A DNA stretch of 37,207 bases, taken from Verrucomicrobiota bacterium. GTDB taxonomy: Bacteria > Verrucomicrobiota > Verrucomicrobiia > Verrucomicrobiales > DEV007. Below, in pieces: positions 1-37,207 of the stretch. The notes under the pieces are model-generated. The model did no database searches, was not told the DNA's origin, and was given only the letters and a program-made list of their open reading frames with translations. Numbering within the stretch: position 1 is the stretch's first letter; each line of letters begins with the position of its first letter. The DNA is taken from the NCBI GenBank assembly GCA_024277195.1, contig JAJRVS010000313.1:1-37207 (forward strand), read 5' to 3'. Both the position numbers and the translations under genes were made by a program.

Positions 1-489
1 CATAAAAAGTGGAAGGGGGCGGTGTTGGTGATGGGGGCGTGTCGTTTTTTGGTGTATGTGGTGGCGGCTTCGGCGGTGGGTCAGGTTTCTTTTGCGGTGG
101 GTATTTTTGCGACAGGTCTGTTTTTTTATGTGTGGGGAATCACTCTTGCTGCACGCGGGGAAAGTTGCGGTGGCAAGGTGGGCTGGATGGGGAAAGGCTT
201 GCTGATGGCGCCTTTGTTGGTGGTTTCAGGGGTGATGGTGATGACAGGAGGGCAGCTGCTGTGGGGTGGTGCCGCTGTGGGGGTCTTTATTTTGTGGTTG
301 TTTTATGCTCTGCACCAATTGCGCTCCACCCGTCCGGATCGCATCGGGAAGTTTGTCAGTGTTTTATTGGCGGGCATTATTCTGGTGGATCTCATGGCCT
401 TGGCTCAGTTCGGCGACATTTTCTGGCTGATTTGTGGAGCTTTGTTGCTGCTGACCCGCTTGTTGCAGCGGTGGATTCCGGCGACTTGA
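1..489 (+). CDS. eboC: EboC-like UbiA-family prenyltransferase, C-terminal part (cut by window edge)
   Basis: The frame is open from base 1 to a TGA at 487-489, so about 162 C-terminal residues of a larger membrane protein are present and its start lies outside the window. It contains about five hydrophobic segments and the stretch HKKWKGAVLVMGACRFLVYV, which I recognise from the second half of UbiA-like integral membrane prenyltransferases of the EboC type. The aspartate-rich catalytic motifs would lie upstream or are not visible. The next gene, 68 bases downstream on the same strand, is the dehydroquinate-synthase-like EboD, and this pairing is the main reason for the eboC call. UbiA enzymes move isoprenoid chains onto acceptors at the membrane; the substrate of EboC is unknown. 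A generic UbiA protein is the alternative. Confidence 0.65.
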   Translation, partial: HKKWKGAVLVMGACRFLVYVVAASAVGQVSFAVGIFATGLFFYVWGITLAARGESCGGKVGWMGKGLLMAPLLVVSGVMVMTGGQLLWGGAAVGVFILWLFYALHQLRSTRPDRIGKFVSVLLAGIILVDLMALAQFGDIFWLICGALLLLTRLLQRWIPAT

Positions 490-557
490 AATGGATGCGC
501 CCCTTGACGCTGGGATGATATCGGGCGAAGTTTCCCTTTTCCCCCATAAGCAAATTG

Positions 558-1772
558 ATGATTGAGCGTAATATCCAGATGGACTACCGGCACCGCGTGG
601 TTTTTACCCACGGTTTGTTTGCGGCCAACAATTCGCTGTTGGCAGATGAATTGACGGATGGTGCAGACGATTGCAGTCGAATGCTGGTTTTTATCGACGA
701 GGGTTTGCTGAGGAAAAATGAAGATTTGCTGGAAGCGGTCGAGGCTTATGCTGAAGCTCAAGGGGGGCGGTTGAAATTGGTCGCAAGACCAGTGATTTTA
801 CCGGGCGGGGAAGCGTGCAAAAATGAGTGGCGCCTGGTGGAGTCCGTGTGGGACGAGATCAATCGATATGGCTTGTGCCGCCATTCTTATGTGGTGGCGA
901 TCGGCGGCGGAGCTTTTTTGGACATGGTGGGTTTTGGTGCCGCGACGGCTCATCGGGGTGTGCGTTTGGTAAGAGTGCCGACCACCACGTTGAGTCAGGG
1001 TGATGGAGGCGTGGGGGTGAAAAACGGGGTCAATCATTTTGGCAAAAAGAACTGGGTGGGGACTTTTTCAGTGCCGCATGTGGTGATCAACGATTTTGAT
1101 TTTTTAGAGTCTTTGTCGGAGAGAGATCGACGGGACGGTATTATTGAAGCGATCAAGGTTGCCTTGATTCGTGATGCCGAGTTTTACCAGCGTTTGGAGA
1201 ATAACAGTGCTGCGCTCGCAGCTCTGGAACCCGCGGCTTTGGAGATGGCGATCCGGCGGAGCGCGGAGTTGCATGTGGAGCACATTGCGACGGGTGGAGA
1301 CCCTTTTGAATACGGTTCGGCGCGGCCTTTGGATTTTGGGCACTGGGTGGCGCACAAGTTGGAGCAGTTGTCTGCATTTGCCGTCAGCCACGGTGAGGCG
1401 GTGGCGATTGGCATGGCGGTGGATCTGTTGTATTCGGTGCGGGCGGGGATTTTGGATGAAAGCACCGCGGGACGTATTTTGGATTTGATTGAAGAGGTGG
1501 GTTTTGATCTGTGGTCGACTTACCTGGAGCCGGCGTCAGATGGCGGGCGTGGCGTATTGAATGGGATCGAAGAGTTCCGTGAACACTTGGGAGGGCAACT
1601 GACGATCACCCTAGTGCCTGCGATTGGCGAAAAGCTGGAAGTTCATACGATGGATGAGCAGATGGTTGAGCTTGCGTTGGCAGACTTGAAGCAGCGTGTG
1701 TTGAGTCGCTCGTCCTCGATGCCAGTGCCGGAAGGGCAAAAAAAATCCCCCGCCACCACCGAGCTGGTGTGA
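558..1772 (+). CDS. eboD: EboD-like 3-dehydroquinate synthase homologue
   Basis: A protein of 404 residues with the dehydroquinate synthase fold. The NAD-binding part shows IGGGAFLDMVGFGAA followed by RGVRLVRVPTTTLSQGDGGV. Metal and substrate motifs follow as GIIEAIKVALI, DFGHWVAHKLE and SHGEAVAIGMAVD; the Glu and the two His match the zinc ligands of the family. The N-terminus (YRHRVVFTHGLF) is that of the EboD subgroup and not of AroB. It is therefore unlikely to be the shikimate enzyme; it probably acts on a related sugar phosphate in the ebo pathway, whose chemistry is unknown to me. In cyanobacteria, ebo genes have been linked to export of a scytonemin precursor to the periplasm. I chose ATG 558 over the in-frame TTG just before it; no clear ribosome binding site helps to decide. 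The gene ends in a two-way terminator. Confidence 0.8.
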   Translation: MIERNIQMDYRHRVVFTHGLFAANNSLLADELTDGADDCSRMLVFIDEGLLRKNEDLLEAVEAYAEAQGGRLKLVARPVILPGGEACKNEWRLVESVWDEINRYGLCRHSYVVAIGGGAFLDMVGFGAATAHRGVRLVRVPTTTLSQGDGGVGVKNGVNHFGKKNWVGTFSVPHVVINDFDFLESLSERDRRDGIIEAIKVALIRDAEFYQRLENNSAALAALEPAALEMAIRRSAELHVEHIATGGDPFEYGSARPLDFGHWVAHKLEQLSAFAVSHGEAVAIGMAVDLLYSVRAGILDESTAGRILDLIEEVGFDLWSTYLEPASDGGRGVLNGIEEFREHLGGQLTITLVPAIGEKLEVHTMDEQMVELALADLKQRVLSRSSSMPVPEGQKKSPATTELV

Positions 1773-1790
1773 CGAGGGAATGATTTTTTT
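1746..1790. terminator. Bidirectional intrinsic terminator between eboD and LysM lipoprotein gene
   Basis: An imperfect hairpin (1746-1779; left arm TCCCCCGCCACCACC, loop GAGCT, right arm GGTGTGACGAGGGA) has an A8 tract on its left (1738-1745) and a T7 tract on its right (1784-1790). It can end transcripts of both convergent genes. It overlaps the last codons of eboD, whose stop lies inside the right arm. Confidence 0.75.
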
Positions 1791-1799
1791 AGGCGAGGT

Positions 1800-2225
1800 T
1801 TAAGGGATTCTCAATTTTTGTCCCAGACGGATCAGGTCGGAACTGAGACCGTTGGCGCTTTTGATGGAGTTGACCGAGGTGCCGTAACGACGGGACAAAC
1901 CATAGAGGGTATCGCCTTTGCCCACGGTATGCGATTTTGAACCACCACCACTGCTGTGATTGCTATGGCTGCTAGCGGGGGCTTGATACGGGGTTGGGGG
2001 AGCCGAATAATTGGTTTCAGCCGGTGCCGGAGCGACGTAGCCACTGGTATCAGCTGCAGGTGCGGGTTGCACTCCTGCTGTATTATCACCGTAAGCGCCT
2101 TGCGGGCCGTAATAGGGATTGCTGTTTGAATAAGGATCCGAGCTCTGCTTTTTGGTGATACAGGATACGGAGAGTAGTGCCAGCGCGGAGAATAGCAGGT
2201 TGCGGATGATGCGGGAATGATTCAT
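1800..2225 (-). CDS. LysM-domain lipoprotein (141 aa)
   Basis: A signal sequence with a lipobox ends at Cys22 (LLSVSC), so this is a predicted lipoprotein. A Pro/Ser/Ala/Tyr-rich linker follows (about residues 30-95), then one LysM domain in the last 45 residues (HTVGKGDTLYGLSRRYGTSV, then SIKSANGL and ending LRIP). LysM binds N-acetylglucosamine in peptidoglycan, so the protein probably tethers the outer membrane to the wall or takes part in wall remodelling. No catalytic domain is visible. Its LysM domain is nearly the same as that of the lipoprotein gene at 3001-3642, beyond the SET gene, which points to an old duplication. The gene is divergent from the SET gene, with a 188-base gap up to the SET ATG that contains an inverted repeat. 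Confidence 0.85.
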   Translation of the reverse strand: MNHSRIIRNLLFSALALLSVSCITKKQSSDPYSNSNPYYGPQGAYGDNTAGVQPAPAADTSGYVAPAPAETNYSAPPTPYQAPASSHSNHSSGGGSKSHTVGKGDTLYGLSRRYGTSVNSIKSANGLSSDLIRLGQKLRIP

Positions 2226-2282
2226 GTGAGTCTAAGTGTGTTGAGTGATTACGGGAAAATTTAAGATATCCGTAATAATATT

Positions 2283-2323
2283 GCAAGTCTTTGTATCACA
2301 ATGATTAAAATTCAAAGACTTGC
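2283..2323. repeat. Inverted repeat in the LysM/SET divergent intergenic region
   Basis: GCAAGTCTTTG (2283-2293) and its exact reverse complement CAAAGACTTGC (2313-2323) are separated by 19 AT-rich bases. The arm centres are 30 bases apart, close to three helical turns, so it could be an operator for a dimeric or tetrameric regulator or a long-loop RNA hairpin. It lies about 60 bases upstream of the LysM gene start on the - strand and about 90 bases upstream of the SET gene ATG. Confidence 0.55.
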
Positions 2324-2413
2324 CAAAAGTGCTAGCTGTGGTGAAAATAACAGGCGAGTAGGTCTTGGTGAAGAGGCAGCTTGTTTATTGGAAAAAAAAT
2401 ATCACATTCAGTT

Positions 2414-2983
2414 ATGACAAAAATTGCAGGAGATCCCTTGGTTTGGCATAAAATTCGTAAATCAAAGGTTCATGGTGACGGAGTTTTTGCACTCAGCGAT
2501 GTAATGGAGGGGACGCGCATTCTGGAATATCTTGGTGAAAAGATCACTAAGAAGGAATCGGATCGTCGGGGATGGGCTCAGTTTGAGAAGGCTAAAAAGA
2601 CGGGAGATGCTGCCGTTTATTTATTTATTCTGAACAAGCGTTATGACATTGACGGTGATGTGCCGTGGAACGATGCGCGTTTGATCAATCATACCTGCGA
2701 ACCCAACTGTGAAGCGCAGGTGATCCGTGGCAAAATCTGGATTGTGGCCTTGCGGGATATTGCCAAGGGGGAAGAGCTCGGTTTTAACTACGGCTTTGAT
2801 TTGGAAAATTACGATGACCACCCGTGCCGTTGTGGCACTGACAGTTGTGTGGGGTTTATCGCGGGGGAGGAGTATTGGCCCGACTTAACCAAGAAGCTGA
2901 AAAAGCGCTTGGCAAAGTTGAAAAAACGCGAAGCGAAGGAGTTAAAGCTTCAGGAGAAAAAAAAGCAGAAGGGCAAAAAATGA
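2414..2983 (+). CDS. SET-domain protein, probable lysine methyltransferase
   Basis: The SET fold is clear: KSKVHGDGVFA at the start, NHTCEPNCEAQV (the NHxCxPN pseudoknot motif that binds S-adenosylmethionine), GEELGFNYGFD with the expected tyrosine, and a post-SET zinc motif CRCGTDSC. The last 40 residues are very basic (Lys/Leu/Glu-rich), compatible with DNA or RNA contact. The product should transfer methyl groups from AdoMet to a lysine in a protein; the substrate is not known. From ATG 2414 the protein has 189 residues. A TTG at 2381 with AAGAGG just upstream would add 11 residues and is a real alternative. It ends 17 bases before the stop of the convergent LysM gene. SET proteins occur sporadically in bacteria, including PVC members, and may be of eukaryotic origin. 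Confidence 0.85.
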   Translation: MTKIAGDPLVWHKIRKSKVHGDGVFALSDVMEGTRILEYLGEKITKKESDRRGWAQFEKAKKTGDAAVYLFILNKRYDIDGDVPWNDARLINHTCEPNCEAQVIRGKIWIVALRDIAKGEELGFNYGFDLENYDDHPCRCGTDSCVGFIAGEEYWPDLTKKLKKRLAKLKKREAKELKLQEKKKQKGKK

Positions 2984-3000
2984 GGTGGGGGAGTTATGGA

Positions 3001-3642
3001 TTAAGGGATGCGCAGGGTTTGCCCAGGGCGGATGAGATCGGTGCTTAAGCCGTTAGCTGATTTGATGGCGGCGATTCCCACCTTGTAGCGTCGGCTGATG
3101 CCCCAAAGGGTGTCGCCCTTGGCAATGGTGTGATAGCGTGCTGTTGGTTTTTTCGGTGCAGGTTTGGGTTTGGGAGGTGCTGGCGGCGGCGGCGGGGTGT
3201 ATTTGGGTTCCGGAGCAGCTTTGCTTTTTGGCGGGGAGCTGGTGTTTGATGCCAGCGACATGGTTTTACTCGGTTTGCTGGATCTGATTTTACTGGATGA
3301 GCTGGAGCTTTTACTTTTTTGAGAGCTGCTCTTAGGCGGGATTTGAGCGACGGTGCTTTGAGTTTGCTGTGGCTGTGGTTTGACAGCAGCAGCCGTATTA
3401 AAGGAAGATCGGGAGCGTTTTTTGGTGGAGCCTCCTTTTACCCAGTCGGTGCGGTAGCGGCCCTTGGCGTCAAAGGGGTAATCCTTTTGGGAGAGTGTGG
3501 TGGGCGGGGTGGACAGTTTGCCCTTGGAATAAGAAATCGATTTGTATCCGCCGATGCCGCCGCACTGAGTCAGCATGGGAAGGATGATGGCGAGGATCAA
3601 TAGCGCAAGTTGGCGGTGATAGCGTTTGGAATGGGTGTTCAT
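3001..3642 (-). CDS. LysM-domain lipoprotein with Ser/Pro-rich linker (213 aa)
   Basis: The start chosen is MNTHSKRYHRQ, because it gives a compact signal peptide with a lipobox cysteine at position 27 (LPMLTQC); a longer frame upstream adds ten residues that do not resemble a signal peptide. After the lipid anchor come a small region with FDAKGRYRTDWVKGG, a long low-complexity Ser/Lys and Pro/Lys linker (roughly residues 70-165), and a C-terminal LysM domain (YHTIAKGDTLWGISRRYKVG, ending LRIP). A peptidoglycan-binding surface lipoprotein is likely. It is a paralogue of the gene at 1800-2225 and lies on the other side of the SET gene. Confidence 0.83.
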   Translation of the reverse strand: MNTHSKRYHRQLALLILAIILPMLTQCGGIGGYKSISYSKGKLSTPPTTLSQKDYPFDAKGRYRTDWVKGGSTKKRSRSSFNTAAAVKPQPQQTQSTVAQIPPKSSSQKSKSSSSSSKIRSSKPSKTMSLASNTSSPPKSKAAPEPKYTPPPPPAPPKPKPAPKKPTARYHTIAKGDTLWGISRRYKVGIAAIKSANGLSTDLIRPGQTLRIP

Positions 3643-3696
3643 TGGTGGAAGGGCGAAGGGGGGAGAGGGCAATACTAAAAATGGAGGAGGCTTGTT

Positions 3697-4644
3697 TTAT
3701 TTGGATGCTTTTGCTTTCAATTTATCCTGTAGGGTCGCGGCTTGTTTGCCTTGGGATGAATCGGGGGCGGTATTGATGATCGCTTGCAGGGTTTTTCCCA
3801 TTAAGTCGGTGTTGTTCTGTTTTTCGTAAATGCCAAAGATGTTAAACAGCACACTTTGTCGTGAAGCTGCGTTTAAGTAACCCTCTTTGAGGTAGTGTTT
3901 GCTGAGCACCAACATTTTTTTGTCATTGCCTTCAAGGGCGAGTTTTTGCATTTGATCGGCGTATTGCACGTCGGCAATGAGGCTTTTGTAATATTCAATT
4001 CGTCCGGATTTGTTGGCAGGATCGAGTTTGATGGCCTCGTTCATGATGTTGCGGTAAAAACGGGCGGCGATGTTGCCCGGCAGGTCGGGCAGGGCCTGGG
4101 CGAGAAGTTGGGCGCGCTCGACTCCCTCGACCTGTTTTGCTTCGGCGATCAGGCGGTCTCGTTTTTCGCGGGTTTGACGCAAGAGATTGAATTCCTCCAA
4201 CCAGGCAGTCAAACCCCCATCGTGGTAACCTGTGATCGCGTAAGGGCGGCCGAGGTCATCGGTGAGCACCAGGGTGGGCAGGCCCCTTACCCGGTAAGCC
4301 TGCATCAGCAGTTGGTTTTGGGTGGCGGTTTGTTGCTTGATTCGGGCCTTGTTTTTCGGAAAGTCGAGTTTGACTAGAATGTAGCGACTGCTTGCCTGGT
4401 CGAGGAATTCTTTCTGGGAGAGGATTTTTTCGTCAAAAGTTTTTGCCAGATCCAGCCAGTCACTGGCGGTAAAAAGCAGCGCGATGTCTTTTTTCTCTTT
4501 AGCGGCGGCTTTTTTAGCTGCTTGGAAATCGGTGAGCCAGGGGGTGGTGGGATTTGATTGAGCGGTCAGGGAGGGGCTTAGGAATAAAAGCAGAACTCCT
4601 AGCTGGCTTAGAGTAGAGGTGAAAAGGTGGAAAGTTTTTTTCAT
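3697..4644 (-). CDS. Secreted thioredoxin-fold protein lacking active-site cysteines (315 aa)
   Basis: The start at MKKTFHLF gives a signal peptide with a likely cleavage after LTA near residue 28. The following domain matches the thioredoxin_7-like proteins of the PVC group: IALLFTASDW at 55-63, then TFDEKILSQKEF, LVKLDFPKN, and YRVRGLPTLVLTDDLGRPY with the cis-proline loop (GLPT). Family members usually have a TGSDWCxWC active site; here both cysteines are replaced (SDWLDLAK, 61-68), so disulfide exchange is not expected. The remaining 170 residues are helical and may form TPR-like repeats. It is probably a periplasmic binding or chaperone-like protein. A longer open frame upstream to 4764 has no signal peptide and is not used. 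Confidence 0.8.
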   Translation of the reverse strand: MKKTFHLFTSTLSQLGVLLLFLSPSLTAQSNPTTPWLTDFQAAKKAAAKEKKDIALLFTASDWLDLAKTFDEKILSQKEFLDQASSRYILVKLDFPKNKARIKQQTATQNQLLMQAYRVRGLPTLVLTDDLGRPYAITGYHDGGLTAWLEEFNLLRQTREKRDRLIAEAKQVEGVERAQLLAQALPDLPGNIAARFYRNIMNEAIKLDPANKSGRIEYYKSLIADVQYADQMQKLALEGNDKKMLVLSKHYLKEGYLNAASRQSVLFNIFGIYEKQNNTDLMGKTLQAIINTAPDSSQGKQAATLQDKLKAKASK

Positions 4645-4764
4645 GATAAGGGCGGGATATTTCACCATGCTTAATAAATCCGCAAGCGGGGCATTCGTCA
4701 ATGGAATCCATGAAGCTTGAGGATGAATTTTATCCAGTGAACAAGGGCATGAAAGCGGGCACAA

Positions 4765-4793
4765 AAAAAGGAGCCGGAATACGGCTCCTTTTT
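4765..4793. terminator. Strong intrinsic terminator after rpsI
   Basis: A perfect hairpin, AAAAAGGAGCCG (4765-4776) and CGGCTCCTTTTT (4782-4793) around a five-base loop, with T/A tracts on both sides. It ends the rplM-rpsI transcript on the - strand. It could also act on the + strand, but no + strand gene precedes it. Confidence 0.9.
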
Positions 4794-4815
4794 GAAATCG
4801 GCTGTAAGGCGCAGA

Positions 4816-5211
4816 TTAACGTTTGGAAAACTGGAAGCGTTTGCGTGCTCCGGGTTGACCTGGTTTTTTGCGCTCTTTCATGCGGCTGTCTCGCATCAGC
4901 AGGCCTTTGCTTTTCAGCGGCGGGCGATGCTCTGCATCGATGTCGATCAGTGCGCGGGAAATTCCCAATGTGATGGCTCCGACCTGACCGGTGACGCCAC
5001 CTCCATGGGCTTTCACGTCGATGTCGTATTGATTGTTCACCTGAGCGACTTGCAGTGGCTCGATCAGTTTGTTTTGTAGAACCAAAGTCGGGAAGTATTC
5101 TTCTACCGGGCGGTCGTTGACGGTGATTTTGCCTGAACCGGCTTTGATTTGGACTCTGGCGACAGCGTTTTTACGGCGGCCAGTGGCGGTGGCAAGAGTT
5201 GCGGTGCTCAT
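4816..5211 (-). CDS. rpsI: 30S ribosomal protein S9 (uS9)
   Basis: A protein of 131 residues, full length for S9. Typical motifs are GRRKNAVARVQIKAGSG near the start, PVEEYFP, HGGGVTGQVGAITLGISRAL, and the basic tail ending KRFQFSKR, which reaches the decoding-site tRNA in the ribosome. It lies 51 bases downstream of rplM on the same strand, the conserved rplM-rpsI order, and ends 23 bases before a strong terminator. Confidence 0.98.
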   Translation of the reverse strand: MSTATLATATGRRKNAVARVQIKAGSGKITVNDRPVEEYFPTLVLQNKLIEPLQVAQVNNQYDIDVKAHGGGVTGQVGAITLGISRALIDIDAEHRPPLKSKGLLMRDSRMKERKKPGQPGARKRFQFSKR

Positions 5212-5262
5212 AATTAAAATTGAATCAATGTATGCGGGAAATTAGTAGGGAAAATAAATAAA

Positions 5263-5703
5263 TCAAGCGATGCTGTAGGCTTCGGGATTTTGCGCTGCGT
5301 GCGGATGTTCGTTGCCGGCGTAAACGTTTAGTTTTTTCAGGATGGCACGTCCCAGTCGGTTGTGTGGCACCATTCCAGTGACCGCTCTTTCGACCAGCAG
5401 TTCGGGGTGTCTTTCGCGAACAGCTCGTGGAGTTTCGATTTTTTGTCCGCCGACATAACCTGAGTAGCTGGTGTAGGTTTTCTTTTCTTCCTTTTTGCCG
5501 GAAAGAGTGACTTTTTCAGCATTGATAACCACTACGAAGTCACCGCAATCACAATGAGGAGTGAAAAGGGGTTTTCCTTTGCCGCGGAGTAAGTTGGCTG
5601 CTTTAACGGCAACGTCTCCGAGAATCTGTCCTTCGGCGTCGATCACATACCATTTGCGGTCGATTTCTTCGGCTTTGGCTGAAAATGTTTTTGTAGCTTT
5701 CAT
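5263..5703 (-). CDS. rplM: 50S ribosomal protein L13 (uL13)
   Basis: A protein of 146 residues, the usual bacterial length. Recognisable parts are RKWYVIDAEGQILGDVAV, LLRGKGKPLFTPHCDCGDFV, VVINAEKVTLSGKK, SGYVGGQK and VTGMVPHNRLGRAILKKLNVY. L13 binds 23S rRNA early in large-subunit assembly. It is the first gene of the rplM-rpsI operon. The 273 bases between it and the divergent purH contain two small hairpins (near 5774-5787 and 5788-5805) and must hold its promoter; a leader-based control is possible but not shown. Confidence 0.98.
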   Translation of the reverse strand: MKATKTFSAKAEEIDRKWYVIDAEGQILGDVAVKAANLLRGKGKPLFTPHCDCGDFVVVINAEKVTLSGKKEEKKTYTSYSGYVGGQKIETPRAVRERHPELLVERAVTGMVPHNRLGRAILKKLNVYAGNEHPHAAQNPEAYSIA

Positions 5704-5778
5704 TTGCGTGGTAAAGTTGCGTCGTAGAGTTGCTGAAAAAGATTCTCCATGAGACGCTGGATCTCCTCAAAACCTTTC

Positions 5779-5835
5779 CCTATAAAGGCTCGATGTCGAG
5801 GAGCGCAACTTTAAAGGGCTAGCGCGTGTTGTCAA
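5779..5835 (-). promoter_or_regulatory. Candidate promoter region for rplM-rpsI
   Basis: Read on the - strand, a perfect TTGACA lies at 5835-5830, followed after 15 bases by TTAAAG, a weak -10. A second option is TTGCGC (5808-5803), 16 bases and TTTATA (5786-5781). Both lie 80-130 bases upstream of the rplM start, which would leave a leader that includes CTCGATGTCGAG-type hairpins. Confidence 0.3.
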
Positions 5836-5976
5836 CCAACTCTGAGGCATTTTGCGCACTATTTGTTTATATTTGTGAATCTTTGTTATTTGAGGTGACT
5901 TTGGTCTTGCACCGATGGGGTTCCGTGGTAATTCTGGCCATCGCCATTTTATTGGCGGGAAACATTTCTAAAAACG

Positions 5977-7515
5977 ATGAGCATAAAGCGTGCATTGATT
6001 TCTGTGTCGGATAAATCTGGTCTGGAGCCTTTGGTTCGGAGGCTGCATGAAAAGGGGGTTGAGATTCTTTCTACTGGGGGGACGGCGGGTTTTATCCGTA
6101 AGCTGGACGTTCCGGTGAAGGATGTGTCGGAGTTCACCGGCTTTCCCGAGTTGTTCGAGGGGCGTATCAAAACGCTGCATCCCAAGGTTCATGGAGGTTT
6201 GCTCTATCGACGTGATGACGAGGGGCATGTGGCTCAAGCTAAGGAGAACGAGATTGAGCCGATCGATTTGGTGGTGGTCAATCTTTACCCTTTTGAAGAA
6301 ACCATCGCCAAGGAGGATGTGACGCTGGATGTGGCGATCGAACAGATCGACATCGGTGGTCCGTCGATGTTGCGTTCAGCCGCTAAAAATTACAAATCGG
6401 TGACGGTGGTGGTCGATCCAGCGGATTATGAGGGGATTTTGGCGGAATTGGATGGCAATGAAGGCGAAACCAAGCTGAAAACCCGCGAGCGGTTGGCGAT
6501 CAAAGTTTTTCAACGCACGGCGACTTACGACCGGGTGATCGCCGCTTACTTGAACGAAAGTCAGGAGACGGAGAGTTCGTTTTCGGTCTCCCTGCCTTTG
6601 GATACGGTGTTGCGCTATGGTGAGAATCCTCACCAGGAAGCTTCGCTTTACGGAGATTTCAGTGAGCATTTCAAGCAGTTGCAGGGCAAGGGCCTTTCTT
6701 ATACCAATGTATTGGACATTGGTGCTGCGGCTGAGTTGATCCATGAGTTCCGGCGTCCGGCGGTGGGCATTTTGAAACACACCAATCCTTGTGGCCTCGG
6801 GGCGGATGATGAAGACTTGCGGGCAGCTTGGGAGAAGGCTTTTGAAACGGACAAACAAGCGCCTTTTGGTGGAGTGATCGTCTGCAACCGCCCGCTGACG
6901 GTGAGCATGGCGCGGGTGATTTCGGAGATTTTTACCGATGTGATCATTGCCCCTGAATTTGAAAGCGATGCGCGTGCGGTTTTGCAGAAAAAGAAAAACC
7001 TGCGTTTGATCCAGGTGAACGAGAGTTTTGCGAGCACGCTGAAAGACCCGACTTTAAGATCGGTGCCTGGCGGTTTGATGGTGATGGATGCAGATCCAGT
7101 GGCTCTGGGCTTGGACAAGATCGAAGAGAAAGTGGTCACCAACCGACCCCCGACGGCAGAGGAGATCGAAGCGATGCGCTTCGCTTGGAGAGTGGTCAAA
7201 CACGTCAAATCCAATGCGATTGTATTTTCAGCCAATGACCGGACGCTGGGAATCGGAGCCGGGCAGATGTCACGAGTGGATGCCGGACGTCTGGCGGTGT
7301 GGAAGGCTGAGCAAGCGGGCTTGAGCCTGAAAGGTAGCGTAGTGGCCAGTGATGCGATGTTCCCATTTGCGGATGGATTGATTGCGGCGGCGGATGCGGG
7401 TGCAACTGCAGTGATCCAACCAGGAGGTTCGATACGTGATGAAGAAGTGATCGCGGCGGCGAACGAGCGGGATATTGCCATGGTGTTCACCGGGCATCGT
7501 CATTTCCTTCATTGA
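5977..7515 (+). CDS. purH: Bifunctional AICAR formyltransferase / IMP cyclohydrolase
   Basis: A full-length PurH of 512 residues, carrying out the last two steps of purine synthesis (AICAR to FAICAR with 10-formyl-THF, then ring closure to IMP). The N-terminal cyclohydrolase domain (about 1-195) has ALISVSDKSGLEPLVRRLHE, STGGTAGFI, GRIKTLHPKVHGGLL and DLVVVNLYPFE. The C-terminal transformylase domain has RYGENPHQEASLYG near 212, KHTNPCG near 267 with the catalytic Lys-His, and the classic end TGHRHFLH. ATG 5977 fits the family start (MSIKRALISVSDKSG). No Shine-Dalgarno sequence is visible. It stands alone, divergent from the ribosomal protein operon. Confidence 0.98.
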   Translation: MSIKRALISVSDKSGLEPLVRRLHEKGVEILSTGGTAGFIRKLDVPVKDVSEFTGFPELFEGRIKTLHPKVHGGLLYRRDDEGHVAQAKENEIEPIDLVVVNLYPFEETIAKEDVTLDVAIEQIDIGGPSMLRSAAKNYKSVTVVVDPADYEGILAELDGNEGETKLKTRERLAIKVFQRTATYDRVIAAYLNESQETESSFSVSLPLDTVLRYGENPHQEASLYGDFSEHFKQLQGKGLSYTNVLDIGAAAELIHEFRRPAVGILKHTNPCGLGADDEDLRAAWEKAFETDKQAPFGGVIVCNRPLTVSMARVISEIFTDVIIAPEFESDARAVLQKKKNLRLIQVNESFASTLKDPTLRSVPGGLMVMDADPVALGLDKIEEKVVTNRPPTAEEIEAMRFAWRVVKHVKSNAIVFSANDRTLGIGAGQMSRVDAGRLAVWKAEQAGLSLKGSVVASDAMFPFADGLIAAADAGATAVIQPGGSIRDEEVIAAANERDIAMVFTGHRHFLH

Positions 7516-7639
7516 TCGCCATTTAGCGGATTGTCTTGCCTTTTAGATTCTGAGCAGTGGGCGGAATAAAATATTTCTAACAAATTGTTTTGCTTGAAAG
7601 CGTTTTTTCGCCCAGACTTGAGTAGCAGCCGATTTATCC

Positions 7640-7966
7640 ATGTTTTCACCTGATCCCAACCGCCTGGTTTACTGGGCGAATATAGAATTCAGCTATCAGC
7701 AGGGTTCGAAGCACCATGGCGAATTCGCCGGTGGCTGGGTGTATTGTTTTGTCCAGGGGGTGGATGCCCGTGATGCGATGGAGCAGTTCCAGTTGGAGTT
7801 TGCCGGGCGGAAACTCGGAATCGAGTTCGTTGAGTTTGTCAGTCTCTATAACGAGGTGCCCTGGCAGACCGAAGAAGATCAAGATCACTATGATACGATT
7901 GCCCTTCAGGCCTCGTCTTCGGAAGAGGTGGTTTTTGATAGTTTTGAGGTTTACGAACGCCGCTGA
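7640..7966 (+). CDS. Hypothetical protein (108 aa)
   Basis: I do not recognise this protein. It is small, soluble and acidic (many Glu/Asp), with no signal peptide or membrane segment. It starts MFSPDPNRLVYWANIEFSYQ and contains GGWVYCFVQGVDARDAMEQF, which looks like a beta strand followed by a helix, as in compact alpha/beta folds; only one Cys is present. Coding potential is good: the frame is uninterrupted, composition is protein-like and it fills a gap between purH and the desaturase gene on the same strand. It stands 124 bases from purH, so it is probably transcribed on its own. Confidence 0.65.
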   Translation: MFSPDPNRLVYWANIEFSYQQGSKHHGEFAGGWVYCFVQGVDARDAMEQFQLEFAGRKLGIEFVEFVSLYNEVPWQTEEDQDHYDTIALQASSSEEVVFDSFEVYERR

Positions 7967-8060
7967 GTGGGTTCATACCAATTGAGGCTTGAAAGTTGGC
8001 AAGAAGCAGTTCAAGAGCGGGGTTGATTTGCCAAGAATTTGAGTATATAGTTCTCGTTTT

Positions 8061-8080
8061 ATCGTGACTAAGGTCACTAT
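8061..8080. promoter_or_regulatory. CRP/FNR-family-like dyad upstream of the desaturase gene
   Basis: The inverted repeat ATCGTGAC-TAAG-GTCACTAT has 8-base arms with one mismatch and contains GTGA-N6-TCAC, the layout of a CRP-type operator. It lies 36 bases upstream of the desaturase start in an AT-rich promoter region, so binding could control that gene. The regulator is an inference; another dimeric protein could recognise the same dyad. Confidence 0.5.
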
Positions 8081-8115
8081 TTATACATAATCCCCCAACT
8101 CATATATATAATATC

Positions 8116-9282
8116 ATGTCAAAAAACGTTTTAAACCGGATGAATTGGCCTAATACGACCTTTTTGGTTTCCACTTTGATTTGCGCAGTGCTGGTGGTGC
8201 CATGGTATCTGTGGACTCACGGAATCGATCTTTTTCAGATTCTATTGTTCATCTTTTTCTACTTTGCCACAGGCATGAGTATCACCCTGGGTTACCATCG
8301 TTTGTTTTCACATTTGGCGTTTAAAGCCAAATCTCCGGTGAAGTGGTTCACGCTGCTTTTTGGCGCGGGGGCTTTTGAGGGGTCGGTTCTGGAGTGGTCG
8401 GCTGACCATCGCAGGCATCACAAACACGTGGATACCAATGAAGATCCCTATGATATCAACAAGGGATTTTTCCATGCTCATATCGGGTGGCTGCTTTTTG
8501 CTCCAACCGAACCGACGCCGATTGACAATGTCGAGGATTTGAAAAAATCGCCGATGTTGATGTTTCAGCATAAACATTATTTGCCGCTGGCTTTTGGCAT
8601 AGGTTTTGGCTTGCCTGCTTTGATGGGTGGGATCTGGGGTTATTACACTGGCATCGGTGCGGGGAGTGCGGCTTTGGCTAGCTTTTTGATTTCCGGCTTG
8701 CTGCGTGCGGTGGTGGTGCAGCACTTCACTTTTTTCATCAATTCTTTCTGCCACATGATCGGCACCCGTCCTTATTCTACGGATAATACGGCTCGTGACA
8801 GTGCGATCATGGCTTTGTTTACCTACGGGGAGGGTTACCACAACTACCATCATCAGTTCCAACACGATTACCGCAATGCGATCAAACCATGGGGTTATGA
8901 TCCTACCAAATGGGCGATCTGGGCTTTGGACAAAGTGGGTATGGCTTCCGGGCTGCGCCGGGTATCTGATGAAAAGATCCTACAAGCCGAAATCCGTGAG
9001 CAGCAGAAACGTTTTGATGAGCAATTGGAAGCCAAGGGATACTCATTGCCAGCACCGATTCTTGAGTCGCTGCACGCTAGTCAGGACCGATTGAGTCAGG
9101 CGATGAAGGAATGGACGGTTAAAAAAGAGCAGTATCAACTGGCGATGGGCAAACAGATCGAAGCTTCACGCCACCAGATTGCGGAGCTGAAAAAAGAAGC
9201 TCAAGAAGCATCCCATCATGTGCAGGAGATGTTCGAAGAGTGGAAGAACGCGCATTTTTACGCTCAAGCCCAGATGGCTTGA
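8116..9282 (+). CDS. Membrane fatty acid desaturase (acyl-CoA delta-9 type)
   Basis: A protein of 388 residues with the three histidine boxes of membrane di-iron desaturases: H61RLFSH66, H98RRHH102 and H242NYHH246, plus H250 and a further His within TM regions. Four hydrophobic helices flank them (about 14-35, 38-58, 155-180, 185-207). The order and spacing match stearoyl-CoA delta-9 desaturases, which place a cis double bond in acyl chains to keep membranes fluid. Residues 285-388 form an added tail, rich in Gln, Glu, Lys and Ala, likely coiled coil, longer than in most bacterial members. The start ATG 8116 directly follows an AT-rich run and lacks a ribosome binding site. An electron-donor partner is not encoded beside it. 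Confidence 0.93.
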   Translation: MSKNVLNRMNWPNTTFLVSTLICAVLVVPWYLWTHGIDLFQILLFIFFYFATGMSITLGYHRLFSHLAFKAKSPVKWFTLLFGAGAFEGSVLEWSADHRRHHKHVDTNEDPYDINKGFFHAHIGWLLFAPTEPTPIDNVEDLKKSPMLMFQHKHYLPLAFGIGFGLPALMGGIWGYYTGIGAGSAALASFLISGLLRAVVVQHFTFFINSFCHMIGTRPYSTDNTARDSAIMALFTYGEGYHNYHHQFQHDYRNAIKPWGYDPTKWAIWALDKVGMASGLRRVSDEKILQAEIREQQKRFDEQLEAKGYSLPAPILESLHASQDRLSQAMKEWTVKKEQYQLAMGKQIEASRHQIAELKKEAQEASHHVQEMFEEWKNAHFYAQAQMA

Positions 9283-9342
9283 GCGATTGAAAAAGTTAGC
9301 CATTGCTTATTGAAAGCTACCTTACCACGCATCAACATCATT

Positions 9343-9521
9343 GCGCCCTTTTAGGGCTGGCAATAAAACCGATTTAACCCCAGCGCTTCGCACTGCGCTA
9401 TCACATTTTGTCCTTTCAGGACAGTTTGCTTGCATCTCTTTTGCACCAACGGTGCTCAATGATATAGCCCAGTGCGAAGCGCTGGGTAAAAAATTTAATT
9501 CTTCCAGCCCTGCAAAGGGCG
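9343..9521. repeat. Nested palindromic (cloverleaf-like) intergenic repeat element
   Basis: Two inverted repeats are nested. The outer pair is GCGCCCTTTTAGGGCTGG (9343-9360) with CCAGCCCTGCAAAGGGCG (9504-9521). The inner pair is a 23-base arm at 9379-9401 whose reverse complement, with one mismatch, is at 9464-9486. Inside are two small hairpins, GTCCTTTCAGGAC (9410-9422) and GCACCAACGGTGC (9443-9455), and the outer arms are themselves palindromic. Folded as single strand or RNA, it would form a branched cloverleaf. It sits between the desaturase and a convergent lipoprotein gene. I believe similar elements are dispersed in Verrucomicrobia and Bacteroidetes genomes, but cannot confirm that here. 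An open frame that runs through it (9341-9538) is unlikely to be a gene. Confidence 0.8.
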
Positions 9522-9585
9522 AAACGCATAGCGCTTAGCAGCTTAACTATTTTGCCCTGGACCCTGAGAGAGCTGTCGCCTTTTA

Positions 9586-10044
9586 TTATTGTTGCAAACG
9601 TGTGCTGACTTCCTGCAGGAGGTTCTTGTAGTGCGATCTTCTTAAGCCACGAACCTTTTGTTCGTGGGCTCCGAAACTGGAGTCGCGGTGGGTCATGGTG
9701 AATGCGTTGACTTTGACGATGTGGGAACTCGATGAAATCTGTTCGATGCGGACTTTGACTCTCATGCGGGCGGCTCCGCCCATGTAAGAGGCGTATTCAA
9801 TTTGTCTGAGGATATTGCCTTTTTTGATAAAAGTGAGCCCGTAAGTGCTTTCACGCTGGTAACCGTTGACGAGAAAAGTCTCGATGACGGCATAGCGGAT
9901 GTCGGTTTCATTGGAGTTTCGGATTTCGACGGCAGCCAGGGAGTCATCGGTTTTGATCAGGTCCGGCTTTTTGCTGGCGCATGAATTCAGGGAAAATGCC
10001 AGTAGGCTTAGGGCGGTCAGGGCAAGAAGGGAATGTGCTTTCAT
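9586..10044 (-). CDS. Putative lipoprotein (152 aa)
   Basis: A signal peptide ends in a lipobox cysteine at position 22 (FSLNSC), followed by a mature domain of about 130 residues. It contains ETDIRYAVIETFLVNGYQ and TYGLTFIKKGNILRQIEYASYM, an alternating pattern suggestive of an alpha/beta outer-surface or periplasmic domain. I do not recognise a family. It is likely attached to the inner leaflet of the outer membrane. It is convergent with the desaturase gene, with the palindromic element in between, and divergent from the oxidase locus. Confidence 0.75.
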   Translation of the reverse strand: MKAHSLLALTALSLLAFSLNSCASKKPDLIKTDDSLAAVEIRNSNETDIRYAVIETFLVNGYQRESTYGLTFIKKGNILRQIEYASYMGGAARMRVKVRIEQISSSSHIVKVNAFTMTHRDSSFGAHEQKVRGLRRSHYKNLLQEVSTRLQQ

Positions 10045-10128
10045 AGATGTTGGTTTGAGTAATTAAAGGGTGTGTTAGTTTGATTTACCGGTTTTTTGCC
10101 GATGAGCAATAAAGAAAATCAAAAGGAT

Positions 10129-10251
10129 ATGAAATATAACTGGACAGCTATTCTGTTTGGGCTCATTCTGAGGGTGAAAAAAACAGTAGTTTTGGAGCCT
10201 GATGCCAAAAAATGCGGTGAAGCCTGCAAGGAATGCGGTGCAGAATATTAG
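10129..10251 (+). CDS. Possible small Cys-rich protein (40 aa) upstream of ccoS
   Basis: A short open frame encodes MKYNWTAILFGLILRVKK, then a tail ending with KKCGEACKECGAEY. The frame can also begin at ATG 10102 (49 residues). It has one short hydrophobic stretch and a CxxxCxxC cluster, a pattern seen in small metal-binding or redox proteins. It lies 44 bases before the ccoS ATG on the same strand, so a role in copper or heme handling for the oxidase can be imagined. There is no usable Shine-Dalgarno sequence and the frame is short, so it may be fortuitous. Confidence 0.35.
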   Translation: MKYNWTAILFGLILRVKKTVVLEPDAKKCGEACKECGAEY

Positions 10252-10295
10252 AATGGCTTGAAGCTCAGAAGTCTGATCTGCAAAAGAGTGGGAAT

Positions 10296-10442
10296 ATGGA
10301 AGTGCTGATATTTACCTTGTTTATTAGTTTGTTGTTGGCGATTCTTTTCATCGTGCTGTTTTTGCGGGATAGGCAAGGACGGCAGAGCAGCAGTTTGGAT
10401 CAAGAAGCCTTGTTGCCTCTGGAAGACGATGATGCCAAGTGA
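10296..10442 (+). CDS. ccoS: cbb3-type oxidase assembly protein CcoS
   Basis: A protein of 48 residues with one N-terminal membrane helix (MEVLIFTLFISLLLAILFIV), a short positively charged stretch (LRDRQGRQ), and an acidic tail ending LPLEDDDAK. This matches the CcoS layout of one helix and a short cytoplasmic tail. CcoS is needed to insert heme b and copper into the catalytic subunit. The ATG at 10296 is preferred over the in-frame ATG 10233, because the additional 21 residues precede the natural helix start. Position directly upstream of ccoNO supports the call. Confidence 0.75.
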   Translation: MEVLIFTLFISLLLAILFIVLFLRDRQGRQSSSLDQEALLPLEDDDAK

Positions 10443-10505
10443 CTTTTCGATTAAAGAAAAAAATTAAAATACGGTTTTTTATTAAATGCATCTAGATTTG
10501 GGGCA

Positions 10506-10534
10506 TTGACGTAATAAGCGTAAACTCGTATAGC
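10506..10534 (+). promoter_or_regulatory. Candidate promoter for the ccoNO operon
   Basis: TTGACG (10506-10511), a 17-base spacer and TATAGC (10529-10534) match a sigma-70 promoter. Transcription would begin near 10541, only a few bases before ATG 10544 and about 15 before the next in-frame ATG (10556), so the message would be leaderless or nearly so. The -10 box lies in the palindrome TATAGCTATA. Confidence 0.45.
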
Positions 10535-10543
10535 TATACAAGA

Positions 10544-13069
10544 ATGACAGACGGAATGAGCAAACAACAAGCAGGTTTGAAGCAGACGATTGAATTCGAC
10601 GATAAGTCAGTGAGATGGTTTATGGGAGCTTCCATTGTGTGGGCCTTGGTAGCGATGTTGGTGGGGGTGATTATCGCCTTTCAGCTGAACTTCTGGCAGG
10701 TGAATGGAAAGTTTTTGGAGTGGATCACTTTTGGCGCCTTCAAAACAGAGGGTTTGCAGTATATTACTTTCGGGCGTTTGCGGCCGCTGCACACCAATGC
10801 GGCGATTTTTGCCTTTGTCGGCAATATGATGTTCGCGGGGATTTATTATTCGACCCAGCGTTTGTGTAAATGTCGTACGGCGTCTGATTTACTGTCGCGG
10901 ATTCATTTTTGGGGATGGCAGTTGATCATTGTGTCAGCAGCGGTGACTTTGCCGATAGGGCTGACCCGGGGGAAGGAATACGCCGAACTGATCTGGCCGA
11001 TCAATATCGCGGTGGCGGTGATTTGGTTGGTTTTTGGCTTTAACTTTTTGTGGACGCTGAAAAAACGCAACGAGCCTTCTTTGTATGTGGCTTTGTGGTT
11101 TTACATTGCGACGATTATTACGGTCACAGTTCTGTATGTGGTTAATCATTTGCAGATTCCGACCAGTCTGACACATGCTTATCCGATATTCTCGGGGGTG
11201 CAGGATGCTCTGGTTCAGTGGTGGTATGGGCACAATGCGGTGGCCTTTTTCCTCACTACTCCGATGCTGGGCATCATGTATTATTTCCTGCCCAAAGCGG
11301 CGGATCGTCCGGTCTATTCCTACCGTCTGTCGATCATTCACTTTTGGTCTTTGGTTTTCATTTATATCTGGGCAGGGCCGCATCATTTGTTGAACACCGC
11401 TTTACCCAAGTGGCTGCAGATGTTGGCGATGTTTTTCAGTTTGATGCTGTGGGCACCGTCTTGGGGAGGCATGTTGAACGGCTTGCTGACTTTGCGCGGA
11501 GCCTGGGATAAATTGCGCACCGATCCGGTGATTAAGTTTTTTGTCGCGGCGGTGACTTTTTACGGTATGTGCACTTTCGAGGGGCCGCTGTTGGCGATTC
11601 GTTCGGTGAATGCGCTGTCTCATTATACGGACTGGACGATTGGTCATGTGCACAGTGGCACGCTCGGCTGGAATGGTTTTCTGGCTGCCGGTATGTTTTA
11701 TTGGCTGGCTCCACGTTTGTGGAAAACGAAATTGTGGTCGGAGTCTTTGGCTAACATGCATTTCTGGGTCGGATTGATTGGCATCCTGCTCTATGTGGGC
11801 TCGATGTGGGTGGCTGGCATCATGCAAGGGCTATTGCTCAATCAGACCGACGAGACCGGAACCCGTTTGATCTATGAGTTCGCGGAAACCGTGGATAAAA
11901 TCAATCTGCTGCTCTTTGCTCGAGCTGTAGGGGGAACTCTGTTCCTAGTTGGCTTCATTCTGTTGGCAGTGAATATTCTGATGACGGCACTTTCAGGGCA
12001 GTCGGTCAATGGCAAGGTTGAGGTTTACGTTGAAGAAGAGAAAAAACAGGATCGCATGACCTGGACGCAGGTATTTCGTAATGACCCGATCGGTTATACC
12101 TTCTGGATCATCGTTTTCATGCTGTTGTGGTTCTTTCTGCCACCTTTTGCCAACTGGATTGCCTTGGCGATTATGTTGATTTTGTCTTGGATGGCGGTGC
12201 GGGCTTTCAAAAAGTCGACCAAAACCTGGTCGGAATGGCATGAGACCTTGTTGGAGAACTACATGCCGTTCACGGTGTTGGTATTCATCGCGATGTTCAT
12301 CGGTGGAGCGATCCAGATCATCCCGACGGTTACCGTCAACCGGGCGAAAAATATCGAGGACCGTTTGCAGGTTCCTTATACACCGCTGGAGTTGGCAGGT
12401 CGGGACATCTATGTCAGTGAGGGTTGTTACAACTGTCACTCACAGATGATCAGAACCTTGGTGCCTGAGGTGATGCGTTATGGTGATTATTCTAGGATGG
12501 GAGAATCCATTTACGACTTTCCGTTCCAGTGGGGATCAAAACGCACCGGTCCTGATCTGGCGCGTGAGGCAGGGAAACGTGGTGATGATTGGCATTTCAC
12601 TCACATGATGAATCCCCGCAGTCTGAACAGTCAGTCGCGTATGCCTAATTATATTTGGCTGGCGCATAAAGATACGGACATCAAAGCCCTGCCTTCGAAG
12701 ATCGCGGTGCAGCGTCGTCTGGGGGTTCCTTATGAAGCGATGACTAAGAATGTGATCCTGGATAAAGCAAAAAAACAGGCGCAGGAAATCGCTTCGCGTT
12801 TGATCGATGCCCAGGTATCGATTCCTGAAAAACCAGGGGTGAAAATCACCTCCAGTGAAGAGGCTAAAGAGTATTTGCAGAGCAAGCAAATTGTGGCTCT
12901 GATCGCTTACTTGCAGAAAGTGGGAACTTACGAAGAGGTGGCGCCTAAAGAGGAAGGCGAACACAAACCTTCAACGATCCTTCCTGGATTGCCTGATACC
13001 TACCGACCTGCTCATACTGAGGAGAAAAAGGTAACTGAGGGCAAAGCTGAAAAAGCTGCTGCCGAGTAA
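10544..13069 (+). CDS. ccoNO: cbb3-type cytochrome c oxidase, fused catalytic (CcoN) and monoheme (CcoO) subunits
   Basis: A protein of 841 residues joining two subunits that are normally separate. Residues 1-485 are CcoN: twelve helices, low-spin heme ligands H83 and H370, heme b3 ligand H368, CuB ligands H230, H280 and H281, and Y274 six residues before the His pair, as in the Tyr-His cross-link of C-family oxidases. A linker with a further helix pair (517-550) leads to CcoO: an anchor helix (574-595), IIPTVTVNRAKN, and heme c motif C628YNCH632 with the probable axial Met700. The enzyme reduces oxygen with high affinity and conserves proton-motive force. ATG 10544 is used; ATG 10556 is nearly as good. 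Confidence 0.96.
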   Translation: MTDGMSKQQAGLKQTIEFDDKSVRWFMGASIVWALVAMLVGVIIAFQLNFWQVNGKFLEWITFGAFKTEGLQYITFGRLRPLHTNAAIFAFVGNMMFAGIYYSTQRLCKCRTASDLLSRIHFWGWQLIIVSAAVTLPIGLTRGKEYAELIWPINIAVAVIWLVFGFNFLWTLKKRNEPSLYVALWFYIATIITVTVLYVVNHLQIPTSLTHAYPIFSGVQDALVQWWYGHNAVAFFLTTPMLGIMYYFLPKAADRPVYSYRLSIIHFWSLVFIYIWAGPHHLLNTALPKWLQMLAMFFSLMLWAPSWGGMLNGLLTLRGAWDKLRTDPVIKFFVAAVTFYGMCTFEGPLLAIRSVNALSHYTDWTIGHVHSGTLGWNGFLAAGMFYWLAPRLWKTKLWSESLANMHFWVGLIGILLYVGSMWVAGIMQGLLLNQTDETGTRLIYEFAETVDKINLLLFARAVGGTLFLVGFILLAVNILMTALSGQSVNGKVEVYVEEEKKQDRMTWTQVFRNDPIGYTFWIIVFMLLWFFLPPFANWIALAIMLILSWMAVRAFKKSTKTWSEWHETLLENYMPFTVLVFIAMFIGGAIQIIPTVTVNRAKNIEDRLQVPYTPLELAGRDIYVSEGCYNCHSQMIRTLVPEVMRYGDYSRMGESIYDFPFQWGSKRTGPDLAREAGKRGDDWHFTHMMNPRSLNSQSRMPNYIWLAHKDTDIKALPSKIAVQRRLGVPYEAMTKNVILDKAKKQAQEIASRLIDAQVSIPEKPGVKITSSEEAKEYLQSKQIVALIAYLQKVGTYEEVAPKEEGEHKPSTILPGLPDTYRPAHTEEKKVTEGKAEKAAAE

Positions 13070-13099
13070 GCAAAATAATAAACCTAAGCACCTGCGATC

Positions 13100-13297
13100 A
13101 TGTTTAAACGATTGATATTAGAAGAGTGGCAGATGGTCATCCCGGTGGTGGCCTTTGCCCTGACCTTCGCCGTGTTTTTGGTATTGAGTGCCAAAGCTAT
13201 CCTGTTGGGGAAAAAACAATCCGAGCACATGGCGAGTTTGCCTTTGGCAAATGACGATGGATCGCAGCAAAAAGATAAACATTCTGACTTGAATTGA
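13100..13297 (+). CDS. ccoQ: cbb3-type oxidase subunit CcoQ-like protein (65 aa)
   Basis: A small protein with one transmembrane helix (about residues 12-35, MVIPVVAFALTFAVFLVL) and a charged hydrophilic tail. This is the usual shape of CcoQ/FixQ, which stabilises the CcoP contact with the CcoNO core. Sequence identity to known CcoQ is not obvious, so the call rests mainly on size, topology and its place between ccoNO and ccoP. It ends two bases before the ccoP start, which indicates cotranscription. Confidence 0.65.
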   Translation: MFKRLILEEWQMVIPVVAFALTFAVFLVLSAKAILLGKKQSEHMASLPLANDDGSQQKDKHSDLN

Positions 13298-13298
13298 A

Positions 13299-13937
13299 AT
13301 GGCTGAAAATAAAGACACTACAGCGGAGGAAAAAACCAAGGTGGAGCAGGAGCAACTGCCCGAAGGCGTGGTTTTACGGGATCACGTTTATGATGGGATT
13401 CAAGAGTATGATCAACGCCTGCCGAACTGGTGGTTGTTCACTCTCTATATCATGATCGTATTTTTTGTCGGTTATTGGGTGGCTTATTACCAGTTTGGCT
13501 GGATCAAAAGTGATGTTGAGCGGCTGAATGATGCGATGGCCGTGGTTAAAGCTGCGCAGAAAAAAGAGTTGGATAAGGTGGTCGCCAATCTGGATGATGA
13601 TTCTCTGTGGAAGATGTCCCAGGATCCGGCAGTGGTTTCTGCTGGGGAGAAAACATTTCAGACGATTTGTTTTGCCTGTCATGGCAAGGACTTATCAGCA
13701 ACCATGGGGGGCGCCAAATTACCTGGTGAACCGCTGGACGATGCTATTTGGAAATACGGTGAGGGTAAACCCATGGGGGTTTTTGATACGGTGATGAAAG
13801 GCTCTCCAGATAAAACCAAGGGGATGGTCGCTTTTGAGGGTCAACTTGGAGCTAAAGGGGTGGTGGAAGTGGTGGCTTACATTCTCAATCATCATGAAGC
13901 AAAATCCGATGGTTCGGCCCAGCCAAAAGGAAAATAA
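13299..13937 (+). CDS. ccoP: cbb3-type oxidase subunit CcoP, monoheme form
   Basis: A protein of 212 residues. The N-terminal cytoplasmic segment contains HVYDGIQEYDQRLPNWW, the CcoP signature just before the single membrane helix (43-66). After it comes one class I cytochrome c domain with heme motif C124FACH128, WKYGEGKPMGVFDTVMKG and a likely axial Met176. Classical CcoP has two hemes; here only one CxxCH is present and the protein is about 90 residues shorter. It still should pass electrons from soluble cytochrome c to the heme of the CcoO part. The gene starts two bases after ccoQ. Confidence 0.93.
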   Translation: MAENKDTTAEEKTKVEQEQLPEGVVLRDHVYDGIQEYDQRLPNWWLFTLYIMIVFFVGYWVAYYQFGWIKSDVERLNDAMAVVKAAQKKELDKVVANLDDDSLWKMSQDPAVVSAGEKTFQTICFACHGKDLSATMGGAKLPGEPLDDAIWKYGEGKPMGVFDTVMKGSPDKTKGMVAFEGQLGAKGVVEVVAYILNHHEAKSDGSAQPKGK

Positions 13938-13983
13938 AAAGCAGTTGTGAATCGAAAGATACGGCTGCCTGTTGTAAAACATC

Positions 13984-15426
13984 ATGGCACGTCAGAAAAA
14001 GCCGAATCTGGATTCTGTTACTACGATTAACGTAGACGGTTCCCATTTCAGTCCGCAACCGGCGGATGTGAAGGGGCCGTTTACTTCATTGCGGCGTTGG
14101 TTTGGCCTGATCCTATTGGTGGTCTATGTGGCTTTACCTTGGATTCAGATCAATGGTTATCCTGCCTTGTTTTTTGATTTGGCCCATCGCCGCTTCCATT
14201 TGTTCGGACTGACCTTTTTGGCTCAGGATTTGTGGTTGGCCTTTTTTGTGATAGCAGGGCTTGGTCTGGGGCTTTTTTATGTGACGTCCTTGTTTGGCAG
14301 GTTGTGGTGTGGTTGGGCTTGTCCTTACACGGTTTTTTTAGAGCACATCTATCGTCGTATCGAGCGGTGGATAGATGGTGATGCCGCTGCTCGCAGGCAG
14401 TTGCAGAAAGCGCCTTGGACGAGGAGCAAATTGGTGAAACGGGTGGTCAAACACAGTCTGTTTATACTGGTGGCACTGGTTATTGCCAATGTGTTTTTGT
14501 CTTACTTTGTTTCGTTGTCGAGTCTTTATGAATATGTGAAACGCCCACCGCTGGAGAACGCCAAGGCGTTTGGAGTGGTGATGTTTTTAACCCTGTGTTT
14601 GTATTTTTGCTTTGCTTGGTTTCGGGAGCAGTTTTGTATTATCATGTGTCCTTATGGTCGCATTCAGTCAGCACTGACGGATGAAAACACTATGGTGATT
14701 GGTTATGACGGTCGCCGTGGTGAGCCGCGAGGTAAGGATCGCAAGGGGGAGAACTCTGAAGCAGGTGATTGTGTGAGTTGCCAGCGTTGTGTGCAGGTGT
14801 GTCCGACCGGTATCGATATTCGCAATGGATTGCAGATGGAGTGCATTGGTTGTGCGGCTTGTGTTGATGCTTGCGATGCGATCATGCATCGTTTGAAGCG
14901 TCCCAAAGGCTTGATCCGCTATGATTCACTGGAGGGGTTGAATGGGGGCAAAACCCGTTACCTGCGCCCTCGTGTGATGGTTTATACGGTGGCCTTAGTG
15001 GTGGGTTTTTTGGCGATGATTTATCTTTTGTCCGGATTACATTCGGTGTTTGCCGACGTGAACCGGATGAACGGGCAGCCTTATTATGTGACAGATGAAG
15101 GGGTGCGTAATCAGTATCAAATTCGCTTGATGACCAAGCTGAACCAAGCAACGACCTTTACCATCGAGGTGGTGGATGCTCCCGAAGGTTTGGTATTGAG
15201 CGGTTTTGATCAATCGATCACCTTGGAGGCGCAGAGTGAAGCGGTGCGTCCGTTTTTGGCGATGATTTCCAAGGATCAATATACTGGGCAGTTTGAATTG
15301 AAATTGTCGATCAAATCGACACCCGGTGATGATGAGTTGATTAAGACGGTAAGGTTTTTAGGGCCGAGTGCCTACTTGTTGCGCGAGAAGGGAGTAAAAG
15401 AGGCGGGAGGAAAACAAACAAAATGA
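13984..15426 (+). CDS. ccoG: Cytochrome c oxidase accessory protein CcoG (polyferredoxin-type)
   Basis: A membrane iron-sulfur protein of 480 residues, needed for copper delivery to cbb3 oxidase (Cu(II) reduction in the cytoplasm has been proposed for CcoG). Visible motifs: several helices in the first half, CGWACPYTVFLEH at 109-121, FCIIMCPYGR near 217-226, and two 4Fe-4S groups in DCVSCQRCVQVCPTG and ECIGCAACVDACD. The C-terminal part (about 340-480) has one more helix and an immunoglobulin-like IgFixG domain. It lies 46 bases after ccoP, and its stop overlaps the next start (ATGATGA). Confidence 0.96.
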   Translation: MARQKKPNLDSVTTINVDGSHFSPQPADVKGPFTSLRRWFGLILLVVYVALPWIQINGYPALFFDLAHRRFHLFGLTFLAQDLWLAFFVIAGLGLGLFYVTSLFGRLWCGWACPYTVFLEHIYRRIERWIDGDAAARRQLQKAPWTRSKLVKRVVKHSLFILVALVIANVFLSYFVSLSSLYEYVKRPPLENAKAFGVVMFLTLCLYFCFAWFREQFCIIMCPYGRIQSALTDENTMVIGYDGRRGEPRGKDRKGENSEAGDCVSCQRCVQVCPTGIDIRNGLQMECIGCAACVDACDAIMHRLKRPKGLIRYDSLEGLNGGKTRYLRPRVMVYTVALVVGFLAMIYLLSGLHSVFADVNRMNGQPYYVTDEGVRNQYQIRLMTKLNQATTFTIEVVDAPEGLVLSGFDQSITLEAQSEAVRPFLAMISKDQYTGQFELKLSIKSTPGDDELIKTVRFLGPSAYLLREKGVKEAGGKQTK

Positions 15427-15587
15427 TGAAGTGGATTCGAGACAGACCTTGGATTTGGATCGTACTGGTTTTTGTGCTTTTGATCGCAGCTTGGACCGTA
15501 TTGATCAAGGTAGCGTTGAATAATCAACCCGAGGTGATTCAGTTGATCCAACCGGGGGAGGGAGGAGCGGAGGATGATGGGGATTGA
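15423..15587 (+). CDS. Small single-helix protein, CcoH/FixH-like position (54 aa)
   Basis: A 54-residue protein whose start overlaps the ccoG stop. It has MMKWIRDRPWIWIVLVFVLL with one membrane helix (about 8-31), then a short periplasmic or cytoplasmic tail rich in Asn, Gln and Glu ending GAEDDGD. It sits where ccoH (fixH) is found in many cbb3 loci, but it is much shorter than typical FixH (about 150 residues) and lacks its domain, so it is at most a minimal or unrelated counterpart. The overlap with the next gene (15574) suggests translational coupling. Confidence 0.6.
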   Translation: MMKWIRDRPWIWIVLVFVLLIAAWTVLIKVALNNQPEVIQLIQPGEGGAEDDGD

Positions 15588-16200
15588 GTCCATCAATGGA
15601 ACTACGGGGGCATTTGTCGCCGGTTTGGTGACCAGCGTGCACTGTGCGGGTATGTGCGGTCTGTTGACTTGTGGTTTGGGTATTGCCAGTGGCAATGATC
15701 GCATCGGAGGAATCAGTGCTTATCATGCAAGCCGTTTGACTGCCTATATGCTTTTAGGTGTGGTGACGGGAGCGATTGGCTATTACCCAGTGAGCAAATT
15801 GATGGGCAGCGGCGCGAATCTGGTGCCGTGGGTGTTGATTGTGTTTCTCGTTTTAGTGGGTTTGGGGGCGGAGCGTTATTTGCCGACGGTGCCGTGGTTC
15901 GATCGTTTGATCGAGCGTTTTCGGCGACGTTTGACCAGTGATTCACGGGTGCGTAGGGGCTTGATGATGGGGTTGGCCACGCCGCTGCTGCCTTGTGGGC
16001 CTTTATATGCGATGTTGGGTATTGGTTTATTGAGTGGTTCGCCGATTAAAGGCGCAGAATTGATGTTAGCTTTTGGGATGGGCACGGTTCCACTGTTGTG
16101 GCTGATGCAGAGTGGGGCGGGATTTTGGCAGAAAAAATATCGCCGCCACGCATACAACAACTGCAGAGAGGGCTGGCTTTGGTGGCGGCGCTGGCTTTGA
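15574..16200 (+). CDS. UreH/DsbD_2-type membrane protein of the oxidase locus, with frameshifted C-terminus
   Basis: The N-terminus GAFVAGLVTSVHCAGMCGLL is the hallmark of the sulfite exporter TauE/SafE-like UreH (DsbD_2) family found with ccoGHIS genes in many phyla; members are thought to export copper or thiols for oxidase maturation. Helices are seen around 12-30, 48-68, 80-96, 125-150 and 160-175, with the conserved ATPLLPCGPLYAML loop. In this frame the last 20 residues become Arg/Trp-rich and end at 16200, which does not look like family sequence. The expected ending continues in the -1 frame from the A6 tract at 16132-16137 to a stop at 16272-16274 (listed separately), giving 233 residues. 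It overlaps the upstream 54-residue gene by 14 bases. Confidence 0.85.
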   Translation: MMGIESINGTTGAFVAGLVTSVHCAGMCGLLTCGLGIASGNDRIGGISAYHASRLTAYMLLGVVTGAIGYYPVSKLMGSGANLVPWVLIVFLVLVGLGAERYLPTVPWFDRLIERFRRRLTSDSRVRRGLMMGLATPLLPCGPLYAMLGIGLLSGSPIKGAELMLAFGMGTVPLLWLMQSGAGFWQKKYRRHAYNNCREGWLWWRRWL

Positions 16201-16274
16201 CTTGGCGGTTCAGGGGGACTTTGTGGTTTGTCGATCAGGTGTCGGCTTGTGGTTGCGATTTGCCTCATTCGTAG
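16132..16274 (+). other. Out-of-frame remainder of the UreH/DsbD_2 gene after an A6 tract
   Basis: From the A6 tract (16132-16137) the -1 frame reads ISPPRIQQLQRGLALVAALA then TWRFRGTLWFVDQ and a closing ACGCDLPHS, and stops at 16272-16274. A helix followed by a Cys-x-Cys near the end fits the family, and this stop lies 19 bases before the ccoI ATG at 16294. So the intact gene would need one more A (or slippage). A sequencing or assembly error, a true mutation or slippage on the A run are all possible. Confidence 0.7.
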
Positions 16275-16293
16275 CTTAGTTAGATTTTATAAA

Positions 16294-18711
16294 ATGGCAG
16301 TTGCTGTGACAGGTGAAAAGCCGGGGGAATCCGGAGATGCGGGTGAGGATTCGCACGCTGAATGTTTGCATTGCAGCACTCGCTTTCGCTTGCGCTCGGG
16401 AACGGATCATGAGTTTTGCTGTGCGGGCTGTCGATTTGTCCATCAACTGATCGATGAAGAGGGGTGGGATCGTTTTTATCATCTCAAGGGCAGTGATGTC
16501 ATGACCCCTGTAAAATCGCTCGCGTTTCAGCAGCGGGATTGGGATTGGTTGGCGGCTCAGGTAGAACAGGCTGAAGCGGGTTTGCAGCAAGGGGAGGCTG
16601 CGCGGCGGGTGTTTGAGATGCAGGGGCTGTCCTGTGTGGCTTGTGTGTGGTTGATAGAAAAAGTGTTTCAGCGGCAGCCGGGAGCTTTGCGTATTGTGGT
16701 GGATACCCAGCGAGGGCGGGTGACTTTATGGTGGCAGGTAGGAAGCTTTGTTGCGTCGGATTTTGCCCGTGAGATGTTGAAATTCGGCTACGCAATGGGC
16801 GCGATAGGTGAGACTGAGCGGGAGGATCGACCTCAATCCAGGGAGTTGGCAACACGGGCAGGAGTGACGGGAGCTTTGGCATTGAATGCGATGGTATTCA
16901 CTTTGCCGAGTTACTTGGGGATGGAGTCTGACTTCTTGCTGGCGGACATATTTGATTTGATCACTCTGGCCTCGGCTACGATAGCACTTTTTGTGGGAGG
17001 AGGTTTTTTCTTCGGACGAGCTTGGCGTGCCATGGCTGCGGGATCTTTGCATATGGATTTGCCCATCTCGATTGGTTTGATAGCCGCGTATCTGGGATCG
17101 TTGATCGGCTGGTTGAACGGTATTGAGTCCCTGAAGTATTTTGATTTTGTGGCGATATTTGCGTTTTTGATGTTAGCCGGGCGTTGGCTGCAGCAGACGG
17201 CTTTGGAGAAAAACAGGGAGCGGGTATTGAGCGGAGACCTTTCCTTACGCGAGGTTCTGGTTGAATGTGATGAGGGAGTGACTCGATTGGCAGCGGTGGA
17301 TGAGTTGAAGGTAGGCGATCAGTTTTTATTAAAACCGGGAGAGCCCAGCCCGGTCAGTGCTCGTTTACATGAGAGTGATGGTGAATTCAGTTTTGAATGG
17401 ATTAATGGAGAACCTGCTGCTCGTACTTTGAGACGTGGAGCTGAAATTCCGGGGGGAGCAATGAATGTGGGTAGGGAGGTTTTGCCTTTGTCTGCTATTG
17501 ATGTGTTTGAAGGTTCTCGCTTGGAGAAATTGATCAGTGACGGGGACAGTGTAGCGGAATCGAGTAGGGATCTTGGCCGGGTGTTGCAGTGGTATTTGAT
17601 TGTGGTATTGGCGGTAGCTGTGATGGGTGCGGCGGCTTGGTTATGGGCAGGGCATGATGGGGCACGGGCCTTTCAGGTATTTATTTCTGTATTGGTGGTT
17701 TCATGTCCTTGCGCTTTGGGTTTGGCTTTGCCTTTTCTAGATGAATTGATTGTATCGCGCCTGCGGCGCTCGGGGATCTTTATTCAGCAAAATTCGATGT
17801 GGGCGAGATTAAAACGAGTGAGTTGGGTGGTGTTTGATAAGACTGGAACATTGACTTTGGATGCGCCCAAGTTGGTGAACACCGCAGTATTGGATGACCT
17901 GAATGATGAGCAAAAAGATGCATTGGCGATTTTATTAGAAGGAAGTCACCATCCCATCGCGCGTGCGGTGAGGGAGGAAATGGCAAACCGTGGTTGGTGG
18001 CAGGTTGATGAAGGTGGTGGCAGGTCTGGAGTAGAGGAAACGGTGGGCTGTGGGGTGGAGTGGGTGGATAGCGGGAAAAAAGTGTGGGCTTTAGGCAAAC
18101 CCGGGTGGAAAGCTGATCTGCCGATTGAGAACGAGGTGGCGAGTGTTCTCACTTGTGATAACAATACCGTCGCAGCTTTTGAGTTTAAGGAAGCCTTGCG
18201 GGAAGACGCTTGCGAAGAGGTGCAAGCTTTGCTGTCGATGGGGTATCAGCTGGCAATCCTGAGTGGGGATCAAAAACAACGGGTGCAGGACATAGCAGAC
18301 ACATTGGGCATCGACAAAAAAAATGTTCAAGCAGGTCTGGATCCAGAAGAAAAAGCAGCATGGATTCAAGCGCATGATTCTTCATCGGTTCTTTACATAG
18401 GAGATGGGGCAAATGACAGCCTGGCATTTGATGCCGCTGCCTGCCGGGGTACCCCAGCAGTAGGAACCGGAATATTGGAAAGCCGTGCCGATTTTTATTT
18501 TTTAGGCCGTGGTTTGCATGCAATAAGAGAATTACTGGATTTGGTTCATCGCCGAAAACGAACGGTCACTCTGATTTTAACCGTAGCCATTGCCTACAAT
18601 GTATTAGCCGTAGCCGTTTGCCTCGCGGGTTGGATGAGCCCATTACTCGCAGCCATTCTGATGCCCCTTAGCTCCTTAGCCGCATTATTTTTGGCAAGCA
18701 CAATCAAATGA
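16294..18711 (+). CDS. ccoI: Copper-translocating P1B-type ATPase for cbb3 oxidase assembly
   Basis: A protein of 805 residues from the ATG at 16294; an in-frame start at 16228 would overlap the preceding gene and is not supported. The N-terminus has a zinc- or copper-like module CLHC (24-27) and FCCAGC (41-46), followed by a heavy-metal-associated domain with CVAC (114-117). The P-type ATPase core shows the membrane CPC motif (471-473), the phosphorylation motif DKTGTLT beginning at D515, HP in SHHPIARAV, and GDGANDS near 703. This CcoI/FixI type exports Cu(I) to the periplasmic side for the CuB site. It closes the oxidase locus; the next gene is a transposase. Confidence 0.95.
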   Translation: MAVAVTGEKPGESGDAGEDSHAECLHCSTRFRLRSGTDHEFCCAGCRFVHQLIDEEGWDRFYHLKGSDVMTPVKSLAFQQRDWDWLAAQVEQAEAGLQQGEAARRVFEMQGLSCVACVWLIEKVFQRQPGALRIVVDTQRGRVTLWWQVGSFVASDFAREMLKFGYAMGAIGETEREDRPQSRELATRAGVTGALALNAMVFTLPSYLGMESDFLLADIFDLITLASATIALFVGGGFFFGRAWRAMAAGSLHMDLPISIGLIAAYLGSLIGWLNGIESLKYFDFVAIFAFLMLAGRWLQQTALEKNRERVLSGDLSLREVLVECDEGVTRLAAVDELKVGDQFLLKPGEPSPVSARLHESDGEFSFEWINGEPAARTLRRGAEIPGGAMNVGREVLPLSAIDVFEGSRLEKLISDGDSVAESSRDLGRVLQWYLIVVLAVAVMGAAAWLWAGHDGARAFQVFISVLVVSCPCALGLALPFLDELIVSRLRRSGIFIQQNSMWARLKRVSWVVFDKTGTLTLDAPKLVNTAVLDDLNDEQKDALAILLEGSHHPIARAVREEMANRGWWQVDEGGGRSGVEETVGCGVEWVDSGKKVWALGKPGWKADLPIENEVASVLTCDNNTVAAFEFKEALREDACEEVQALLSMGYQLAILSGDQKQRVQDIADTLGIDKKNVQAGLDPEEKAAWIQAHDSSSVLYIGDGANDSLAFDAAACRGTPAVGTGILESRADFYFLGRGLHAIRELLDLVHRRKRTVTLILTVAIAYNVLAVAVCLAGWMSPLLAAILMPLSSLAALFLASTIK

Positions 18712-18737
18712 ATGCGCATAAGCTGTTTGCATATTTA

Positions 18738-18748
18738 GGGACAGTCCC
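18738..18748. repeat. Short palindrome GGGACAGTCCC upstream of the RAYT gene
   Basis: GGGAC-A-GTCCC (18738-18748) sits in TTTAGGGACAGTCCCCATCT, 49 bases before the transposase ATG. It looks like the terminal palindrome often found near REP-associated tyrosine transposase genes and may be a REP-type recognition site. No partner copy was seen downstream of the gene. Confidence 0.5.
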
Positions 18749-18797
18749 CATCTGATTTTTTGCTTGCGGGGTGTGGTGGGGGTGGTAGGGTGTTTTT

Positions 18798-19832
18798 ATG
18801 AGGAAGATCAGAGCGTTTTTGTTGGGACCTACGGGGGAGACGAATTATTATCATGTGGTGAGTCGGGTGGTGGGCAGGCAGCGTTTGCTGACGGATGAGG
18901 ATAAGGAGCGCTTTCGGGGGATTTTGGTGAGACAGTTGGAGTTCAGTGGGCTGCGTGCGCTGGCTTGGTGTTTTATGGATAATCATTTTCATTTGTTACT
19001 GGAGGTGCCGGATAAGGAGCTGGCAATGCAGGGATGGAAGGAGGAGGATTATTTGAAGCGGTTGCAGATTTTTCGCCGGGAGTGGAACACGCAGCAGGTG
19101 CTGGGTCAGGTGGCGATGTATCGGGAGAATGGCTGTGATAGGGGCATCAGTGAGATTGCGCAGCGGGTGAGGGAGCGGCTGTTTGATCTGTCGATGTTCA
19201 TGAAGGAATTGAAATTGAAGATGACGCTGAGCTATAATAATGCGCATGACCGTGAGGGGGCTTTGTGGCAGGGGAGGTTTAAAAGTGTGCTGTTGGAAGG
19301 CGGGGATGCGGTGCGCATGGTGGCGGCGTATATTGATTTGAATCCGATTAGGGCGGGCATGGTGAAGGAACCGGAGGATTATCGTTGGTGCAGTTATGCG
19401 GCGGCGGTGGCGGGAGTGAAGGGGGCGCGTCAGGGACTGACTTTTGCGGTGATGGGGCGTCAACGGGTGGCGTGGAGGAAGGTGGCGGAGGAATACCGGA
19501 GGCTGTTGTACTGTAAGGGGGAAGAGCGCTTGGGAGGTCAAGCGGGGGATGGAAAGGACGGTTGGCGGGGAGGCTTCACGCAGGAGCAGATTGAGCCGGT
19601 GTGGCAGGAGGGGGGCAAGTTGCCGTTGGCGGTGGCCTTGAGGTGTCGGGTGCGGTATTTCACCGAAGGAGCGGTGCTGGGAGGTCAGGCTTATGTGGAT
19701 GAGTTTTTTGATCAGCGCAGAGAATATTTTGGTGATCGCCGTAAGGATGGTGGACGGAAGATGCGCGGGGCGCAGTGGGGGGATATGAGATCGCTACGCG
19801 ATTTGCGGGCAGATGTGATTCGTGGTCGCTGA
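18798..19832 (+). CDS. REP-associated tyrosine transposase (RAYT, Y1_Tnp/IS200-like)
   Basis: A protein of 344 residues. The HUH-type nuclease domain shows YYHVVSRVVGRQRLLT, the metal-binding His pair in NHFHLLLEV (H63, H65), MKELKLKMTLSYNN with a candidate catalytic tyrosine, WQGRFKSVLLEG and AAYIDLNPIRAGMV, all typical of the family. Such enzymes cut and join single-stranded DNA at REP palindromes and may spread or maintain them, but do not usually form full insertion sequences. The tail of about 130 residues is Arg/Gly-rich. Codon use is very G-rich. The gene stands alone after the oxidase operon; a weak AGCCT...AGGCT hairpin with a T-rich end near 19850-19880 may be its terminator. No direct repeat or right-end palindrome was found. 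Confidence 0.92.
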   Translation: MRKIRAFLLGPTGETNYYHVVSRVVGRQRLLTDEDKERFRGILVRQLEFSGLRALAWCFMDNHFHLLLEVPDKELAMQGWKEEDYLKRLQIFRREWNTQQVLGQVAMYRENGCDRGISEIAQRVRERLFDLSMFMKELKLKMTLSYNNAHDREGALWQGRFKSVLLEGGDAVRMVAAYIDLNPIRAGMVKEPEDYRWCSYAAAVAGVKGARQGLTFAVMGRQRVAWRKVAEEYRRLLYCKGEERLGGQAGDGKDGWRGGFTQEQIEPVWQEGGKLPLAVALRCRVRYFTEGAVLGGQAYVDEFFDQRREYFGDRRKDGGRKMRGAQWGDMRSLRDLRADVIRGR

Positions 19833-19922
19833 ATAAATTACAGTGAATTTGATATAGCCTTAAAAGATAGAGATTAGGCTTTCTTCTTGTAAGAGTCGGA
19901 AGGCGAGGCAAGGTTACCTATA

Positions 19923-21746
19923 GTGAAGTGGAGAAGAACCAGGCTGATTGCGAGGAACGCGCTGCATGCCTTGATGTCATTTGTCAGGGACAATGATTTA
20001 GACCCCTTGCCGATTCGCAAGGATTTTGGAGATTATTCATTAGCAGGGTTTCGAGCTGACGCACGCTCGGGGTTTAACGTGGCTTTGTTAACCTTTACCT
20101 CAGGCATGGCTTATGCAGTGATTGCCGAGCTGCCTATTTATTATGGTATTGTGACAGGTGCGGTGGCGGCAATTGTGGCACCTTTGTTTTCGGGATCCCG
20201 GCATACGGTGTTAGGGCCGACCAACGCTACTGCGTTTATGCTGTTCAGTTATTTTGCGGTTTACCCACATCCTTACATGTTGGCTTTAATGCCGCTGTTG
20301 GTATTTATGGTGGGGGCGATGTTGGTGATTGGGGCTTATTTACGGGTAGCGGACTTGATTCAATTCATTAGCCGAAGTGTGGTGGTAGGTTATATCACGG
20401 CCGCGGCGGTGTTGATTATAGTGAATCAACTGAAGCACGTGATGGGGGTGGACTTACAGGCGGTGGCAGGTGAAGGAGGGGCGCGGACTTTTGTGAGTAT
20501 TCTAAAAGCGACGGTGGAAGCTATTCCTCGATTGAATTGGGATGCCGTTATGTTGGGTTTTTTGACTTTGCTTATCTGGTATGTTTTGACGAGGTTGTTT
20601 AAAACCCTGCCGGTTTTTGCGATCACTCTTTTGTTGGTAACGGTGCTTTCAATTTTATTGAAGCTGTATGCAGGATTCGACTTCAAGACTTTTGCTGCCT
20701 TTAGTATTTCTGATTTGAAACCATCGATCCCGAGGTTTTCGGATGCGGGAATGATCAGTGATGTGAGCCGTCTATTGGGGGTAGCGTTTTCGATAGCTTT
20801 TTTGGCGGCCCTGGAAAATTCGTTGATGTCAAAAACCCTGGCAAGCCGGGTTGGTGACCGGCCTGATATGAATCAGGATATGCTGAGTGTGGGCATTTCC
20901 AATCTGGCGTGTTCGATGACTGGCGGTATGCCTGCATCAGGTTCTTTAACTCGGTCTTCACTGAATTTCACCAGTGGTGCGGTGAGCCGCTTGTCGAGCA
21001 TCATCAGTGGGGTATTGGTTGCATTGGGAGCGATCGCATTAGGGCCTTATATGGTGCATGTGCCCAAAACAGCACTGGCGGTTCTAGTTATTTGTGTGGC
21101 GGGATCGTTGATCAACCGGCGTCATATTCGCGTGGCTTTGTTATCAACGCGGTCGGATGCGATTGTTTTGGTGGCGACTTTTGTTACGGCTTTGATAGCG
21201 CCGTTGAACGTGGCAATTTTCATAGGAGTGGGTATCTCCATTGTATTGTATTTGCGAAAAGCCAGTCGACCCCACTTGACTGAATACGAGTTTATGGAGG
21301 ATGGGCAATTGGCCGAGGCGGGCGGGAAAAAAGCTCGACCCAATCCTTCGATCTCCATCGTGCATGTTGAAGGAGAGTTGTTTTTTGGGGCGGCGGAACT
21401 GTTTCGCTCACAGATTCAAAAAACCTGCATGGATCCAAATTTGCGGATTGTGATATTACGCTTAAAAAACGCCAGGCATTTGGATGCCACCAGTGTGATG
21501 GCTTTGGAGGAACTGATCTTCTTTTTGCGATCCAGCGGGCGTGATTTGATTATCAGTGGGGCGACTAAAGAGGTTTACCGTGTATTAAGGGGATCAGGAT
21601 TGGTGGAGGTGGTGGGCAGGGGAAACATCTTCATGAACTCACCACGCCGCCCAAACCTTTCTACTCGCAATGCTCTGCTGCGAGCGCAGGAGTTGCTCGG
21701 CACGACCGAAGCGGAAGTGAAGATATTCTTCGACCCTTCAAAATAG
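19923..21746 (+). CDS. SulP-family anion transporter with STAS domain
   Basis: A protein of 607 residues with about twelve membrane helices and the SLC26/SulP signatures: FTSGMAYAVIAELP, YYGIVTGAVAAIVAPLFSGS and VLGPTNATAF near the substrate site, GMPASGSLTRSSLNF in mid-protein and a C-terminal cytoplasmic STAS domain (about 475-575; SIVHVEGELFFGA, and ATSVMALEEL). Substrates of the family are sulfate, bicarbonate or other anions; this sequence does not settle which. GTG 19923 is used because AAGG lies ten bases upstream; an ATG at 19974 (MSFVRDNDLDP) is the other choice. The gene is convergent with the TPR gene. Confidence 0.93.
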   Translation: MKWRRTRLIARNALHALMSFVRDNDLDPLPIRKDFGDYSLAGFRADARSGFNVALLTFTSGMAYAVIAELPIYYGIVTGAVAAIVAPLFSGSRHTVLGPTNATAFMLFSYFAVYPHPYMLALMPLLVFMVGAMLVIGAYLRVADLIQFISRSVVVGYITAAAVLIIVNQLKHVMGVDLQAVAGEGGARTFVSILKATVEAIPRLNWDAVMLGFLTLLIWYVLTRLFKTLPVFAITLLLVTVLSILLKLYAGFDFKTFAAFSISDLKPSIPRFSDAGMISDVSRLLGVAFSIAFLAALENSLMSKTLASRVGDRPDMNQDMLSVGISNLACSMTGGMPASGSLTRSSLNFTSGAVSRLSSIISGVLVALGAIALGPYMVHVPKTALAVLVICVAGSLINRRHIRVALLSTRSDAIVLVATFVTALIAPLNVAIFIGVGISIVLYLRKASRPHLTEYEFMEDGQLAEAGGKKARPNPSISIVHVEGELFFGAAELFRSQIQKTCMDPNLRIVILRLKNARHLDATSVMALEELIFFLRSSGRDLIISGATKEVYRVLRGSGLVEVVGRGNIFMNSPRRPNLSTRNALLRAQELLGTTEAEVKIFFDPSK

Positions 21747-21793
21747 AGGCAGCCACCAGCTTTTTTACTGGGATAAGCGGCCTCAACTCGTTC

Positions 21794-22873
21794 TTAATTT
21801 GCAGGTGTTGCAGGGGCTGGTTTTTTCTCAGCCTTTGCGGGAGGGGTATCATCTTTTGCTTTTTCTGCCGCTTCTTTCTTAGGCTCAGCAGGAGCTTTTT
21901 TATCAGTTTTAGGGGCTGGTGGGGTATCGGCCTTTTTAGCGGAAGGTTTGCTGGCAGGAGCAGTGCTTGTTTTAGCCGCGTCTTTAGCTGGCTTGGTAGC
22001 TGCTTTCTTCGGTGCAGGTTTAGCGGCGGCGTTCACTTTAGGTTTTTGTGGCGCCGGTTTAGCCGGTTTCGCAGCTGCTTTCACTTTGGGGGCAGGTGCT
22101 TTTTTCGCAGCGGGCTTAGGCATCGCTTTAGCAGCTGGTTTAGGTGTGACCTTGGGAGTTATTTTAGGGGTAACCGCTGGTTTGATAACCGGCTTTTTCG
22201 GAGCTTCCACCACAGCTAATTTTTCGACCTTCAGTAGTTTGAGTTTTTCTTCAATGCGGTCGAAAAACTTGGTGCCGCGATAGGCGGGCATGATGGACTC
22301 GTATTTCTGGCGTGCTTCGTCGGTTTTGCCGGATGCCAATAGTAGGTCGCCTTGACGAATCATGGCAAAAGGCGCCAAATCGGATTTTGGATCTTCGGTG
22401 AGAACTTTTCCGTAATATTTGGCGGCGTTCTCATTGTCACCAGCTACCTGGTAGAGGTTGCCCATGGCAAAGAGCCCCTGGGTGTGGCGTGGGTGGCTTG
22501 TGAATTTTTCAACAAAAGAGAGCAGGGCAATTCGTGCGTCCTCGGATTTTCCAGAAGTCAGTTGCAGTTCGGCTTTGGTCAGCAAAGCATTGCCGGCTGC
22601 GATAGAGTTTGGAAAATCAGCGATCACCTTGTCCAGTTCCGCTACTTTACGTGAACCGGCGGCTTGTGAGTAAGCTTCGGCACCATCGAGGTGCTTCTGG
22701 CTGGTGACTCCACGGAAAACAATCACCACACTGAGAACTATAGCAGCCCCTATAATAGCAACCAATACGGTTACTTTGTGTGTTTCGAGTTTGGAAATGA
22801 CATCAGATATTTCCTCTGTGGTTTCTGCCACGGGTACTGGTGTGGATTCGGGATGTTCTTTTTTTTCCGTCAT
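21794..22873 (-). CDS. Membrane-anchored TPR protein with long Lys/Ala/Pro-rich tail (359 aa)
   Basis: The N-terminus is cytoplasmic and acidic, then one membrane helix at 34-53. A TPR-like helical region follows (about 60-215; LLTKAELQLTSGKSEDARIA and FAMGNLYQVAGDNENAAKYY), similar in layout to the YfgM/tetratricopeptide periplasmic proteins. From about residue 225 to the end the protein is nearly pure Lys, Ala, Pro and Thr, with many KPA and KKA repeats, as in histone H1-like or cell-wall-spanning tails. Such tails can cross or bind peptidoglycan or nucleic acid. Neighbours give no clue: it lies between the convergent SulP transporter and cysK on its own strand. Confidence 0.8.
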   Translation of the reverse strand: MTEKKEHPESTPVPVAETTEEISDVISKLETHKVTVLVAIIGAAIVLSVVIVFRGVTSQKHLDGAEAYSQAAGSRKVAELDKVIADFPNSIAAGNALLTKAELQLTSGKSEDARIALLSFVEKFTSHPRHTQGLFAMGNLYQVAGDNENAAKYYGKVLTEDPKSDLAPFAMIRQGDLLLASGKTDEARQKYESIMPAYRGTKFFDRIEEKLKLLKVEKLAVVEAPKKPVIKPAVTPKITPKVTPKPAAKAMPKPAAKKAPAPKVKAAAKPAKPAPQKPKVNAAAKPAPKKAATKPAKDAAKTSTAPASKPSAKKADTPPAPKTDKKAPAEPKKEAAEKAKDDTPPAKAEKKPAPATPAN

Positions 22874-22957
22874 GGGTTTCTTAGATACACCAATAAATAC
22901 AAAAATCGAATGAGAATATCATTCCAGTGTAATTCATCGGTGAGGCTGATAAATTAA

Positions 22958-22990
22958 ACAGGGTATCTCACGCTTGGCGAGATACCCTGT
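22958..22990 (-). terminator. Terminator of cysK
   Basis: A perfect 12-base stem, ACAGGGTATCTC (22958-22969) and GAGATACCCTGT (22979-22990), has a nine-base loop. On the - strand the hairpin follows the cysK stop by 21 bases and is succeeded by TTTAATTT, a moderate U-rich tail. Confidence 0.75.
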
Positions 22991-23011
22991 GAAAAACGTT
23001 CTGATACGTGA

Positions 23012-23998
23012 TTAAGCTCCAACCGCAGCGCGAGCTTCGTCGGCGAGCGGGGTGCTCAAGTAGCGTTCACCAGTGGAACAAGCCACAGTTACGATCAGTT
23101 TGCCTTTGTTTTCAGGGCGTTTGGCGAGCTCGATTGCGGCGCAAACATTGGCTCCGGAGCTGATGCCTACCAGTAGGCCTTCTTCTTTGGCCAGTCGGCG
23201 CGCCATGGTGAAGGCGTCATCGTTGGATACTTTCAAACATTCAGAAATCAGCGAATCGCCGTCAGCAGTGTTGAGATGCAGGTTTTCTGGGATGAAACCT
23301 GCTCCGGTGCCCTGGATTTTGTGTGGTCCGGGGGTCAGTTCCTCGCCGCTCAAAGTCTGCGAAATAACTGGAGAATCCTGAGGTTCGACCACGACGACCT
23401 GGAGGCTTTCTTTGCGAGGCTTCAAGGCTTCGGCGCAACCGGTAGCGGTTCCTCCTGTGCCTACGGCAGATACAATGATGTCAACGGCACCATCGGTGTC
23501 GTTCCAGATTTCTTCAGCGGTGGTACTGCTGTGAATAGCTGGGTTGGCTGGATTGGTGAACTGGGAAGGGATCCACGAGTTTGGAGTGGAAGCGGCGATT
23601 TCCTCGGCTTTTTCGATGCAGCCTTTCATTCCTTTGGGTCCGGGAGTCAGCACCAATTCTGCGCCGAGCAAGGACAACAAAGTGCGACGCTCAAGACTCA
23701 TGGTCTCGGGCATGGTGAGGATCAGTTTGTAACCACGGGCGGCACAGACAAAAGCTAGGGCGATACCGGTATTACCACTGGTAGGCTCGACGATGACGGT
23801 GTCTTTGGTGACCAGGCCTTGTTCTTCGCCCGCGTTGATCATGGCCATGCCAATCCGGTCTTTCACTGAACCAAGCGGATTAAAGTATTCACATTTGACG
23901 GCGATGGTGGCTTCGAGGCCTTCGCTGACATGATTGAGTTTGACCAAAGGGGTGTCGCCGACGGTTTCGACGATGTTGTTGTAAATTTTTCCGCGCAT
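23012..23998 (-). CDS. cysK: Cysteine synthase A (O-acetylserine sulfhydrylase)
   Basis: A PLP enzyme of 328 residues. The internal aldimine lysine is K46 in [11 protein letters not shown], the asparagine loop is TSGNTG (73-78), and the phosphate-binding glycine loop lies in [11 protein letters not shown]. It makes cysteine from O-acetylserine and sulfide. The length is usual for CysK and no cystathionine synthase extension is present. It is monocistronic, with its own terminator, and divergent from phhB. The upstream region has a stem-loop at 24058-24085 that might affect expression. A sulfate-type transporter is two genes away, but it is on the other strand. Confidence 0.97.
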
Positions 23999-24057
23999 AG
24001 CTATTTGATTGGTTCTGGGATAATAATCGGGCTTGTTGTTTTTATTGAGGGGAGTCA

Positions 24058-24085
24058 GGGTTGGCGCTTCAATTTCAGCGCTCCC
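24058..24085. repeat. Stem-loop in the cysK/phhB divergent region
   Basis: GGCGCT (24063-24068) pairs with AGCGCT (24077-24082) around an eight-base loop, and GGG (24058-24060) with CCC (24083-24085) extends the stem beyond a bulge. It is 60-87 bases upstream of cysK on the - strand, so it could be an operator or leader hairpin. The function is unknown. Confidence 0.35.
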
Positions 24086-24253
24086 TAACGACTTTTAGGA
24101 AATTAGCTTTTATAGGTTGATAGAGGGCAGTGCAAGGTGAATTTTCAGGAAATTGTCACCATAGGATAAGATGGGACTTGCGCTTGTCATGACCTGTGCG
24201 TAAAGGAAGGCAGTTTTTAAACTGAAGGATTTAGAAAAAATAAAGGAGTTACG

Positions 24254-24538
24254 ATGTCAGAATTGATTGGTGAAGAAGAGATCGATGCTTGGATGAAAAG
24301 GGTGCCTGAATGGGAAGCCCATCCAGGCAATATCAGCCGGGTAGCTGAATATGACGAGTTCATGGATGCGATTGATTTTGTGAATGGAGTGGCTGAAATT
24401 GCCGAAGAGGCGCAGCACTACCCCGAAATCAACGTGGTGGGAAGCGTCGTGACTTTGCGTTTGTCGACGGATGATCAAGGCGGGGTGACTTCGCTCGATT
24501 TTGAACTTGCCGGGCGGATTGATAACCTGCTCGACTGA
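24254..24538 (+). CDS. phhB: Pterin-4a-carbinolamine dehydratase
   Basis: A protein of 94 residues, the family size. The signature is EEAQHYPEINVVGSVVTLRL followed by GGVTSLDFELAGRID. The first catalytic His is present; the second residue of the usual HH pair is Tyr (QHYP), which occurs in some members. The enzyme dehydrates pterin carbinolamine during aromatic amino-acid hydroxylation; outside that role it may be a pterin binder, and no hydroxylase is encoded nearby. One of the clearest ribosome binding sites in the window, AAAGGAG seven bases before ATG (24243-24249), decides the start. It is convergent with the E2 gene. Confidence 0.9.
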   Translation: MSELIGEEEIDAWMKRVPEWEAHPGNISRVAEYDEFMDAIDFVNGVAEIAEEAQHYPEINVVGSVVTLRLSTDDQGGVTSLDFELAGRIDNLLD

Positions 24539-24551
24539 GTTAGCTCTTAAT

Positions 24552-25814
24552 TTAGAGCGTTTCGGGTTGTTGCAGTAACTCGGAGATTCTCCCTAACAAA
24601 CGTCCGGCGGCTCCTCCATCGAGGATTCGGTGGTCGAAACTGAGAGTCATGACCGCCTCTGTGGCTGGCAGGAATTTTTCCTGCTGCTCATGCCATACCG
24701 GCCATTTGATACCGCGTCCAAGACCGAGTACTAGATTTTGCTCGGGCAGCGGAATCGGGGTGGCCCAGACAATGCCGAATACACCAAAATTGGTGACGGT
24801 GGCGATACCGGGTCCCCGTTTGTTATTGTCAGCGGGTAAGCGTCTTTGACGAGCTTGTTCGACCAAGGCACTGTATTCGCCAATAAGTTCGTTGATGGGT
24901 TTTTTGTCCACATCACGAATGACAGGAACCAAAACCCCGTCGTCCACCTCTACCGCAAAACCGATGTCGATGGCATCAGGGTGAATAATTTGTTTGCCGA
25001 CCAGACGTCCGGCAACGGCGGTGTTTTCTGCCAGTGCAATAGCGAGGGCGCGGATAATATAAAGAGTGGGGCCGGGTTTTGGTTGTACCGTTTTCCGGTG
25101 TTCGAGCAGGGTGTCCAGACGCACGGGTGAACCAACGGTTGCCAGGGGGCGGGTCCAGGAGCGGCGCATGGAGTCGGCCACGGCGATGCGCATCGGTGAA
25201 GCATCGGTGCGGTGTTTTGCATCGAGATCGGAGATGAAACGTTCGAAGTCGTCAATGGTCACTCTTCCGGCGGCTCCGCTGCCGGCGATGCCGGAGAGGT
25301 CGGCGGCGTGTAGACCGAGCTCCTCCATGCGAGCTTTCATGCAAGGGGAGAGGTAGGTTGCTCCGGTGGCGGTGGCGGGAACCGGCAGGCCTTCGATCGT
25401 CGGCTGCACGGTGAGCGGGCGCTCGGGTTCGGTAGATGCTGGATCCGAGGTAGCGGTCGAAGCGGGCTGGTTTGGGGGGGCACCGGGTGAAGCTTGGGTT
25501 TGCCGAGTGGCGGGTGAGCTTTCGTTTTGCACCTTCGAGTCGTCGAGCAGGCCGAGTTGTTTGGCGTTTTTTTCGGAAATTTCTAACCAACCCAAGGTGG
25601 CTCCCACTAGATAGCTTTCATCAATGAGCACTTCGATCTTGTTGATTTTTCCTTCCACCGGTGTGGTGACGCCCATGATGGCTTTGTTGGTTTCCACTTG
25701 AAAAACCTCCTGATCAGCGGTCACTTCCTGACCGATTTTGATGTCGATTTCGACAATCACCGCCTCGGCGATCGATTCGCCGAGTTGGGGCATTTGAATG
25801 GGAATAAGAGCCAT
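24552..25814 (-). CDS. 2-oxoacid dehydrogenase E2 (dihydrolipoyl acyltransferase)
   Basis: A protein of 420 residues with three classic parts. The lipoyl domain (1-77) carries the attachment lysine K44 in ETNKAIMGV. A Pro/Ser/Thr linker leads to the peripheral subunit-binding domain (about 153-193, SPCMKARMEELGLHAADLSG). The catalytic acyltransferase domain ends with FDHRILDG (H395 and D399), the HxxxDG active site. It takes the acyl group from E1 and passes it to CoA. It is the third gene of E1alpha-E1beta-E2 on the - strand. Whether the complex acts on pyruvate, branched-chain 2-oxoacids or acetoin cannot be told by motif; E3 is not in the window. Confidence 0.95.
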   Translation of the reverse strand: MALIPIQMPQLGESIAEAVIVEIDIKIGQEVTADQEVFQVETNKAIMGVTTPVEGKINKIEVLIDESYLVGATLGWLEISEKNAKQLGLLDDSKVQNESSPATRQTQASPGAPPNQPASTATSDPASTEPERPLTVQPTIEGLPVPATATGATYLSPCMKARMEELGLHAADLSGIAGSGAAGRVTIDDFERFISDLDAKHRTDASPMRIAVADSMRRSWTRPLATVGSPVRLDTLLEHRKTVQPKPGPTLYIIRALAIALAENTAVAGRLVGKQIIHPDAIDIGFAVEVDDGVLVPVIRDVDKKPINELIGEYSALVEQARQRRLPADNNKRGPGIATVTNFGVFGIVWATPIPLPEQNLVLGLGRGIKWPVWHEQQEKFLPATEAVMTLSFDHRILDGGAAGRLLGRISELLQQPETL

Positions 25815-25862
25815 GGGAATGAAGGTGCTAAGGGTGCTTGTGCCTGTGCTTATTCTATTTAT

Positions 25863-26828
25863 TTAATAACGCAATAAATCGCGTAAAGAAGCAGCGATGG
25901 ATTGAGAAGCCGGGCGGTGGGTTTTCCACAAATCGGGATGGAAGGGGATGGGAGTGTCTTTTGCGTTCAAGCGTTTGGGAGGGGCGTCGAGCAGATGGAA
26001 TCCTTCGCTGGTGACTCGTGAAATCACTTCAGCGTTCACTCCTCCCCAAGGGAAAGCTTCACTGACACACAACAGGCGTCCGGTTCGGGCGACCGAAGCG
26101 AGAATGGTATCGGTGTCGATGGGTTTGACCGAGCGCAGATCCACAATCTCGATATCCCAGCCTTCTTCCGCGAGTTCATCGGCGGCGCGCAGGGCTTCGT
26201 GAACCATGGCGCTGTAAGTGACGACGGTGGCGTGTTTGCCGGCTCGCGCGATGCGCGCTTTGCCGACTGGCAAATTTTGATCTGGCAACTGGTCGGCCTT
26301 CAGATGGTAGTAGAGGTATTTGTGCTCACAAAATACCACCGGGTCGTCGATGGCGATGGCTTCGAGCAGCATCGAATAAGCGTCCTCCACCGTGGCCGGC
26401 GTCAGCACGATCAATCCGGGATATTGGGCATAGATGGCCTCCATGCTTTGGGAGTGAAAAGGTCCACCGCCTTCGGTGCCGCCGGAAGGCAGGCGCACGG
26501 TGATCGGACAGGGGATGCCGGTGCGCCAGAACTGGGTGGCGGCTTGATTGCAAATCTGGTTGATGGCGATAGTCGAAAAATCAGCGAACTGCATTTCCAA
26601 TACCGGCCGCATGCCTTCGGCGGTGGCACCGACGGCACTGCCGACCATGGCGTCCTCACTGATGGGGGCGTCGATGACACGTCCGGGGTATTTAGCTGCC
26701 AGGTTTTTGGTGGCTTTGAAAGCCCCTCCAAAAGAACCAACGTCCTGACCATAAATATAGACGGAGTCGTCTTCACCGAGAGCCCGGTCCTGGGCTGCCT
26801 GGATGGCTTCGAGGTAAGTGATGCTCAT
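25863..26828 (-). CDS. 2-oxoacid dehydrogenase E1, beta subunit
   Basis: A protein of 321 residues from MSITYLEAIQAAQDRAL, the family start, which gives an ATGA overlap with the E1alpha stop; a longer frame to 26972 only adds sequence overlapping E1alpha. Motifs: VYIYGQDVGSFGGAFKATK, AISEDAMVGSAVGATAEGMR type PISEDAMVG region, TVRLPSGGTEGGGPFHSQS (including GGGPFHSQ), and EIVDLRSVKPIDTDTILASV. With E1alpha it forms the thiamine-diphosphate-dependent decarboxylase. The 48-base gap to E2 and the 4-base overlap with E1alpha show an operon. Confidence 0.96.
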   Translation of the reverse strand: MSITYLEAIQAAQDRALGEDDSVYIYGQDVGSFGGAFKATKNLAAKYPGRVIDAPISEDAMVGSAVGATAEGMRPVLEMQFADFSTIAINQICNQAATQFWRTGIPCPITVRLPSGGTEGGGPFHSQSMEAIYAQYPGLIVLTPATVEDAYSMLLEAIAIDDPVVFCEHKYLYYHLKADQLPDQNLPVGKARIARAGKHATVVTYSAMVHEALRAADELAEEGWDIEIVDLRSVKPIDTDTILASVARTGRLLCVSEAFPWGGVNAEVISRVTSEGFHLLDAPPKRLNAKDTPIPFHPDLWKTHRPASQSIAASLRDLLRY

Positions 26829-27874
26829 TGCCCGGGGCTCCCTTCTATTAATCCTTCGGCCAAGCGAGTTGTGGCGAGTGCTTGCCAGGTTTCTTGAAAG
26901 GGATCCGGCCCCGATTCCCGCTGGGCACAGAGCGTAGCTTCTTCGACTTGCTGTTGGATCTCGCTGGTCCACTGTTCGATTTCATCGGATGTGGACCAGC
27001 CTGAATCGATCAGATGTTGGCGAGCCACTTCGATGCAGTCGCGTCCAAAAGCGCCTTGTTTTTTTTCTTCGGAAATGTAGGCGGCGTCATCGTGTTCACC
27101 GTGCCCGCATAATCGCAGTAAGTGGCCGACGACCAGTTGGGGGCCATGGCCAGCCCGTGCTCTGGCGGTGGCTTTGGCGAAGGTCTCCAGGCAAAGGCTG
27201 AGATCCGTGCCGTCCACACTGTGGCCTTCGATGCCATAACCGATCGCCCGATCAACCAGATCGGCGCAGGCGAATTGACGTTCGCTGGGAGTGGAGTAGG
27301 CAAATTGATTATCGGCCACGGCGATCACCAGCGGAAGTTTTTCGATGGCCGCTTGATTGAGCGCTTCGTGAAAAGCTCCGGTGGAGGTGGCTCCGTCACC
27401 GAGACAGACTCCGCCGACGATATCTTTTTGACCGCGGAAGCGTTTGCCGATCAAGCGACCGCTGACGACCGAAATGTGACTGCCCAGATGACTGATCATC
27501 GGGATCATGCCTTTGAGGATGTCGCCACGGTGGACGTTGCCGTCGCGGGCACGCATCGGACCTTCGACCGAGCCCAGATAGGTCCTGGCGGCATCGATGA
27601 GAGCTTCGCCAAAAGCCAGACGGCCGGCCTGATCGCGAATCAATGGGCCGTAAACGTCACCCCGACTTTGATCCAAAGCCAATGCAAGCCCGACGCTGAA
27701 AGCTTCCTGCCCTTTGCCCATGAAAACTCCGCCGACGACTTTTCCTGCCCGGTAGAGGCTGGCGGTGCGTTCCTCAAAAATCCGGGCCAGCAGCATGTAA
27801 CGAAAAGCCGCTTGATAGTGGCTTCCGGATTCGCAAAGTGGTTCTTTACCTTCTTTAATATTGGCCTCTGCCAT
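26825..27874 (-). CDS. 2-oxoacid dehydrogenase E1, alpha subunit
   Basis: A protein of 349 residues from ATG 27874 (MAEANIKEGK); a longer open frame to 28072 overlaps the smc gene and is not used. It has FRYMLLARIFEERTASLYRAG, the thiamine diphosphate binding motif beginning GDGATS (159-164) and ending near N189 in ADNQFAYSTP, plus RDGNVHRGD and HLGSHISVVSGR. The Ser/His-rich region fits E1alpha of branched-chain 2-oxoacid or acetoin type as well as pyruvate type. It is the first gene of its operon and lies 97 bases downstream of smc on the same strand; a separate promoter may lie in that gap. Confidence 0.95.
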   Translation of the reverse strand: MAEANIKEGKEPLCESGSHYQAAFRYMLLARIFEERTASLYRAGKVVGGVFMGKGQEAFSVGLALALDQSRGDVYGPLIRDQAGRLAFGEALIDAARTYLGSVEGPMRARDGNVHRGDILKGMIPMISHLGSHISVVSGRLIGKRFRGQKDIVGGVCLGDGATSTGAFHEALNQAAIEKLPLVIAVADNQFAYSTPSERQFACADLVDRAIGYGIEGHSVDGTDLSLCLETFAKATARARAGHGPQLVVGHLLRLCGHGEHDDAAYISEEKKQGAFGRDCIEVARQHLIDSGWSTSDEIEQWTSEIQQQVEEATLCAQRESGPDPFQETWQALATTRLAEGLIEGSPGQ

Positions 27875-27971
27875 GCTGCTTGTTTTGACCTGCGAACTTA
27901 AACGTGGGCAGCCTGTTGAATCAACGGAATTTTCAGCAAAGCTGTTCCTTTTTTTTGTCGCTATTTTCTGT

Positions 27972-30900
27972 TCACACAGAGACTTCTTCTTTTGTGCGAT
28001 CCTTCTCTTTGGACGATTTGAATTGCATGCCCAGTGTTTTGGATACTCCGAACTCTTCCATCGAGACGCCATACATCACATCGGCGCGGCTCATGGTGCG
28101 TTTGCTGTGGGTGACGATGATGAACTGGCTGCTGCCGATGAAACGGTCGAGCACTTTGAGGAAACGGCTGATGTTCGATTCATCCAGTGGAGCGTCCAGC
28201 TCGTCGAGCACACAGAAAGGCGAAGGTTTGACCATGTAGATGGCGAATAACAAAGCCACCGCAGTCATCGAGCGTTCTCCCCCGGACAACAGTGAAATGG
28301 TCTGGAGTTTTTTGCCTGGCGGTTTGGCGATGATGTCGATGCCACTTTCCAGCGGGTCGCCTTCATCGGCGAGGATCAGGTCGGCCTTGGCGGTTTTGCC
28401 AAAAAGCTCGATGAACATTTCGCCGAAGTTTTTGCGGATTTGCTCGAAGGTGTCGGCAAACATTTTTTTGGTGTCGCGGTTGATCTTGGCGATCACCGTC
28501 AGCAGTTCTTCCTTGGCGTTGATCAGGTCGTCGTGTTGTTCCTGAAGGAAATTGTGGCGTTCTTGCAATTCGTCAAATTCATCAATGGCGTCCAGATTGA
28601 CCGGGCCGATGGATTCGAGTTTTCCACGCAGGAAGATCACTACTTCTTCGACAAAATCCCAGTCGGGCTCGGAAGCATCGGGCACTTCTACGGAGTCGGT
28701 GTCGATATCCGCATCAATATCGACGTCGATTTCAACTTCAGTGTCAGCGACAACTTCGTTTTCTTCGTTATTTTCCCCGTCGGTTTCGCCCGCGGCAGCA
28801 GTGGCGCTGCGTTTGGCGTTGCGGTTCATCGCTTTGCGTTGGTCTTCGATCGCATTGAGCAGCGCATGGCTGTCGGGTTCAAAATGTTCGATTTCGATTT
28901 GGTAACGCTCGCGAGTGGTCTGCTCCAGATTTTCGATACGCAGATCGATCTGGGTCGAGGAGATTTCTTCCTTGCTGCGTTGCTCGTTCATCTGATGCGC
29001 TTGTTTGCGCTTTTCAGTGAGGGTTTCTTCGTTTTTATCAATGGCCGCGCGTTTCTCAGAACGGTCGTTGCGGATGGTTTCGAGCGAGGCGGTCAGGCGT
29101 TGAGCCTCTTCGGTGGCATTTTTGATTTTGTCTTGCAGGCCGTCACTGTCACTGGTGGCGGTTTTGATGCGATTGCTGTATCCGCTGATTTCGTTTTTGC
29201 GTCGGTCGAGCAATTCGCGCAGCTCGTTCAAGCGGCTGGTCATCGGTGAGCGTTGATTCTCCACCGCTTCGCGTGCCCGTTTTTCAACAGCAAGTCCGGT
29301 GCGGACTTCGTTGAGTGATTCTGCGGCATCCGTTTCGCGGGTCTCGGCTAGTTGCAGGCGGTTTTTCAGGTCGTCGAGTTCAGTTGCGAAGTTAGCGAGT
29401 TTTTCCGCAGTGTCTTCTTTTTCCTTGGTGGAATTCTGCAGTTCCTCGTCGATTTCATCCTGGCGCTGAGCGACTTCGGTTTGCTCCCATTTCAGTGCCT
29501 GTAATTTGTTCTCTACCTGCTGCTGCTCCCGCTGCATCATGGTCAGTTGTCCTTCGAGGGTGGAAAACTGAACCTGTTTTTGTTGCAGTTTTTCCCGTGC
29601 GTTTTGCACGCTGATTTCGAGGTTGGAGACGTTTTGGGTCAGGGTGGAAACTTGTGCTTCAGCATTGGTCAGTTCTTTTTCCAATTGCTTGGTGACGGTG
29701 CTGAGCTCACGAATATCCGTTTCCCTTCGCAGCAGCGAGCTGCCTTCTTCCGAGCCGGAACCACCGGTGATGATGCCTTCGCAAGTGATGAATTCCCCTG
29801 TTAAGGTGGCAAAAGAGGTGTTTTCGCCCATTTCATCGCGTAAGCGCAGGGCGCTCGCCAGGTCGGGCACGATCAGCACGTCGCTAAGCAGTCGATCCAC
29901 CAGTCCGCTGATTTTGCCGTCGCATTTGATTCGGTCGAGAGCCCAGGCGGTGGCACCGTCCGGCAGTGAAAGGATCTGCCGGTCGTCGGCTGACGAGGAT
30001 GCGTTTTCCGCGACCAGTGAGGCCTGGCCCAGCTGGCCTTTTTTGAGTGACTCGATCATGCTCTCGGCGACCAAGGTGTCGGCGACGATGATGGTCTGTA
30101 GATGATTGCCCAGTGCGGCTTCGAGAGCCGGGATGTATTCGGAGTCGACTTCGAAAAACGAAGCCAGCGCTCCGCGCACTGATGATTGGAAAAGCTCGGG
30201 TTGATCCAGACCTTTGAGCACCGCCTGGGTGCCTTTGGCGAGACCTTCTCCTTCGGCGACCAGTTGGCGCAGTACTTCCAGCCGAGATACTTTTTCCGAA
30301 TGAACACGGTGCAGGTCGGCCAGTTGTTGGCGCAGCTCTTCGAGTTCGCTGCGTGACTTCTGGTAGTCGCGGTCAGCGCTTTGGCGTTGCTGGTCGAGTT
30401 CCTCGATGGCGTTTTTGTGTTCAGTCACCCCGCTGGTGAGGGTTTCGATTTCGGCGCTTTTGCTTTGCTCTTCTTTTTGCAGGCGTTGGATTTCTTCGTC
30501 CAACTGGATAAAACGTTGCTGATCGGCTGCCAGATGGCGGGTGTTGTTTTCGATCCTGGCTTCGAGGGAAGCCAGTTTGCTTTCTAGGGAATTGCGGGTG
30601 TCGCGGGTTTTGGAGAGCGTTTCGGAAAGGGTGTGTCGTTCGGTGCGGGCTTGATTGGCTGTCTGTTGGTATTCGGTTAATTGAAGTTCTTGTTTGGCGA
30701 TTTTTTCATCGATCGCTTCGAGCATGCTGTTGGTATCCTCCAAGTCCAGCTCCTGCTGGCTTAGCTTGTCGGTGGTGTTTTCTATATCGGCGGTGTTTTG
30801 TTCGATCAGGGTGCTGAGCTCCTTGGCTCGCTCGGCATTGAACTCGATTCGGCTCTGAGCCGAATGCACGGCATTTTCCTGTTCGGCGACCGATCTCTGG

Positions 30901-31757
30901 GTTTCGCCGATTTTGGATTCGATGCTTTGGTATTCATCGCGGGCTGAGGTGAGTCCCTGCTGGCCTTGTTCGATTTCGGTCTCGAGGGTTGTTTGCGCTT
31001 CGCGCAGCGAGCGGATGGAGTTGTCGAGTTCGGAACGCTCGGCCTGGTGCTCACGCCAGGTGCGGTGACTGTAATGCAGGTCGAGCACCTTGAGGTCGGT
31101 GTGCAGGGTTTTGAAGCGGCGGGCTTTGCCGGCCTGACGTTGCAGCGAGCGCATTTGGCGTTCGACCTCGCCGATGATGTCGGCGAGACGAACCAGATTG
31201 GCTTCGGTGTAGTCGAGTTTGCGCAGCGCTTCTTTTTTCTGTGCTTTGAATTTGGTGATGCCCGCGGCTTCTTCAAAAACCGCCCGGCGGTCTTCGGGTT
31301 TGGAACTCAGCAGCATGTCGATTTTGCCCTGCTCCATGATCGAGTAGGAGGTGCGACCGATGCCAGTGTCCATCAGCAACTCGCTGATATCTTTCAGACG
31401 ACAGGGGCGTTTGTTGAGCAGGTATTCGCTTTTGCCATCGCGGAAAACGCGGCGCCCGATCGAAACTTCGTCGAAGCCGGTGGATAACTGTTTTTCGCAT
31501 CCAGAGAGGGTGAGGAAAACCTCAGCCATGCCGACCGGTTGGCGTTTTTCGGTGCCGTTAAAAATGACGTCGGCCATCTCTCCGCCGCGCAGGGCTTTGG
31601 CCGAAGTTTCACCCAGCACCCAGCGGATTGCATCAACGATGTTCGATTTGCCACAGCCGTTGGGTCCGACGATGCCGGTCACCCCTTCGTGGAATTCGAG
31701 TTTGGTTTTGTCGGCAAAGGATTTGAAGCCGTGAATGTCGAGAGATTTGAGGATCAT
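27972..31757 (-). CDS. smc: Chromosome segregation protein SMC
   Basis: A protein of 1261 residues. The N-terminal ATPase half has Walker A GPNGCGKSN (31-39), followed by a long coiled coil; the hinge lies at about 510-670 (SFFEVDSEYIPALEAALG to GIITGGSG); a second coiled coil follows; the C-terminal head has the ABC signature LLSGGERS and Walker B FCVLDELDAPLDESN. SMC dimers organise and separate the chromosome. An acidic insert at about residues 980-1035, with alternating Val/Ile and Asp/Glu, interrupts the second coiled coil shortly before the C-terminal head and makes the protein longer than most bacterial SMCs (about 1150-1200). It is divergent from murG and upstream of the E1alpha gene. 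Confidence 0.97.
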   Translation of the reverse strand: MILKSLDIHGFKSFADKTKLEFHEGVTGIVGPNGCGKSNIVDAIRWVLGETSAKALRGGEMADVIFNGTEKRQPVGMAEVFLTLSGCEKQLSTGFDEVSIGRRVFRDGKSEYLLNKRPCRLKDISELLMDTGIGRTSYSIMEQGKIDMLLSSKPEDRRAVFEEAAGITKFKAQKKEALRKLDYTEANLVRLADIIGEVERQMRSLQRQAGKARRFKTLHTDLKVLDLHYSHRTWREHQAERSELDNSIRSLREAQTTLETEIEQGQQGLTSARDEYQSIESKIGETQRSVAEQENAVHSAQSRIEFNAERAKELSTLIEQNTADIENTTDKLSQQELDLEDTNSMLEAIDEKIAKQELQLTEYQQTANQARTERHTLSETLSKTRDTRNSLESKLASLEARIENNTRHLAADQQRFIQLDEEIQRLQKEEQSKSAEIETLTSGVTEHKNAIEELDQQRQSADRDYQKSRSELEELRQQLADLHRVHSEKVSRLEVLRQLVAEGEGLAKGTQAVLKGLDQPELFQSSVRGALASFFEVDSEYIPALEAALGNHLQTIIVADTLVAESMIESLKKGQLGQASLVAENASSSADDRQILSLPDGATAWALDRIKCDGKISGLVDRLLSDVLIVPDLASALRLRDEMGENTSFATLTGEFITCEGIITGGSGSEEGSSLLRRETDIRELSTVTKQLEKELTNAEAQVSTLTQNVSNLEISVQNAREKLQQKQVQFSTLEGQLTMMQREQQQVENKLQALKWEQTEVAQRQDEIDEELQNSTKEKEDTAEKLANFATELDDLKNRLQLAETRETDAAESLNEVRTGLAVEKRAREAVENQRSPMTSRLNELRELLDRRKNEISGYSNRIKTATSDSDGLQDKIKNATEEAQRLTASLETIRNDRSEKRAAIDKNEETLTEKRKQAHQMNEQRSKEEISSTQIDLRIENLEQTTRERYQIEIEHFEPDSHALLNAIEDQRKAMNRNAKRSATAAAGETDGENNEENEVVADTEVEIDVDIDADIDTDSVEVPDASEPDWDFVEEVVIFLRGKLESIGPVNLDAIDEFDELQERHNFLQEQHDDLINAKEELLTVIAKINRDTKKMFADTFEQIRKNFGEMFIELFGKTAKADLILADEGDPLESGIDIIAKPPGKKLQTISLLSGGERSMTAVALLFAIYMVKPSPFCVLDELDAPLDESNISRFLKVLDRFIGSSQFIIVTHSKRTMSRADVMYGVSMEEFGVSKTLGMQFKSSKEKDRTKEEVSV

Positions 31758-31878
31758 AGTGATTTAAAAGGCAGTTTTGAGAGGGGCAGCAAGCTTTGGT
31801 AAACGCGGTTATTGGAGAGTTTTTAAACTATCACAAGCGATAATCCATCGCACTGCTGAGACTCGTCGGTGAGAATGG

Positions 31879-31926
31879 CCACAAGATGTAGTGGTGTCAA
31901 TATTAAAATGCCACAAGATGTAGTTT
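31879..31926. promoter_or_regulatory. Tandem pair of NrdR-box-like sites
   Basis: Site 1 is CCACAAGATGTAGTGG (31879-31894) and site 2 is CCACAAGATGTAGTTT (31911-31926). Both match the core of the NrdR box (xCACWANATNTWGTGx) with one deviation in site 2, and their 32-base centre spacing is three helical turns, the arrangement established for NrdR. NrdR is a zinc/ATP-cone repressor of ribonucleotide reductase genes. No such gene is in the window; the sites are 117 bases upstream of murG and about 120 bases upstream of smc. Reading of the sites as NrdR boxes rests on memory of the consensus. Confidence 0.6.
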
Positions 31927-32042
31927 TTTGGCGATTTTCACCAAGCTTGCCTTCATCCCTACTTGCTAAAACAAATAGAATCCGCCAAGGTCTGGACGGG
32001 TGGTTGAATTTAGGTTGGGAGGAGTTTTAACTGTAGAATTTT

Positions 32043-33131
32043 ATGTCAGAACGAATTGTGATTGCTTGTGGCGGAACCGGGGGGCATTTGTTTCCTGGTA
32101 TTGCGGTGGCGGAGGTTTGTCAGCAGCGTGGGCATGAGGTTCTGTTGTTGATTTCGGAGAAGAAGATCGACTCACTGGCGGTGGAGGGGTACGGGCATCT
32201 GAATTTTGAGCGGGTGCGTTCGGTACCGATGCCGAAGTTGTTGTCTCTGGCGATGGTGCCTTTTGCTTTTAGCTCTTTGGCGGGTTTGTGGCGTTGTCGG
32301 GGGATTTTGAAAAAATTCGATGCAAGCGTGGTGATGGGGATGGGTGGTTTCACTTCGACAATTCCTTTGATGGCGGGTCGGCTGCGTTCCTGCCGGACTC
32401 TGGTGCATGAGTCGAATGCGATTCCGGGGCGGGCTAATCGGCTCAATGCTAAGTTCAGTGATTTGGTGTTGCTGGGTTTGCAGGCTTGCGCGGATCATTT
32501 TGGTGAGGGCAAAACCCAGGTGGTGGGCACGCCTTTACGTCCTGAGTTGCACGAACATCCGCAGCGAGCCAAGGCGCGGCAGCATTTTGCTTTGCAGCAG
32601 GATAAAAAAACGGTGCTGGTGATGGGCGGCAGTCAGGGCGCGCGCGGGATCAATACGATGGTCAGTCAAGCTTTGCCGCAGTATGTCAAGGCAGGGGTGC
32701 AGTTGCTGCATATCGCAGGGGTGGACGATGTGGAGATGGTGGAAGAGGCGTATGCTGAGGTGGATGGAGCGGGTTGTGTGGTGAAGTTTTGTTCTGAGAT
32801 GGGCTTGGCGTATGCGGCGGCGGATGTGGCGCTGTGTCGTTCGGGGGCATCGAGTTTGGCGGAGTTGGCGGCGTTTGGGCTACCTTCGGTGTTGATTCCC
32901 TATCCTTATGCGGCGGAGGATCATCAGACAAAAAATGCGCAGATTTATGAAAGAGGGGGTGCGGCTTTGTTGTATCAACAGGGGGATCTGGATGCGGGGA
33001 AACTAGCGCAGGTGCTGATAGATTTGCTTGATGATGATGAAAGGCTTGCGAAGATGGCAGATAAGATGAATAGCTTTGCGATGATGGATGCTGCAGAGAG
33101 GGTGGCTGATGCGGTGGAAGGGGGAGATTGA
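32043..33131 (+). CDS. murG: UDP-N-acetylglucosamine transferase MurG
   Basis: A protein of 362 residues, usual for MurG. The N-terminal loop GGTGGHLFPGIAVAE and the C-terminal donor-site region (MGGSQGARGINTMV, CRSGASSLAELAAFGLPSVLIPYPYAAEDHQTKNA) are typical. It adds GlcNAc to lipid I to give lipid II on the inner face of the membrane. It is followed by the murC-murB fusion, 32 bases downstream, as in dcw clusters. The ATG at 32043 has GGGAGGAG about 20 bases upstream, too far for a normal ribosome binding site. Confidence 0.98.
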   Translation: MSERIVIACGGTGGHLFPGIAVAEVCQQRGHEVLLLISEKKIDSLAVEGYGHLNFERVRSVPMPKLLSLAMVPFAFSSLAGLWRCRGILKKFDASVVMGMGGFTSTIPLMAGRLRSCRTLVHESNAIPGRANRLNAKFSDLVLLGLQACADHFGEGKTQVVGTPLRPELHEHPQRAKARQHFALQQDKKTVLVMGGSQGARGINTMVSQALPQYVKAGVQLLHIAGVDDVEMVEEAYAEVDGAGCVVKFCSEMGLAYAAADVALCRSGASSLAELAAFGLPSVLIPYPYAAEDHQTKNAQIYERGGAALLYQQGDLDAGKLAQVLIDLLDDDERLAKMADKMNSFAMMDAAERVADAVEGGD

Positions 33132-33163
33132 AAATTTAGTTGGAAGGGTTATTTAATTTGAAG

Positions 33164-35464
33164 ATGGATTGGTCAGAGGCATTTGCGCGGGGGAAGGATG
33201 AGCCTTTGAGGGTTCATTTGATTGGGGTGGCGGGTTCGGGTATGAGCGGGCTGGCTTCTTTGTTCATGGCTCTGGGGCATCGGGTGAGTGGTTCGGACAG
33301 GGTGTCGTCGGTGGAGACGCAGCGTTTGCAGGGGGCGGGTTTGATTTTTTCCTGTCCACATACGGAGGAGGTGATCGAGGGGGTGGATGTGGTGGTGCGT
33401 TCGTCGGCGATTCGGGCGGGCAATGCGGCTTATGATGCGACTTTGGCGGCGGGGCTGCCGATGTTGAAGCGAGCCGAGGCGCTGGCGGCGATCATGAATG
33501 GGCGCAAGGGCATTGTGGTGGCGGGGACTCATGGCAAGACGACGACTTCGGCGATGTTGTCGCATCTTTTGCGGGTGGGAGGGCTGCGGCCTTCGCATTA
33601 TGTGGGGGCGGAGATTCCGATTTTGGGAACCAATGCGCATTGGGAGCCGGAGAGTGAGTGGTTTGTGGCGGAGGGGGATGAAAGTGATGGCACTCTGGTG
33701 AATTTTTCCCCAGCCTGCTCGATTTTGCTCAATGTGGAGGAGGAGCATTTGGATTTTTATGATGGCATTGAGGCCATTTTGGCGGTTTTTAGGCAGTTGT
33801 TAGATCAGACTTCGCAGTGTGTGGTGTATTGTGCGGAGGATGCGCATGCGACGGCTTTGTGTGAGGGGCGTGAGCGGGTGGTGAGTTATGGTTGGGGGAG
33901 ATCTTGTGATTATTCGGCCGAAAACCTGAGGGTGTCAGGTGGGGGTACGGCTTTTGATTGGTATCGTGGGGGGGAGTTGGTGGGGGAGCTGCGGTTGAAC
34001 ATCCCCGGCAAGCACAATGTTTTGAATGCCTTGGCGGCAGCGGCTCAGGCGAGTGAATTGGGGGTGTTGTTTTCGGCAGTGGCCGAGGCTTTGCAGACGT
34101 TCCGGGGAGCGCGGCGGCGTTTTGAGGTGAAACATGAGTCGTCGGATTTTGTGGTGGTGGATGATTACGGCCATCACCCGACGGAGATCTCGGCGACGAT
34201 CGCGGCGGCGAGGGAGCGGGTGCGTGGGCGTTTGGTGTGTGTGTTTCAGCCGCATCGTTATTCGCGTACCCAGTTGCTGCGGGATGAGTTTGGTAAGGCT
34301 TTTGATGGGGTGGATGTGCTGTGTGTGGCGGATATTTATCCTGCCAGTGAACGTCCGATCGAGGGCGTCAGTGGCGAGACGATTGTTGAGGCGGTGAGGG
34401 AGTTGGGGCAAGTGGATATGGTGATTTCCTGTCCGGATTTGAAAAATATCCATCAGGTGGTGGGCGGGGATTTGATCGAGGGGGATTTGATTTTGAGTCT
34501 GGGGGCGGGGGATGTGCATGAGGTCACCAGCCGTTTGAGTGAGGATATTCAAATTTTGGAGGCTTTGCGTGGGGTTTTGGATGAAGCGGAAGGGCGGGTG
34601 AAGCTGTATGAGTCGATGAGTCGTCATACCACGATTAAGATCGGCGGGCCGGCGCAGTTCTGGGTGGAGCCGACTTCGGTGGAGGGGTTTGCTCGCACTG
34701 TGGCGTATTGTCATGAGCAGGAATTGCCGCTGACGGTGGTGGGGCGCGGATCTAATTCATTGGTGGGTGACGGTGGGATTGTTGGGGTGGTGATGCATCC
34801 GGTGACCGGGGTGTTCGCCAAGCTCGAGGTGAAGGGGGATGAGATTCATGCCGGGGTGGGGATTCGGCTCAAAAGGTTGACCGCGGCGGCGCAATCCGCT
34901 GGCCTGGGGGGCTTCGAGTGGATGGAGGGCATTCCGGGAAATGTGGGTGGGGCGATTCGCATGAATGCGGGAGCGATGGGGGCAGAAACTTTCGACCGGG
35001 TGGTCTGCGTGAGTTATGTGGATCAGCAGGGGGAGATACGTAAAAAGACGGTGCAAGAGATTGAACATCAATATCGTAATGTGCCCGAGTTCTCGCAGAA
35101 CTATGTGGTGTCGGTGGTTTTCCGAGGTCAGCCAGAAGATATGGTATTAGTGGCTGAAAAAATCGAACTGTCGAAGCGAAAGCGTAAGGAGGGCCAACCG
35201 GTGGCGGCGAGCGCGGGCTGTATTTTTAAAAATACCGACGAGGTGCCGGCGGGCAAGCTGGTCGATGAGCTGGGTTACAAAAACCGACGGGTGGGACAGG
35301 CTAGGGTTTCGGAGGTGCATGGCAATTTTATTGTTAATGATGGCGGTGCGAAGGCGGCGGATGTGTTGCAGTTGATCGAGCAAATTCAATTGGCGGCTAG
35401 GGAGCAGCGCGGTATTGAGTTGGAAACCGAGGTTCAGATCCTCGGCCAGCAGGAACCGGTTTGA
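33164..35464 (+). CDS. murC-murB: Fused UDP-N-acetylmuramate-alanine ligase (MurC) and UDP-MurNAc dehydrogenase (MurB)
   Basis: A protein of 766 residues from ATG 33164 (an upstream TTG at 33140 would add eight). Residues 1-450 are MurC: VHLIGVAGSGMSG with the nucleotide-binding loop, ATP-binding GTHGKTTT (121-128), EGDESDGTLVNF and DDYGHHPTEI. Residues about 475-766 are MurB: IKIGGPAQFWVEP, GRGSNSLVGDGG (FAD site), IPGNVGGAIRMNAGAMG, and SAGCIFKN, where the residue at the position of the catalytic Ser is Cys. The enzymes reduce UDP-GlcNAc-enolpyruvate and then add L-Ala, so the fusion joins two consecutive steps. The gene is 32 bases after murG and 42 before ddl. Confidence 0.96.
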   Translation: MDWSEAFARGKDEPLRVHLIGVAGSGMSGLASLFMALGHRVSGSDRVSSVETQRLQGAGLIFSCPHTEEVIEGVDVVVRSSAIRAGNAAYDATLAAGLPMLKRAEALAAIMNGRKGIVVAGTHGKTTTSAMLSHLLRVGGLRPSHYVGAEIPILGTNAHWEPESEWFVAEGDESDGTLVNFSPACSILLNVEEEHLDFYDGIEAILAVFRQLLDQTSQCVVYCAEDAHATALCEGRERVVSYGWGRSCDYSAENLRVSGGGTAFDWYRGGELVGELRLNIPGKHNVLNALAAAAQASELGVLFSAVAEALQTFRGARRRFEVKHESSDFVVVDDYGHHPTEISATIAAARERVRGRLVCVFQPHRYSRTQLLRDEFGKAFDGVDVLCVADIYPASERPIEGVSGETIVEAVRELGQVDMVISCPDLKNIHQVVGGDLIEGDLILSLGAGDVHEVTSRLSEDIQILEALRGVLDEAEGRVKLYESMSRHTTIKIGGPAQFWVEPTSVEGFARTVAYCHEQELPLTVVGRGSNSLVGDGGIVGVVMHPVTGVFAKLEVKGDEIHAGVGIRLKRLTAAAQSAGLGGFEWMEGIPGNVGGAIRMNAGAMGAETFDRVVCVSYVDQQGEIRKKTVQEIEHQYRNVPEFSQNYVVSVVFRGQPEDMVLVAEKIELSKRKRKEGQPVAASAGCIFKNTDEVPAGKLVDELGYKNRRVGQARVSEVHGNFIVNDGGAKAADVLQLIEQIQLAAREQRGIELETEVQILGQQEPV

Positions 35465-35506
35465 AGGAAGTATTTGAGATTTTTAATTTAAGATTCGAGA
35501 TTTGTG

Positions 35507-36430
35507 ATGAATATTAAAACGTTAAAGGTGGCGGTTCTCGGTGGTGGGCCGGGATCGGAGAGGGAGGTGTCGTTGGCTTCGGCGGCGGCGGTGGTGAAAG
35601 CGCTGGAGGGGGAGGTTGCGGAGGTGACTTTGGTGGATGTCGCGGGACCTGATTTTGTTTTGCCGCAGGCAGTGGATATTGCCTTTAATGTGATTCACGG
35701 GACTTACGGGGAGGACGGAGACTTACAGGCTGAGTTGGAACGCCGGGGTGTGGCTTATACGGGGGCGCGGGAGTTGAGCAGTCGATTGGCTTTTGACAAG
35801 GTTAAAAGCAAGCAGGTCTTTGTTGATAAAAACGTAAAAACTCCCATGGGTCGCACTTTAACAGCGTCTTGTGAAAAGCCAGAGGAGTTCCGGTATCCTT
35901 GTGTGGTCAAGCCGCCGAGTGAGGGATCAAGCGTGGGGGTGCATATCGTGCAGGGTGAGGATGAGTGGGTGGCGGCGCTGGCGGATGCGGCTAAGTATGG
36001 AGCAAGTGTTTTGCTGGAAGAGTATATTCGAGGCAAGGAGTTGACGGTCGGGGTGGTGGGTGACGAGGTTTTGCCAGTGATTCACATTGAACCTCGCTCG
36101 GGTTTTTATGATATGAAAAACAAATATCCGTGGCTGCTGGATGATGGTGGCACGGACTATCATTGTCCGGCGGATTTGTCTAAAGAGGTCACGGAAGCGG
36201 TTCAGAGCCTGGCTTTGCAGGCTCACAGGGCTTTGGGGGTGGAGGTTTATTCACGAGTAGATTTGCTACTCGACGATAAAAACCAAGCCTATGTCCTTGA
36301 GCTTAATACAATTCCGGGAATGACCGAAAGCAGCCTGTTGCCCAAGGCGGCAAAAGAGGCGGGTTACACTTTTTCAGCTATATGCTTGAAAATTATTGAG
36401 TTTTCCTTAATAATACACAAAGACGTATGA
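35507..36430 (+). CDS. ddl: D-alanine-D-alanine ligase
   Basis: An ATP-grasp enzyme of 307 residues. It starts with KVAVLGGGPGSEREVSLASA, contains FNVIHGTYGEDGDLQ, VVKPPSEGSSVGV, the Mg-binding YSRVDLLLDD and the closing ELNTIPGMTESSLLPKAA. It makes the D-Ala-D-Ala dipeptide for the peptidoglycan stem. ATG 35507 is used; a GTG immediately before it is in frame. The stop overlaps the ftsQ start (ATGA). Confidence 0.97.
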   Translation: MNIKTLKVAVLGGGPGSEREVSLASAAAVVKALEGEVAEVTLVDVAGPDFVLPQAVDIAFNVIHGTYGEDGDLQAELERRGVAYTGARELSSRLAFDKVKSKQVFVDKNVKTPMGRTLTASCEKPEEFRYPCVVKPPSEGSSVGVHIVQGEDEWVAALADAAKYGASVLLEEYIRGKELTVGVVGDEVLPVIHIEPRSGFYDMKNKYPWLLDDGGTDYHCPADLSKEVTEAVQSLALQAHRALGVEVYSRVDLLLDDKNQAYVLELNTIPGMTESSLLPKAAKEAGYTFSAICLKIIEFSLIIHKDV

Positions 36431-37207
36431 AATCCCAATCGTCATCACCCAAAGCTAGACGGAAAGCAGATCCGTTTGATTTGTCCCGACGGCGGGTGGT
36501 GGAATCGTTGCACGTGATGGATGTGATGGATACGAATCATCCTATTCATCAACTGGAGGCGCGTACGGGCGACCGCAAAAAGCGCAAGTTGAGACGTTCG
36601 CGTTGGGGCTTGCGTTTTTTAAAGGTGGCAGCGGTGGTGGTGTCGTTGATCAGTTTGACGGCTTTTGGGCAATGGGCTTACCAGCGGGCATTTTTTGAGA
36701 ACCCTGATTTTTGTTTAAAGTCGGTTGAGCTGGCCGTTCCTGAAGGTTTTTCTGTTACCAAGGTATTGGAGGTGGCCGGGGTAGAGCAGGGGATGAAGAT
36801 GATGGGGATTGATTTGAAAGGCATGCGTGATCGGTTGAGCGAAATTCCGCTGGTTTCCAAAGTGGAGGTATCGCGTGAATTCCCTGATAAGTTGATCATT
36901 GTCATCGAGGAGGCTCGCCCGATAGCTTGGTTGGCTTGTCCTGCTCAAGGGATTGAGCCTTATAAAGAGGGAAATGGATGGTTGATTGGCGAAAAGGGAG
37001 ACTTGGTCAAGTGCGAGGCAGTGACAGCCCGGTTGGCGAGTTTACCGGTGATCCAGGTGAATGATGTGTATGTATCCGAGCAGGGCACGATGACTGATTC
37101 GCCAATTATCAGAGCGGCGCTCGAGTTGATGGAGGTGAGTAGTTTGTTATTGAAGGGCGAGGGCTTGGAGATAGTGGAGGTGGTGGCTACTAATTCGTAT
37201 TCATTGC
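36427..37207 (+). CDS. ftsQ: Cell division protein FtsQ, N-terminal part (cut by window edge)
   Basis: The frame starts at ATG 36427, overlapping the ddl stop, and runs to the end of the window (260 codons without stop). It encodes a basic cytoplasmic tail of about 63 residues, one membrane helix (about 64-82, LKVAAVVVSLISLTAFGQWA), and a POTRA-type domain: LKSVELAVPEGFSVTKVLEV, EIPLVSKVEVSREFPDKLII and VIEEARPIAWL. This domain and the position after ddl identify FtsQ, the scaffold of the divisome (FtsQBL). The cytoplasmic tail is longer than in many FtsQs. Confidence 0.92.
   Translation, partial: MKSQSSSPKARRKADPFDLSRRRVVESLHVMDVMDTNHPIHQLEARTGDRKKRKLRRSRWGLRFLKVAAVVVSLISLTAFGQWAYQRAFFENPDFCLKSVELAVPEGFSVTKVLEVAGVEQGMKMMGIDLKGMRDRLSEIPLVSKVEVSREFPDKLIIVIEEARPIAWLACPAQGIEPYKEGNGWLIGEKGDLVKCEAVTARLASLPVIQVNDVYVSEQGTMTDSPIIRAALELMEVSSLLLKGEGLEIVEVVATNSYSL

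Follow-up and report, generated by a model that had tools for sequence, protein, structure and literature searches.

Acido-Lenti-1 elements (Rfam family RF01687) reportedly lie near group II introns. Rfam lists the family as an sRNA, and its discoverers rated it a probable RNA (PMC2864571). Among the transposases with a single catalytic tyrosine, the survey of Quentin et al. 2018 lists TnpA-Y1 subclass 1.2 without REPs, as it does subclass 2.3 (PMC6006769). The ISKra4 family of insertion sequences (ISs) is p-MULT 4, with a Mutator-like DDE transposase; for ISKra4-group elements, insertion is reported to take place upstream of sigma-A promoters, on both sides where the repeats are near-perfect, and the published distance between the element end and the -35 is 15-17 bases for the best-studied ISKra4 relatives (PMC3942029).

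The element analysed here lies in a stretch of 37,207 nucleotides (the whole of which is called the window) from a Verrucomicrobiota genome, G000, of 5.49 Mb in 422 contigs. It is very probably a MITE of an ISKra4-family IS, the interior of which is a captured pair of REP-like repeats; as a MITE it belongs to a known kind, though its interior is unusual. We also consider it probable that RF01687 is the single-stranded DNA recognition repeat, i.e. the REP, of TnpA-Y1 subclass 1.2, an orphan class of transposases, and that in this genus a pair of these repeats came to lie between ISKra4 ends and owes its spread to an unrelated DDE transposase. In the literature, mainly that of open-access journals, we found neither a paper joining RF01687 to a transposase nor a description of an ISKra4 MITE of this kind, and the association between RF01687 and subclass 1.2 appears new.

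Anatomy of the window copy

The initial annotation had described two nested inverted repeats around two small hairpins at 9343-9521. These are present at the positions that it gave: inner arms at 9379-9401 and 9464-9486, within a 29-nt pair (9379-9407 and 9458-9486) that is 90% complementary, outer arms at about 9344-9360 and 9504-9520 with two bulges, and the small hairpins, which are the two H3 of Table 1. Folded as DNA this core reaches -50.1 kcal/mol, as against -23.0 +/- 3.2 for shuffled sequences (z = -8.4; 0/200 shuffles as low), i.e. it is far more stable than shuffles. What had been overlooked is that each long arm is itself composed of local hairpins (H1 and H2 in Table 1). The interior consists of two inverted copies of a three-hairpin unit, H1-H2-H3, where H1 is GCCCTTTCAGGGC, H2 is CCCAG...CTGGG followed by CTA or CTG, and H3 comes third. 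The long arms are complementary because the core is made of two inverted copies of this palindromic unit.

The interval 9343-9521 covers the core, but the element is larger: homology among copies extends about 66 bp further to the left and about 44 bp further to the right. The statement that this is not an IS end is thus true for the interval itself, but IS-type ends lie just outside it. A terminator, which had also been discounted, can be rejected for the core: a single weak match was found at the window copy, at chance level. The window copy shows no clear target duplication and, with most of its left end lost, is probably immobile.

Table 1. Features of the element in the window. Model R1 was built from units of the same genome, those of the window included, so that the R1 scores given here are to be read with caution; TIR, terminal inverted repeat.
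Feature	Position	Strand	Basis
Whole MITE copy, about 275 bp, left end truncated	9290..9564	+	extent of homology among copies; match of the right TIR
Left TIR remnant (AAAAAGTTAG; GGGTGCAGGACA absent)	9290..9299	+	comparison with intact copies; TIR pattern finds no left end
Unit A, REP-like, Acido-Lenti-1 type	9345..9423	+	model R1, 71.9 bits; RF01687, 23.0 bits at 9389-9423
H1 of unit A, GCCCTTTTAGGGC	9345..9357	+	sequence; helix 1 covaries across genera
H2 of unit A (CCCAGCGCTTCGCACTGCG), then CTA	9379..9397	+	compensatory changes among MITE copies and across genera
H3 of unit A, GTCCTTTCAGGAC	9410..9422	+	sequence; H3 predicted and covarying in alignment A3
Unit B, inverted copy of unit A	9442..9520	-	model R1, 69.5 bits; RF01687, 21.9 bits at 9442-9486
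H3 of unit B, GCACCGTTGGTGC on the - strand	9443..9455	-	sequence
H2 of unit B	9468..9486	-	nearly invariant in 50 copies
H1 of unit B	9507..9520	-	sequence
Right TIR, degenerate (GGGTCCAGGGCAAAATAGTTAA, 2 mismatches)	9543..9564	-	TIR match

Local hairpins and long arms behave differently among copies. In 50 copies of the MITE core three pairs of the left H2 have undergone double changes, CCCAG/CTGGG having for instance become CCCGG/CCGGG. Across genera, 14 of the 15 pairs of the unit are compensated and the alignment contains 85 double-change cells, as against 25 in shuffles; this alignment was fitted to the model, which favours structure, but slid controls are far lower. Compensatory changes thus support the local hairpins, and the long arms of the cloverleaf have no independent support. 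It is extremely improbable that the long nested palindrome itself, as a cruciform or cloverleaf, is the selected structure, as the initial annotation had suggested. Such a selection would fit the stability of the fold (z = -8.4), but the nested long-arm pairing is broken at some positions in 17-19 of the 50 copies, with a double change at one pair only where the left H2 has three, and the long complementarity already follows from the inversion of two palindromic units.

Copies, ends and target sites

Searched with the 179-bp core, the genome yielded about 40 further copies, most of them at 88-94% identity. The homology among aligned copies ends at a TIR, GGGTGYARGACAAAAWAGTTA, with its inverse at the other end. 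The element is short and non-coding, and measures 283-289 bp in most copies that retain both ends. For the 22 copies with both ends the flanks indicate a target-site duplication of 9 bp: the flank identity is 0.631, as against 0.280 +/- 0.034 for re-paired flanks (z = 10.2; 0/2000), and any other length gives z < 3. Several of these duplications are exact, e.g. CTCAAAATC and TTCTACACC. The place of the window copy is empty in both congeners searched (G001 and G002), and further copies are absent from the orthologous places in G001; this search covered 1.63 Mb of congener sequence. Among 57 genomes the full-length element was present in G000 and G002 only. Nearly all of the 30 copies examined are intergenic, without bias in the orientation of the neighbouring genes (15 tandem, 8 convergent and 7 divergent).

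Copies and empty sites together suggest that the MITE has moved. The initial annotation, which had proposed a mobile, repeated and non-autonomous element with REP-like content, was right on these points. It had envisaged as the opposite outcome a single copy devoid of covariation; the copies are numerous and their local hairpins covary, and the flanks, where it had proposed to look for a target-site pattern, carry an exact 9-bp register.

Variants of the MITE were also observed. A short form of 197 bp with a single central H2 hairpin (L070, 1501-1697; G000:C111:8486-8682), possibly an internal deletion, is bordered by an exact 9-bp target duplication, AAAAGGGTC. In L018, L072, L028, L247, L104 and L107, the place of H1 is taken, in either half, by a longer stem, CGCCCGTTGCCTTCGGCTGTCTACGCTACG...CTCAGGGC.

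At the end of contig C260 of G000 the terminal repeat of the MITE lies beside the C-terminal portion of a transposase, and contig C45 ends with the N-terminal portion; the two contigs overlap by 141 bases. Scored over 153 residues only, the fragment matches the ISKra4 family model with E = 4.6e-29, and for this reason does not reach the cut-off set for whole proteins. The right end of the MITE matches the 3' end of this ISKra4-like gene, stop codon included. No complete autonomous IS is assembled in G000, the transposase being split over two contigs and the left end not found.

In C45 the ISKra4-type transposase gene is closely preceded by a short ORF of the same orientation (L110, 206-631), which may belong to the IS. 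This site, next to which lies an LRR-like ORF on the opposite strand, yielded no left terminal repeat.

In another Verrucomicrobia genome (L103) a complete ISKra4-type IS lies between the same TIRs, with an exact 9-bp duplication, CGCAAACGG, and at L091 the same terminal repeat directly adjoins the transposase gene. Other Verrucomicrobia (Luteolibacter, Akkermansiaceae and others) carry MITEs of 183-212 bp with the same TIRs and unrelated interiors devoid of units (L093, L094, L097 and L098), exact 9-bp duplications being present for L097 and L098. The TIRs in common with ISKra4-family ISs, and the match of the right end to the genome's own ISKra4-like gene, therefore argue for an ISKra4-type MITE and against an element moved by the RAYT of the window, 9 kb away; the enzyme indicated by TIRs together with a 9-bp duplication is likewise an ISKra4-family DDE transposase.

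A promoter-like -35/-10 pair starts exactly 27 nt outside the element at 8 of 27 left ends (p = 8e-11) and at 5 of 51 right ends (p = 1e-4), p-values that are uncorrected for the scan of tens of offsets by which this one was found. The excess at left ends survives any correction for the scan, and the peak at right ends falls at the identical offset. The IS of L103 is among the elements with such a pair. The -35 is thus 27 nt from the element end, i.e. 18 beyond the duplication.

Interior units and Y1 genes

RF01687 corresponds to H2-H3 of the unit. The window units score 23.0 and 21.9 bits, below the gathering threshold of 37 bits; further copies and units of this family, elsewhere in G000, exceed it (42.6-47.4 bits). 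Units were called by covariance model, a regular-expression scan being too loose. There are 149 matches in G000, stand-alone pairs included. Numerous units are found outside MITEs, frequently as inverted pairs, and units without MITE ends are dispersed in G000 and in other Verrucomicrobiota. Pairs without TIRs are found at L253, L255, L256 and L261; the nearest TIR-less relatives of the core in G000 are on C16 (L256, 76% identity) and C378 (L260, 72%). The canonical 5' GT[AG]G foot was not found at the hairpin: what is invariant there in alignment A3 is no more than an AG that precedes H2, on the opposite strand.

Stand-alone units, not MITE copies, flank Y1 genes. In G000 they border an IS200-like gene that is complete (C301, L041), and another that is truncated (C72, L042). 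Of 194 Verrucomicrobiota genomes, 43 contain RF01687, 42 a C301-type protein and 32 both (9 expected; p = 1e-18), in a test where related genomes are not independent and 29 candidates were scored per genome. A unit is present within 200 bp of the C301-type gene at 26 of 30 loci, and one on each side at 17 of them; the locus L323 is circular in this respect, because R1 was built from units of the same genome including those beside two Y1 genes. The units are typically 7-60 bp away, with H1 facing the gene. As background, 1.62 Mb of congener DNA contains four strong unit matches. All 25 readable C301-type proteins have the subclass 1.2 signature Y---Q--HH, and the same arrangement of unit and gene is found on a plasmid of Persicobacter (Bacteroidota). 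No matching unit was found at the subclass 1.2 gene of a Bernardetia plasmid; the link between unit and subclass 1.2 is therefore not universal.

The region upstream of this subclass 1.2-like tnpA of Bernardetia (L354, 1295-1469) contains clustered inverted repeats of another kind (AGTTGCAGAGCAACGTAATATT), which may represent a second type of repeat for subclass 1.2.

The window contains a RAYT-like Y1 gene 9 kb away from the element (18798-19832, + strand), which had been proposed as its mover. The product matches Pfam Y1_Tnp, and NCBIfam REP_Tyr_transpos below the cut-off; it is one of 28 Y1 matches in G000, most of them of the same MRKxRxFLLG-type family. With NHFH, YIDLNP and about 344 residues its sequence resembles subclass 2.3. 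At 18 loci of G000 with Y1 genes outside the C301 type, the family of the window RAYT included, no unit match was found. The expected co-occurrence with RAYT genes did not appear, and we reject this gene as the mover: it belongs to another Y1 family, and the IS-type TIRs and 9-bp duplication indicate the ISKra4 DDE transposase.

More generally, it is very unlikely that a REP-associated Y1 transposase, whether that of the window RAYT or that of subclass 1.2, moves the element in one piece as a REPIN or BIME with incidental flanking repeats. This would fit the core, a REP-like inverted pair to which there are similar TIR-less pairs (that of L256 is 76% identical), but homology stops at IS-like TIRs with 9-bp duplications, and MITEs with the same ends have unrelated interiors in other genera. 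Y1/HUH transposition is not known to make target duplications.

We find it highly improbable that the element is kept for an RNA function, as an Acido-Lenti-1 sRNA or as a structure at the 3' end of an mRNA. The units occur in inverted pairs on both strands, at tens of copies per genome and in unrelated insertion sites; they lie tight against a transposase gene on either side and differ freely from one genome to the next, and no promoter was found at the window copy. Such a function would agree with the listing of RF01687 as an sRNA rated a probable RNA (PMC2864571) and with the covariation of the hairpins, but covariation is equally expected from single-stranded DNA hairpins read by a Y1 enzyme.

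Proposed origin and comparison with known systems

For an ISKra4-type MITE with captured REP-like repeats, the anatomy suggests that an ISKra4 transposase would bind the ends, cut, and insert the element upstream of promoters with 9-bp duplications; with this transposase handling the ends, the core would therefore be a passenger. By analogy with the action presumed for TnpA-REP proteins on REPs, the subclass 1.2 Y1 protein probably nicks single-stranded DNA at or near the hairpins, and would once have spread the units. Two ISKra4 ends would then have closed around one pair of units, and the resulting element would have multiplied in this genus. The capture presumably went from REP pair to MITE and not the reverse; possible routes are a REP pair lying between two neighbouring IS ends, and the insertion of such a pair into a MITE.

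RF01687 should then probably be re-filed, from an RNA family to a transposase-linked DNA repeat. This would clear false sRNA calls in Verrucomicrobiota, and perhaps in Acidobacteria and Lentisphaerae where RF01687 was defined. A class of Y1 transposases reported to be repeat-less would gain a candidate substrate, and thereby become amenable to biochemistry. The MITE would be a hybrid element, in which a REP-like repeat spreads without recourse to the transposase presumed to be its own.

Compared with RF01687 as described (PMC2864571), the unit has the same two hairpins, H2 and H3, at the same spacing. It differs in being longer, with the additional H1, and in being repeated, mobile, arranged in inverted pairs and linked to a transposase, the window units being below the threshold of the family. 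REP, BIME, REPIN and REPtron systems (RAYT, TnpA-REP) are alike in their palindromic intergenic units, which are dispersed, form inverted pairs and stand on both sides of a Y1 gene. In contrast to these, the unit of G000 lacks the canonical GTAG/GTGG foot and has three hairpins, and its Y1 gene is of subclass 1.2 (IS200-like class), not of class 2. The C301-type proteins share with subclass 1.2 their length, the DH[IV]H, WQ and Y---Q--HH motifs and a low copy number; that subclass has no REP in the survey (PMC6006769), whereas here units lie beside 26 of 30 Verrucomicrobiota genes and one Bacteroidota gene. TIRYTs and TIRtrons (PMC3733652), compared by their description, are likewise Y1 genes flanked by inverted repeats, possibly belonging to repeated families; unlike the C301 type, most published TIRYTs are of subclass 2.1 (PMC6006769). 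As for the ends, the MITE is like ISKra4-family ISs (PMC3942029) and bacterial MITEs in its TIRs, its 9-bp duplications and the transposase of the matching family found on the same ends, and like the former in inserting upstream of promoters of sigma-70-like type, whether these lie to its left or to its right. It differs from these ISs in that it has no coding capacity, in the distance of the -35 (27 nt instead of 15-17), and in an interior composed of a pair of REP-like units.
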